Positions 1 through 64,000 of a stretch of DNA of 64,000 nt are shown piece by piece (within the stretch, counting starts at the first letter, position 1; the number at the start of each line of letters is the position of its first letter). Position numbers and translations under genes: made by a program. Below the pieces are notes generated by a model. It searched no databases and had not been told where the DNA came from. It saw only the letters and a program-made list of their open reading frames with translations. The DNA is from Microbacteriaceae bacterium (GTDB taxonomy: Bacteria > Actinomycetota > Actinomycetes > Actinomycetales > Microbacteriaceae), in the NCBI GenBank assembly GCA_014377425.1, contig JACMPQ010000037.1, positions 1 through 64,000 of the forward strand, read 5' to 3'.

Positions 1-33
1 GCCGCACGGGGGCAGCGGGCGCCGGCTGATCTG

Positions 34-1203
34 GTGCCCGCTGTTCGGTTCGGAGGTGGTGACTCGGTGACGGTCAATCGCTCGGTCCGGCCGGCCTCGG
101 AAGTCATGCTGGAGTCCCCGCGGGCGTGGGTTGATTTCGCCAAGGGTTCCGCCATCATCTTGGTGGTGCTCTACCACTGCTCACTGTTTCTCAGCGAGGT
201 GGGTCTGGCCGGAAGCACCCCACGGCTGCGGGCAGTTCTCAGCTTTATGCCCATGGCCGTGTTTTTCTTTATTGCCGGTCTTACCGCCCGCCGCTCACTT
301 TCTTGGACCTTTCCCGAGCTCTGGCGACGACGCATAGCAGGGCTGATCTATCTCTACCTAATCTGGTCTCTACTGCGTGTGGTGTTTTACCTGGTCGTTC
401 CGCATCTGCGCGAATCGGAGTCGTCCCCCACCGATCTCCTCGTTATTGCCCTCCTACCGGTGTGGCCTACGAGTAGCCTCTGGTTTGTTTGGGCGCTCGC
501 GCTCTTCGCGGTGCTGGCTTGGCTCCTTCGGCGGGTTCCGATCCGGCTCCAATTAACGCTCACCGCACTCCTTGCCGTGGCGTTCACCACCCCGGGCCTC
601 CTGGACACCAACAACGTGGGGTGGGACAGGGTCGGCCAGAATCTCTTCTTTTTCCTTTTCGCTCTCCACACGGCCGACCGCATCCACTCCTGGGTGACCC
701 GGGTCAGGCGCTGGCACGTAGCAGTGCTCGGGGTTGCGTACGTACTGCTCGCGATCGTGCTCATCCCCCTTCACGGTGTTCGAATTCCGGGGCTCGCGCT
801 CCTTGAGGGGGTGATCGCTATCGCGCTCACCGTAGCTGTTTCTCAGACGTTCGTGCGGCTTCGCTGGCTATCTGTAGTTAGCGTGCTCGGGCAAGCTAGC
901 CTGCCGATCTATCTCGTCCATCTCTTTTTCATCGCGGCGGTTGTAGCTCTCCTCGCTCCGCTCGCGCAGTTCGGTGATCTATCGAACTACGCCAACCTTG
1001 TGCCTTTCGTGCTAGCCGTATTCTCGTTAGCGGCATCGCTCGCCCTCGGAAAACTTTTGCGTCGGGTTTCGTGGCTGTGGGTCAACCCCCTCCGTTCCCG
1101 TCTTAACCGGCGCGTTTCACCCAGCCAGTCCGCACCCAGCCAGTCCGCACCCAGCGAGTCCATGCACGGCCTTCCCATGCCCGGCCTACCCCCGAAGGAG
1201 TAA
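34..1203 (+). CDS. Acyltransferase 3 family membrane protein (EPS acyl decoration candidate)
   Basis: ORF track; multi-TM protein with acyltransferase_3-like N-terminus (RAWVDFAKGSAIILVVLYHC). True start may be an internal GTG near 67. Confidence 0.8.
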   Translation: MPAVRFGGGDSVTVNRSVRPASEVMLESPRAWVDFAKGSAIILVVLYHCSLFLSEVGLAGSTPRLRAVLSFMPMAVFFFIAGLTARRSLSWTFPELWRRRIAGLIYLYLIWSLLRVVFYLVVPHLRESESSPTDLLVIALLPVWPTSSLWFVWALALFAVLAWLLRRVPIRLQLTLTALLAVAFTTPGLLDTNNVGWDRVGQNLFFFLFALHTADRIHSWVTRVRRWHVAVLGVAYVLLAIVLIPLHGVRIPGLALLEGVIAIALTVAVSQTFVRLRWLSVVSVLGQASLPIYLVHLFFIAAVVALLAPLAQFGDLSNYANLVPFVLAVFSLAASLALGKLLRRVSWLWVNPLRSRLNRRVSPSQSAPSQSAPSESMHGLPMPGLPPKE

Positions 1204-1207
1204 CCCC

Positions 1208-2116
1208 GTGACCAGACGCCGCTTGACCCTCCCGATAATTACGACGACCCTTGCCGGTTTGGTATTGCTCGTTGGTTGTTCGACGCCGTCGAGTTTTGCC
1301 GCAGAGCGCACAGATCGCGTCGTTTCAATCAACGACATTGGCTACGGTTCGGCCGCTGGTCAAGATTTGAAACTCAACGCCTGCCTTCCACCGAAACGTT
1401 TCGGGCTGACCCCCGCCGTGGTGCTGGTGCACGGGGGAGGGTTTGACAGTGGCACGAAAGATGCCGAGGGGATGAAGACACTGTGCGCCCTGCTGGCGGA
1501 GGAAGGCATTGCCGGATTCAGCGTCGATTATCGTCTTATGCCAAAGTTTAGCTATCCCGCGCAGGTGAACGACGTCAGTACCGCGGTGCGCTGGCTTCGG
1601 GAAACCGGCCAACAGTCGCGGTTCGGGGTCGATCCCACGCGGGTGGGTCTATTCGGAAGTTCGGCCGGTGCCATCATCGTGTCGTCGGTAGGAACGACCG
1701 GCGAGGGCAGCACCGCAACCGGCACGCGCGTCGCTGCCGTTGTCGCGCTTTCGCCCGCCACCGACCTCACCGCGCAGGGTCTAAAGCTAGGTCTGCCAAC
1801 GGCCTCAAAAATGCGGATGGTCTACGGCTACCTCGGCTGCACCGACATCACCAGCTGTCCCAATGCTCGTCCAGCCTCACCGCTATACGGGGTGGACTCT
1901 ACTGACCCGGCGTTTTACATTGCAATCTCCGACAACGAGGTTGTTCCGGTTGGTCACGGCCTCGTGATGCGCGACGCGCTAATCGCCGCTGATGTTCCGG
2001 TAACCCTCGACGTTCGTAAGGGCACCAAACACGGGCTCAGCTTGCTCGACAGCACCATGCGAGCAGACATTGCTCACTTTCTCACGTCATCATTAGTGAC
2101 GAAACACCAGCCCTGA
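1208..2116 (+). CDS. Alpha/beta hydrolase (esterase/lipase-like) lipoprotein
   Basis: Lipobox-like LVGCS; HGGGF oxyanion motif; GSSAG nucleophile elbow; C-terminal KHG. Confidence 0.82.
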   Translation: MTRRRLTLPIITTTLAGLVLLVGCSTPSSFAAERTDRVVSINDIGYGSAAGQDLKLNACLPPKRFGLTPAVVLVHGGGFDSGTKDAEGMKTLCALLAEEGIAGFSVDYRLMPKFSYPAQVNDVSTAVRWLRETGQQSRFGVDPTRVGLFGSSAGAIIVSSVGTTGEGSTATGTRVAAVVALSPATDLTAQGLKLGLPTASKMRMVYGYLGCTDITSCPNARPASPLYGVDSTDPAFYIAISDNEVVPVGHGLVMRDALIAADVPVTLDVRKGTKHGLSLLDSTMRADIAHFLTSSLVTKHQP

Positions 2117-2264
2117 CGACGGATTCCCCCTGAATGCTCAGTTTCTTCAAAAAGGTTGACTACATGCGAATCGAAAGCGACATTTGCTTAGGGAACGAAA
2201 CCCATGTTAAGAGTCGTAGGTGTGCCGTCGTCAGATACTTGCCATCGTTCGAAAGGCCAGCGCC

Positions 2265-3773
2265 ATGGAAATAGGACGACTGCTTCGCATTCTTGGTACC
2301 CGCTGGACGGTCATCGTGGCCTTTATTCTTCTCGGAATAGCAGGGGGTGCTGCTGCTGCGGTCGTCACGCCGGTGAAATATTCGGCTTCGACCCGGCTGT
2401 TCGTGGGCGTTCAGATCGCCCCGGGGTCGAGCTCAAGTGACCTGGTGCAGGGCAACAACTTCGCTGCTCAGAAGGTCGCCTCCTACGTGGATGTTGCAAC
2501 GAGCCCGCGAGTACTCGACCCCGTAATCGGGATACTGAAGATGAAGACCACCGCGGCCGACCTCGCGCGGGAGGTCACGGCCAGTACCCAGGTCAACTCC
2601 GTGGTCATCGAGATCGCTGCATTGGCTGAAACCCCACGAAGCGCGGCTGTGTTGTCGAGGACAATCGCCGAAAGTTTTGCCAACGTGGTCGTAAATCAAA
2701 TCGAAAAACCCGCCGATGGCAGCACGAGCCCGGTCAAAGTGGAGATCTTGCAGCCAGCCGTGGCACCCAAGACGGCGGCATTTCCGATCCTCCCGCTGAA
2801 TCTTGCAATCGGTGCTCTCAGCGGACTAATCATCGGTTTTACCCTTGCTCTTGCGTTCGGACTGCTGGACCGACGTCTTCACAGTCGTTCCGCCGTCGAA
2901 CGCGTTGCGGGGCTGCCGACAATCGGTGTGATTGGGACGGATCGTGTGAGTAGAAAACACCCCATCATCTCGAGCCAACTCCTGCGCGGCATTCGAGCCG
3001 AGGAATTTCGCGGCTTACGCACCAACCTGCAATATCTCAATTTCGCCGGACAATTAAAGAGTTTTCTTGTCACCTCCTCGGTTTCTGGTGAGGGAAAAAC
3101 CTCGACCGTGGCAAATTTGGCCACCATATTGGCCGAGAGTGGTGCGACGGTTGCTGTGGTCGATGCAGACCTCCGGATGCCGCACCTGGCCGAGCTGCTC
3201 AACCTCGACGCAAGCTCCGGCCTTACCGATGTGCTCGTGGGGAGAATTACCGTCGCCGAGGCGCTGCGGCCGTGGGGCCAGCGTGCGGCAGTCGTGATTC
3301 TCCCGGCCGGAAACATCCCCCCGAACCCGAGCGAACTCCTCGGCTCCACCGCGATGACCGCAGTCCTGGCTGAATTGTCGCAAAACTTCGACTACGTGTT
3401 GATTGATGCGCCGCCGGTTCTACCTGTGACGGATGCGGTCGTGCTCAGCCGGGAGGCGGATGCGACGATTTTGGTTGCAGAAGTGAACCGGGTACAGGAG
3501 TCCCAATTACTTGCCGCGATCGAGATGTTGCGAGTTGGCGGCACCACGCCGGTGGGGATGGTCGTCACGAGGGTTCCGCGACGCGGCCCCGACTCACGAC
3601 GCTATGCGTTCTCTGGCTATTACGCACCGTCGCACTCGGAATCTGTAAACACTGCGTCGGAAATTTCGCCGCAGCACTCAGTCGCGTCGGAAACCTCGAG
3701 TCGAAATTCGGCCGTCGGGTCGATATCGGTGAACCCGAAATCCGGCGGCACCAACCCGGCTTCACCCGAGTAG
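2265..3773 (+). CDS. Polysaccharide co-polymerase / BY-type tyrosine kinase (Wzz + CpsD-like)
   Basis: N-terminal Wzz-like TM region, Walker A SVSGEGKTS, Walker A' VDADLRMP, Walker B VLIDAPP. ORF opens at 2220; ATG at 2265 (MEIGRLLRILG) preferred. Confidence 0.85.
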   Translation: MEIGRLLRILGTRWTVIVAFILLGIAGGAAAAVVTPVKYSASTRLFVGVQIAPGSSSSDLVQGNNFAAQKVASYVDVATSPRVLDPVIGILKMKTTAADLAREVTASTQVNSVVIEIAALAETPRSAAVLSRTIAESFANVVVNQIEKPADGSTSPVKVEILQPAVAPKTAAFPILPLNLAIGALSGLIIGFTLALAFGLLDRRLHSRSAVERVAGLPTIGVIGTDRVSRKHPIISSQLLRGIRAEEFRGLRTNLQYLNFAGQLKSFLVTSSVSGEGKTSTVANLATILAESGATVAVVDADLRMPHLAELLNLDASSGLTDVLVGRITVAEALRPWGQRAAVVILPAGNIPPNPSELLGSTAMTAVLAELSQNFDYVLIDAPPVLPVTDAVVLSREADATILVAEVNRVQESQLLAAIEMLRVGGTTPVGMVVTRVPRRGPDSRRYAFSGYYAPSHSESVNTASEISPQHSVASETSSRNSAVGSISVNPKSGGTNPASPE

Positions 3774-3778
3774 CGCTC

Positions 3779-4786
3779 ATGCCGCGTCCAAACAGGGGTG
3801 GTCCAATGGTGCCCCGCTCCCGCCCATCCGGTACTGGTCGATTCGGTATTGGTAGGTCGGGCAGGGTTCGACCATCTGCTCGACAGCGCGGTTCAGCTCT
3901 GCTGTTGGGGCTCTCGGCAGTTGTCGCGGTCGGGTTCGTCGGGGTGGCCGTGGTTTCGGCAACGCCTACCCCCACTACAAACGCGGGGGCCCCGCCGCCC
4001 TCCTATGAGGTTCCCACCGGCATCGCTCCGAACAACGAAGCGCCAGCCGAAACCATCGGAGTACCAACCCGGGTTCTGCTGGCCCTGAATGAGTCCGGCG
4101 CCTGGCGCGGCTCAGCCGGCGGTTGTCCCGCCGCACCTACCGCACTCGAGTTCACGATCGACGGCGGCGCCACCTGGACCCCGTCCCTGGCGGCGCCAAA
4201 ACTGGGGGTTTCGTCTGTTTTGACGATGAATCGGGGTGCTCAGGGCTCGACCGAAGTGGTGGGGCAACCCGCAGCGGGATGCGTTCCCCAGCTATTCTCT
4301 GCCACTGCGCGCAGCGACCGTTGGCAGCTTCTCGGGGGTGCCGAGAAACAGTGGTACGTCGTTCCCGGTGGCGGAAATTCGATCAATACCCCTTCGGGTG
4401 TGCGACCTACCCCGTGTGCAGTTGTCGTGGGCGTCAGTGCTCGCACCGATGGAAGTGTCGGCGTGTTGTGCAGCGACCAGCGACTTTTTCGCTCGCGGGA
4501 TTCCGCCGCAAGCTGGGATGCCGGGTTGTTCGTTCCCGGGGCGAGAAGCATTGACCAGAACGCCACAAGTTATCTTGTCGCCGTTGCAGGGCGCTCCGAG
4601 TGCGCCGGGGTGCAAATCGTGGTGGTGTACCCACAGCCTGCACCGCGGGATCGTGCCGTACTCGCCTGCCATAAATCGGCGGCCGACACGCAGCAGGTCG
4701 TGATTTCCAATGCTGGCACGGCGCTGTGGTTGTGGGCCGGAGATGAACTCGTTGTCACCACCGATCGCGGCGTGACCTGGCGCTGA
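3779..4786 (+). CDS. Membrane-anchored or secreted protein with BNR/beta-propeller-like repeats, unknown function
   Basis: TM/signal segment SALLLGLSAVVAVGFVGVAVV; FTIDGGATWTP, LFRSRDSAASWD and VTTDRGVTW resemble Asp-box repeats. Confidence 0.6.
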   Translation: MPRPNRGGPMVPRSRPSGTGRFGIGRSGRVRPSARQRGSALLLGLSAVVAVGFVGVAVVSATPTPTTNAGAPPPSYEVPTGIAPNNEAPAETIGVPTRVLLALNESGAWRGSAGGCPAAPTALEFTIDGGATWTPSLAAPKLGVSSVLTMNRGAQGSTEVVGQPAAGCVPQLFSATARSDRWQLLGGAEKQWYVVPGGGNSINTPSGVRPTPCAVVVGVSARTDGSVGVLCSDQRLFRSRDSAASWDAGLFVPGARSIDQNATSYLVAVAGRSECAGVQIVVVYPQPAPRDRAVLACHKSAADTQQVVISNAGTALWLWAGDELVVTTDRGVTWR

Positions 4787-4824
4787 CGTCCGAAGCCGAT
4801 TGCTAACCGAGGAGAAGTTGAACC

Positions 4825-5817
4825 GTGTCAGATTCACCTGTCAAAAAAGCCTCGCCGAGAAAATTGCTACTCGTGGCGTCGTCTGGGGGTCACCTTGCAG
4901 AGCTTGACCGCCTCGTGCCAGAACTTCATGCGACCCCAGACTCGCTCTGGGTTACCTTTGACACCCCACAAAGTCGCTCGTTGCTCGCCGGGCGACGGAG
5001 AATTCATGTTCCTTATGTTCGCCCGCGGGACATCGTTGGGGTTGCCCGTGCGGCGGCCGTGATCCAACGGGTGTTGCATCACGAGAATTTCGACGGTGCG
5101 GTGAGCACCGGAGCTGCTATCGCGGTAGCGGCTCTTCCCCTTGCAGCCGCGCACGGCGTGCCAAGTCTCTACATCGAAAGCGTTTCCCGGGTCGACGGGC
5201 CGTCGTTGAGCGGTCGAATTATTGCCGCGACTCGGCTCGTGAGTCTGCGCACGCAGTATGCCAGCTGGTCGAGCGACCGCTGGAAGCTCCAGCCGAGTAT
5301 CCTGTCGACTTTTCACAGTGAGCCCCGAACGCCCGCACCCCGGCCAAGTCTTTTCGTCACCCTCGGCACCATTGAGGGTTATCGCTTTGATGCGCTCATC
5401 GATGCCGTACTCAGAACCGGGCTGGCCGATCATCGCACCGTGTGGCAACTTGGATTCACCGCCGATCGGGTTGGACTACCCGGAACCATTCACGAACAAA
5501 TGCGCTACCGCGACTTTCAGCAGGCGGCCCAAGACGCCGATGTGGTGATCACCCATGCGGGGGTCGGGAGTCTTCTCGGACTACTTGATCTGGGAATTTA
5601 TCCGGTGTTAGTGAGTCGAAGAATTAGCCGCAATGAGCACGTTGATGATCACCAACATCAGATTTCCCAGTTGGCGGGCCGTTTGGGCGTTGCCGCCGCA
5701 ATCGACGCGCCCGAACTCGACGCGGCAATCATTCATGCAGCCGCGCGCCGCCACGTGTACAACGCAGCGGCAGATTCCGTGCGGCTGGGTGAGAAATTCG
5801 AAGAGGGGGACGGATGA
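4825..5817 (+). CDS. Glycosyltransferase, fused Alg14/Alg13-like (PssD/PssE-like)
   Basis: LLLVASSGGHLAEL (Alg14-type) followed by LFVTLGTIEGYRFDALIDAV ... VITHAGVGSLLGLLDLGIYPVLVSR (GT28 C-terminal type). Confidence 0.8.
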   Translation: MSDSPVKKASPRKLLLVASSGGHLAELDRLVPELHATPDSLWVTFDTPQSRSLLAGRRRIHVPYVRPRDIVGVARAAAVIQRVLHHENFDGAVSTGAAIAVAALPLAAAHGVPSLYIESVSRVDGPSLSGRIIAATRLVSLRTQYASWSSDRWKLQPSILSTFHSEPRTPAPRPSLFVTLGTIEGYRFDALIDAVLRTGLADHRTVWQLGFTADRVGLPGTIHEQMRYRDFQQAAQDADVVITHAGVGSLLGLLDLGIYPVLVSRRISRNEHVDDHQHQISQLAGRLGVAAAIDAPELDAAIIHAAARRHVYNAAADSVRLGEKFEEGDG

Positions 5818-6920
5818 CGGATAGTGCGACCGACAGTAGTGCTAGCCGCCGCCGTACCATCTTCGTCCCCGCCCGTGGGCAATATGAGAATGTCGGGGAC
5901 ATTCTGTTGCGGCGACAACTCTTGGATTGGGCTCGCGAGAGTGGCCCGCTGCATGTGTACTTGGGTTGGTCGCCGCCCGGATATGCCGAGGGTTTGCGAC
6001 TGCAGCCTTCAGACGTGCAATATCGTTCATTTCTTCGGTGGTATCTCGTGGCGCTCTGGCAGTCACTGCGCGGGACTGCTTCCTACGTCTTCAAGCCCGG
6101 GGAAATTCAGCTCACCCTGGCGGGAATGAAAGAGCACGTCTCTATGCTGCCGGTAATTGCACTCGTGCGGGCTCGGGGCGGAACGGTTGCCCGTATCGGG
6201 GTGGGTAGTCGCAACTTTGCGTCCATTCCCCGTGCACTTATGTGGCCCTCCATCGCCCTATCCACGCTGTCGGTATGGCGAGACTCTGAGACCGCCCGAT
6301 ACTTGGGACGCGGGCAGGTAATGCCCGATCTAGCGTTCGGTGAGGTGTCAACTGAGCTGGTTTCGCGGCGCCCTGAGTTGTTGGTGATTTCTCTCCGCTC
6401 GGATCTGGGCGAGCGACCGTACCCGGGGTCGGAATGGATTAGCGCCGTTCAAAATTTCGCACAACTGCACTCTCTGGCCCTGTTCACGGTAACTCAGGTG
6501 CATGTCGACGAGGAGCGCAATCGTCGGTTGGCTGAGTTGCTCGGGGCGCAATTTTTGGGCTGGGATGGCGCGGACCATCATCTTCAGGAGATCCGGCTTC
6601 GCGAGCTTTACCGGCAATCCGCCGTCGTGGTCAGCGATCGCCTGCACGTTTTGGTTGCCGCCATCACCGAGGGGGCGGTGCCTGTGGGGCTATTGCTCGA
6701 CTCCTCAGACAAAATCGCGCGCCATTTCTCGGCCGCGGGAATGCCCGGAATTGGAATCAATGCGGGGGCGCTTTCGGCCGGAGAAATCGCCGCACACCTC
6801 GAGACATCATTAGCGCGGCGCTTCGAACTCATAGCTCTCCTGCGATCGGCCCAGAAACAGTTGAATCTCGTTCGCGAACGTCTAGGGACGGCGCTCACTT
6901 CAGCGCCCACCCGGCGATGA
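5814..6920 (+). CDS. Polysaccharide pyruvyl transferase family protein
   Basis: PARGQYENVGDILLRRQLLDW and SDRLHVLVAAITEGAVPVGLLLDSSDKI motifs; 4-bp overlap with upstream GT. Confidence 0.75.
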   Translation: MTDSATDSSASRRRTIFVPARGQYENVGDILLRRQLLDWARESGPLHVYLGWSPPGYAEGLRLQPSDVQYRSFLRWYLVALWQSLRGTASYVFKPGEIQLTLAGMKEHVSMLPVIALVRARGGTVARIGVGSRNFASIPRALMWPSIALSTLSVWRDSETARYLGRGQVMPDLAFGEVSTELVSRRPELLVISLRSDLGERPYPGSEWISAVQNFAQLHSLALFTVTQVHVDEERNRRLAELLGAQFLGWDGADHHLQEIRLRELYRQSAVVVSDRLHVLVAAITEGAVPVGLLLDSSDKIARHFSAAGMPGIGINAGALSAGEIAAHLETSLARRFELIALLRSAQKQLNLVRERLGTALTSAPTRR

Positions 6921-6960
6921 GACGACGACTTTTGAATACGGTATTGCAGGTGAAGGGGAG

Positions 6961-8070
6961 ATGAGTAGAGGCGTGGGCACGTTGAGACCGGTGGCGGTGC
7001 ACATTGGTCGAAGCGGAGAAGTGGCGGGGGGAATGGCGCAGGTACTGAATGGCTATCGCGACTGGAATTTTGATGGCTACGACATCCGCATTATCGAATC
7101 TCGGGATGGCAGCCGCGGGATGTCCGCGCTCAGGGTGGCGGTCGCAGCGGCCCGAGAGCTGTGGCAGCTTGCCGATCGACGCCACAGCGTGGTGATTGCA
7201 CACCTCTCCGAGCGCGGCTCGTTTCTGCGCGAGGGCGCCCTGCTCGTTCTGGCGCGCGCTCGGGGTTTCGCCACGGTCGCGCACCTTCACGGCAGCGACT
7301 TCGATGCATTCGCGCGGGCTCGCCCGGGTCTGGTGCGCACTGTGCTGAAGGCTGCTCTGCGGGTAGTGGTGCTGTCGGAGCGAACCGGCGCAACGGTGAA
7401 TCGGTTTGTCACCGCCGAGCGTGTGGTGCTGGTGCCGAACGCGGTACAGGAGGGGCTTTCGGTTCCGAAGGAACGGATAATCGTGTTCGGTGGAGCGGTG
7501 AGCAGGCGCAAAGGCGTCGATTTGCTGTTGGCAGCTTGGGACGTGTTGACCGAACAGGGCATAACCGCTGACTGGCGCCTCGTCATCGCCGGCCCGCTCA
7601 CCGACAGCTCGCTTCGGGAAGATCTCGAACGGAACAGGATCGGTGGGGTGGAGGTTCTTGGTCCCGTCGCCCATGACACCCTTTTGCACCTTCTCGATCG
7701 ATCGATGATCGCCGTGCTGCCTTCCCGAGATGAGGCAATGCCGGTGTTCATCCTTGAGGCGATGACCCGACGCAACTGCACGATCGCCACTAACGTGGGG
7801 GGAATCGCGGCGGTGCTGGCTGACGGGGCGGGGATGTTGATTGCGTCGGCCCAGCTAACTGCTCTGGTGGGGGCACTCGAACGTGCACTTTCTGACGAGC
7901 CTGCTCGCGCGCAGTTCGGAGACCGGGCCGCAGCCGCTGTCGAGGCCCGGTTCTCCGCATCAGTGGTGTTTCCGCGGCTGGAAGCAGTGTGGGAGAGCGC
8001 GCGAGCGGAGGCAGTCGGTGATGTTAGGCGACACAGGGCAGATTGGAGAAACCTGCCGCGGCGCCGGTGA
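6961..8070 (+). CDS. Glycosyltransferase family 4
   Basis: HLHGSDFDAFARA, VFGGAVSRRKGVDLLLAAW, LPSRDEAMPVFILEAMTRRNCTIATNVGGI. Confidence 0.85.
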   Translation: MSRGVGTLRPVAVHIGRSGEVAGGMAQVLNGYRDWNFDGYDIRIIESRDGSRGMSALRVAVAAARELWQLADRRHSVVIAHLSERGSFLREGALLVLARARGFATVAHLHGSDFDAFARARPGLVRTVLKAALRVVVLSERTGATVNRFVTAERVVLVPNAVQEGLSVPKERIIVFGGAVSRRKGVDLLLAAWDVLTEQGITADWRLVIAGPLTDSSLREDLERNRIGGVEVLGPVAHDTLLHLLDRSMIAVLPSRDEAMPVFILEAMTRRNCTIATNVGGIAAVLADGAGMLIASAQLTALVGALERALSDEPARAQFGDRAAAAVEARFSASVVFPRLEAVWESARAEAVGDVRRHRADWRNLPRRR

Positions 8071-9751
8071 TCGTATTTGAACAGGAAACAAGGGTGTTGC
8101 TAGAGCCCCGCCCCTTCAGTTCATAGACGTCGAAGCCGACCCCGGTCGAATTCACAGCACCGGTGTTGTTGGCGAAGATGTTGCGCAGTCCCCACTCCGG
8201 CATGCTGCCATTGACCTGGAAACCGTTTTTGGTACTCACGCTGCCGGTATTGGCGGTAACCGACCAGCCGTTACCCATCACCATTACCCAGCCGTCGGAA
8301 CGGGCCATGCCGTTTAGGCCGCTCAGTAAATTCCCACGAATTACCCCGCCGGTCGTGCCCTCTTTGGCGTCGATGAGTTGGGAGCCGCTTTCGGAGAGCG
8401 TGTTACCCACAATGGCGTTGCGGTCGCTGCGGTCAGGCAGGCATGCCGTGAGCGCGCACCAGTTGTTTTTAGACGATCCGATGTACACACCCTCCCCGTA
8501 AAACGGATCCAGTCGGCCGGTGCGGCGAATGGTGTTACCCACCACGGTGCTGTCGGTGGTCTGGGATTGCAGATGCACACCCTCATAACCGATTTCTTGG
8601 ATGAGGAGGTCGGAAATGGTGACGTGGTGGCTTGCCAGCACAGCGACGCCTTTGAGTCCGTTGGTAACGGTCATTCCGGTGACGATTAGATTCGAGGAAT
8701 TGTTGATGAGGAATCCGTGATTGAGGGAAATTCCGCCCACGTTGACGATCGCATCGCGGCTGCCACAAATCCAGATCGGCTGCGTGGGAGTGCCGTTGGC
8801 CGTGACCTTGATTTGACCGGTATAAGTTCCGGGAGCCAGACGAATGACGTTTCCGGGTTTGGCGTATGGCAACGCGCGAAGGAGTTCCGCGGAGTTTGTG
8901 ACCGTGACGCTGGCCGTCGGGCATTGGCTATAGCGCGCGCTGGTTACCGGAGTTTTTCCTGAAATTACTGCGATCGGTGCGGATCGCACGGACTCATTGC
9001 CGGTGAGATCTACCGCGGAGACGAGATAGCGCAGGGTACTGTCTCCCACTTCGCCGGACACCGTGAAGCTGGTGGCCGTGGGGGTTACCCAGCCGATGAG
9101 CCGCGCCGCGCCGGTGGCGGGAAGTTGGTAGACGCGGTAGCCGGCGAGGTCGCTTGCTGCGACCGGGAGCCAGCTGATTGCCGTCTGGCCCCCACTGGTG
9201 CTGGCCAGAGCGCCAGTCGGTTGCGCGGGGGCCGTGGTGTCGATCACGGTGATCGAGTCGATGAGTAAATTCTTTCCGGTTGATGCCGGATTTGAGAGCC
9301 CCGAACGTTCCACGGTGATGGTGTGCACTCCCGCCGACAGGCTTCTTGTCTGAAATACGGTCTGCTGATAGAGCGTTTGCGCGGAATAGCGGTCAACCGT
9401 GGCCACTCGCACGCCATCGATATTCACGTAGGCGATACCGGATGACGGCGTGGTGCGACTGGTCCAGCGCACGGCGGTGCCGGTGAAGGTCAGTGCGGCG
9501 GAACCGGGAAGATTGAGGTACGAGCTGGATTTTCCGCTGTCGCTGCTCGAAGACATGTTTGACCACGTGCCAGTGGACACGATTGGCGTGGCGGTATTTT
9601 CATAGACCCCAACCGGTGCGGCTGGGGTGGTGACGGTTGCGGATGCGGCTCCCGCGGTCAACGGCACCAGGGCGACCGCGATGAGCCCACCGATCATCGA
9701 TCGGACTGTGATCGCCGACCAGTGGCTGCCACCGTGATTGTTATCTGACAA
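8024..9751 (-). CDS. Secreted right-handed parallel beta-helix protein with Fn3-like domain (pectate-lyase-like fold)
   Basis: Signal peptide; Fn3-like QPTGALASTSGGQTAISWLP; beta-helix repeats GFLINNSSNLIVTGMTVTNGLKGVAVLASHHVTISDLLIQEIGYEGVHL. Confidence 0.8.
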   Translation of the reverse strand: MSDNNHGGSHWSAITVRSMIGGLIAVALVPLTAGAASATVTTPAAPVGVYENTATPIVSTGTWSNMSSSSDSGKSSSYLNLPGSAALTFTGTAVRWTSRTTPSSGIAYVNIDGVRVATVDRYSAQTLYQQTVFQTRSLSAGVHTITVERSGLSNPASTGKNLLIDSITVIDTTAPAQPTGALASTSGGQTAISWLPVAASDLAGYRVYQLPATGAARLIGWVTPTATSFTVSGEVGDSTLRYLVSAVDLTGNESVRSAPIAVISGKTPVTSARYSQCPTASVTVTNSAELLRALPYAKPGNVIRLAPGTYTGQIKVTANGTPTQPIWICGSRDAIVNVGGISLNHGFLINNSSNLIVTGMTVTNGLKGVAVLASHHVTISDLLIQEIGYEGVHLQSQTTDSTVVGNTIRRTGRLDPFYGEGVYIGSSKNNWCALTACLPDRSDRNAIVGNTLSESGSQLIDAKEGTTGGVIRGNLLSGLNGMARSDGWVMVMGNGWSVTANTGSVSTKNGFQVNGSMPEWGLRNIFANNTGAVNSTGVGFDVYELKGRGSSNTLVSCSNTITGAAAGFSNLPCVA

Positions 9752-10020
9752 AAGAAGCCCCCAAGGTATTACATGTGTGGGGGCGTGGTGGACGGCCGCC
9801 GGCGTGCCCGATGAGCTGCGGGCAAAGCATCCGGTTCGCGGAGATCAGAGGAGCGGCAAACCCCCCTGCCGCCTCTGGCTCTACGGTACCGGAAATAGTT
9901 CTCGTCAACCTGAATTCCCCTCATTTTGGGGGTGCCTGCAATCTCCCAGTCAACCAACCGCATCGGCACAAGAACCGACCGTAAAGTCGGCGCTGTTGGA
10001 GCCTAGGTTTCAATCTCGTT

Positions 10021-10039
10021 TATGGTCACCCGGACCATA
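10021..10039. promoter_or_regulatory. Perfect 7-bp inverted repeat TATGGTC-ACCCG-GACCATA upstream of the ferritin-like gene
   Basis: Seen directly in the 359-bp divergent intergenic region; candidate operator. Confidence 0.4.
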
Positions 10040-10110
10040 AAAGAGACATCATCGCTGTGCGACTCAGACGTTTTGCTGAGTGCGCGCCAGTCATTGGTTG
10101 GAGCATCATC

Positions 10111-11064
10111 ATGTTTGACAAGGGATTCATCGTTAACGCGATTAACCGCAGTGCAGAATCGCCGGTCGACCGCCGCAACTTCCTCACCGCCGCAGGTCTC
10201 ACCGGTCTCGGGGTCGGCGCAGTCGCCCTCTCCACCGGTGCGCCCGCCATGGCAGCAACCGCTGACAACGGAGCAGTCACCGACGCCGCCATCTTGAACT
10301 TCGCCCTCAACCTCGAGTACCTCGAGTGTGAGTTCTACCTGCGCGCCACGACCGGCGCGGGTCTCCCCGACGACATGACCACCGGCCTTGGCCGTCGCGG
10401 CCGCGTTGTTGGTGGCCGTGAGGTTTCGTTCAAGACCCCGACCCTGAAGAAGATCGCCATGGAGATCGCCAAGGACGAGAAGGAACACGTTGCGTTCCTG
10501 CGTTCGGCCCTCGGCGGCGCCAAGGTGTCTCGTCCCGCACTTGACCTCGACGCGAGCTTCACCGCTGCCGCCCGCGCGGCAGGCGTCGTCGGAATGAACC
10601 AGTCCTTCGATCCCTATGCAAACGAGACGAACTTCCTCTTCGCCGCCTTCCTGTTCGAGGACGTCGGGGTTACCGCCTACAAGGGTGCCGCCCCGTTGAT
10701 CACCAACAAGACCTTCTTGGAAGCCGCCGCTGGCATCCTGTCGGTTGAGGCCTACCACGCCGCGATCATCCGTACGACCCTCTTCGGCCTCGGCATCCAG
10801 ACCCCCTCGGTCTACGGTGTGGTGCAGAAGCTTTCGGATGCCCGCGACAGCCTCGACGGTAAGTCGGACGATGATCAGGGTATTGGTACCTTGGACGCAC
10901 CGAACCTGGTGCCGGTAGACGCGAACGCATTGACCTACAGCCGCAGCGCTGGCCAGGTCTTGAACATCGTCTACTTGAACCCGGCCGAGGTCACCTCGGG
11001 CGGATTCTTCCCGGCCGGTGTCAACGGTGCCATTAACAAGAGCGCAATGAGCCAGGTTTCCTAG
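10111..11064 (+). CDS. Tat-exported ferritin-like domain protein (desiccation-associated protein family-like)
   Basis: DRRNFLTAAGLTGLG Tat signal; ferritin-like helices with EYLECEFYLRAT, EKEHVAFLRSAL, EAYHAAIIR. ATG at 10111 preferred over the 10057 ORF start. Confidence 0.82.
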   Translation: MFDKGFIVNAINRSAESPVDRRNFLTAAGLTGLGVGAVALSTGAPAMAATADNGAVTDAAILNFALNLEYLECEFYLRATTGAGLPDDMTTGLGRRGRVVGGREVSFKTPTLKKIAMEIAKDEKEHVAFLRSALGGAKVSRPALDLDASFTAAARAAGVVGMNQSFDPYANETNFLFAAFLFEDVGVTAYKGAAPLITNKTFLEAAAGILSVEAYHAAIIRTTLFGLGIQTPSVYGVVQKLSDARDSLDGKSDDDQGIGTLDAPNLVPVDANALTYSRSAGQVLNIVYLNPAEVTSGGFFPAGVNGAINKSAMSQVS

Positions 11065-11094
11065 TCTTCGAAACCTCGCTCCATTGAGCTGACG

Positions 11095-11132
11095 AAAGCC
11101 CCCATCGCCAAATTTTGGTGGTGGGGGCTTTT
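11095..11132 (+). terminator. Rho-independent terminator
   Basis: AAAGCCCCCA ... TGGGGGCTTTT, 10-bp stem with T-run, downstream of the ferritin-like gene. Confidence 0.85.
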
Positions 11133-11166
11133 GTTGTGGGCGGTCATTGGCGATTGGCAGCGGATT

Positions 11167-12183
11167 TCAGCTCCCGTCAGCGATTTTCAGTAGGCGTCGG
11201 TAAAGCGGCACAGACAGTTTCGCGCTTACGGCGAGCAGAAGCCGGCGCCAGTCTCGCTGGCTGAGAATCACGCCGATGGCACGCACGGTGAGCCGCCTGC
11301 GTAACTGCTGCAGGATGCGCCGACGCTCGCCGGATTCGTAGGGGTAGAGCACGGCATCCTTGATACCGGACAGCACGACGTAGCGGGCTACAAAATAGCG
11401 AAATTCACGAGAGGCAATCACACTCGGTTTGGCTAGGTGGGCGGCGCCAACAAATGCATCCTCGAGCAATCGCAACGATCGGTCTCGGCGGCGCCCCGAG
11501 CTGAGGATAGACCCCGACTGTAACCGGTAGTGGTAAACCACATCGGAAACCGTGGCGACCGTTCGGCTTTCAATCAGCAACTGACCCGTCATGGCGAGAT
11601 CGGAATGCACTTCGGCCGGAGTGAAGTCGATCCTCTCGACCACCGCGCGCCGAAACAGCTTGTTCCACAGGTGACCGGTGATTTGCCCAGTCAGGAGCGC
11701 GTTGAAGGCCGTGGTGCCCGATACCGGAAACGGAAAATGGGGGGATGCCAGCATCTTGATTCCCTTTCGTGAATGCACCTCCGCCGACCCGATAACGGTG
11801 TCGGCCCCTGTTGTCTGAGCGGCAGCGAGCATCCGCTCCACTGCCCTAGGGGGAGCGGTGTCGTCGGCATCGACAAACCAAATGAACTCGCCGTGACTCT
11901 TCCGTGCACCGAAGGCACGGGCCGCAGCAACCCCGCCGTTGGGCTCAAGCCGAAAATACCGCACGCGCGGGTAGGAGGAGGCGAGCCCGGCGCCGACCAG
12001 CGCCGTGGCATCGGTTGACCCATCGTCAACTACCACTATTTCAAGCTCGGGGAGGCTTTGTTCGAGGAGACGTTCTATGGCAGCCTGCAAAAAACCTGCG
12101 GCGTTGAAGGTCGGCAGAACAATGCTGACCCGGGGCTGGATCGTCGGTTCGTGAAGCGGGAAACTGCTCCCATGCTCACTCAC
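11167..12183 (-). CDS. Glycosyltransferase family 2
   Basis: RVSIVLPTFNAAGFLQAAIERLLEQ, VVVDDGSTDAT, FVDADDTAPP. Confidence 0.9.
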   Translation of the reverse strand: MSEHGSSFPLHEPTIQPRVSIVLPTFNAAGFLQAAIERLLEQSLPELEIVVVDDGSTDATALVGAGLASSYPRVRYFRLEPNGGVAAARAFGARKSHGEFIWFVDADDTAPPRAVERMLAAAQTTGADTVIGSAEVHSRKGIKMLASPHFPFPVSGTTAFNALLTGQITGHLWNKLFRRAVVERIDFTPAEVHSDLAMTGQLLIESRTVATVSDVVYHYRLQSGSILSSGRRRDRSLRLLEDAFVGAAHLAKPSVIASREFRYFVARYVVLSGIKDAVLYPYESGERRRILQQLRRRLTVRAIGVILSQRDWRRLLLAVSAKLSVPLYRRLLKIADGS

Positions 12184-13286
12184 CGTAGGGTCGTCTCGAT
12201 CACGCGCTCAAGGTCTCGCCCGCTCGAGGTCACCGAGAACCGCGCAAGCCACGGCTCGAGGTCACGCATCGGCAGAACCGCGGCCCGCAGCACAGCGTCG
12301 GCGAGATCCATCGGGTCGGCGCTGAGCGCGAGTTCTCCGGTGATCCCGGGAACGATGGCGTCGGCTACGCCCAACGCACCGGAGACTGCCACGGCCGGGC
12401 ATCCCGCAGCGGCAGACTCAACCAGAACGTTGCCAAACCCTTCCCGCAGTGACGGCAGGAGGGTCACCGCGTCGGCGTCGATTTCGTGAAACCAGTCGTC
12501 GATCCATCCTCTAAAGTCGCAGTCGATTCCCTTGCGCGCGGCTTCTTCTGCTAATTCATCGCGAAGAGCCCCGGCGCCGAAGCTCACAATTCGGGCGGTG
12601 ATTCCGCGCTTCTGCAGCTCCACGGCGGTTAGGACAGCCAGAAGCGGGCGTTTCTGCTCGACCAGTCTGCAGGCAAGGACCAATTGCACCCGACTCGTCT
12701 GTATTTCTCGGACGGGCCTGATGCGACCTCCGAGGTCAACCTTGGCGGTGGCGGGGTTTGGCACCACGGTGACCGTCTCGCCCGAGACCCCAAACGCAGC
12801 AACAAGTTCGGCCGCCACCGGATGCGAAATCGCGATTACGTGGTCGCTGAACCGATACAAGCACTTTGCCGCCGCAATCTTGAGCCGGTGCGACAGCCCG
12901 GCTCCGCGCAGACCCAGTGAGACCAGATTACGTTCGCTGATCAAGATTCGTGGGCGGGGGGTCCGCGGCCCGAGGGCGGTAGCTGCGAGCAGGAGCAGGT
13001 TGGGGTAGGTCTGCAGTGCGATGGCGACATCCGGTTTCTCGCTTCGCAGCATGCGATTCAGGGCGAGGGTCTTGGCCAGATGACCGCGAGATGCCTGGAG
13101 CGTTCTAACGCGAACACCGCGCGGAAGAAAGTCGGTGTCGATCTCACCGGAGGTGATAATCGCCGATACCCCATGGCCGCGTTGCGAAAGCCAAGTCATC
13201 CAGGTGCGGGCCACGAATTCTGCGCCACCCCCGCGGAGCGATGACACGACGAACAGGATGCTGCGGGGCGTGGGGGAGGCGGTCAT
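12180..13286 (-). CDS. Glycosyltransferase family 4
   Basis: ILFVVSSLRGGGAEFVARTW; LLPSLREGFGNVLVESAAAGCPAVAV. Confidence 0.88.
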   Translation of the reverse strand: MTASPTPRSILFVVSSLRGGGAEFVARTWMTWLSQRGHGVSAIITSGEIDTDFLPRGVRVRTLQASRGHLAKTLALNRMLRSEKPDVAIALQTYPNLLLLAATALGPRTPRPRILISERNLVSLGLRGAGLSHRLKIAAAKCLYRFSDHVIAISHPVAAELVAAFGVSGETVTVVPNPATAKVDLGGRIRPVREIQTSRVQLVLACRLVEQKRPLLAVLTAVELQKRGITARIVSFGAGALRDELAEEAARKGIDCDFRGWIDDWFHEIDADAVTLLPSLREGFGNVLVESAAAGCPAVAVSGALGVADAIVPGITGELALSADPMDLADAVLRAAVLPMRDLEPWLARFSVTSSGRDLERVIETTLR

Positions 13287-16249
13287 GTTCGGGTCTGATC
13301 CTTCCGGTCGAGCAGGGCGGTCGGGGTCTGGGTTGCGGTGGCGGCAGCCCTCGAATCGGCGGCCGTTTCCAGGGAGGTCAACGCCGAGAAGTTGAGCTGG
13401 GCGAGTTCGCGAAGCCGGGGCAGTCGAATGCTGATTCGCCCACGGAGTTCAATCGGATCGGCGAGAATCTGCGCCATCAGGGGAATCACCTGCTCGGCGA
13501 AACCAGCCCCCGTACAGACGCAGAGCTCGGCCGTACCGACCAGGCTGAGCATGCCCTCCACCTTGCCCTGAGTCGACACGGTGATTGCTGGAACACCACT
13601 CCAGAGTGCGTGAATGGCCAGATGCATTCGACCGGTCAACACGAACTCGGCTTCGGCACAAAGCCCACGAACTTCGGCGGGTTCCAGCAGTCGATCCACA
13701 AAAATTAGCCCCGGATCTATTGCGGCGTGCTCCGTCAATCGGCTGAACAGAACGCTGCAGGCTACTTGGTCGTCAGCGCTCGGACGGATCACGTGTGGCA
13801 ACAGCACCACGGTCAGGCCGGCATCCCGCAGCCACCGAATGACCGTGGCGTATTCGGTGGTTTGATCCATGGAGCGAGAGGTCATTCCGCTGACATTGAT
13901 GACTACGTAGCGGGGTCGGGTCTCCCCGACGCACTCGGCAATGGTCTCAGCAAGAATTGTGGTGGCCACGGTGGTGGCAGAAAAGACGGCGTCGGCCACC
14001 TCCGTCACTCCGGCTAATCCGTTGGCGCGGGCGCGGGCCGCAGAAACCGGGTCGCGTAGCAGGAGTCGGGTGCCTGCCCGGTCGGCCCGCCGGAGCGAGA
14101 TCAGGGCTCCACGGTGTGGCCGCGCATTCCAACTGAAGCCCAAAATCTGGCTGTACACCCCGGACATGCTGGCGAGGGCAGCCAGCTGTGAACGCCGCAC
14201 CGAACCGCGCGTACTGTAGACGCCGTCCATGATGTCGGCGCCGACCACCGTCACCGAGAGGGCCTTCCGCACAAGCGCCGCGTAGGCGATGATGTCGTGG
14301 CGATGGGAGCTCCCGGTGCCGTAGATGAGGGCCGGTAAGGCTAGCAATTGTGAGCGGGTGGCGTGGGAGGGCGGAATCCGGATATCGTTCACCCGCCGCA
14401 CGAGAACAATTACCCGACCCGTGGTGTTTTCTAAAAATGACTCCACCATCGACTGGTCGCCAATGTTTCCCTCCCCGGGCGGAGCGATCAACAGGTGAAT
14501 GCGCGGCGCTGACTCTTCAGAGTCGCCATGGTCGGCGATGTCACGACTAAAGCCTCGGTTGAAGGCCGAGCGGTCGAGGGCAAATCCCAACCGAGATTCC
14601 GCGAGCAGGCTCCGGATGGAGCGTCGAATTCGCCCTCGAATCGCTCGCACAATGCGGCGGGGCTTGCGGGGTTTACCGGGCTGCGTCGATCCGGACTGCG
14701 TCCTGTTTGGCGCAGTTCTGTTTCCACCGAAAAATCGTCGACTGCGCAGGATTGCCGTGAGATCTCTCCGGTAGCTGGGCCAGATTACGGCGAGTATCGT
14801 CACGGCAGCCAACAGGGTGACGCCGCCCAGCATCAGGCTGGCGAGGGGATGGTCGGTAGGGATCCACACGGTGGAGAAATAGGATGCTGCCACCGCCATG
14901 GAGCAACCCAGAACGGCGCGAACACCGCTGAGGAACATCTTCTTGGCCGGGGCGTCACAGACGCGGCTGATCCACCAGAGCCCAATCGGCCAGATCAAGC
15001 CCACGCCCAGGGAATATCCGGCGGCGACACCGTAGACGCCCCACAGTGAACCGACCAGAACGCAGGCGATCAGCAGCGGGCGGGTCGCCAACGAGAAATA
15101 AAGATTTTGGGTAGAGAGCCCCTTGGACAAAAATACCCAATAGGTGGCGTATCCGGCAGCTTCGAAGAATCCGGCAAGGGCGAGAATTTGAAATATCGGG
15201 GCCGACGCAAGCCACTGCTCGCCGAGGGCAATGCGAATTATCGGTGTTGCCTGCGCACAGCAGTAGGCGAGCACGAGGGTGGCGGTATGCAACACGATCG
15301 TCTGGCCGAGGAGGAGAAACCGGTCGTAACGATCCTTTTCCTCGTGGAGGCGAGAAAGTACGGGAAGAGCTACCCGAGTCGACGGGGCATTAATTTGATT
15401 GAGCGGAAGAAGGAGAAGTTGGAATGCTCGGTTGTATAGCCCGAGGGGGCCCGCACCGAGGGTTGCCCCGATCACCACGGAATCGGTGTTTCTACTGACG
15501 TACCCGAGCAATTGGGTGCCGGTGAGGCTGGAGGCGAACTTCAGTAGGTGGGCAAGCGGCGTGCGGCGATGAAACCGGCCGGGAAACCATCCGGTCACTG
15601 GCACCAGAAGCGCGATCGCAAATAGCCCCTGCGAAATCTGCTGACCGGCAAGCGCCCAGTACCCCAAACCGTGAATCGCCATCGTGATACCCACGGCAAG
15701 ACCGCCCAATTGGGCACCAATTTCGGTGCCCGCGAGGGGCAAGAGGCGCAGCTTGCGGTTAAGGTCGGCGCGAAACTGGGTAGAGATGCCGTTGAGCAGG
15801 AAGGTTATCGACAGGGCTTGAGTGAGGGCCAATAATCGCGGATCGCCGTACAGAGCGGCAATCGCGGGGCTGAGGAGAAACGCGGCAGCACTCAGCACCA
15901 ATCCGATCAGGCTATTAATCCAAAACAGGTTGTCCTTTTGCTCTCGACTGAGTTCGCGCGCCTGAATTGCGGCCATCGACAGTCCAAAATTTCGGATCAC
16001 CTCACCGATGCCAATGATGGCGGTGATCGATGCCACCAACCCGTAGTCGCTGGGAGCCAACAGTCGACCGAGGATGACGATTCCCGCAAGTTGCACGCCG
16101 ATGCGCACGACCTGGCCCGCGAAAGTTGCCGATGCTCCCCGGCCGGCCGCATGGGCGAGCCCGGTAGTAGACGAGGTAGGCCCGGCAGTGGAGGAGGCGA
16201 GCCCGGCAGTGGAGGCGGATGGCGCGGCGGGGAAGTCGTCGTCGGCCAT
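13283..16249 (-). CDS. Fusion: Wzx-type polysaccharide flippase (N-terminal) + polysaccharide pyruvyl transferase (C-terminal)
   Basis: Residues ~30-500 are multi-TM PST/MATE-like (ILGRLLAPSDYGLVASITAI ... NTDSVVIGATLGAGPLGLYNRAFQL). Residues ~585-960 are PPT-like (PPGEGNIGDQSMVESF ... VLTGRMHLAIHALWSGVPAITVS). One uninterrupted 988-aa ORF. Confidence 0.85.
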   Translation of the reverse strand: MADDDFPAAPSASTAGLASSTAGPTSSTTGLAHAAGRGASATFAGQVVRIGVQLAGIVILGRLLAPSDYGLVASITAIIGIGEVIRNFGLSMAAIQARELSREQKDNLFWINSLIGLVLSAAAFLLSPAIAALYGDPRLLALTQALSITFLLNGISTQFRADLNRKLRLLPLAGTEIGAQLGGLAVGITMAIHGLGYWALAGQQISQGLFAIALLVPVTGWFPGRFHRRTPLAHLLKFASSLTGTQLLGYVSRNTDSVVIGATLGAGPLGLYNRAFQLLLLPLNQINAPSTRVALPVLSRLHEEKDRYDRFLLLGQTIVLHTATLVLAYCCAQATPIIRIALGEQWLASAPIFQILALAGFFEAAGYATYWVFLSKGLSTQNLYFSLATRPLLIACVLVGSLWGVYGVAAGYSLGVGLIWPIGLWWISRVCDAPAKKMFLSGVRAVLGCSMAVAASYFSTVWIPTDHPLASLMLGGVTLLAAVTILAVIWPSYRRDLTAILRSRRFFGGNRTAPNRTQSGSTQPGKPRKPRRIVRAIRGRIRRSIRSLLAESRLGFALDRSAFNRGFSRDIADHGDSEESAPRIHLLIAPPGEGNIGDQSMVESFLENTTGRVIVLVRRVNDIRIPPSHATRSQLLALPALIYGTGSSHRHDIIAYAALVRKALSVTVVGADIMDGVYSTRGSVRRSQLAALASMSGVYSQILGFSWNARPHRGALISLRRADRAGTRLLLRDPVSAARARANGLAGVTEVADAVFSATTVATTILAETIAECVGETRPRYVVINVSGMTSRSMDQTTEYATVIRWLRDAGLTVVLLPHVIRPSADDQVACSVLFSRLTEHAAIDPGLIFVDRLLEPAEVRGLCAEAEFVLTGRMHLAIHALWSGVPAITVSTQGKVEGMLSLVGTAELCVCTGAGFAEQVIPLMAQILADPIELRGRISIRLPRLRELAQLNFSALTSLETAADSRAAATATQTPTALLDRKDQTRT

Positions 16250-16251
16250 GG

Positions 16252-17481
16252 TCAGCGTGGGGCGTTGTTCACGACGTCAGGTGAGGAAGATAATACCGAT
16301 GGCGATACCGATGGCGATGGCGATGGCGGCGCGGAGGGGGACGGCACCCGCTCCAACGGTCCGGGGAGTCGCTGCCGGCGCAGTGCGGCTCGGGCCGCGA
16401 GATAGGCACGGTAGGTTGCCTCGCCAATGGTGCTCCAGTCTCGGCCGGAGAGTTCGGGCTGTGCTGATCGCGGGTCCGAGCGGAGCTTGTGAACTGCGGC
16501 TTCCAGAATCGCAGGATTCAGCTCGCCCGAGTAGGTGTACACCCAGCCCTCTCCCACTTCGGCTGCCAGAGCCTGATTAGCGGCGCTATCCGGCACCAGC
16601 ACTGGGCGATTCAACGACAGCGCTACCAAGACCGAGCCCGAGTTGTGCATCTCCCGGTAAGGCAGGACCACCAATTCCGCCAGGCCCACTTCGGTCACCA
16701 ATTCGGCGTCGGACACAAAGCGCAGGCACGCCGACATGCGGTCGTCTTCGAGTAGTGCGGCCTCGACAACGGGACCGAGCCCGTAGGAGGGGCGGCCAAC
16801 GATTCGCAACTGGAGATCGGGATCCGTGATGTGGTGAAATACGGCCAGTAGGTCTTCCACGCCCTTGTAGGGTCGAATGAGGCCGAAATAGAGCAGGCGC
16901 CCGGGGAGTGTTGCCGGGCAGTGCAGTTCGGCAAAGCGATCGCGATAGTGCCCGTGGGCGATGGTGAGCACGGTGCCGTTCGATACGGTGCGGTTCGATA
17001 CTGCGCCGCTGGATACTGCGCCGCTGGGGATCGGGGTGGTGGGATTCAGCCGGATGAAGACCGCGGTGCACCGATCCACGCTCGCCAGAATTCGATCCTC
17101 GGCTGGCCGCCCGGCCTCGTGCGGACGCAGATTGTGTACCGTGCGGATGACTGGAACGCGCAGCATCCGGCAACGAACGAGCACTACGCGCAGCGCGCCG
17201 CGCCGCAGGAGGGCCTTCGCGGCGCTCGGGTCTCGTACGACAAACTCAGGCCAGTGCAGGTGCAGCAGGTCGTAGCGCCCGAGGAGAGCCCCGCGCCAGG
17301 AGAAGAACCTCACCGTCAGCTCAGCCGGTGCACCGCCGACGACCTGATCAATGTAGCGGGTTGTGCCGTTAGGAGCGCTAAGGGAGTGCAACACAGTGAG
17401 GGGCGGTCGGGATGGAAGAGGATCAGTACCCGGTGGAGTAGTTTCCGGGGCGCCGCTGGCTAGGTCAACGCGCGGCGTCAT
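16252..17481 (-). CDS. Glycosyltransferase (GT4-like)
   Basis: TVHNLRPHEAGRP, RLLYFGLIRPYKGVEDLLAVF, VVLPYREMHNSGSVLVALSLNRPVLVPD. Confidence 0.78.
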   Translation of the reverse strand: MTPRVDLASGAPETTPPGTDPLPSRPPLTVLHSLSAPNGTTRYIDQVVGGAPAELTVRFFSWRGALLGRYDLLHLHWPEFVVRDPSAAKALLRRGALRVVLVRCRMLRVPVIRTVHNLRPHEAGRPAEDRILASVDRCTAVFIRLNPTTPIPSGAVSSGAVSNRTVSNGTVLTIAHGHYRDRFAELHCPATLPGRLLYFGLIRPYKGVEDLLAVFHHITDPDLQLRIVGRPSYGLGPVVEAALLEDDRMSACLRFVSDAELVTEVGLAELVVLPYREMHNSGSVLVALSLNRPVLVPDSAANQALAAEVGEGWVYTYSGELNPAILEAAVHKLRSDPRSAQPELSGRDWSTIGEATYRAYLAARAALRRQRLPGPLERVPSPSAPPSPSPSVSPSVLSSSPDVVNNAPR

Positions 17482-19013
17482 GGGAAAAAGGCTTTCGGTG
17501 GAGGCATCCGCCGAGCCTGTACCGCTTTGCTGGCAGAACCGTGTTTGCGGTCGGCAGAACTACTTATGGCATGCACGTTTTCAGTGTCCAGGTTCTCGTT
17601 CAGGGTGACGATGAGCAGGCAGCCGAGAAGCAAATGAACGGGCCGCAGCGCATCGATAGCGTTGAAGCTCGTGATGCAGGCGGTGAACACCACGAGGGCT
17701 GCACCCGCGGCAACGTCTCGCCGACGGAGGGCGGCCAGCACGGCGAAGCCGATCATCCCGAGGAATAAAACCACCCCGGGGATTCCGACACTGATCAAAA
17801 GCTGCAGCAGAGAATTTTCGATAACGACACTGTCGAAGAGCCGACCGGTGATGCCGGATGTGCCGGGGCCGGTGCCGAGCCAGTCGGGGGCTTTGGCGGC
17901 CTGAACTGCGACCCAGATGCCAACGTCGCGCGCCTGCGAAGATACCGCGGCCTCCGTGGAGCTGTTGCGCTCCTGAAAGGCATCATTGCTCAGGAGAAAT
18001 CCGACACCGGCCGCACCAATCACCGCAACAAGAGCTACCCGTGACCAGCGTTTACTGCCGCGAAGGGCAATCACCGCGATGTAGGCCAACCCGATGGCTC
18101 CGGCCGAGGCCAGGAGTGGACCGCGCGAAACGGTGACAATGAGCGCTAGTCCGCTGATCACAGCCGCCGCCAGCGGCCACCGCGAGCGATTGGTGAGCCA
18201 CTGGGTAATAGCGAGAACCCCGGTGACGGCGAAGAACAGCGCTGCAATCAACGGATGGCCAAAGGATGCCTCGGCGCGGTAGACCGACCAGTGTTGGGAG
18301 TCGACAACTCCCAAAGCGACATAAAGCCTCCCCCACACCGGATTGCTGCCGAGCAGCGCCTCCCCGAGGGCGTAGCAACCGAGCACCGCCCCCAGCATTA
18401 GCCAGGTCTGACGCAACAGCCGCGCTTCGGCTTTGGCGTCGGTAATCAGCAGCGGCAAAATCGCCCCGGCGATGAAACTGATCAGCCAACCGGCCGAGGT
18501 TTGCAAGTGAACCGAGCGGGACAAAACGAACACCGACCACAGAACGAAGCCGACACCGCTGATTCGTGCCGCCAAAGCGAGGCCGGAGCTGCCTGAGACG
18601 GAGCTGCCTGAGACGGAGGGGGGCGATGCCGTCAACGCGGGGTGCATTCGCAGGAGTCGACGCAGGGCCCAGATCGCGAGCACGATGGTGGCGATCGGGA
18701 GTGCTGCCAGGGGACCTTCTTGCGGAAGGATGCGGGCCGGAAGTAGGGAAAAAATCACGAGGCCGATTGACGGCAGGGCGTGAACTGGAATTACAAAGAG
18801 CCCGATGAGACCCAGAAACGCCAGGAGACCGATCGGGATAATCGCAAAACCGACCGAAGTGAGGTAGTTAGGTGCGACGGCGCTCGCCGCCAGAACACCC
18901 ACCGCGCCCGTCGCCACGGCAAGTGCCATCGGTGCGGACGGCAGGGTAGGTATCAACTTCACAGAGACGGGGCCTTTCGTCTGTGCTGTGGTCGACCTGC
19001 AGCGGTGGGGCAA
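17478..19013 (-). CDS. O-antigen ligase/polymerase-like membrane protein (Wzy-type)
   Basis: Multi-TM; SRGPLLASAGAIGLAYIAV, GTGPGTSGITGRLFDSVVIENSLLQLLISVGIPGVVLFL typical of Wzy/O-antigen ligase family. Confidence 0.8.
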   Translation of the reverse strand: MPHRCRSTTAQTKGPVSVKLIPTLPSAPMALAVATGAVGVLAASAVAPNYLTSVGFAIIPIGLLAFLGLIGLFVIPVHALPSIGLVIFSLLPARILPQEGPLAALPIATIVLAIWALRRLLRMHPALTASPPSVSGSSVSGSSGLALAARISGVGFVLWSVFVLSRSVHLQTSAGWLISFIAGAILPLLITDAKAEARLLRQTWLMLGAVLGCYALGEALLGSNPVWGRLYVALGVVDSQHWSVYRAEASFGHPLIAALFFAVTGVLAITQWLTNRSRWPLAAAVISGLALIVTVSRGPLLASAGAIGLAYIAVIALRGSKRWSRVALVAVIGAAGVGFLLSNDAFQERNSSTEAAVSSQARDVGIWVAVQAAKAPDWLGTGPGTSGITGRLFDSVVIENSLLQLLISVGIPGVVLFLGMIGFAVLAALRRRDVAAGAALVVFTACITSFNAIDALRPVHLLLGCLLIVTLNENLDTENVHAISSSADRKHGSASKAVQARRMPPPKAFFP

Positions 19014-19152
19014 ACACTGAGCAATCTCGACACGCGGGTGCTGCGAGTCTAAGCACCAATGCGGCCAGCGCGAAGGAATCCTCGGATGCGGGATGCCGGA
19101 TGCCGTGCGTGCATCGTTGCCGTGCCTTAATTCTTGCCGAGCCCGCTCAGCC

Positions 19153-21174
19153 CTATTCGAGCAGCCGGATGATGCGGGGCAACACCGAATCGTCTTGAAG
19201 CGAGGTCACATCCCCCAGCGCGCGACCGACCGAGGCATCGGCGAGCAGTCGGCGCATGATTTTTCCGGATCGAGTTTTTGGGAGGTCAGGTACCGCGATG
19301 ATGCGCTTTGGCTTGGCGATCGGACCGATTGAGGCCGACACGTGAGCGCGGAGTTCGGCGCTCAGCGTTTCGCTGAGCCGTTGCCAGCCCGAAACGTCCA
19401 GATCTTTCACCGACGACGACGATTCTGCGGGGCGCCCACGGCTCGGGATGACGAAGGCGGTGATGGATTGTCCGGTGGTGTCATCTGGAACCCCCACCAC
19501 CGCAGCCTCGGCAATCGCCGGATGCGCCACGAGGGCGGACTCTATCTCGATCGTCGACAGGCGATGACCGGAGACGTTGATCACGTCGTCGATACGACCG
19601 AGCAGCCAGATGTACCCGTCGGCGTCGTAGGAGGCGCCATCGCCTGCGAGAAAGTACCCCTGCTCGGCAAAACGCGTCCAATAGGCGTCGCGGTAGCGCA
19701 GCGGATCGCCCCAGATGGTGCGAGCCATTCCTGGCCAGGTCTTGTCGATTACCAGAAAACCGCCGGATCCGCGCGGCACCTCGGCACCGTCGGAGTCGAC
19801 CACCAGAGCGGAAAGTCCGGGGAGCGGGCGGGTGGCGCTGCCGGGTTTCAGGGTGGTAATCCCGGGCAGGGGAGCGATGATTGCAGCCCCGGTCTCGGAC
19901 TGCCACCAGGTGTCAACAATTGGCGCGCTGCCTGCCCCCAGGTGTTCGCGAAACCACATCCAGGCGGCCGGGTTGATCGCCTCACCGACGGTTCCGAGCA
20001 ACCGGATGCTCGAAACGTTCCACTCGGATGGAACGCCGTCGGGAAACCAACTCATTAGTGTTCGGATGAGGGTAGGCGCGGTGTAATAAGTGGTCACGCC
20101 GTAGCGTTCGATGATCTCGAAATGGCGGGCGCGGTGTGGGCTGTTGGGGGTGCCCTCATAAATGACCTGCGTCACCCCGTTCGACAGCGGGCCGTAGATT
20201 TCGTAGGTGTGCGCGGTGACCCAGGCGAGATCCGCGGTGCACCAGAAGACGTCATCCGGTTTGGAATCAAACATGGCCCAGTGCGTCCATGATGCCTGGG
20301 TGAGATAACCACCGGTGGTGTGTACAAGGCCCTTGGGCTTACCCGTTGTGCCCGAGGTATAGATGATGAACAGCGGATGTTCGGCATCGAACGCCAGCGC
20401 CTCGTGCGTTTCGGCCGCCTCGGCAAGAGCGTCGTGCCACCAGACGTCCCGACCCTCGGTCCAGGGCACCCCGGGGGTTTGGTCCCCGGTTCGGCGCACG
20501 ACAATAACTTTCTGCACCGCGGTATTTCCGGCCACTGCGAGGTCGACGTTGGTTTTCACCGGCACGGCTTCCCCACGACGGAATTGACCGTCGGTGGTGA
20601 CCACAAACTTGGCTCCGGTGTCCTCGACCCGAAAGCGCAGTGCCTCGGACGAGAAGCCGCCAAACACGAGTGAGTGCACGGCGCCGATCCGCGCAATGGC
20701 GAGGGTGATGATGATGGTCTCGGTAATTACCGGAAGGTAAACGACTACCCGGTCGCCCGCGATGACCCCGAGGGCCTCAAGGGCGTTCGCGGCTCGACAG
20801 ACCTCCCGCTGGAGCTCGCGATAGCTGACCGAGCGCCGGTCACCGGGTTCACCTTCAAAGTGCAGCGCGATGCGGTCCCCATTGCCCGCGCTCACATGAC
20901 GGTCGACGCAGTTGACTGCTGCGTTCAGGGTGCCGCCGAGAAACCATTGGGCGCTGGGAACGGTTAATTCGCCGTCGACCAGGGTCGCGGGGGCAAATTC
21001 GTGGGCGGTGTGCCAGGGCCGAGCCCAGTCCAGCCGAGCGGCTTGCTCCGCCCAAAAGTCGACATGATCACGCGACTCCTGTTGCCGACACCATTCCACA
21101 GTGATATTGGCTTGCGCGCTGAAGGACACGCTGGGGACAAATTTTCGGGTTTCGGATTGCAGGCTGTCAATCAT
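19153..21174 (-). CDS. acsA: Acetyl-CoA synthetase
   Basis: YTSGTTGKPKGLVHTTGGYL, WWQSETGAAIIAPLPG, PKTRSGKIMRRLL. ORF opens at 21240; start at MIDSLQ (ATG at 21174, AGG 8 nt upstream) preferred. Confidence 0.92.
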   Translation of the reverse strand: MIDSLQSETRKFVPSVSFSAQANITVEWCRQQESRDHVDFWAEQAARLDWARPWHTAHEFAPATLVDGELTVPSAQWFLGGTLNAAVNCVDRHVSAGNGDRIALHFEGEPGDRRSVSYRELQREVCRAANALEALGVIAGDRVVVYLPVITETIIITLAIARIGAVHSLVFGGFSSEALRFRVEDTGAKFVVTTDGQFRRGEAVPVKTNVDLAVAGNTAVQKVIVVRRTGDQTPGVPWTEGRDVWWHDALAEAAETHEALAFDAEHPLFIIYTSGTTGKPKGLVHTTGGYLTQASWTHWAMFDSKPDDVFWCTADLAWVTAHTYEIYGPLSNGVTQVIYEGTPNSPHRARHFEIIERYGVTTYYTAPTLIRTLMSWFPDGVPSEWNVSSIRLLGTVGEAINPAAWMWFREHLGAGSAPIVDTWWQSETGAAIIAPLPGITTLKPGSATRPLPGLSALVVDSDGAEVPRGSGGFLVIDKTWPGMARTIWGDPLRYRDAYWTRFAEQGYFLAGDGASYDADGYIWLLGRIDDVINVSGHRLSTIEIESALVAHPAIAEAAVVGVPDDTTGQSITAFVIPSRGRPAESSSSVKDLDVSGWQRLSETLSAELRAHVSASIGPIAKPKRIIAVPDLPKTRSGKIMRRLLADASVGRALGDVTSLQDDSVLPRIIRLLE

Positions 21175-21347
21175 GTCGGTCACCTGTCCTGTATGACAGA
21201 CCGGGGTCTGATTCGCCAATCGACGGATGAACCTCACCAACCAATGCCTGCCGTCGCCTTTCGCCCCATCCTGATTTATGCCCCCATCAGGGGGGAATAA
21301 TCGCCGTCGGCGTAGAAATAGATCGACGGTACCTCTAAATTTGAGTA

Positions 21348-23573
21348 ATGCTCGTCAAACTCAGATTTCCGCTCGGCACTATCACCGTGCTTCTTGCCTC
21401 AGTTCTTGTGTTACCGGGCGAACTGGCGTTTGCCGGAATCACTCAGCTAACCACGGCGTCCGACCGATCGCTGCCGGCCGGCATGCCCACGACTAATACA
21501 GTTTCAGATGCTGCCGCATCCGATCTCGATCCGAGTGGGTCCGATTCCACCGAGCTGCGGCTTCATGGCGAACCAGCCAGTACTTCAGCGACGATCACCC
21601 TCAGCGGAACGCTTTACGTCACGGCAGATGAGTCTCCTGCCTACGCCTCTGTTTCCGCGGGCAGGGTGGATGGAACCACGGTGGATGGAACCACGGTGGT
21701 ATTGAGCAAGCGACCCTCGAGCGTCGCTAGGTATGCCGTGCAAACCGCTGGCGGCCCGCTCGTTACCATCAGCGGAACAGTACCCGAGGGGACCCAGAGC
21801 GGCGGAACATTCACCGGAACGGTAGCCGTACCGACGGCTGTCACCGCAGCGCTCCCCAGTAACGCCGCGGCGGAGGTCGCACGGGCGGTTGGCAAGGTGG
21901 CACTCGCTCAGCGCGCTCCGATCTCTGCCGAGATTTTTGCTGCCGCATTAGAGATGGAACTGCCCCTACCGATTTCCGAAGCAACGGTCGCTCCTCGTCC
22001 GATTACGGCTGTTCGGACCGCACCGCAGAAAACGGGGACCCCAACGGTCCCGGAACGGGCCACGGCTCGCGCGACAAACAGCGCCGCTCCGCATAACCTC
22101 GTGATTGTCGCCGTTCAGCCAACCGACACCACACCCAGTGACTACTCCGACGCGATGATTACCGCAGCCACCAACCCGGCTGCCGCCTTTTGGCAAACGA
22201 CTTCCCGGGGTCTGATCTCGTCGTTCGGTGAGAATTCTGTTATTCGGGATCTGGTAAGCGTGAACCCATGTGCGGTGAATCCGTTTGTTCGGTGGGATGA
22301 GGCCGTAAAGTTTTTGGGCTACGCCGATCTCAATGCCTTTCTTGTCGGAGGGGGGCATCATTTGATTGTGGTTCTCCCCGCGGGCTGTGTCGACAAAACA
22401 AGTGCGGGTGTCGGAACCGTTGGCAGCGCCCTGGGCGATGGGGGGTTTTTGGAATTTATTAGCGGCGCAGGAGCCGACAAACAGACCCTAATTCACGAGT
22501 TAGGGCACAATTTTAGCCTTGGACACTCCAACGTCGACTTTTGCCCTGTGGCCGCTCCCTCGGCGAGTTGCACAGAGCATGAATATGCCGATATTTACGA
22601 CGCCATGGGGATGGGATTTGCGGGCTTTGACGGTCCGCTCGCGCTGAATAGTCGCGCACAGGTGGCTTTGGGTTTCATAACGGTTCCGGTGGCGCGTCGG
22701 TTTGCGCTGGCAAGTAATGAAAGCCAGCGTTCTTTTTCCGTCACGCTCAATACGGTCAAAAGTGGGGCCGATCCGATCACCTTCGAAGCGATTGACCCCG
22801 AGACGGGTGCCGTGTTGTACGGCGAATATCGCGCCGAAGAGCCGAACGCGTTTTATTCTCGCGGCTATTTTGTAAATTTCGGAACCGATCGACTTCGCTA
22901 CCTACCCGGGGTTCGTCTCCTGCGGGGCACCGGCGGAAATGGATCGTCGGCTTTTTCCCGGCCGGGTGCTGACGCCGGTGTCAATCTCGTGGCAGCGGCG
23001 GTGGGTCAAACCGCCGGCAACGGTACCGGCTCCGTGTCGACGGTGGTGAGCGCGGGCAGCACGGATAGCACCGTGATCGTTCAGGTGACATTAACCAGGG
23101 CAAGTGTTCAACCGGTGGCAGCATCAGACGTTTATCGGTTCTGGAGCAGCGCATTCTCCGCCCATTTTTATACCAATAGCATCGCCGAAAGGGACGCCGT
23201 GATCGAGCGATTTCCAACGGTCTGGGCCTATGAGGGCGCCAAATACAAAGCCTTTGGTTCCGAGGTGCCCGGTTCGATTCCGCTATATCGATTCTGGAGT
23301 GCTCGCTTGCGCGGCCACTTTTACACGGCGAGCGCCGCTGAGAAGGATCTGGTGGTTTCCCGCTGGCCCGAAACCTGGACCTACGAGAAGGTGGCGTATT
23401 GGGTGTACCCCTTGGATACAACGGTGACGAATACCAACGAGGTTTCGCGCTTCTGGAGTGATCGGTTTAGGCATCATTTCTACACTTCCGACGTGCAGGA
23501 ACGCGAGGCGGTCAAGTCGCGCTTTTCCACGGTCTGGTCTTTTGAAGGCGCGCGATTCCGGGTACCTGTCTAG
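21348..23573 (+). CDS. Secreted zinc-metalloprotease-like protein with three C-terminal FWS/HFYT repeats (DUF5648-like)
   Basis: Signal peptide; HELGHNFSLGHSN; repeats YRFWSSAFSAHFYT, YRFWSARLRGHFYT, SRFWSDRFRHHFYT. Confidence 0.78.
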   Translation: MLVKLRFPLGTITVLLASVLVLPGELAFAGITQLTTASDRSLPAGMPTTNTVSDAAASDLDPSGSDSTELRLHGEPASTSATITLSGTLYVTADESPAYASVSAGRVDGTTVDGTTVVLSKRPSSVARYAVQTAGGPLVTISGTVPEGTQSGGTFTGTVAVPTAVTAALPSNAAAEVARAVGKVALAQRAPISAEIFAAALEMELPLPISEATVAPRPITAVRTAPQKTGTPTVPERATARATNSAAPHNLVIVAVQPTDTTPSDYSDAMITAATNPAAAFWQTTSRGLISSFGENSVIRDLVSVNPCAVNPFVRWDEAVKFLGYADLNAFLVGGGHHLIVVLPAGCVDKTSAGVGTVGSALGDGGFLEFISGAGADKQTLIHELGHNFSLGHSNVDFCPVAAPSASCTEHEYADIYDAMGMGFAGFDGPLALNSRAQVALGFITVPVARRFALASNESQRSFSVTLNTVKSGADPITFEAIDPETGAVLYGEYRAEEPNAFYSRGYFVNFGTDRLRYLPGVRLLRGTGGNGSSAFSRPGADAGVNLVAAAVGQTAGNGTGSVSTVVSAGSTDSTVIVQVTLTRASVQPVAASDVYRFWSSAFSAHFYTNSIAERDAVIERFPTVWAYEGAKYKAFGSEVPGSIPLYRFWSARLRGHFYTASAAEKDLVVSRWPETWTYEKVAYWVYPLDTTVTNTNEVSRFWSDRFRHHFYTSDVQEREAVKSRFSTVWSFEGARFRVPV

Positions 23574-23707
23574 CGGTTGTCGGTGAACAGGCAGGCCAGC
23601 TAAGCTGGGGTGTCGTCCAACTCGACAGTTTCATTCACCCGCCGGTGACACCCTTTCGTACCATCCGTTCCCGGCCTTCGCTATGTCCATACTGGAGCAA
23701 CTACTAC

Positions 23708-25159
23708 ATGACAATCGCAACGACCGATAGGGCACCCAAGCAGGTCGCCATCAACGACATTGGATCTGCTGAGGATTTTCTTGCCGCGGTCGAAAAGACT
23801 CTGAAGTTTTTCAACGATGGTGACCTCATCGAAGGTACCGTCGTCAAAATCGATCGTGACGAGGTTCTCCTCGACGTCGGTTACAAGACCGAGGGCGTCA
23901 TTCCCTCCCGCGAACTCTCGATCAAGCACGATGTCGACCCGACCGAGGTTGTTCAGGTCGGAGACGTCGTTGAAGCCCTCGTCCTCCAGAAGGAAGACAA
24001 AGAAGGCCGTCTGATTCTCTCCAAGAAGCGCGCTCAGTACGAGCGTGCGTGGGGTGATGTTGAGAAGATCAAGGAATCCGATGGCGTTGTCACAGGAACC
24101 GTGATCGAGGTCGTAAAGGGCGGGCTCATTGTGGACATCGGCTTGCGGGGCTTCCTCCCAGCCTCGCTCATCGAGCTTCGTCGCGTTCGCGACCTCACGC
24201 CGTACCTCGGCCAGGAGATCGAAGCGAAGATCCTCGAGCTGGACAAGAACCGCAACAACGTGGTTCTTTCCCGCCGCGCTCTTCTCGAGCAGACTCAGTC
24301 CGAGAGCCGCACGACCTTCCTCAACAACCTCGCCAAGGGCCAGGTTCGCAAGGGTGTCGTCTCCTCGATCGTCAATTTCGGTGCATTCGTTGACCTGGGC
24401 GGGGTGGACGGCCTCGTTCACGTCTCTGAGCTCAGCTGGAAGCACATCGAGCACGCCTCTGAGGTCGTCGAGGTTGGCCAAGAGGTCACCGTTGAGATCC
24501 TTGAGGTTGACCTTGAGCGCGAGCGGGTCTCCCTTTCGCTCAAGGCGACGCAGGAAGACCCGTGGCAGGTATTTGCCCGCACCCATGCCATCGGCCAGGT
24601 TGCACCGGGTAAAGTCACCAAGCTTGTGCCGTTCGGCGCCTTTGTTCGCGTGGCTGAGGGCATCGAGGGTCTCGTTCACATCTCCGAGCTCTCCGGCAAG
24701 CACGTCGAGCTCGCGGAGCAGGTTGTCTCCGTTGGCGACGAGGTGTTCGTCAAGGTCATCGACATTGACCTCGAGCGTCGCCGCATCTCCCTCTCGTTGA
24801 AGCAGGCAAATGAGGGTGTGGACCCCGAAGGCACCGAGTTCGACCCGGCGCTCTACGGAATGCTCACCGAGTACGACGAAGCCGGAAACTACAAGTACCC
24901 GGAGGGCTTCGATCCCGAGACCAACGAATGGCGTGAGGGCTTCGAAACCCAGCGCGAGAAGTGGGAGCAGGATTACGCTGCCGCCCAGGGTCGTTGGGAA
25001 TCGCACAAGAAACAGGTCACCGCTGCCAACGAGCAGGTCATTGGAGATGTTCCGGTCGCCGGTTCGTCTTTCTCCAGCGACTCTGAGTCGACCGCGGGAA
25101 CCCTTGCCGACGATGAGGCACTCGCCGCTCTGCGCGAGAAGTTGTCGAGCAACTCCTAA
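23708..25159 (+). CDS. rpsA: 30S ribosomal protein S1
   Basis: Four S1 domains (GTVVKIDRDEVLLDVGYKTEGVIPSRELS, GFLPASLIELRRVRDL, GVVSSIVNFGAFVDLGGVDGLVHVSELSW, GKVTKLVPFGAFVRVAEGIEGLVHISELS). ATG at 23708 preferred. Confidence 0.97.
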   Translation: MTIATTDRAPKQVAINDIGSAEDFLAAVEKTLKFFNDGDLIEGTVVKIDRDEVLLDVGYKTEGVIPSRELSIKHDVDPTEVVQVGDVVEALVLQKEDKEGRLILSKKRAQYERAWGDVEKIKESDGVVTGTVIEVVKGGLIVDIGLRGFLPASLIELRRVRDLTPYLGQEIEAKILELDKNRNNVVLSRRALLEQTQSESRTTFLNNLAKGQVRKGVVSSIVNFGAFVDLGGVDGLVHVSELSWKHIEHASEVVEVGQEVTVEILEVDLERERVSLSLKATQEDPWQVFARTHAIGQVAPGKVTKLVPFGAFVRVAEGIEGLVHISELSGKHVELAEQVVSVGDEVFVKVIDIDLERRRISLSLKQANEGVDPEGTEFDPALYGMLTEYDEAGNYKYPEGFDPETNEWREGFETQREKWEQDYAAAQGRWESHKKQVTAANEQVIGDVPVAGSSFSSDSESTAGTLADDEALAALREKLSSNS

Positions 25160-25173
25160 GTCACATACTGACT

Positions 25174-25203
25174 CGGTCGGTCTCCTCGGAGGCCGGCCGT
25201 TTT
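25174..25203 (+). terminator. Rho-independent terminator downstream of rpsA
   Basis: CGGTCGGTCTCC / GGAGGCCGGCCG hairpin (with G-U pairs) followed by TTTT. Confidence 0.75.
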
Positions 25204-25264
25204 GGCGTTAACGACTGCAAATGCTGCCAACGCCGTGGGTCTGGATAGGCCGTAACATGAGCGA

Positions 25265-25879
25265 ATGTATTTGATCGGGTTGACCGGCGGAATTGCCTCG
25301 GGAAAGTCTGTCGTGGGCCGTCGGCTGGCCGAGCTGGGCGCGATACACATCGACGCGGATGTTTTGGCGCGCGAAGCCGTAGCGGTCGGCGGCGATGCAC
25401 TCAGCAAAATTCAACATTTATTCGGCGGTGTCGTGATTGCTTCCGATGGGAGCCTCGATCGGGCGGCCCTCGGGGCAATCGTTTTTGCCAATCCACAAAA
25501 ATTGGCCGCACTAAACGCAATTACCCATCCCGCGGTTCAGGAGCTCACTCGGATGAGAATCGCTGTCGCTACCGAAGCCGATCCGGAGGCGGTCGTGGTG
25601 TACGATGTGCCCCTGCTCATCGAATCTGGCCGCGTGCAGGATTATGATCTGGTCGTGGTGGCGATGGCTACAGAGCAGACGCGAATTGACCGAATGATGG
25701 AGTTACGAGGGATGACCGCGACAGATGCCGCGCGACGCATCGCCAACCAGACCACCGACGCCGACCGCCTAGCCATCGCGGATGTCGTGATCGATTCGAA
25801 TGGATCGCTTGAGGAGACGCTCGGACAGGTTGACGCCCTGTGGGCGCGGGTTTCGCGTTCCGCTGTCGGCAAACACTGA
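25265..25879 (+). CDS. coaE: Dephospho-CoA kinase
   Basis: MYLIGLTGGIASGKSVVGRRLAELGA; DADVLAREAV; YDVPLLIESG. Confidence 0.95.
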   Translation: MYLIGLTGGIASGKSVVGRRLAELGAIHIDADVLAREAVAVGGDALSKIQHLFGGVVIASDGSLDRAALGAIVFANPQKLAALNAITHPAVQELTRMRIAVATEADPEAVVVYDVPLLIESGRVQDYDLVVVAMATEQTRIDRMMELRGMTATDAARRIANQTTDADRLAIADVVIDSNGSLEETLGQVDALWARVSRSAVGKH

Positions 25880-25913
25880 CCTTCCTGTCGGTGGTGCTCC
25901 CTAAGCTGAAACC

Positions 25914-27980
25914 ATGGAACCGACCCGCTCCGTGCGACCTTTTGAAGTCATCAGCGAATACGTACCTAGTGGGGATCAGCCGGCGGCGATTGCCGAATTA
26001 GCGGCGCGAATCAACGCCGGCGAGACGGATGTCGTGCTGCTGGGGGCTACCGGTACCGGCAAGTCCGCCACCACCGCCTGGCTGATCGAGCAGGTGCAGC
26101 GTCCAACGCTCGTGCTCGCCCACAACAAAACCCTCGCGGCACAGTTGGCCACCGAGTTTCGCGACCTCATGCCGAATAACGCGGTCGAGTATTTTGTGTC
26201 GTATTACGACTATTACCAGCCAGAGGCCTACGTTCCGCAAACCGATACCTTCATCGAGAAAGACAGCTCGATTAACGCCGAGGTCGAACGGTTGCGGCAC
26301 TCAACCACCAACTCATTGCTCAGCCGCCGAGACGTCATCGTGGTCTCGACCGTCTCCTGTATTTATGGTCTCGGTAGCTCCGAGCAGTACCTCGACGCCA
26401 TGATTGCGCTACAAATCGGCATGCGAATTAACCGGGATACCCTCATTCGCAAGTTCGTGTCGATGCAGTACCAGCGCAACGACGTGGACTTCTCCCGGGG
26501 TAACTTTCGGGTGCGCGGCGACACGATCGAAATCATCCCGATGTACGAAGAGCTAGCGATTCGCATCGAAATGTTCGGCGACGAAATCGAGGCGCTCTAC
26601 AGCCTGCATCCGCTCACCGGAGATGTGGTCAAGAAGCTCGACGCCGTGGCGGTGTTTCCCGGGTCGCACTACGTCGCCGGGCAGGACGCCATCAACAGTG
26701 CCATCATCACGATCAAGGAGGAACTCGCCGAGCGTCTCGGTCAGCTCGAGCGCGAGGGCAAGCTACTCGAGGCGCAACGACTGCGCATGCGCACCACGTT
26801 CGACCTGGAAATGATGGAGCAGATCGGCTTCTGCAGCGGCATCGAAAACTACTCCCGCCACATGGATCAGCGCGCGCCAGGCGAGGCGCCACACTGCCTG
26901 ATCGACTACTTCCCCGATGATTTTCTGGTTGTTATTGACGAATCCCATGTCACGGTGCCGCAAATTGGGGCGATGTATGAGGGGGATGCCTCGCGCAAGC
27001 GCACCCTGGTGGAGCACGGCTTTCGGCTGCCGAGCGCGCTGGATAACCGCCCGCTCAAGTTCAACGAATTTCTCGACCGGGTCGGTCAAAAGGTGTACCT
27101 TTCGGCCACGCCCGGCAAGTACGAAATGGGTATCACCGACTCGGTAGTGGAACAGATCATTCGGCCGACCGGGCTGATCGATCCGGAGATCGTGGTCAAA
27201 CCCTCCAAGGGTCAAATTGACGACCTGCTGGAGGAGATTCGCATCCGCACCGCGAAAGACGAACGCGTGTTGGTGACTACCCTGACCAAAAAAATGGCCG
27301 AGGAGCTCACCGATTACCTCGGCGAAGCCGGGGTGCGCGTGCGATACCTGCACTCCGACGTCGATACCCTGCGCCGGGTGGAGCTGCTGTCAGAGCTCCG
27401 GGCGGGCGTCTACGACGTGCTTATCGGCATCAACCTGCTGCGGGAGGGTCTCGACCTGCCGGAGGTGTCGCTGGTCGCCATTCTCGATGCCGATAAGGAG
27501 GGGTTTTTACGCTCGGCCACCTCGCTGATTCAAACCATCGGACGCGCCGCCCGCAACGTGTCCGGCGAGGTGCACATGTATGCCGACCGGCTCACCGACT
27601 CCATGAAGAAAGCGATCGAGGAAACCAACCGTCGCCGGGAGAAGCAGGTTGCCTACAACCTGGAACGTGGGGTCGACCCGCAGCCGCTGCGAAAGAAGAT
27701 CGCCGACATCACCGACATTCTGGCCCGCGAGGGGGCGGATACGCAGGCGCTGCTTGCCGGGCGGGATGGTCGCAAACGGACTCCGACGCCTAACCTCCGG
27801 CGGGCTGGGCTGGCTGCCGCCGGTGCGAACGATTTGGAAACGATAATCCGGGATCTCAATGACCAGATGCTTCAGGCCGCGGGGGAACTCAAGTTTGAAC
27901 TTGCCGCGCGACTGCGAGACGAAGTTTCTGAGCTCAAAAAGGAGCTTCGCCAGATGGAGGCCGCGGGTCACCTTGTTTAG
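25914..27980 (+). CDS. uvrB: Excinuclease ABC subunit B
   Basis: [57 protein letters not shown]. Confidence 0.98.
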
Positions 27981-28071
27981 CAAAGTTGCGCCTGAAAAGA
28001 TTCGTGGACAGTCGTTGGCTAAGTGCGATCACCGTCAATACTGCCTCGACAGCCTCCGTAGGATATAGAGA

Positions 28072-31000
28072 GTGTCTATTTCCAAAGTAGAGTCCGATTC
28101 CGTTCTGAGTGTGCGCGGGGCGCGGGTGCACAACCTGCGAAACGTTGATCTGGACATTCCCCGTGATTCGCTCGTGGTCTTCACCGGCCTCTCCGGTTCC
28201 GGCAAATCTTCCCTTGCCTTCGACACTATTTTTGCCGAGGGCCAGCGCCGCTACGTGGAGTCGCTGTCTGCCTACGCCCGTCAGTTTCTCGGGCAAGTGG
28301 ACCGACCGGATGTCGACTTCATCGAGGGTCTGAGCCCGGCGGTATCGATCGACCAGAAATCCACCAACCGCAACCCGCGTTCAACGGTGGGCACCATCAC
28401 CGAAATTTACGACTACATGCGCCTGCTCTGGGCGCGCATCGGCATCGCACACTGTGCGGTCTGCGGCGAAAAGATCGAACGCCAAAGCGTCCAGCAGATC
28501 GCCGACCAGCTGATGACCCTCACCCCCGGGACGCGCTATCAGGTAGTCAGCCCGGTGGTCTCCCAGAAAAAGGGCGAATTTGTCGATCTGTTTCGCGAGC
28601 TAGCCGCCGGCGGATACTCGCGGGCCATCGTCGACGGCGAGGCGATTCAGCTCAGCGACCCGCCCATACTCAAGAAGCAGCTCAAGCACGACATCGCGGT
28701 GGTTGTTGACCGCCTCGTCGCCGGTGACGACATCCTGACGCGCCTGACCGACTCCCTCGAGACTGCGCTGAGGCTCACTGATGGGCTCGTCACGGTGAAC
28801 TTTATTGATGAGACCGGGGATGCTGCTTGGCGAAACTTTTCCGAAAAGCTCTCCTGTCCCAACGGCCATCCGGTACAGCTCACCGAGGTCGAACCCCGCA
28901 CCTTTTCGTTCAACGCACCCTTCGGTGCCTGCCCGGAATGCTCCGGCCTCGGCACTCGGATGTCGGTCGATTCGGAGTTGCTTCTGGGCGACCCGGCGCT
29001 GAGTCTGGCCGAGGGCATTATTTTGCCGTGGACCCAGGCCGGTAAAGGGCTTTTCACCTATTTCCAACGTCTGTTGGAGGGTCTGGCCGATGAGCTGGAC
29101 TTCTCGCTGAAGACACCCTGGCAAGATCTTGACCCGGCGGTGCACAACGCGATTCTCCGCGGAAACGACTTCGAGGTGACGGTGGCGTGGAAGAACCGCT
29201 ACGGCCGTGAGATGAAATATTCCACCGGATTCGAGGGCGTGATGCCCTACATCGAGCGTAAGTTTCTTGAGGCGGAGACCGATTCTGCCCGCCAGCGCTA
29301 TTCCAGCTATTTGCGAGAAATTCCCTGCCCGGTGTGCAGTGGTCAGCGGCTGCGACCGGAAGTTTTGGCGGTCACAGTCAACGACCACAGCATCGCTGAC
29401 GTCACCGCGCTGAGCCTGATCAATGCCTACGGGTTTATGCAGGAGCTCCAGCTCACCGAGCGCGAGGCGAAGATCGGCGCGGCCGTGCTGCGCGAAATTC
29501 GGGCACGGCTCGAATTCCTCATTGAGGTGGGGCTCAGCTATCTCGACCTTTCCCGCGCGGCGGCAACTCTCAGCGGTGGGGAGGCGCAGCGCATCCGGCT
29601 CGCTACCCAAATTGGCTCCGGGCTCACCGGCGTGCTCTATGTGCTGGACGAACCGAGCATCGGCCTGCATCAACGGGATAACCGACGGCTGATCGAGACA
29701 CTCGTGAAGCTCAAGAACCTCGGTAACACGCTCATCGTGGTCGAACACGATGAAGACACCATTCGCACCGCCGACTGGATCGTCGACATCGGCCCCGGCG
29801 CCGGCGAGCACGGGGGAGAGGTGGTGCACTCGGGATCCTACGAGGCGCTACTCGCCAATACGGGCTCGATGACCGGCGATTACCTCTCCGGTCGTCGCTC
29901 GATCGCGACCCCCGCCGTCCGGCGGCCCATCGACCCCGAGCGCATCCTCACTGTCGAGGGCGCCCGTGCCAACAACCTGCAGAACGTGACCGTGCAGTTT
30001 CCGCTCGGAACCCTCGTCGCGGTCACCGGGGTAAGTGGCTCGGGCAAGTCGTCGCTCGTCAACGACATCCTCTACAAGGTGCTCGCGAATGAGCTCAACG
30101 GTGCTCGGCAAATTCCGGGAAAGCACACCCGCGTCACCGGGCTTGGCAACCTCGACAAGGTGGTGCACGTAGACCAGGCGCCGATCGGCCGCACCCCGCG
30201 CTCCAATCCGGCTACCTACACCGGCGTCTTCGACCGCATTCGTACCCTATTTTCGGAGACCAATGAGGCGAAGGTGCGCGGCTACCTGCCCGGTCGCTTC
30301 AGCTTCAATGTGAAGGGCGGTCGCTGCGAGAACTGTTCCGGCGACGGCACGATCAAGATCGAAATGAACTTCTTGCCGGATGTCTACGTGGTCTGCGAGG
30401 TCTGTAACGGTGCGCGCTACAACCGCGACACCCTCGCCGTGCGCTTCAAAGGCAAGAGCATCGCTGAGGTACTCGACATGCCGATTAGCGAGGCTGCGGA
30501 GTTCTTCGAGGCGATCGGTGCCATCAGCCGATTCCTCACGACGCTCGTAGAGGTCGGGCTCGGCTATGTGCGACTCGGCCAGAGTGCCACCACGCTGTCG
30601 GGTGGGGAGGCGCAACGGGTAAAGCTTGCCACCGAGTTGCAGAAGCGGTCCAACGGGCGCAGCATTTATGTGCTCGTCGAGCCCACCACCGGACTGCACT
30701 TCGAGGATGTGCGCAAGCTGCTGCTCGTACTCAACAGCCTGGTCGACAAGGGCAACACCGTGATCGTCATCGAGCACAACCTCGACGTGATCAAATCCTC
30801 CGACTGGCTGATCGACATCGGTCCGGAGGGTGGAGCCGGTGGCGGCAAGATCATCGCCGTTGGCACCCCAGAAGACCTCGTGAAGGTGAAAAAGAGTCAC
30901 ACTGGGCAGTATCTCGGCGAGGTTCTGGCGGCATCCCCACCGGCGCACGTGGGCACGTTGAACAAGACGCTCGCAATGGGAGTGGCCGGCACCGTGCCCG

Positions 31001-31185
31001 CAACGAAAACTGCGCCAAGCAAGCAACTCGCGGCCAAAAAACCCGCCGCTAGAACGTCCGTAGCCAAGCAGTCCGCAGCCAAGCAGTCCGCAGCCAAGCA
31101 ATCCGCCCAGAAGCAATCCGCCCAGAAGCAATCCGCCCAGAAGCCGTCCACCAAGACGCCCGCGGTGCGCGCGATCGCCAGCTGA
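28072..31185 (+). CDS. uvrA: Excinuclease ABC subunit A (C-terminal Walker B Asp reads as Val; repetitive basic tail)
   Basis: Two ABC domains ([27 protein letters not shown]), signature LSGGEAQRI and LSGGEAQRV, Zn-finger CxxC pairs. Codon 869 (30676-30678) is GTC. Confidence 0.97.
31060..31149 (+). repeat. Six tandem 15-bp units encoding (A/V)AKQS / AQKQS in the UvrA C-terminal tail
   Basis: gtagccaagcagtcc, gcagccaagcagtcc, gcagccaagcaatcc, gcccagaagcaatcc x2, gcccagaagccgtcc. Confidence 0.95.
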
Positions 31186-31190
31186 CTCCG

Positions 31191-33065
31191 GTGGCGCAGA
31201 GCACCGTTCACTACCGGCCGAAATCTGGGGAGATTCCGACGCAGCCGGGCGTGTACCGGTTTCGGGATGTTGCCGGGCGGGTGCTCTACGTCGGCAAGGC
31301 CAACTCGCTGCGTGCGAGGCTTGCCAACTATTTCGCTCCGCTACCGAGCCTTCACGAGCGCACCCGCCGGATGGTGCTCAGCGCCGATTCGGTGGAGTGG
31401 ACGGTGGTCGGAACCGAATTCGAAGCGCTGCAGCTCGAATACACCTGGATCAAAGAGTTCGACCCTCCATTCAACGTGAAATTCCGCGACGACAAGACCT
31501 ATCCCTACCTCGCCATCACTCTCGGTGAGGATGTGCCGCGGGTGCTGGTAACCCGCAACCGCAACATCGCCGGTGCGCGTTATTTTGGCCCCTACACCAA
31601 GGTGTGGGCCATCCGGGAGACCGTCGACCAGATGCTCAAGGCGTTTCCGATGCGAAGCTGCACCGAATCCACCTACAAGCGAGCGCAGAACACCGGTCGA
31701 CCGTGCCTTCTCGGCGACATTGGCAAGTGTGTTGCCCCGTGTGTGCGCCGGGTCACCAAAGAGGAGCACAAATCGGTGGCGCTCGACTTCGCCTCCTTCA
31801 TGGGCGGCAACGACTCCCGCTACATCTTTGAGCTCACCGCGAAAATGAAGAAGGCCGCGGTGGCCCAGGAGTACGAATCCGCGGCCAAGTTTCGCGACCA
31901 GCTCGGGGCTCTTGAAGCCGCCCTATCGAAGAGCGCTGTGGTGCTCGCGGATGACATTGACACCGACATTTTCGGCATCGCCGAAGACGAGCTGGCCGCC
32001 GCCGTGCAGCAGTTCATCGTGCGCGGCGGACGTATCCGTGGCGTGCGCAGTTGGGTCGTCGACAAAGAAATCGATGTCGATCTTGCCGGGCTCGTCGACA
32101 CCGTGCTGCAAAACGCCTACGACGACGCGGTGCCGCCGCGCGAAATTATCGTGCCGGAGCTGCCAAGCAACGCCGCGGCTCTGGAACTGTTGCTCACCGG
32201 CATCCGGTCGCGCAGCGTTTCGAGCGGGGTCAAGGTGTCGCTGCGTACCGCTCAGCGTGGCGACAAGGCGGCGCTCGCTCAGACCGTCACTACCAACGCC
32301 AAAAATGCGCTCATGCTCTACAAAACCCGACGTTCCAGCGATTTCGTCTCCCGCTCCCAAGCGCTGGCCGACGTGCAGGAGGCGCTGTCGATGCCGGATG
32401 CGCCGCTGCGTATGGAGTGCTTCGACGTCTCGCACCTCAGCGGCACCAACATCGTCGCCTCGATGGTCGTCTTCGAAGACGGGCTGCCCAAGAAAGACCA
32501 GTACCGCCGCTTCAGCATCCCCACCTCCGCCGACGACACCGAGTCGATTTACCAGACGCTCTCGCGGCGGCTGGCGAACATTGATCAGGAGACCGCCCGC
32601 GTCGATGGTGCCGATCCGGCGGCCAAAAAATTTGCCTACCGCCCCAATCTGCTCATCGTTGACGGCGGACAACCTCAGGTGGCCGCCGCCGCCCGCGCCC
32701 TCGCCGATGCGGGGGTTGACGGCATCCGACTCTGTGGCATCGCGAAGCGGCTCGAAGAAATTTGGCTGCCCGACTCGGATTACCCCGTCATCTTGCCGCG
32801 CAACAGCGACGCCCTGTTTTTGTTTCAACGCATCCGCGATGAAGCCCACCGTTTTGCCATTAGCTACCAGCGGATCAAGCGCAAGAACGACATTGCGTCG
32901 GTGCTGGAAGAGGTGCCGGGCCTCGGACCTACTCGCATTCGCGAGTTGCTGCGGCATTTTGGTTCGGTTAAACAGTTGCGCCTCGCCGAGCCCGCCCTGA
33001 TTGCCGAGGTGAAGGGCATCGGACCGGCACTCGCCGAGGTGATCACCCGCACCCTGCACGTGTAG
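31191..33065 (+). CDS. uvrC: Excinuclease ABC subunit C
   Basis: GIY-YIG domain ([27 protein letters not shown]), UVR motif, C-terminal HhH. Confidence 0.97.
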
Positions 33066-33205
33066 CAATCGGTTTTGGTATGAAGTCCTCCTCATTTCGC
33101 TGCCCATCACCGTGCCGCCTAGGGTAAAGCCGCCCGTGACAAACTCGCCCGTCAGTAGGCTGGGCGGGAGACCACCGCAAGACAAGACGAGAGTGCACGC
33201 AACGG

Positions 33206-34075
33206 ATGATCGCGAACGACCACGAGGTGCTCATTGTCACCGGGATGTCCGGAGCGGGGCGTTCCACTGTGGGCAACTCGCTCGAAGATCTCGGTTGGTA
33301 CGTCGTTGATAACCTTCCGCCACAAATGCTTCGACCCTTGGTGGACCTCGCAGCGCATGCCGGCAGCAGCCTGCCCAACATTGCGGTCGTAGTCGATGTT
33401 CGCGGGGGCAAACTCTTCTCCGATCTGCACGCGATCGTGGAACAGTTGCGCACGGCCACCCGCATCAGGGTAATTTTTTTGGAGGCGACCGACGCCGTTT
33501 TGGTGCGTCGCTTCGAGCAGGTGCGGCGCCCGCATCCGCTCCAACGGTCGGGCACGATCCTCGACGGTATTACGGCGGAGCGCACCCGCATGTTCGAGAT
33601 GCGCGAATCGAGCGACCTCATCATCGACACCTCTGAGCTCAACGTTCATCAGTTGGCCACCCTCATCTCCGCGAGCTTCGCCGAAGAAAACGCGCCGGGA
33701 TTGCGTATCACCGTGCTGAGTTTCGGGTACAAATACGGGCTCCCGCCGGATGCGGATTTGGTGGCCGACATGCGGTTCATTCCGAACCCGTTCTGGATTC
33801 CCGAATTACGAGACCGCACCGGTCAAGATTCGGTAGTGCGAGAGTATGTGCTCGCTCAGGAAGGTGTCAGCGACTTTATAGCGAACTACCTGCTCGCCAT
33901 CACACCCGTGTTGAGCGGGTTTCAACGCGAGAACAAGAGACACGCTACGATCGCCATTGGGTGTACCGGGGGTAAGCACCGCTCGGTCGCCGTCGCCGAG
34001 GAATTCGCCGCACGTTTTCGCGAATTACCCGGAGTGGCCGTTAGCGTCAAACACCGCGACCTTGGTCGGGAGTGA
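33206..34075 (+). CDS. rapZ: RapZ-family nucleotide-binding protein / RNase adapter
   Basis: [71 protein letters not shown]. Confidence 0.95.
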
Positions 34076-34136
34076 ATGCGCCGTAGCCCGGCATCCGTCG
34101 TACCTGACGGCCGTTAAAGCAAAGGAATCACCCCCA

Positions 34137-35117
34137 GTGGCACTAACCGCCGACGTCAAAGACGAACTCGCCAAGATCGAAGTCGCAAAGACGACCGTTC
34201 GCGCGGCCGAACTTGCCACCATTCTGCGCTTCTCTGGAGGCCTCCACCTCATCTCCGGACGTATTGCGGTTGAGTCGGAACTCGACAGCCCACGAATTGC
34301 GCGTCGTGTGCGCAAAGACCTCGTGGAGTTGTACGGCGTCAGAAGCGAACAGACAGTGATTGCGCCGTCCGGATTGCGGCGAACCAGCCATATTTTGGTG
34401 CGCGTGCTGGAGGGCGGCGAAACGCTCGCCCGCCAGACCGGACTCTTGGATGCCCGCCGCCGGCCCATCCGCGGACTCCCCAACCGGCTCACCACCGGAA
34501 ACCGAGAAGAGCTTGCCGCAGTGTGGCGGGGCGCTTTTCTGGCCCACGGTTCGCTCACCGATCCCGGTCGCTCTGCAGCGCTTGAGGTCACCTGTCCCGG
34601 CAACGAAGCGGCAATGGCACTCGTGGGTGCTGCCGGGCGCCTCGGGGTGGCTGCCAAGGCTCGAGAGGTGCGCGGGGTGCACCGTGTGGTCATCCGTGAC
34701 GGTGACGCAATTAGCGCGATGCTCGTGCAAATGGGAGCACACGCAACGGTGTTGCACTGGGAGGAGCTACGCCAGCGACGCGAGGTGCGCGCCAGCGCCA
34801 ATCGCCTGGTCAACTTCGACGACGCCAACCTGCGGCGTTCGGCGCAGGCCGCCGTCGCCGCCTGCGCTCGGGTCGAGCGGGCGCTGGAAATTCTTGACGG
34901 CGACGTACCCGAACACCTGCGCTACGCCGGGGAGTTGCGGTTGAGTTTCCGGGATTCGAGTCTCGACGAATTGGGCCACCACGCCACCCCGCCGATGACC
35001 AAAGATGCTGTTGCCGGCCGAATCCGGCGGCTGCTCGCCATGGCCGACAAGCGCGCGCTTGACCTCGGAATTGCGGGCACGGATGCCAACCTCCCGCCGG
35101 ACTACGACGAGTCCTAA
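34137..35117 (+). CDS. whiA: DNA-binding protein WhiA
   Basis: [15 protein letters not shown] start (GTG 34137) and C-terminal [33 protein letters not shown]. Confidence 0.95.
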
Positions 35118-35262
35118 GGGATCGAGGCGGCGAACCTTCGCCACCCTAACCAGACCATAAGTCGTTTGGGACACACGCACGATCGTGGTAACTAGACTGA
35201 AATTTCCCACCCGGCCGCGGCGCTGATCTATGCCCGCGTCCCACAAGCTAGGAGAGCTGCGA

Positions 35263-36997
<1,735 letters not shown>

Positions 36998-37001
36998 TCC
37001 G

Positions 37002-38219
37002 GTGACGCTTCGAACCATCGAATCGCTGGGCGAGCTAGCCGGCAAGCGGGTGATTGTGCGCTGCGACCTCAATGTGCCCCTGCGAGACGGTGAGATTACC
37101 GACGACGGGCGCATCCGTGCGTCCCTCGCGACCCTGAGCGCTCTCATTGGCGCCGGGGCACGCGTCGTAGTGATTTCCCACCTGGGGCGCCCGGACGGCT
37201 CGCCGAAGGCGATATACAGCCTCGCGCCGGTTGCCGCTCGCCTCGGGGACTTGCTGGGACATAGCGTTTCCTTTGCGAGTGACACCGTGGGGGAGTCAGC
37301 CACGGCAGTGGTAGCCGCCCTGGGTAATGGAGACATTGCCGTGCTGGAGAACCTGCGCTTTTCGCCGGGGGAGACCGCTAAGGACTCCGACGAGCGTCTC
37401 TCGTTTGCTACCGCCCTAGCAACCTTCGGCGACATCTTCGTCTCCGATGGTTTTGGGGTGGCGCATCGCAAACAGGCGAGCGTATTCGAATTGCCTACCC
37501 TGTTGCCGAGCGCGGCGGGTTCGCTCATTTCCACCGAACTTGCCGTTCTTGATCGGCTCACCGCGACCCCCGAGAGGCCCTACACGGTCGTTCTCGGAGG
37601 GTCGAAAGTTTCCGACAAGCTGGGCGTAATCGCGCACCTGCTGCCGCGAGTCGATTCGATTCTCATCGGCGGCGGAATGCTGTTCACCTTCCTGGCGGCT
37701 CAGGGTCACGCTGTCGGCGCCAGCCTGCTGGAAATCGATCAACTCGATACGGTCCGCGGATACCTCGCTGAGGCCGACCGCCTCGGGGTTACCATCGTGC
37801 TGCCCACCGATATTGTCGTAGCATCCGCATTTTCCCCGGATGCCGAGCACGAGATTCGTTCTGCAGACAGCATCGAGGGTGCCGCATTCGGGGCATCCGG
37901 AATAGGCCTCGACATCGGTCCGGAGACGGCCGCCGCGTTCGCCGCGGTGATCGCCGAATCCAAGACGGTGTTCTGGAATGGCCCGATGGGTGTTTTCGAA
38001 TTCGAGGCATTCGCCGCGGGCACCCGCACCGTGGCCGACGCGCTTTCCAAGATCACGGGGCTGTCGGTGGTGGGGGGAGGCGACTCTGCCGCGGCGGTGC
38101 GCGCACTCGGTTTTGCCGACGATCAGTTCGGCCATATTTCTACGGGCGGCGGTGCCAGCCTAGAGTTTCTCGAAGGTAAGCATCTCCCTGGACTGGAGGT
38201 TCTCGGATGGCAAGCATGA
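37002..38219 (+). CDS. pgk: Phosphoglycerate kinase
   Basis: VIVRCDLNVPL, VVISHLGRPDG, VLGGSKVSDKLGVI, GGGDSAAAV. GTG start at 37002. Confidence 0.97.
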   Translation: MTLRTIESLGELAGKRVIVRCDLNVPLRDGEITDDGRIRASLATLSALIGAGARVVVISHLGRPDGSPKAIYSLAPVAARLGDLLGHSVSFASDTVGESATAVVAALGNGDIAVLENLRFSPGETAKDSDERLSFATALATFGDIFVSDGFGVAHRKQASVFELPTLLPSAAGSLISTELAVLDRLTATPERPYTVVLGGSKVSDKLGVIAHLLPRVDSILIGGGMLFTFLAAQGHAVGASLLEIDQLDTVRGYLAEADRLGVTIVLPTDIVVASAFSPDAEHEIRSADSIEGAAFGASGIGLDIGPETAAAFAAVIAESKTVFWNGPMGVFEFEAFAAGTRTVADALSKITGLSVVGGGDSAAAVRALGFADDQFGHISTGGGASLEFLEGKHLPGLEVLGWQA

Positions 38220-39013
38220 CCACGACAAGCGCCGGGCGTATTCCGCTCATTGCGGGCAACTGGAAGCTCAACCTCGACCATCTTCAGGCGATTGCATTCG
38301 TGCAAAAACTCGCTTGGAGCTTGAAGGACGCCCGGTTGGACTTCAACGAGGTCGAGGTGGCTGTGTTCCCGCCGTTCACCGACCTTCGTTCGGTGCAAAC
38401 GCTGATCTCCGCCGACAAGCTGCCGTTGAAGTTCGGTGCGCAGGATGTTTCGGCGCACGCCAGCGGCGCGTACACGGGCGAAATTGCGGCCGGATTTCTG
38501 AAAGCGCTCGACTGCGACTTCGTGATCATCGGGCACTCCGAGCGGCGCACGCTGCACGACGAAACCGACGCGGTCGTGAATGCCAAGACGATCGCCGCCG
38601 TTCAGAGCTCGCTTGTTCCGATCATCTGCGTGGGGGAAACGGCGGCTGATCTCGAGGAGCACGGTCCGAGTGCGGTGCCCGTGGCTCAGTTGACGGCGGC
38701 CCTTGCCGGAATCGCCTCGGGCTCGAACGTGGTTGTTGCCTACGAACCCGTCTGGGCGATCGGTTCGGGCCAAGCAGCAACACCCGAACAGGCCGAACAG
38801 GTTGCGGCAGCGCTTCGCGCGGTTGTGGCCACAGCCCTCGGCGATGATGCGGCTGCGGCAACCCGCATTCTCTACGGCGGTTCGGTGAAGTCCGCAAACA
38901 TCGCCGGCTTCATGCGGCAGCCCAACGTTGACGGTGCGTTGGTCGGCGGGGCTAGCCTCGACATCGAAGAGTTTTCGAGCATTGTTCGGTTTCAGAAGCA
39001 CGTGGGCGTTTAG
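38207..39013 (+). CDS. tpiA: Triosephosphate isomerase
   Basis: PLIAGNWKLN, IIGHSERR, VVAYEPVWAIGSG, ILYGGSVKSAN. Confidence 0.96.
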   Translation: MASMTTTSAGRIPLIAGNWKLNLDHLQAIAFVQKLAWSLKDARLDFNEVEVAVFPPFTDLRSVQTLISADKLPLKFGAQDVSAHASGAYTGEIAAGFLKALDCDFVIIGHSERRTLHDETDAVVNAKTIAAVQSSLVPIICVGETAADLEEHGPSAVPVAQLTAALAGIASGSNVVVAYEPVWAIGSGQAATPEQAEQVAAALRAVVATALGDDAAAATRILYGGSVKSANIAGFMRQPNVDGALVGGASLDIEEFSSIVRFQKHVGV

Positions 39014-39063
39014 GCTGACGGTATACTGAACAACGGTTTTGTTGCGGTTTCGAAAGGTAGTTC

Positions 39064-39312
39064 GTGCAAATTCTTCAGGTCATCCTGCAGGTCGTCCTCG
39101 GTATCACGAGTCTCCTGCTGACCCTGCTCATCCTGCTGCACCGTGGCCGTGGCGGGGGCCTCTCCGACATGTTCGGAGGGGGCGTGACCTCCAACCTCGG
39201 GGCATCCGGAGTCGCCGAACGCAACCTCAACCGCATCACGGTCATTCTTGGGCTGGTGTGGATCGCCAGCATCATCGTGCTGGGTCTCATCACCAAATAC
39301 AGCGGAAGTTAG
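39064..39312 (+). CDS. secG: Preprotein translocase subunit SecG
   Basis: 82-aa two-TM protein; LLILLHRGRGGGLSDMFGGG; position after tpiA. Confidence 0.92.
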   Translation: MQILQVILQVVLGITSLLLTLLILLHRGRGGGLSDMFGGGVTSNLGASGVAERNLNRITVILGLVWIASIIVLGLITKYSGS

Positions 39313-39320
39313 GGTTCGAA

Positions 39321-39686
39321 ATGGCATCTGGCGGTAGCGCAATTCGGGGATCGCGTGTTGGTGCGGGACCAATGGGGGAGCAGGACCGCGGATACCACGC
39401 GGAACGCATCGCCGTCTCGTACTGGGATATTCATGGCAACGAAACGGTGCGGCACTTCTCTGCCAGCCTGCCAGACGACGAGATTCCAGCCACCATCGAC
39501 TCTCCGCAGTCCGGGCTTCCCGCCGGGCGAGACAAGGCCAACCCGCCGAGTCTCACCAAGTTGGAGCCGTATAAAACCCATTTAGCCTACGTGAAGGAGC
39601 GCCGCACCGAGCAGGAAGCGGCCGACCTTCTCGACGAAGCCCTGCAGGCGTTGCGCACCCGGCGCGGTCGAATCGCCGCCAAATAG
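39321..39686 (+). CDS. rbpA: RNA polymerase-binding protein RbpA
   Basis: SAIRGSRVGAGPMGE basic linker and C-terminal SLTKLEPYKTHLAYVKERRTEQEAADLLDEALQALR; no cysteines. Confidence 0.9.
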   Translation: MASGGSAIRGSRVGAGPMGEQDRGYHAERIAVSYWDIHGNETVRHFSASLPDDEIPATIDSPQSGLPAGRDKANPPSLTKLEPYKTHLAYVKERRTEQEAADLLDEALQALRTRRGRIAAK

Positions 39687-39692
39687 TTTGAA

Positions 39693-39745
39693 CGAAAAAG
39701 TCCGGCAACTCGGGGCGTTTCGCCTAAGATCACCGGACTTTTTCG
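39693..39745. terminator. Bidirectional terminator between rbpA and pgl
   Basis: 13-bp perfect inverted repeat CGAAAAAGTCCGG ... CCGGACTTTTTCG. Confidence 0.88.
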
Positions 39746-39816
39746 TTACTTAGCGTCAAACTTCAGTGCTTGTAGGCATTTGTGTCGCTGTGTTTTTCGA
39801 CAGCAAGGCTGCGCGA

Positions 39817-40599
39817 CTAGGAGTCGGAAGAAATCAGCTCGGGTGGAACATTGGCCGCGGCCTGGGCATCAACGAAAAATAGCGTCTCCGCACCGAGTAC
39901 CCCTGCGACCGGAACCGTCAGCGGATCGGCGCCGGAGAGGGCAAGCCCGAGCGCTGCTGCTTTGTCATCCCCGGCCAGCACCATCCACACGCGGCACGAA
40001 CTATTGATCGCGCTGAGACTTAGGCTGAGCCTCTCGGCGGGCGGCTTGGGGGAGTTGCGCACGGCGAGCACCGTGCGGTCAGTGACCTGGACGCCGGCGT
40101 CATCCGGAAACAACGAGGCCACATGCCCATCAGGGCCGACGCCGAGGAGGGTGATGTCGAAGGCGGGCAGTTCGGCACCGGGTGCGGCAAACGAGGCCAG
40201 TTCTTTTGCGTAGGCAACCGCCGCCGCATCCAACTCCGAACCGGCCAGATCGCTCAGTTTCAGAGGCGAAGGAAAGGGATGAACGTTTTGCGCCGGCAGA
40301 GCGATGTTCACCACCAGCGCGGTCCGAGCTTGGGTCTCGTTGCGCTCGGCATCACCCTGCGCGAGCCAGCGTTCATCCCCCCACCACAGGTGCACCCGAG
40401 ACCAGTCGACGGAGTCTCTCGCCTCGGATTGGTTGATCGAGACCAGAACGCCGATTCCCACACTTCCCCCGGTGACCACCACGTGCACGAGTGGTTGCCC
40501 GGAAAGTAGATCGACCACCGTAGTGATGAAACGCGCGGCGGCCGCCCCGGTAAGCGACTGCTTATCGGGGTGGACCAGCACTCGGCGCTCCGCGGTCAT
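39817..40599 (-). CDS. pgl: 6-phosphogluconolactonase
   Basis: VHLWWGDERWLAQGDAERN, DITLLGVGPDGHVASLFPD. Confidence 0.95.
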   Translation of the reverse strand: MTAERRVLVHPDKQSLTGAAAARFITTVVDLLSGQPLVHVVVTGGSVGIGVLVSINQSEARDSVDWSRVHLWWGDERWLAQGDAERNETQARTALVVNIALPAQNVHPFPSPLKLSDLAGSELDAAAVAYAKELASFAAPGAELPAFDITLLGVGPDGHVASLFPDDAGVQVTDRTVLAVRNSPKPPAERLSLSLSAINSSCRVWMVLAGDDKAAALGLALSGADPLTVPVAGVLGAETLFFVDAQAAANVPPELISSDS

Positions 40600-41558
40600 C
40601 GTGCCAGGGCTAGCTCGGGAGCCTCGTGCAGCTCCGTGATTCCGGTCGTAATAACCTGACCGAAGAGGTCATCCGGGTCAAGACGACGCAGTTCCTCGGC
40701 CAGGCACTCCCGCATGCTGCGGCGCGGCAACGAAATATCGTGGGTGGGCTGGTTCGGCTGAATCAGGGTTACGATGCTCACATGGGTGCGCTCCAACTCG
40801 ATCACCCCTGACTCCCGCACCAGCTTAACGCCATGAATACCGCTGGATCCCACCACCGCGGGGGTCACCTCGTGAATTACCGGTAGCTGCAATTGCAATT
40901 GCAGCCACGCGGCAAGCAGGGTGGTCGAGGGGGATGCCGCCGCACCATGAACCTCGGCGGCACTGATGTTCTCGAACGGCGGCTGATCGAGCACTGCGGC
41001 CAGCTGCGCGCGCCAGAGGGTGAGCCGAGTCCAGGCGAAGTCGGTGTCGCCGGGCGCGTAGGTGCGGGCGAGATGCTGCAGGTAGCCACGCGGATCTTTT
41101 TGCGCGGCGGCATCCGTGATCCGGCGCTGGGCGATGCGCCCGAGTGGAGACCTAGACACGACCTCGGGAGCTTCGCCCGGCCACCAGGCCACTACCGGGG
41201 CGTCAGGCAACAAAAGACCGGTGACCAAACCCTCTTCGTCGTCGGCCATGTCGCCATAGGCCTTCAGCACGATTACCTCGCTCGCGCCGGCGTCGCCCCC
41301 GACGCGAATTTGCGCGTCCAGACGAGCGTCATCAAGGGCGACGGAGTCAGCGGCGGCGGTGGAAATCACGATGACGCGCATCGGATGCTCGCGCGAAGCG
41401 TCATTGGCAGCCTCGATCGCTTCCTCTTCATGCCCTAGCGTGGTGGAGATCACGAGGGTAAGGACACGGCCGAGGGCAACTGCGCCGCCCTCCTCGCGAA
41501 TCTTGACGAGGGTTTTGGAAATCTTGCTCGTTGTGGTGTTGGGCAGGTCGACAATCAT
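40596..41558 (-). CDS. opcA: Glucose-6-phosphate dehydrogenase assembly protein OpcA
   Basis: MIVDLPNTTTSKISKTLVKIREEGGAVALGRVLTLVI; LLLPDAPVVAWWPG. ATG at 41558. Confidence 0.93.
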   Translation of the reverse strand: MIVDLPNTTTSKISKTLVKIREEGGAVALGRVLTLVISTTLGHEEEAIEAANDASREHPMRVIVISTAAADSVALDDARLDAQIRVGGDAGASEVIVLKAYGDMADDEEGLVTGLLLPDAPVVAWWPGEAPEVVSRSPLGRIAQRRITDAAAQKDPRGYLQHLARTYAPGDTDFAWTRLTLWRAQLAAVLDQPPFENISAAEVHGAAASPSTTLLAAWLQLQLQLPVIHEVTPAVVGSSGIHGVKLVRESGVIELERTHVSIVTLIQPNQPTHDISLPRRSMRECLAEELRRLDPDDLFGQVITTGITELHEAPELALAR

Positions 41559-43096
41559 GGACGTCTCCAGGTGCGGCCGTCGCGGGCCAATAGTTCGTCG
41601 GCGGAATCGGGTCCCCAGGTGCCGGGGCGGTATTGGTCGGGCTGGCCCTGGGTTGCCCAAAATTCTTCGATCGGGTCAAGGATGGTCCAGCTCAACTCCA
41701 CCTCGCGGTGACGCGGGAAGAGCGGCGGGTCTCCGAGCAGAACGTCCAAAATAAGGCGTTCATAGGCTTCCGGGCTTGCCTCGGTGAAGGCGTGGCCGTA
41801 ACCGAAGTCCATGGTCACGTCCCGCACCTGCATGCTCGCTCCGGGAACCTTTGATCCAAAACGGATGGTCACTCCCTCATCCGGCTGCACCCGAATCACG
41901 AGGGCATTTTGTCCGAGGGCGGAGGTCTGGCTCGCGGCGAACAGCTCCTGTGGTGCCCGCTTGAAGACCACGGCGATTTCGGTGACGCGGCGACCGAGAC
42001 GCTTGCCGGCTCGCAGGTAGAACGGCACACCTGCCCAGCGGCGGGTACCGATGTCGAGGCGCATGGCGGCGTAGGTTTCGGTGAGCGAGTGCGGGTTCAT
42101 CCCGTCTTCATCAAGGAATCCAACGACGCGCTCTCCACCCTGCCAACCGCCGGAATACTGTCCGCGCGCAGTAGACAGGGACAGGTCTTTCGGCAGGCGA
42201 ACCGCCGAAAGTACCTTTTCTTTTTCGGCGCGCAGGTCGGCTGCGGCGAAGGAGACCGGCTCCTCCATCGCGGTCAGGGCAAGCAGCTGAAGGAGGTGGT
42301 TTTGGATGACGTCGCGGGCGGCTCCGATCCCGTCGTAGTACCCGGCTCGCCCACCCACTCCGATGTCTTCCGCCATAGTGATCTGCACATGGTCGACGTA
42401 GTTCGAGTTCCAGAGCGGTTCGTACAGCTGGTTGGCGAAGCGCATCGCGAGAATATTCTGCACCGTCTCTTTACCGAGGTAGTGGTCGATACGAAATACC
42501 GAGTCGGGCGGGAAGACCGATTCGACAACGTCATTGAGTTCGCGGGCGGTCTTGAGGTCGCTTCCGAAGGGCTTCTCGATGACCACGCGGCGCCACTGGC
42601 CCTCTTTTTGCTCAGCGAGGCCCGAACTTCGCAGCTGCTCGGTGACCTGCGGAAACGATTTCGGCGGGATCGACAGGTAGAAGGCGTGGTTTCCCATCGT
42701 GCCTCGGTGCTCGTCGAGCTCCTCGACGGTTTCCTTCAACTTGGCGAAAGCCGCCGCGTCGTCGAATTCACCCTGAACAAATCGGATACCCTGAGCGAGC
42801 TGTTTCCAGACATCCTCATCGAAGGGTGTGCGCGCGTACTGTTTGACCGCCTCGTAGACAACTTTCTCGAAGTCCTGCGAGTCCCAGTCGCGGCGGGCGA
42901 AGCCCACCAAGGCGAATCCGGGCGGAAGCAGCCCGCGGTTGGCGAGGTCATAGACCGCCGGCATCAGTTTTTTGCGCGAAAGATCGCCGGTCACCCCGAA
43001 GATGATGAGCCCGCTCGGTCCGGCGATGCGGTTGAGCCGGCGATCGCTCTCAAGTCGTAGCGGATTAAACTCAGGGGTGATTTCCACCGAGGACAT
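41555..43096 (-). CDS. zwf: Glucose-6-phosphate 1-dehydrogenase
   Basis: IIFGVTGDLSRKKLMPAVYDLANRG, EKPFGSDL, FRIDHYLGKETVQNI. Start at MSSVEITPEF (43096). Confidence 0.96.
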   Translation of the reverse strand: MSSVEITPEFNPLRLESDRRLNRIAGPSGLIIFGVTGDLSRKKLMPAVYDLANRGLLPPGFALVGFARRDWDSQDFEKVVYEAVKQYARTPFDEDVWKQLAQGIRFVQGEFDDAAAFAKLKETVEELDEHRGTMGNHAFYLSIPPKSFPQVTEQLRSSGLAEQKEGQWRRVVIEKPFGSDLKTARELNDVVESVFPPDSVFRIDHYLGKETVQNILAMRFANQLYEPLWNSNYVDHVQITMAEDIGVGGRAGYYDGIGAARDVIQNHLLQLLALTAMEEPVSFAAADLRAEKEKVLSAVRLPKDLSLSTARGQYSGGWQGGERVVGFLDEDGMNPHSLTETYAAMRLDIGTRRWAGVPFYLRAGKRLGRRVTEIAVVFKRAPQELFAASQTSALGQNALVIRVQPDEGVTIRFGSKVPGASMQVRDVTMDFGYGHAFTEASPEAYERLILDVLLGDPPLFPRHREVELSWTILDPIEEFWATQGQPDQYRPGTWGPDSADELLARDGRTWRRP

Positions 43097-43104
43097 AATG
43101 CTCC

Positions 43105-43183
43105 TTGCGTTGTAATTCAACTTGCGTTGTCGTGCCAATTGCGGGGTGATGCGAATTACGTTGTTGTGAGTATTGCGTTGTCG
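43105..43183 (-). promoter_or_regulatory. zwf leader with four ACAAC(G)(C/T)AA-type repeats
   Basis: + strand TTGCGTTGT at 43105-43113, 43122-43130 and 43173-43181, TTACGTTGT at 43156-43164, immediately upstream of zwf. Confidence 0.45.
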
Positions 43184-43269
43184 TTGAAGCTTTGTTGATC
43201 TTCGAATTAGGGCTAGAGGCCTAACCGTGCCGATCCCAGCTTTTGTGCCCGCGGACCGACATCGGCGAT

Positions 43270-44862
43270 CTAAGCGGAGGCACTCATTACGGTGGCCACC
43301 GTGTTGGCCGGGTCGGTGAGGGTCAGGGTCAGCACCGGACGGCCCTGCTCGGCAAGAACGCTGGCGTCTCCCGCAGCTTGCGCCTGGATGAGCTCACCAA
43401 AGGTGAACGGACGATCCGGGATGTCCAGATCGATGGGTTCGATCGCGGTGAGCTGAAGGAACACGCCTACGGCGGGTCCCCCCTTGTGGAATTGGCCAGT
43501 GGAGTGCAAAAAGCGCGGACCCCATCCGAAGGTCACCGGACGTCCGGTTCGTTCAGCGAGGATGTCGCGAAGCCCCGCCAATTCTCCAAAGGCCAGTCGG
43601 TTTAGGTAGGCCTGGATTGAGAGGTAGCCGTCTGGGCCTACGGTCTCGAGCAGCGCATCGATGGCGGAGCGCAGGGTGTCGGACTCACCGAGGGCTGTTC
43701 CGCGAACCTCTACGCCGTCCGCCACGAAGGCGGCGGGTGCGGGTTCCGGCCGGCTGTCGAGCAGGCCGCGGGTCGCAATCTTCGCGCTCTCCACATCCGG
43801 CTGGTCGAAGGGGTTGATGCCGAGTAGTCGTCCGGCAACGGCGGTGGCGAATTCCCAGACCAAAATCTGGGCGCCCAGGGTTCCGCTGATTTCAATTTCG
43901 CCGTCGGCGACGTGCTCGGTGGCGCGTCGGTTGTGGACGAGTCGAACAATCTGCATGTCCGCGAGCTGCTCGGTGATCTCGGGAGACGCGGTTTCGAGCA
44001 CGACGGGTAAGAGTCCGCGACCGAGCTTTCCGGTCGATTCGGCGATGAGCTGTTCGGCCCAGTCCGCGAACCCGACAATATAGGTGCCGTCGGAGACGAT
44101 CCCGAGCTTGTCTTTCAGCGGCAGCGTTCCGGCAATCGCCGCGGCAAGGATGAGTCCGGGGTTATCCGGGGTGTCCAACGCCAGACGGAGAGCCACGGAT
44201 TCAGCGTCGGCGAGAAGACCCGCAATGTCTGCGCCGGCAAGACCGGAGGGGACGAGGCCGAAGGCGGTGAGAGCGGAGTAGCGACCTCCCACGTTCGGGT
44301 CAGCGTTAAAAACCCGGTAGCCGTCGGCGCGGGCGCTGACATCCAGCGGAGAGCCAGGATCGGTCACGATCACAATGCGAGTGGTCGGGTCGATGCCGGC
44401 GTTCCGGAAGGCACGCTCATAGACGCGCTTCTGGCTGTCGGTCTCCACGGTTGACCCAGACTTCGAGGAGATGACTAGAGCACTTGTCTCGAGACGATCG
44501 TTCAACGCCGAGAGAACCTGAGCCGGGTCGGTGGAGTCGAGCACGGTGAGCTCGACTCCGGCGGTGCGGGTAATGACCTCGGGGGCGAGGGAGGACCCTC
44601 CCATTCCCCCGAGGACGATGTGGTTGACACCGCTGTGGCGGAGCGTGTCGCGCAGGGCCAGAATCTCGGGTACAAGACCGGTGGAAATGGCGACTGCTTC
44701 GATCCAGCCGAGGCGGGTGGCAGAATCAGCCTCAGCCTCCGGTCCCCACAGAGTGGGATCCTGGAGGGTGACACCGGATGCTACGCCGTCTCGAACCAGC
44801 ACCGGAACGACGCGAGCGACGGCTTCGGCTGCCGCTCCGCTCACAACGATGTCAAAGCTCAT
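43270..44862 (-). CDS. pgi: Glucose-6-phosphate isomerase
   Basis: [29 protein letters not shown]. Start at MSFDIVVSG (44862). Confidence 0.93.
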
Positions 44863-45995
44863 TCTGCGGCGACCGTGCTCTTGGCTGCGGATTCGAGGGC
44901 TGCGCTCACGGTGTCGAGCAACTCGTTCCATGAGGTGACGAATTTCTCCACGCCTTCGCGCTCCAAGAGTGCGGTCACTTCGTCGTAGGAGATCCCGAGG
45001 GCATCCACGGCATCGAGCACCGCGTTGGCCGCAGCGTAGGAGCCGGTGACCGCGTCGCCGGTGACGACACCGTGGTCGAAGGTCGCGTCGAGGGTCTTCT
45101 CCGGCATGGTGTTGACCACGTCATTGACGGCAAGCTGCGTGACATACAGGGTGTCGGGCAGGTTGGGATCCTTTACCCCGGTCGATGCCCAGAGCGGGCG
45201 CTGACGGTTGGCGCCGGCCGCCAAGAGCACGGAGGCGCGCTCGGTGGCGAAGACCTGCTGGAAGACTTCGTAGGCGAGCTGCGCGTTGGCAACTCCCGCT
45301 TTACTCTTGAGCGCGATGGCTTCCTCGGTGCCGATGGCATCGAGACGCGTGTTGATTTCGGTGTCGACGCGAGAAACAAAGAACGAAGCAACCGAGTGGA
45401 TGCCCGCGAGCTCGTGACCGGCAGCCTTGGCTTTCTCGAGTCCCGAAAGGTAGGCGTTGACGACTTCGCGGTAACGCTCCAGGCTGAAGATGAGGGTGAC
45501 GTTTACGCTGATGCCCTCACCGATGGTGTTGGTGATGGCCTCGAGGCCGGCGATTGTGGCCGGAATCTTGATCATCGCGTTCGGGCGGTTGACCTTAGCC
45601 CAGAGGCGCTTAGCCTCTTCGAAGGTTCCGGTGGCGTCATGTGCCAGGCCCGGCTCGACCTCGATTGACACGCGACCGTCGGCGCCGTTCGTGGCGTCAT
45701 AGACGGCACGGAAGATGTCGCTCGCGGCGGCAACGTCGTCGGTCGTGATCTCGAACACGGCGTCGCTGACATTCGTGCCGACGGCGGCGAGTTCGGCAAC
45801 CTGTGCGTCGTACGCCTCGCCCTGCGCGAGTGCGCTGGCGAAGATGGTCGGGTTGGTGGTGATCCCAACAACGTTCTTCTCGGCAATGAGCTTCTGCAAG
45901 CCGCCCGAGTTGATGCGTTCGCGGGACAGGTCATCGAGCCAGATGCTGACGCCGGTCGCTGAGAGGGCGGCCGTGGGGGTGAGGTTTTTAGTCAT
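44859..45995 (-). CDS. tal: Transaldolase
   Basis: [44 protein letters not shown]. Confidence 0.96.
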
Positions 45996-46049
45996 TGCGT
46001 TTCTTTCGTTCGAAAATGCGTGGGGGATGTAGGAGCGGAGTGCGCCGGG

Positions 46050-48143
46050 TTAGGCGGCGGAGATGGACTCTTTGGCGGCGGCGACCACGTGCTCGGTGGT
46101 GATCCCGAATTCGCGGTAGAGGGTTTCGTAATCGGCCGAGGCACCGAAGTGCTCGATCGAGACGCTGCGACCGGCGTCGCCGACGTAGCCTCTCCACCCA
46201 AGCGAGATTCCAGCTTCCACCGAAACTCGGGCGCGAATGGCCGCCGGAAGCACGCTCTCGCGGTATTCCGCGCTCTGCTCCTCGAACCACTCGATGCACG
46301 GCGCCGAGACGACGCGCACGTTGATGCCTTCGGCCTGCAGCGCTTCGCGCGCTTCAACCGCGAACTGAACCTCGGAGCCGGTCGCGATCAAAATCACGTC
46401 GGGGGTTCCGCCGGTGGCTTCCGCGAGCACGTAGGCGCCCTTGGCAACGTTGGCGGCTGCCGCGAAGGTGTCGCCTGTTGCCTGGTCATCGCCGCGGGCG
46501 TAGACCGGAAGGTTCTGGCGCGACAGCACGATACCGGCCGGGCCGTTGCGACGCGACAAGATCGCCTGCCAGGCGTGGGCGGTTTCGTTGGCATCGGCGG
46601 GGCGCACAACATCGAGCCCGGGGATGGCGCGCAGCGAAACAAGCTGCTCAACCGGCTGGTGTGTCGGGCCGTCGGCGCCGAGTGCTACCGAGTCATGGGT
46701 CCAGACGAAGATCGACGGCGCTTTCATGAGGGCCGCGAGTCGCACTGCCGGGCGCATGTAGTCGCTGAAGATCAGGAATGTTCCGCCGAATGGGCGGGTG
46801 TTTCCGTGCAGCACGATGCCGTTCAAGATTGCAGCCATCGCGTGCTCGCGAATCCCGAAGTGCAGAACCCGGCCGTAGGGGTTTCCACTCCATTCACCGG
46901 TGGAGTGCTCGGCTGGCACGAAAGAGGCGGATGACTCCAGCGTCGTGTTGTTCGATTCCGCAAGGTCAGCCGAGCCGCCCCACAGTTCAGGAATAACCGA
47001 CTCGAGGGCGTTGAGTACTTTGCCGGATGCCGCGCGCGTCGACACATCTTTGCCCGCGGCGAACACGGGCAAGGCTGCATCCACTCCCTCGGGCAGTCCG
47101 CCCAGCAGCACACGGTTGAGCAGGGTCTTCTTCTCCGGATTGGCGGTGGCCCAGGCGTCAAACTGCACGGTCCACTCGGCGTGGGCAGTCTTGCCGCGCT
47201 CGAGAGCCTTTCGGGTGTGGTTGATGACCTCGTCGCTCACCTCGAAGCTCTGCTCCGGGTCGAATCCGAGGATCACCTTGGTGGCGGCGAGTTCCTCGGC
47301 GCCCAGAGCAGATCCGTGAATTTTGCCGGAGTTCTGCTTCTTCGGCGCCGGCCAGCCAATGATGGTGCGCAGGATGATGAGCGAAGGCTTGGTGGTCTCG
47401 GCCTTGGCGGACTCAATTGCCGCGTGGAGCTCGTGCAGGTCTTCGTGGTACTCGCCGGTCTTTTTCCAGTCGACGGTAAGAACCTGCCAATTGTAGGCCT
47501 CATAGCGTGCCTTCACATCTTCGGTGAAGGCAATGTTGGTGTCGTCTTCGATCGAGATCTGGTTGGAGTCGTAGATCGCAATCAGGTTGCCGAGCTGCTG
47601 GTGACCGGCGAGCGAGGATGCCTCGCTCGTTACGCCCTCCTGGAGGTCACCGTCGCCCGCGATCGCGTACACAAAGTGATCGAACGGGCTGGTTCCTGCT
47701 GCGGCATCCGGGTCAAACATTCCGCGCTCAAAGCGGGCAGCGTAGGCAAAACCTACGGCAGAGGAGAGGCCCTGGCCGAGCGGCCCGGTCGTAATCTCGA
47801 CTCCGTCGGTGTGGCCATACTCGGGGTGTCCCGGGGTCTTCGATCCCCAGGTGCGCAGGGCCTTCAGGTCATCGAGTTCGAGGCCGTAGCCACCGAAGTA
47901 CAACTGCACGTACTGGGTGAGTGAACTGTGACCGACAGACAAGATGAACCGGTCGCGGCCGATCCACTCGTTGTCGCTCGGGTCGCGGCGCATAACCTTC
48001 TGGAACAGTAGGTAGGCGGCGGGAGCAAGGCTCATGGCGGTACCCGGATGGCCGTTGCCAACTTTCTCCACCGCGTCGGCGGCAAGGAGGCGTGCGGTGT
48101 CGACGGCTTTGCTGTCGATGGGTTCCCACAGGAGAGCTGGCAC
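46050..48143 (-). CDS. tkt: Transketolase
   Basis: [50 protein letters not shown]-like [19 protein letters not shown] opens at 48287; GTG at 48143 preferred. Confidence 0.95.
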
Positions 48144-48407
48144 TGGTTCATGACCCTTCGTTGGCGGCAGGTCAAACCAAACTCGGCTGCCCACTGGTGA
48201 GGTGCGCTTGCCGGTGTCTTCGTCGGCAATGTCATGGGCTCGGCTCCGGCCGCGAGAATTGCGGGGGGCGAGACTTCTGGCAGGCAAGCCCTCCCATTAT
48301 AGAGAAGGCGAGGCGAGTGATGACCGCACTGTGCCGGACCGTTCCGCGCGGGAGCACAAGGGCGACGGCGTAGACTCACGGTTGAAGCAAAGTTCGTTAG
48401 AGGAGCA

Positions 48408-49328
48408 ATGAAAGTAGTCGCAAAAACCCACGTCGAGAGCATCCGACTCCCGCTTGGTAAAAAAGCGAAGGCATTTGTAGCCCTCACCAAACCTCGGGTC
48501 ATCGAGCTCCTTTTAGTTACCACCGCCCCGGTCATGATTCTGGCCCAAAACGGGATCCCCAATCTCTGGCTGGTGTTGGCAACCCTCATTGGCGGCTCCC
48601 TCAGCGCAGGCTCGGCCGGGGCCTTCAACTGCTATATCGACCGCGACATCGATCGGGTCATGGAACGCACCAAGGGCCGACCTTTGGTAACCGGCGAGAT
48701 TTCCGAGAAAGAAGCACTGGTCTTTGCGTGGCTGCTCGGAATCGGTTCCATCGTCTGGTTGGCCGCAACCACCAATGTTTTGGCTGCCGGGCTATCTGCT
48801 ACCGCCATTTTTTTCTATGTCGTCGTCTACACACTGTGGCTCAAGCGTCGTACGGCTCAGAACATCATTTGGGGCGGAATAGCCGGATGCTTCCCCGTAC
48901 TGATCGGCTGGGCGGCGGTTACCGGCTCCCTCACCTGGGCTCCGTTCATCCTGTTCAGCGTCGTCTTTTTGTGGACGCCACCGCACTACTGGCCGCTGTC
49001 GATGCGCTACCGCGACGATTACGCCGCGGTAAATGTCCCTATGCTCGCAGTGGTGCGCGGGCGTCGCGTAGTGGGGCTGCAGATTGTGCTCTACGCCTGG
49101 GCCGCAGTGGTGTGTTCTCTCTTGCTGATCGCGGTCGCCCCGATGGGAATTATTTACACGGTTACCGCGATCGGTGCCGGTGGCTGGTTCCTCGTCGAGG
49201 CCCATCGTCTCTATGGTGCAGCGATTCGCGGGCAGGTGCTGAAGCCGATGCGGGTTTTCCACACCTCAATCTCCTACCTCACCTTGCTGTTCGTGGCAGT
49301 TGGCGTCGATCCCCTGCTGCGTTTCTAA
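48408..49328 (+). CDS. ctaB: Protoheme IX farnesyltransferase (heme o synthase)
   Basis: UbiA family; [47 protein letters not shown]. Confidence 0.95.
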
Positions 49329-49331
49329 CCC

Positions 49332-49357
49332 CTGCTGCGCTGTTAGCGGCGCAGCAG
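49332..49357. terminator. Intergenic hairpin between convergent ctaB and ctaA
   Basis: Perfect 9-bp stem CTGCTGCGC-tgttagcg-GCGCAGCAG; no T-run, so terminator function uncertain. Confidence 0.4.
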
Positions 49358-49381
49358 AGCTCACAGTGGGCCGCTGCGCGT

Positions 49382-50374
49382 TTAGCGGCGCAGCTCGCTA
49401 ACACGGGTGGCGGCACGATTGCGATTGCTGGAAAGGTCCCGTTCGTGCAGGGGCGCGAGGCTCAGGCTGAGGATCACGGCGGTCATAGCCGTGACCAACA
49501 GACACGCGAGCACGAGGTGAATGTTCACAAGGGCGATCGGCAGTCCGAGACGCGCCTGGACGATCCCAATTACCACTTGACCCACCTCCACCAGCAGAAG
49601 CATCCCGGCGTAGCTGCGCGCCGGCTCCAGTTTCAGACGACGGGCTCCCAGCACGAGAAGAATGGTGACGGCTAACAGCAGGTAAGCCGGGTAGCTGTGC
49701 ACCAATTGGATGACTTCGGAGTTCAACCCGTTTCGCGGTGTGTTGATGTCTCCCGCGTGCGGGCCGGACCCGGTGGTCACGATGCCAAGCAGTACCGCCA
49801 CGGTCACAAGCGCCGCGGCAAGGTAGCTCAACTGGGCAAACCAGCGCGGAGCCACCCGGCGATGGGTCGCCGCACCGTAGTAGGCCCGCACCAGAAAAAT
49901 AGCCGACAGCATGACGATCACGGTTGATAGTAAAAAGTGAGCGCCGACCAACCAGGGATCAAGTCCGGTCAATACGGTGATGCCGCCAAGAACCGCCTGG
50001 GCCGGGATGCCGGCGCCGATGGCAATACTCAACCCGAAGAGATCGCGGCGTCGGCGTCGCAGCCGCACCACGTAGAGAAACGCGACCACGGCGATGAGGG
50101 CGATCACAAAAGTCAACAGCCGGTTGGCGAATTCGATGACCCCGTGAATTCCCAGTTCCGGGGTAGACACCACGGAGGTAACCGTGCAGCGAGGCCAGGT
50201 CGGGCAGCCCAGCCCGGAGCCGGTCAGTCGAACAGCACCTCCGGTGCCGACGACCACGATCTGGATAGTGAGCGTTACCCAGGCGATCGCGCGCACTCGG
50301 CGATCCACCACGGTGGGCAGCCACTGCCAGAAGTTGGAAACGATTTGGCGCGGTGATGACGTCAGGCCCTTCAC
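49382..50374 (-). CDS. ctaA: Heme A synthase
   Basis: COX15/CtaA family; GGAVRLTGSGLGCPTWPRC; EFANRLLTFVIAL. Confidence 0.92.
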   Translation of the reverse strand: MKGLTSSPRQIVSNFWQWLPTVVDRRVRAIAWVTLTIQIVVVGTGGAVRLTGSGLGCPTWPRCTVTSVVSTPELGIHGVIEFANRLLTFVIALIAVVAFLYVVRLRRRRRDLFGLSIAIGAGIPAQAVLGGITVLTGLDPWLVGAHFLLSTVIVMLSAIFLVRAYYGAATHRRVAPRWFAQLSYLAAALVTVAVLLGIVTTGSGPHAGDINTPRNGLNSEVIQLVHSYPAYLLLAVTILLVLGARRLKLEPARSYAGMLLLVEVGQVVIGIVQARLGLPIALVNIHLVLACLLVTAMTAVILSLSLAPLHERDLSSNRNRAATRVSELRR

Positions 50375-50611
50375 AGGGTTCCTTCCCTTAGTGCGGAGCC
50401 ACTCCCTGTAGAATCGACGGAGTCAGAAAACAGTCCACGCCGGGCGTCGTCGTCGATGCCGAGGGATTTACTTTCGCTTGCATCATCAGTCTAGGCAAGT
50501 GAATCAGTGCCCAGCCCGCACAGAGCTGCGAACACACGGCGCGGGCACCGGATGCAATTGCGGAATATCAGCGTGACCACCGGGGTTGCGTTTGGTGGAA
50601 AGAGGTAACAA

Positions 50612-52030
50612 ATGTCAGACGTGCTGATTCAACGCCCAGAGCTCGAGAACCTCGGAGTTTACGAGTTCGGATGGGCCGATTCCGACGTTGCCGGTGCTTC
50701 CGCGCGTCGAGGAATTTCCCCAGAGGTTGTCTCCGACATCTCGGCACTAAAGAGTGAGCCGGAGTGGATGCTGAAGAAGCGTCTCAAGGCGCTTTCATTG
50801 TTCGCCAAGAAGCCCATGCCCTCGTGGGGTGCCGATCTCTCCGGCATCGACTTCGACAACATCAAATACTTCGTGCGTTCCACCGAGAAGCAAGCACAGA
50901 CCTGGGAAGACCTCCCCGAAGACATCCGTAACACCTACGAAAAATTGGGTATCCCTGAGGCCGAGCGGCAGCGCCTCGTTTCCGGTGTCGCCGCTCAGTA
51001 CGAGTCAGAGGTGGTATTCCATTCGATCAATGCCGAGCTCGAGGCTCAGGGAGTGATCTTCATGGACACTGATACGGCGCTTCGCGAACATCCGGAAATG
51101 TTCAAGGAATATTTCGGCACTGTAATCCCGGAGGGTGACAACAAATTTGCTGCGCTCAACACCTCGGTGTGGTCCGGTGGATCGTTCGTTTACGTGCCGC
51201 CCGGAGTTCACGTCGAGATTCCGCTACAGGCCTACTTCCGCATCAACACCGAAAACATGGGTCAATTCGAGCGAACGCTGATCATCGCCGACGAGGGCAG
51301 CTACGTTCACTACATCGAGGGCTGCACGGCCCCGATCTACAAGTCTGACTCGCTGCACTCCGCCGTTGTCGAGATCATTGTGAAGAAGAACGCCCGCGTT
51401 CGCTACACGACGATTCAGAACTGGTCGAAGAACGTTTACAACCTCGTCACCAAGCGTGCCATCGCGCACGAGGGCGCCACGATGGAGTGGATCGACGGCA
51501 ACATCGGTTCCAAGGTCACCATGAAGTACCCCTCCATCTACCTGGTCGGCGAGCACGCCAAGGGGGAGACCCTGTCGGTCGCTTTCGCCGGGGCCGGGCA
51601 GCATCAGGATGCCGGGGCCAAGATGATCCACATGGCGCCGTACACGCAATCGTCCATCGTGTCCAAATCCATTGCGCGCGGCGGCGGACGCACCGGATAC
51701 CGCGGTGAGGTTCGCATTGCCGAGGGCGCGCATCACTCCGCCAACACCGTGCGCTGTGACGCGCTGCTGGTCGACACGATTTCTCGTTCCGACACCTACC
51801 CGACCACCGACATCCGCGAGGATGACGTGCAAATGGGTCACGAGGCGACAGTGTCTCGGGTCAGCGCTGAGCAATTATTCTATTTACAGAGCCGCGGAAT
51901 GCCCGAGGACGAGGCAATGGCTATGATCGTTCGGGGGTTCATCGAGCCCATCGCGCGCGAATTGCCGATGGAGTACGCCCTCGAACTCAACAAGCTCATT
52001 GAAATGGGCATGGAAGGATCCGTAGGCTAA
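50612..52030 (+). CDS. sufB: Fe-S cluster assembly protein SufB
   Basis: [56 protein letters not shown]. Confidence 0.97.
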
Positions 52031-53275
52031 ATGTCTGCTCCCGCTGGCACCGTCGCACTCGACGAAGCAACACCATCATCGACACCTGGCGCCGTTACCG
52101 GCGGCTCCGAGCCCGCGCAACACGGCTCGAAGGCGCACAGTGACGGCGGCTGGAGCCTCATTCCGGTACAGACTCGCTCCGAGCGGTTCACCTCCGCTGA
52201 TCCCGGCGCATTTGCTGCGGTCACCGGGTTTGAACCGGCCTGGAAGTACAGCCCGGTAGCGAAGCTCCGACCACTGATCGACGGCGAGCTCGATGGCTCC
52301 GCAATCGAGCACACACTCGAGAAAAGCGACGAGATCACCGTTGAGTGGATTGGGCGGGCAGACGCTCGCGTCGCTTCCGCCGGGTTGCCAGAGGAGAAGG
52401 CATCCGCCAACGCCTGGTCGAGCTTCGATCAAGCGCTGGCCATCACCGTGAGCGGCGAAGAAGCACAGAGTCTCACCCTGGCGCGTTCGATGCTCGGCGG
52501 AGCACCGCGCGCGGCACACACCGTGATAACTGCTGCCAAGCACTCCTCTGCCACCATCACCTTCCTCAATACCGGGTCGGCGCGGCTGAGTGAGAACGTT
52601 GAGATCGTTCTGGAGGATGGCGCGCAGCTCACGGTCGTGAGCATCCAGCAATGGGCCGATGACGCCATCCACCTGGCCAGTCACTTCGCGCGAATCGGTC
52701 GTGATGCTCGTCTCAAGCACATTATTGTGTCGCTCGACGGGGCGATTATTCGGCTCAACACCTCCGTGCACCTCGACAGCGAGGGCGGGGATGTTGAGCT
52801 GTATGGCGCCTACTTCGTCAGCGCCGCGCAGCACATTGAGCAGCAGGTCTTTGTTGACCACGTGGCCGCCAATACCAAGTCTCGGGTTACCTATAAGGGC
52901 GCACTCCAAGGTCGCGACGCACGCTCGGTCTGGGTGGGCGACGTGCTCATCCGCCAGACTGCCGCTGGTACTGACAGCTACGAGCAAAACCGCAACCTAC
53001 TGCTCACCGAGGGCGCCCGCGCCGACTCGATCCCGAACCTCGAAATCGAAACGGGAGACATCGCCGGCGCCGGTCATGCCAGTGCCTCGGGTCGCTTCGA
53101 CGACGAGCAGTTATTTTACTTGCAGGCCCGCGGGATCAGCGAGCAGGAGGCGCGTCGACTCGTCGTTCGCGGCTTCCTCGCTGAAATCGTACAAAAAATC
53201 GGGGCCACTGAGTTGGAGTCACGCCTCGCCGAAGCCATTGAGGGTGCCCTCGTTCATGAGGGAGCACTGAAGTAA
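52031..53275 (+). CDS. sufD: Fe-S cluster assembly protein SufD
   Basis: SufBD core fold; C-terminal ASASGRFDDEQLFYLQARGISEQEARRLVVRGFLAEI. Confidence 0.94.
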   Translation: MSAPAGTVALDEATPSSTPGAVTGGSEPAQHGSKAHSDGGWSLIPVQTRSERFTSADPGAFAAVTGFEPAWKYSPVAKLRPLIDGELDGSAIEHTLEKSDEITVEWIGRADARVASAGLPEEKASANAWSSFDQALAITVSGEEAQSLTLARSMLGGAPRAAHTVITAAKHSSATITFLNTGSARLSENVEIVLEDGAQLTVVSIQQWADDAIHLASHFARIGRDARLKHIIVSLDGAIIRLNTSVHLDSEGGDVELYGAYFVSAAQHIEQQVFVDHVAANTKSRVTYKGALQGRDARSVWVGDVLIRQTAAGTDSYEQNRNLLLTEGARADSIPNLEIETGDIAGAGHASASGRFDDEQLFYLQARGISEQEARRLVVRGFLAEIVQKIGATELESRLAEAIEGALVHEGALK

Positions 53276-53601
53276 TGACCCAGATCAAGATTTGCTCCGA
53301 GGGCGACATTGAATTAGGCGGGGCCGTTCGTGTTGTCGTTGACGGTGTGGCGATTGCGATGGTCCGTGATTCCGCCGGCACCATTCACGCTATCGGTGAC
53401 ACCTGCACGCACGGAGACATCTCCCTCGCCGAGGGCTTCGTCGAAGACGACACCCTCGAGTGCTGGGCCCATGGTTCGAAGTTTTCTCTCCTCACTGGCA
53501 AGCCCACCACCCTGCCGGCATACGAGCCGGTACCGGTTTACCCGGTAACCATCGTGGATGGAGAAGTTTTTATCGACTCCCTCCCCGTTCCGGTTGCCTA
53601 A
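53275..53601 (+). CDS. Rieske-type [2Fe-2S] ferredoxin
   Basis: CTHGDISLAEG and CWAHGSKFSLLTG Rieske motifs. Confidence 0.92.
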   Translation: MTQIKICSEGDIELGGAVRVVVDGVAIAMVRDSAGTIHAIGDTCTHGDISLAEGFVEDDTLECWAHGSKFSLLTGKPTTLPAYEPVPVYPVTIVDGEVFIDSLPVPVA

Positions 53602-53647
53602 GCTTCTCCACCTTTACCATCATTCACTTCCCAGAAAGAATCTTTCT

Positions 53648-54412
53648 ATGTCAGTACTGGCCATTAGTGACCTTCACGTCAGCGTCGAAACCGACCAGGG
53701 AGTAAAAAAAATCCTGAAGGGCGTCGATCTCACCGTTAACGAGGGTGAAATTCACGCCATCATGGGCCCGAACGGCTCGGGGAAGTCGACCCTCGCGTAC
53801 ACGATCGCTGGTCACCCCAAGTACCACGTTGAGGGCGGTTCGGTGACCCTCGACGGGCGTGAAATGCTCGATCTCAGCGTCGACGAGCGCGCTCGCGCTG
53901 GTCTCTTTCTAGCCATGCAGTACCCGGTTGAGATCCCCGGTGTATCGGTCTCTAACTTTCTTCGAACCGCCAAGACCGCGCTCGACGGCGAGGCCCCGCC
54001 CCTGCGTGCCTGGATCAAAGAAATCCGCGAGTCGATGACGAGCCTGCGGATGGACAAAACCTTCGCCGAACGCAACGTCAACGAAGGCTTCTCCGGGGGA
54101 GAAAAAAAGCGTCATGAGATTTTGCAGCTCGAGCTTCTCAAGCCGCGCTTCGCAATTCTTGATGAAACCGACTCTGGGTTGGATGTCGATGCACTCAAGA
54201 TCGTGTCCGAGGGCATCAACCGTGCCAAGGCCAACACCGGACTCGGGCTCCTGCTCATCACCCACTACACCCGCATCCTGCGCTACATCCGCCCCGATTT
54301 CGTGCACGTCTTCGTCGACGGTCGGGTTGCAGAAGAGGGCGGCCCGGAGCTCGCCGATCGCCTCGAGAACGAGGGTTACGATCGCTTTCTCGCCGACGCG
54401 TCGATAGCGTAG
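53648..54412 (+). CDS. sufC: Fe-S cluster assembly ATPase SufC
   Basis: IMGPNGSGKSTLAYTIAGHP, GFSGGEKKRHEILQLELLKPRFAILDETDSGLDVDAL. Confidence 0.96.
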   Translation: MSVLAISDLHVSVETDQGVKKILKGVDLTVNEGEIHAIMGPNGSGKSTLAYTIAGHPKYHVEGGSVTLDGREMLDLSVDERARAGLFLAMQYPVEIPGVSVSNFLRTAKTALDGEAPPLRAWIKEIRESMTSLRMDKTFAERNVNEGFSGGEKKRHEILQLELLKPRFAILDETDSGLDVDALKIVSEGINRAKANTGLGLLLITHYTRILRYIRPDFVHVFVDGRVAEEGGPELADRLENEGYDRFLADASIA

Positions 54413-54422
54413 GTCGAGAACC

Positions 54423-54752
54423 ATGGCTGTCGCACTGGCACCCGCGCTCTTCGATCAGGTTGAGGAGGCTCTAAAAGAGGTAATGGATCCCGAACTCGGG
54501 ATCAATATTGTTGACCTCGGGCTGATCTACGACCTGACCTGGGATGACGAAAACAACGCGCTCATCATCAGCATGACCCTCACCTCAGCGGGGTGCCCGC
54601 TCACCGACGTGATCGAGGAGCAGACCGCTCAGGCGCTCGACGGTGTTGTTGAGCAATTCCGCATCAACTGGGTGTGGATGCCGCCGTGGGGGCCGGAAAA
54701 GATTTCCGACGACGGTCGCGACATGATGCGCGCCCTCGGGTTCTCCATCTAG
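54423..54752 (+). CDS. Metal-sulfur cluster assembly factor (DUF59/MIP18, SufT/PaaD-like)
   Basis: ALKEVMDPELGINIVDLGLIYDL; SAGCPLTDVIEEQ. Confidence 0.9.
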   Translation: MAVALAPALFDQVEEALKEVMDPELGINIVDLGLIYDLTWDDENNALIISMTLTSAGCPLTDVIEEQTAQALDGVVEQFRINWVWMPPWGPEKISDDGRDMMRALGFSI

Positions 54753-54767
54753 TTCGCGCTCAACCTG

Positions 54768-54796
54768 AAAGCCCCGATCGCTGACCGGGGCTTTTT
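54768..54796 (+). terminator. Rho-independent terminator downstream of suf operon
   Basis: AAAGCCCCG ... CGGGGCTTTTT. Confidence 0.88.
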
Positions 54797-54810
54797 CATT
54801 GGCCTCTCGG

Positions 54811-54858
54811 GTGTCTGGCTCTTCGGATGTCCGTCTGCTCGGGTGTCTGGCTGTTCGG
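54811..54858. repeat. Three degenerate 16-bp tandem units
   Basis: gtgtctggctcttcgg / atgtccgtctgctcgg / gtgtctggctgttcgg. Confidence 0.75.
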
Positions 54859-55008
54859 CCGTTTGGGCCCGGCACCGATGCCCCCCGGGTGGTGAGCTTC
54901 GGAACCGTTCTGGCCGCCAAGTAGACTGATCTCTGACCCCTCATACATTTGCCGATCTCGCGTGACCGCGCGCTGGTAGATCGCCGCTAGTCAAATTGGA
55001 TATTTTCT

Positions 55009-56607
55009 GTGCTTTCAGTGCACGAGCTCGAACTCCGTGTCGGAGCCCGTACCCTCATGGAGGGCGTTACCTTCCGCGTCGACCGCGGCGACAAAATCGG
55101 TCTCGTGGGTCGCAACGGTGCCGGAAAGACCACCCTCACCAAGGTTCTGGCGGGCGAAAGCATGCCCACCGGTGGCCGGATTGAGAAATCCGGCGAGGTG
55201 GGCTACCTCCCTCAGGATCCGCGCTCCGGTAACGCCGAGGACCTCGCACGCACTCGTATCCTCGACGCCCGTGGGCTCGGCCAGCTGCTGCTCGGCATGG
55301 AAGCCGCAGCCATCGACATGGGCAGTCCGGATACCGCGACGAGCGCAAAGGCCATGAGCAAGTACGGCAGCCTGCAGGATCGTTTCCTGTCACTCGGCGG
55401 GTACGCCGCAGAGGCCGAAGCCGCGTCCATCGCCAGTAACCTCAGCCTGCCCGACCGCATTCTCGAGCAACCACTGTCGACGCTCTCCGGCGGTCAGCGT
55501 CGCCGTATCGAGCTCGCCCGCATTCTGTTTTCCGGTGCCGACACCATGCTGCTCGATGAGCCCACTAACCACCTTGACGCCGACTCGGTGGTGTGGTTGC
55601 GTGATTACCTCAAGGCATTCCAAGGTGGCTTGATCGTGATCAGCCACGATATTGAATTGGTCGAAGAGACTGTCAACCGGGTGTTCTACCTCGATGCCAA
55701 CCGTACGGTTATCGACGTCTACAACATGAACTGGAAGAACTACCAAAAGCAGCGCGCCGCCGACGAGGAACGTCGCAAAAAAGAGCGCGTAAACGTGGAG
55801 AAGAAGGCCTCGGTTTTGCAGCTGCAGGCCGCTAAGTTTGGCGCGAAGGCGAGCAAGGCTGCATCCGCTCATCAGATGGTGCGTCGCGCCGAGAAGATGC
55901 TGGCGGGACTCGACGAGGTTCGCAGCGTCGACCGGGTCGCCAAGCTGCGCTTTCCCGAGCCGGTGGCCTGTGGGCGTACACCGCTCATGGCCACCAACCT
56001 CAGCAAGAGCTACGGCTCGTTGGAGATCTTTGCCGCCGTAGACCTAGCGATCGACCGTGGTTCTAAAGTGGTGATTCTCGGATTCAACGGTGCGGGAAAA
56101 ACCACACTGCTTCGGATGCTGGCTGGTGTCGATAAGCCAGATACCGGGCAAATTGAGCCCGGCCACGGTCTGCGCATCGGCTACTACGCGCAGGAACATG
56201 AGACCATCGATGTGAAGCGCAGTGTGCTGGAGAACATGGTGTCGTCGTCACCGTCGATCACCGAGGTGGAGGCTCGGCGCGTGCTCGGTTCGTTTCTGTT
56301 CACCGGGGATGACTCCCATAAGGCGGCTGGTGTGCTCTCCGGTGGGGAAAAAACCAGACTCGCCCTTGCCATGATCGTGGTTTCCGGCGCCAACGTTTTG
56401 CTGCTCGATGAGCCCACCAACAACCTCGACCCGGCCAGCCGGCTCGAGATTCTTGATGCGCTGGCGAACTACTCCGGCGCCGTGGTTTTGGTGAGCCACG
56501 ACGAGGGTGCTGTTGAGGCACTCAACCCGGAACGCGTGCTGATCTTGCCTGACGGCGTCGAGGATTTCTGGAATCGCGACTACGCGGATCTGATCAGCCT
56601 CGCCTAG
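55009..56607 (+). CDS. ABC-F family ATPase
   Basis: Two NBDs without TM segments (GRNGAGKTTLTKVL, LSGGQRRRIELARILFSGADTMLLDEPTNHLD; GFNGAGKTTLLRML, LSGGEKTRLALA). Confidence 0.92.
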   Translation: MLSVHELELRVGARTLMEGVTFRVDRGDKIGLVGRNGAGKTTLTKVLAGESMPTGGRIEKSGEVGYLPQDPRSGNAEDLARTRILDARGLGQLLLGMEAAAIDMGSPDTATSAKAMSKYGSLQDRFLSLGGYAAEAEAASIASNLSLPDRILEQPLSTLSGGQRRRIELARILFSGADTMLLDEPTNHLDADSVVWLRDYLKAFQGGLIVISHDIELVEETVNRVFYLDANRTVIDVYNMNWKNYQKQRAADEERRKKERVNVEKKASVLQLQAAKFGAKASKAASAHQMVRRAEKMLAGLDEVRSVDRVAKLRFPEPVACGRTPLMATNLSKSYGSLEIFAAVDLAIDRGSKVVILGFNGAGKTTLLRMLAGVDKPDTGQIEPGHGLRIGYYAQEHETIDVKRSVLENMVSSSPSITEVEARRVLGSFLFTGDDSHKAAGVLSGGEKTRLALAMIVVSGANVLLLDEPTNNLDPASRLEILDALANYSGAVVLVSHDEGAVEALNPERVLILPDGVEDFWNRDYADLISLA

Positions 56608-56710
56608 CCGTGGGTGCCAGCCGGGGAGCCGAAGCTGGGGTTGCCACCGCAATCGGTTGCGCTCGCGCCAAACTCAGGCTGTGCTACTTGCGTGCCTCGT
56701 TCTGACCCGC

Positions 56711-57583
56711 TCAGCGGGTGAGTTCGGGTTCGCTCCGGTCGAGAATGGCGTCCTCAGTGTCGTTGTCGGAGGGCTCTCGTTTCGAGCGCTCGGCGCGTCG
56801 CCGAGCGCGTTCCTCAGCCCGTTCGCGCTCCTCCGGGTCTTCGGCGTTGACAGCGCGGTACTCCTGTCGCAGAGCCCAGCCAAGCCCAATGAAGCTCAAG
56901 AGCGCAAAGACGTACCACTGCAGGGCGTAGGAGAGGTGCGGCCCTTCGTCGCGAATCGGCCGTAGCGAGGGCGCGGGATGCACCGACGCCGTCACTGATT
57001 CGGAGGCCAACAGGCCATAGGCTCCGGTGTAACTCGGCAACTCCACCAGCGACTCAAGTTGCGGGAGGTTGATTGTCGGAATCTGGCCGGAACCGGTAAC
57101 GGTGCGCCGCCCGTTGAGGAGAGGTTCTCCCGCTTTGAGCCGGGCGACGACGGAAACGTCGCCGCGAGGGGCTTCCGGTACAAGGTCGGGCGCATCTTGG
57201 CGTGAACCCACTGAAACCCAGCCGCGGTCAACGATGAAGACCGTTCCCGAGCTCAGAAGCAAGGGAGTGAGAATTTCGAACCCGGGCCGCCCGTTGTAGG
57301 GGCGGTTTCGAACCAGCTGCTGTTTGTCGGGGAGGTAGCGTCCGGTGAGCGTAACCGGAAGCCACCGTTGACTCACCGCGAAGCTCGAGAGCCGGGGAAG
57401 AGCGGTCTGCACCGCAACTGGCGCTGAGTCGTAATTTGCGTCAATGCGGGCAATTTCGGCTTGAGCCTGGGCACGCCGATCAAATTGCCATTGACCCAGA
57501 AGGCTGCAGACCACCGCGAAGACGATCGTGAGGCCGAGGTAGCCGGCCCAACGTTTGCTCACCGCGAAGCGCCATCCGTTCAC
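56711..57583 (-). CDS. SURF1 family protein (cytochrome oxidase assembly)
   Basis: Two TM ends; LGQWQFDRRAQAQAEI; PGFEILTPLLLSSGTVFIVDRGWVSV. Confidence 0.9.
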   Translation of the reverse strand: MNGWRFAVSKRWAGYLGLTIVFAVVCSLLGQWQFDRRAQAQAEIARIDANYDSAPVAVQTALPRLSSFAVSQRWLPVTLTGRYLPDKQQLVRNRPYNGRPGFEILTPLLLSSGTVFIVDRGWVSVGSRQDAPDLVPEAPRGDVSVVARLKAGEPLLNGRRTVTGSGQIPTINLPQLESLVELPSYTGAYGLLASESVTASVHPAPSLRPIRDEGPHLSYALQWYVFALLSFIGLGWALRQEYRAVNAEDPEERERAEERARRRAERSKREPSDNDTEDAILDRSEPELTR

Positions 57584-57816
57584 GAGCTGCCCACCTGTTC
57601 AATCGATTCCCCGATCCCGGTAACAACCACCGGAAAATCGCGGGTCTCGAGATAGTCTCGCAGAAACTCACGATGCTCTGAGCACGCTAGCCACACCTTC
57701 ACCCGATCAATGGAGTGGATGCGGGGATTTCGCCAGTTCACCCGCCAGATCGCAACCGACTCGCACGACGCACGAGAGCATCTTGGGCCAGAGGGTAACT
57801 CTTCCACGATGATCAC
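57580..57816 (-). CDS. Conserved small actinobacterial protein, putative metal-binding
   Basis: 78 aa; CSRASC and ACSEH; overlaps SURF1 start by 4 bp. Confidence 0.65.
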   Translation of the reverse strand: MIIVEELPSGPRCSRASCESVAIWRVNWRNPRIHSIDRVKVWLACSEHREFLRDYLETRDFPVVVTGIGESIEQVGSS

Positions 57817-57855
57817 GAGCTCCCCTTTATGCTGGGCTCGAGTGAGCCGCTAAAA

Positions 57856-58134
57856 CTAGCTGTTTGAGGACCCAACCCGCACGAGCCCGCCGGGGCGAAC
57901 AACGGTACCCGCCGGCTGATGCCCCACATTAGCCAGAACCACGGCGAAGTACGGCAACACGATGGCGCCAATGGCGAAGACGGCGAGCCACCAGCCGTGA
58001 ACGATGAAGCAGAGGGCTATGCATACCAGTCGCACTCCCATGGCGATGCAGTACTTAACCATGCGATCGTGACGGTCTTCTTGGGGCGACTTCGGGAGGG
58101 CGGTAATTGACGAGACGACTTGCTGCTTAGCCAT
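57856..58134 (-). CDS. DUF3099 domain membrane protein
   Basis: DRMVKYCIAMGVRLVCIALCFIVHGWWLAVFAIGAIVLPYFAVVLAN. Confidence 0.8.
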   Translation of the reverse strand: MAKQQVVSSITALPKSPQEDRHDRMVKYCIAMGVRLVCIALCFIVHGWWLAVFAIGAIVLPYFAVVLANVGHQPAGTVVRPGGLVRVGSSNS

Positions 58135-58245
58135 AAATGCACTGTTTCCGGGGAGTAGATGGTGCCTTCTAGTGACCTAATTCTACGTCTACACTGGGGA
58201 GAGTTTGCCGTGAAGCGTTGAGCCTTCGCTGCAGGAAGGCTTCAC

Positions 58246-58956
58246 GTGACCATCGCTAGAACCGTACTCATCACCGGCGGTAACCGGGGTATTGGCTTTG
58301 CCATTGCTCAGGAATTCGTGGCCCTCGGACACCGTGTGGCCGTAACATCGCGATCGGGAGCTGGTCCCGAAGGATCGCTTACGGTTTTGGCTGATGTCAC
58401 GGATGTCGCATCGATCGATGCCGCATTCACCGCGGTTGAGGCCGAGCTCGGCCCGATCGAGGTGGTGGTCGCAAATGCCGGCATCACCAAAGACACACTG
58501 CTGCTTCGGATGACCGAGGATGATTTCACGAGTGTTGTCGACACCAACTTGTCGGGCGCTTTTCGGGTCATCAAACGTGCGTCGAAGGGCATGCTCAAGG
58601 CGCGCTTTGGTCGCGTTATCTTAGTTTCCAGCGTGGTGGGTCTCTACGGCTCGGCCGGTCAGGTGAATTACGCGGCGTCGAAAAGCGGCCTGATTGGTCT
58701 CGCTCGTTCAGTGACCCGCGAGTTGGGTTCTCGCGGCATCACCGCAAACGTCGTGGCTCCCGGCTTCATCGAAACCGACATGACCGCAGAGCTCGCCGAC
58801 GCTCAGCAGTCCGACTACCGCAAGGCAATTCCGGCAGGGCGGTTTGGTAGCGCGACCGAGGTCGCGCGCGTGGTCACCTGGCTAGCCAGCGATGATGCCG
58901 GATACATCTCGGGTGCTGTCATCCCGGTGGATGGCGGCCTCGGGATGGGCCACTAG
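58246..58956 (+). CDS. fabG: Beta-ketoacyl-ACP reductase / SDR
   Basis: TGGNRGIGFAIA, ANAGITKD, YAASKSGLIGLARS, VAPGFIETDMT. Confidence 0.9.
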   Translation: MTIARTVLITGGNRGIGFAIAQEFVALGHRVAVTSRSGAGPEGSLTVLADVTDVASIDAAFTAVEAELGPIEVVVANAGITKDTLLLRMTEDDFTSVVDTNLSGAFRVIKRASKGMLKARFGRVILVSSVVGLYGSAGQVNYAASKSGLIGLARSVTRELGSRGITANVVAPGFIETDMTAELADAQQSDYRKAIPAGRFGSATEVARVVTWLASDDAGYISGAVIPVDGGLGMGH

Positions 58957-58983
58957 CGCGCGATAGCGCTCGGAAGCACGGGC

Positions 58984-59625
58984 TTAGGAGCGGCGAATCC
59001 CGAGTAACGGAAGTAGTTGCCCGAGATCACGGACATCCATAATAAGATCCGCACGGTCGCGCACCGGTGCCTTGGCATCGAAGGCCACCGACAGTCCGGT
59101 AATCGCCATCATCTCGAGATCATTGGCGCCGTCGCCGACCGCAACGGTCTGGCTCAGGGGCACACAGCAATCCGAGGCCCACTCGCGAAGGGTCGCTGCC
59201 TTAGCCTGGGCATCAATGATTGGTCCGCTGAGGCCGCCGGTGAGTCGTCCGTCTTCGACCTCGAGTCGATTGGCCCGCGCGTAGTCCAGACCGAGTTCGG
59301 CGGCGAGCGGATCGAGAAGTTCATGAAAGCCACCGGAGACCGCGCCGATGCGCCCGCCCGCCGCATGGATGCCAGCAATGAGTTCAACAACTCCCGTGGT
59401 GACAGCGAGGGTTTTTCCCACTTCGGCAAACACCGAGACTGGTAAGCCGGCCAATGTCGCCGCCCTAGCGCGCAAGCTGAGTTCAAAATCAAGCTCACCG
59501 TTCATTGCTCGAAGGGTGATCTCCTCGACCTCCGCCAGGGAGCCGGCCTTGGCTGCGAGAAGTTCAATCACCTCGTCTTCAATGAGGGTGGAATCAACGT
59601 CGAGAACTGCCAGAAACTGTGCCAT
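58984..59625 (-). CDS. serB: Phosphoserine phosphatase
   Basis: DVDSTLIEDEVIELLA, GAVSGGFHELLDPLA, VAVGDGANDLEMM. ORF opens at 59718; start at MAQFLAVLD preferred but uncertain. Confidence 0.88.
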   Translation of the reverse strand: MAQFLAVLDVDSTLIEDEVIELLAAKAGSLAEVEEITLRAMNGELDFELSLRARAATLAGLPVSVFAEVGKTLAVTTGVVELIAGIHAAGGRIGAVSGGFHELLDPLAAELGLDYARANRLEVEDGRLTGGLSGPIIDAQAKAATLREWASDCCVPLSQTVAVGDGANDLEMMAITGLSVAFDAKAPVRDRADLIMDVRDLGQLLPLLGIRRS

Positions 59626-59721
59626 GACCCGCGAATACCCCTGATTGTCACCGGACCCCCGCGGCTGCGACTTTCCTTGGGCGGTGATGCTCAGGAGTGC
59701 TGCCATGGGTAACGGCAAAGA

Positions 59722-60966
59722 CTAAACGACGCGGACTCCCTTGCCCACGACGGTGATTCCGGTTTCGGTGACGGTAAAACCACGAGCCCGATCGGCATCC
59801 GCATCCACCCCGACGGTCGCGCCAGCTTCGACAACGACTTCCTTATCCAGAATAGCCCGCCGCACGATGGCGTTCGGGCCGATGTGTACGCGATCAAAGA
59901 TGATGGAATCGATCACCTGCGCCCCACCCTCGATCGTGGCCCACGGCCCCAATACGCTCCGCTCGACGTGAGCTCCGGAGAGTAACGACCCGAGAGAAAC
60001 AATGGAGTCGGTGGTGGTGCCGAGGTTTCCGTTGGAATCCCTCACAAATTTTGCCGGCGGCGAGTTGCGTTGCTGGCTGAAAATGGGCCAATCGGTGTTG
60101 TACAGATTGAAAATTGGCAGTGCTGAGATGAGATCTTGGTGCGCATCGAAAAAGGATTCGATGGTTCCCACGTCCCGCCAGTAGTAACGGTCTCGATCGG
60201 TTGCCCCGGGAACGTCGTTGCGATTCAGATCGTAAACAGCCGCGTCATTGCGGGAGACGAACCAGGGAACGATGTCGCCGCCCATGTCGTGCGCGGAATC
60301 TTCGTTCTCCCCGTCGCGAATGACCGCATCCATCAGGACATCGGCGTTGAACACATAGTTGCCCATCGAGGCCAGCACTTCGGTGGGGGAGTCCGCCAAT
60401 CCCTCTGGATTTTCGGGCTTCTCGAGAAAGGCCCGAATCCGTGTCGGGTCATCCGGCTGAACATCAATGACGCCGAATTGGTTCGCCAGTGAGATGGGCT
60501 GCCGGATGGCCGCTACCGTGACTCCGGCGCCGGATTCTATGTGAGCTTCAATCATCTGAGAGAAGTCCATGCGGTAGACGTGATCCGCCCCGACAACGAC
60601 AACGATGTCGGGTTTCTCGTCGCGCAGAAGGTTGAGGCTCTGCAGAATCGCGTCAGCGGAACCGGCAAACCAGCGCTTACCCAGGCGCTGCTGGGCCGGA
60701 ACGGATGCGACATAGGAATTGGTCAACCCGGAGAGCCTCCAGGTTTGAGAAACGTGGCGGTCGAGACTGTGTGACTTGTACTGAGTCAACACCACGATTT
60801 GCCGGAGCCCCGAGTTCAATAAATTCGAGAGCGCGAAGTCAATGAGGCGATAGTTGCCCGCGAAGGGAACCCCCGGTTTGGCGCGGTCGGCAGTGAGCGG
60901 CATCAGCCGTTTACCCTCCCCGCCAGCGAGGACGATGCCGAAGATCTTCTTTGATGCTGGTGCCAT
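59722..60966 (-). CDS. glgC: Glucose-1-phosphate adenylyltransferase
   Basis: [50 protein letters not shown]. Confidence 0.96.
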
Positions 60967-61012
60967 GGGCTAACAGTAGGGGTATGTGCCGGGGTGTACT
61001 AGCGTTCGGGGG

Positions 61013-62194
61013 GTGAGAGTCGACCTAATTACACGCGAATACCCACCGGAGGTTTACGGCGGAGCGGGAGTGCACGTCACCGAGCTCGTTCGAGCCCTGA
61101 AACCGGTAACCGACGTGCTGGTGCGCTGTTTTGGCGAACCTCGCACCGAGGCCGGGGTATACGCCTATCCGGTGCCGGCAGAGCTCGCTGGCGCTAATCC
61201 TGCCCTCACCACATTGGGGGTTGATTTACAGATAGCGCAGGCGGTTGCCGGAGCCGACGTGGTGCACTCGCACACCTGGTATGCGAACGGGGCCGGGCAC
61301 CTTGCTTCCCTGCTGCACGGGATTCCGCACGTTGTTACCGCGCACAGTCTGGAACCGATGCGGCCGTGGAAGGCAGAGCAGCTCGGCGGCGGCTATCGCG
61401 TCTCCAGCTGGATCGAGCGCACGGCTTTTGAAAACGCGGATGCCGTGATCGCCGTAAGCCGAGGAATGCGTTCGGATATTCTGCGCGCGTACCCCTCGCT
61501 CAACGAGGATCGCGTCTCCGTCGTTTATAACGGCATCGATCTTCAGCAGTGGAAGCCAGTTCAGGATCACGACTTGGTGCGCCGACTAGGAATCGATCCA
61601 GACCGCCCCTCGGTCGTCTTCGTTGGACGCATCACCCGGCAGAAGGGCTTGCCGTATTTGTTGCGTGCGGCCAAACAGCTACCCAAAGATGTTCAGTTTG
61701 TGTTGTGCGCAGGCGCTCCCGATACTCCGGAGATTCTCGCCGAGGTGCAGGCAGGAGTCGCCGAACTCGCGGCATCCCGCTCCGGGGTCGTATGGATTGA
61801 CCGGCTGCTGAGCCAGCACGAATTGTCAGCCGTGTTGAGTGTTGCCACCACTTTTGTGTGTCCCTCGGTGTACGAACCCCTCGGAATCGTCAACCTCGAG
61901 GCGATGGCCTGTGGCGTTGCGGTCGTGGGAACGGCCACCGGCGGAATTCCGGAGGTCGTCGACGATGGGGTTACCGGTCGGCTGGTTCCGATCGAGCAAT
62001 TGCAAGACGGTACCGGAACCCCCATCGATCCCGATCGTTTTGTGCGTGACCTCGCCGCGACTCTGATCGAAGTAGTCAGCGATCCCGACACTGCCAAACG
62101 GTACGGAGCAGCGGGTCGAGATCGAGCCGAAATGGAGTTCGGCTGGGAACGAATTGCGAGGCAAACTCAGGCAATTTACGACTCGCTTACTTGA
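61013..62194 (+). CDS. glgA: Glycogen synthase (actinobacterial GT4 type)
   Basis: VRVDLITREYPPEVYGGAGVHVTELV; FVGRITRQKGLPYLLRAA; PSVYEPLGIVNLEAMACGVAVVGTATGGIPEVV. GTG at 61013. Confidence 0.93.
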   Translation: MRVDLITREYPPEVYGGAGVHVTELVRALKPVTDVLVRCFGEPRTEAGVYAYPVPAELAGANPALTTLGVDLQIAQAVAGADVVHSHTWYANGAGHLASLLHGIPHVVTAHSLEPMRPWKAEQLGGGYRVSSWIERTAFENADAVIAVSRGMRSDILRAYPSLNEDRVSVVYNGIDLQQWKPVQDHDLVRRLGIDPDRPSVVFVGRITRQKGLPYLLRAAKQLPKDVQFVLCAGAPDTPEILAEVQAGVAELAASRSGVVWIDRLLSQHELSAVLSVATTFVCPSVYEPLGIVNLEAMACGVAVVGTATGGIPEVVDDGVTGRLVPIEQLQDGTGTPIDPDRFVRDLAATLIEVVSDPDTAKRYGAAGRDRAEMEFGWERIARQTQAIYDSLT

Positions 62195-62242
62195 GCTGTC
62201 GCGCTGCGGGAGCGGGATGCGGAGGTGCCCTAGGGTGGAGAT

Positions 62243-63025
62243 ATGGCCCGTGTTCTTCAGCTCTCAGATGTCTCGGTCGTTCGCGGCGGTACCCCGATTC
62301 TCGACTCCGTCTCCTGGACGGTCAATGACGACGAGCGCTGGGTGATTCTGGGGCCGAACGGTGCCGGAAAAACTACCCTGCTGCAGGTCGCCGCCGCTTT
62401 TCTTCACCCGACGTCGGGCACGGCGCATGTGCTCGATGACACCCTCGGACGAAGCGACCTTTTTGAGTTACGCCCGCGGATTGGGTTTGCCTCGAGCGCT
62501 CTCGCCCGCAAAATTCCGGGGGAGGAGACGGTACTGAACGTTGTACTCACGGCCGCCTACGCCGTTACTGGTCGCTGGAATGAAAGCTACGAGGATGTCG
62601 ACGTTCGCCGCGCTCAGCGTGTGCTTGCCGAATGGAAGCTCGGCGATTTCGCCAGTCGCCGCTTCGGCGAACTCAGTGACGGCGAGCAGAAGCGGGTACA
62701 GATTGCCCGTTCGGTAATGACAGATCCTGAGCTGCTCCTGCTGGATGAACCGGCCGCGAGCCTCGATCTCGGAGCGCGGGAGGAGCTGCTGCAAATCCTC
62801 GGCGGATATGCTAGCGCGCCCCAGGCTCCCGCAATCGTTATGGTGACGCATCACGTGGAAGAAATTGCCGTCGGGTTCAGTCACGCATTGGTGATGAAGG
62901 CCGGAAAAGTTTTTGCCTCCGGTCCCATCGCCGAGGTAATCACGGGTGAGGTTCTGAGCCCCGCATTTGATCTTCCCCTCATCGTAGAGGAGCGCGATCG
63001 TCGGTTTGTGGCTCGCGCAGCCTGA
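62243..63025 (+). CDS. ABC transporter ATP-binding protein (orphan)
   Basis: GPNGAGKTTLLQVA, LSDGEQKRVQIARSVMTDPELLLLDEPAASLDL; no permease adjacent. Confidence 0.87.
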   Translation: MARVLQLSDVSVVRGGTPILDSVSWTVNDDERWVILGPNGAGKTTLLQVAAAFLHPTSGTAHVLDDTLGRSDLFELRPRIGFASSALARKIPGEETVLNVVLTAAYAVTGRWNESYEDVDVRRAQRVLAEWKLGDFASRRFGELSDGEQKRVQIARSVMTDPELLLLDEPAASLDLGAREELLQILGGYASAPQAPAIVMVTHHVEEIAVGFSHALVMKAGKVFASGPIAEVITGEVLSPAFDLPLIVEERDRRFVARAA

Positions 63026-63120
63026 CGCCCGCCCTTGTCATCTGGTAACATCGGGGGTTGGCCCACTGGGCTCAGGTTTTAACGCTGTAGATCCATCCCA
63101 TTCACAATCCAAGGAATCTC

Positions 63121-63372
63121 ATGAAGTCTGACATCCACCCCACATATGCCGCCGTTGTCTTTCGTGATCTGGCGTCGGGTGCGACCTTCCTGACTCGCTC
63201 GACGGTGAGCAGCGCGAAGACCATCGACTGGGAAGACGGCAACACCTACCCGGTGATCGACGTAGAAATCTCCTCCGAATCTCACCCGTTCTACACGGGC
63301 AAGCAGCGCATCCTCGACTCCGCTGGCCGCGTTGAGAAGTTCAACACGCGTTACAAGGGTTTCGGAGCCTAA
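63121..63372 (+). CDS. rpmE2: 50S ribosomal protein L31 type B
   Basis: [29 protein letters not shown] ... [28 protein letters not shown]; no cysteines. Confidence 0.95.
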
Positions 63373-63422
63373 GCGCCCTGTACGAAAATACGTTTACAAC
63401 CACGCACTCTGCACGACCCAGG

Positions 63423-63459
63423 GCGGCTCGACCACATTCACGTGGGCGGGCCGCTTTTT
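63423..63459 (+). terminator. Rho-independent terminator downstream of rpmE2
   Basis: GCGGC ... CCA/TGG ... GCCGC followed by TTTTT. Confidence 0.6.
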
Positions 63460-63542
63460 GGCGCATCGGGAACGTTGCTCAGTCCGGTCGCCTAGGTACC
63501 TTGCTTAGGCCGTTCGCTCTGGCCGTTCGCTCTGGCCGATTG

Positions 63543-63646
63543 CTTAGACTCGTCATTCTGGCGAGACGCTTAGACGAGCCGTTCTGGCTGGTCGTTTAGA
63601 CGAGCCGGTCTAGCAAGCCGTTTAGACGAGCCGCTCTGGCCAGTCG
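63543..63646. repeat. Four tandem 26-bp units overlapping the 3' end of the exonuclease gene
   Basis: cttagactcgtcattctggcgagacg / cttagacgagccgttctggctggtcg / tttagacgagccggtctagcaagccg / tttagacgagccgctctggccagtcg. Confidence 0.92.
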
Positions 63647-64000
63647 CCGAACGAGGTGAACGTCGGGTCTTTGGTGCGCCGCATGTACTCCTGAAAGTTC
63701 GCAGCCTGATCGGCGCACCAGTCTGCCTGGCGGGTTTGTAAGACCGTGAGGTCTGTGCCGAGCTCAGTGGCGAATTTGCGCGCGATCGCCTGCCCCACCC
63801 GGCCCGCTGCCACGGCATCCGCGGTGGCGTTGTGGGCATCCGAAAGTTCAACGCCATAAAATTCGGCAGCGCTTTCGAGGGTGCGCTTGCCCTTGCGATA
63901 CTTGTCCATCGCCCGGTCGATGACCAGCGGATCGATGATCGGTGTGGGAGATTCGAGGGGGATGACGCCGTGCCGACGAGCTTCCCGATTGAGCAGGGTG
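63622..64000 (-). CDS. 3'-5' exonuclease (DnaQ/epsilon-like), 5' part outside the window
   Basis: Open frame to window edge; PLVIDRAMDKYRKGKRTLESAAEFYGVELSDAHNATADAVAAGRV has the DEDD ExoIII HNATADA motif. Confidence 0.85.
   Translation of the reverse strand, partial: TLLNREARRHGVIPLESPTPIIDPLVIDRAMDKYRKGKRTLESAAEFYGVELSDAHNATADAVAAGRVGQAIARKFATELGTDLTVLQTRQADWCADQAANFQEYMRRTKDPTFTSFGDWPERLV

Follow-up and report, generated by a model that had tools for sequence, protein, structure and literature searches.

A single gene in the Microbacteriaceae window (the whole 64,000-nucleotide stretch of DNA analyzed here) joins a Wzx flippase to a polysaccharide pyruvyl transferase (PPT) in one chain of 988 residues (Table 1). 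We favor, with a probability of roughly 0.6, the reading that its product serves a Wzx/Wzy exopolysaccharide (EPS) pathway as a bifunctional pyruvyl transferase-flippase tethered to the membrane, working by proximity hand-over, with pyruvylation not strictly required for flipping. We infer that the cytoplasmic C-terminal PPT would place a ketal pyruvate on the Und-PP-linked repeat unit, here among the last cytoplasmic steps, and that the pyruvylated unit would be passed to the Wzx of the same chain. This N-terminal half, with 14 predicted transmembrane (TM) helices, would then flip the unit, by now negatively charged, to the outside for use by Wzy. The single chain would fix the two activities at a 1:1 ratio and hold the finishing enzyme close to where units enter the flippase.

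The earlier note had described an unbroken 988-aa frame that unites a flippase with a complete PPT, and both points were borne out. The frame opens with ATG and runs along the minus strand without an internal stop. In Pfam searches, the flippase half matched Polysacc_synt_3 (PF13440; residues 59-351, 1.5e-67) and PF01943 (2.3e-42), and the PPT half matched PS_pyruv_trans (PF04230; residues 656-893, 1.3e-13, 51.9 bits vs. a cut-off of 25.3). The top NCBIfam flippase model was PRK10459 (MOP flippase), which we take to be of the WzxC type, scoring 208 bits and thus falling under its cut-off of 273. The flippase half belongs to the Wzx/PST branch of the MOP flippases, and flipping activity is predicted.

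Table 1. Features of the Wzx-PPT fusion gene and of its surroundings, in window coordinates.
Feature	Position	Strand	Basis or remark
Wzx-PPT fusion gene	13283..16249	-	988 aa, one open frame
Wzx/MOP flippase half, residues 31-507, 14 predicted TM helices	14729..16159	-	Pfam, model, fold matches, charge
Disordered tether (predicted), residues about 510-531	14660..14722	-	pLDDT < 50 in model
Basic amphipathic helix (predicted) RRIVRAIRGRIRRSIRSLL region, residues 531-551, at the place of the ancestral PPT N-terminus	14597..14659	-	
PPT half, residues 577-973, predicted GT-B-like fold	13331..14521	-	Pfam, conserved residues, model
GNxGD motif, residues 594-598	14456..14470	-	D598 = Pvg1p proposed catalytic D106
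RDPxS motif, residues 732-736	14042..14056	-	R732 = Pvg1p R217 (PEP contact)
GRMH motif, residues 873-876	13622..13633	-	R874 = Pvg1p R337 (PEP contact)
Fusion stop / GT4 start, 4-bp overlap	13283..13286	-	
GT4 glycosyltransferase, lying downstream in every fused cluster and most split ones	12180..13286	-	Pfam, cluster comparison
GT2 glycosyltransferase	11167..12183	-	Pfam, cluster comparison
GT4 glycosyltransferase, upstream partner	16252..17481	-	Pfam, cluster comparison
Wzy-like polymerase (Wzy_C)	17478..19013	-	Pfam
Second, separate PPT-family protein, same cluster	5814..6920	+	Pfam

An AlphaFold (AF2) model of the fusion (pLDDT 88) predicted 14 TM helices, a disordered stretch, an amphipathic helix, and a globular PPT. 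Foldseek searches retrieved WzxE (9g9p, TMt 0.79) and MurJ (6nc6, TMt 0.77) for the flippase half and GT-B epimerases and transferases for the PPT half, while phmmer searches of each half separately against the PDB gave no relevant match. With both termini placed in the cytoplasm, the flippase loops carry 14 K/R inside vs. 2 outside, and the linker region holds a further 20 K/R. Given this positive-inside pattern and the K/R-rich linker, the TM topology analysis that the earlier note had proposed returned a PPT half predicted to lie in the cytoplasm, on the same side as PEP and the growing repeat unit. The maximum hydrophobic moment of the amphipathic helix, 0.83, was reached by 1.3% of shuffles.

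A PPT half lacking its catalytic residues, a prospect raised earlier, was not what we found, as the conserved residues were all there. Across 20 aligned proteins including Escherichia coli WcaK, which is 16% identical in this comparison, 16 columns were invariant, among them N595, G597, D598, R732, S736, R874, H876, and K896. In a profile search, the PPT half aligned with Pvg1p (5AX7; E 0.012), whereby D106, R217, and R337, the proposed catalytic residues of Pvg1p (PMC4872226), landed on D598, R732, and R874 at one constant numbering offset. From this conservation, we infer that the PPT half transfers ketal pyruvate from PEP. The PF04230 and Pvg1p matches are modest at these E-values and 5AX7 was absent from the Foldseek top 50, hence the half may instead catalyze another PF04230-type transfer.

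The fusion gene lies in a minus-strand run of Wzy-like, GT4, fusion, GT4, and GT2 genes that overlap by 4 bp at three of the four junctions, with a 2-bp gap at the fourth, between the end of the upstream GT4 gene and the fusion start. The overlap with the downstream glycosyltransferase, put forward earlier in support of an operon, was thus confirmed, and the run is tight. Wzy_C, BY-kinase/Wzz, and the glycosyltransferases near the fusion are genes of a Wzy-dependent cluster. The order Wzy-GT4-WZX-PPT-GT4-GT2 was conserved across the compared clusters, which often also encoded a beta-helix protein and a further PPT-like one. Cryobacterium clusters have one or two relatives of the second PPT-family gene of the window; each repeat unit may receive pyruvate twice, or this second protein may have another role.

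The surroundings of the fusion hold further genes. A probable ferritin-like gene, recognized by eye (10057-11064, plus strand), sits between the beta-helix and GT2 genes inside the EPS cluster. A secreted metalloprotease-like protein (HELGHNFSLGH) is encoded at 21348-23573 (plus strand) and carries the repeat pattern YRFWS..F..HFYT.S..E.D.V three times at its C-terminus. On contig C78 of the same genome (L074), another EPS locus (8054-9397 and 9453-10940) has a gene for an unfused flippase with a PPT-family gene immediately after it.

When Microbacteriaceae were surveyed, as the earlier note had suggested, the fusion recurred in Cryobacterium. Among 400 Microbacteriaceae genomes, a single frame over both halves was found only in the window and in four Cryobacterium genomes. 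Scanning one genome per species recovered the fusion in 12 Cryobacterium genomes at 58-60% identity, and in Pseudomonas, Halopseudomonas, and Nocardioides both proteins occurred as separate adjoining genes. An unbroken full-length fused frame, 58-61% identical to the window protein, was present in 16 of 57 sampled Cryobacterium genomes. A class-wide Actinomycetes sample held no Wzx-PPT fusion beyond those already found, and no plasmid record had one place covering 80% of the fusion protein. In samples of 397 Actinomycetota and 349 Pseudomonadota genomes, none of the 30 long PF04230 frames contained a flippase half; one locus (L106) was uninformative owing to an internal stop. Sampled Pseudomonadota frames of this family showed other arrangements, being apparently fused to a GT4-like domain (L108), with TPR-like repeats ahead of them (L112), or arranged in tandem (L113). 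The two halves, the adjacency of their genes, and the pathway are all of kinds already known. A Wzx-pyruvyl transferase fusion was not reported in the open-access literature that we searched. Nor do these papers describe the single chain, its restriction to Cryobacterium and the window lineage, or the occurrence of fused, split, and PPT-deleted states side by side.

In other Microbacteriaceae genera, the same cluster encodes WZX and PPT as separate ORFs, nearly all of which share a 4-bp overlap, ATGA or a variant of it. The separate PPTs begin with a basic stretch, e.g., MRRRIQSRMLRGWRDL or MIRRIIGRTKK, and the "linker" of the fused proteins is therefore the Wzx tail followed by the old PPT N-terminus. 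The basic linker described in the earlier note is therefore not special to the fusion, as split PPTs have a basic N-terminus at that place. By sequence comparison, the fusion arose from the merger of two overlapping neighbor genes, which were probably translationally coupled beforehand. Since wzx and ppt were already overlapping neighbors, what fusion contributes to their partnership is a tether and a fixed 1:1 ratio. Because genes that overlap by 4 bp lie in different frames, the simplest route to the fusion would be a stop-removing indel.

All fused proteins grouped together in the first trees. The single origin read from these was dropped once two Cryobacterium-group genomes with split, 4-bp overlapping wzx/ppt (L102 and L103) were added. 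The best trees then placed the split pairs beside the window or between the window and the fused Cryobacterium clade, a placement that requires two changes, the fusion having either arisen twice or arisen once and been split again; one fused clade was not rejected (AU p 0.414). On these trees, the fusion happened once or twice.

The best tree, in which split pairs separate the window from the fused Cryobacterium clade, speaks for the idea that an assembly or sequencing artefact joined two genes in the window. We nevertheless regard such an artefact as extremely improbable, since the same architecture occurs in 16 Cryobacterium genomes and a single-origin fusion was not rejected. Moreover, the window linker showed no leftover of a stop/start overlap in its other frames, and at each codon position its base composition is similar to that of the Cryobacterium linkers. 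For the family as a whole, an assembly artefact is ruled out by the 16 fused Cryobacterium genomes, and chance or error is excluded because stop-free full-length frames in 16 of 57 genomes are joined by purifying selection on both halves.

Across 13 fused Cryobacterium genes, the median dN/dS was 0.09 for the flippase, 0.16 for the PPT, and 0.39 for the linker. Both halves are constrained and hence very probably functional in fused Cryobacterium. The fast evolution of the linker is also what would be seen had the fusion been near-neutral, in which case the 4-bp wzx/ppt overlap would have lost its stop and the halves would still work, independently, joined by a link without function. Overlapping neighbors are one indel away from fusion, and the fused gene is scattered within a single family, where some lineages have lost or split it. 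We nevertheless consider near-neutrality rather unlikely, given that the distant window lineage and no fewer than 16 Cryobacterium genomes have kept the frame free of stops, and that the fusion possibly arose twice. For the tethered transferase-flippase that we prefer, the benefit of fusion may still be small, as it is patchy (16 of 57 Cryobacterium) and was undone once.

This loss occurred in Cryobacterium genome G1517 (L101), where the flippase gene (5855-7531; 70% identical) has lost the fused PPT in frame while the rest of the cluster is intact. The start of the linker leads straight into a short tail ending HRQGPT, similar to the PHRQGPA end of fused relatives, and the DNA aligned with that of fused relatives up to the linker and again from within the next gene, leaving out the PPT. 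No PPT ortholog was found elsewhere in the G1517 genome, in which PF04230 otherwise matched just two other genes of the cluster. Most simply, G1517 would be a natural deletion of the PPT half.

A flippase kept without its PPT half is evidence against the obligate quality gate suggested in the earlier note, in which Wzx would move only units that its own PPT had pyruvylated, via domain contact or pyruvate recognition. In favor of a gate, the halves are physically linked, and Wzx flippases can be inefficient if a terminal residue that they require is missing (PMC6436433); likewise, repeat units receive their ketal pyruvate prior to export, and succinoglycan pyruvylation by ExoV matters for polymerization and export, which are impaired by ExoV loss (PMC6801904, PMC4496566). 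Yet the joint is flexible and fast-evolving rather than a rigid interface, and most relatives do the same job with split pairs, such that an obligate gate seems doubtful. The same doubt attaches to a self-gated exporter, whose PPT half would hold the flippase closed or guard its entrance so that only units pyruvylated by it pass. If true, this would be the first case of a flippase whose own finishing enzyme licenses transport.

The coupling of late decoration to flipping of lipid-linked sugars is mostly examined in systems of separate proteins, whereas one chain covalently links both steps here. The fusion thus offers a test bed for this coupling, which is directly testable because one group holds fused, split, and PPT-deleted versions of the cluster. 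By the gene-fusion argument, it is also evidence that Wzx and WcaK-type enzymes generally work side by side.

Among known systems, the split Microbacteriaceae pairs (L060-L064, L068, L069, L072, and L073) have adjoining orthologous halves and the same surrounding glycosyltransferases. Their halves, and those of the Pseudomonas and Halopseudomonas pairs (L023-L025), are about 44-58% identical to the fusion, from which split pairs differ in being two ORFs, mostly with a 4-bp stop/start overlap. The Pseudomonas and Halopseudomonas wzx-ppt pairs, at 44-49% identity to the fusion halves, lie beside cpsB- and wcaJ-like genes, and their similarity to the actinobacterial halves suggests transfer between phyla. 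Mycobacterial MviN/MurJ, likewise a MOP flippase, resembles the fusion in carrying an additional cytoplasmic domain at its C-terminus; unlike the PPT, this domain is a regulatory pseudokinase and not a pathway enzyme. The colanic acid operon wzxC-wcaK-wcaL of E. coli K-12 (NC_000913 b2046-b2044) has the same order of flippase, pyruvyl transferase, and GT4. WcaK and WcaL perform the last two steps of colanic acid assembly, whereby pyruvylation is among the last cytoplasmic steps (PMC12826051), as we propose for the fusion. The E. coli proteins are, however, separate, and WzxC and WcaK are 27% and 22% identical to the fusion over part of their length. Sinorhizobium ExoV and the flippase ExoT, which are unfused and likened to the fusion by function, provide a further parallel, whereby the lipid-linked succinoglycan unit is pyruvylated before export (PMC6801904, PMC4496566), as proposed here.
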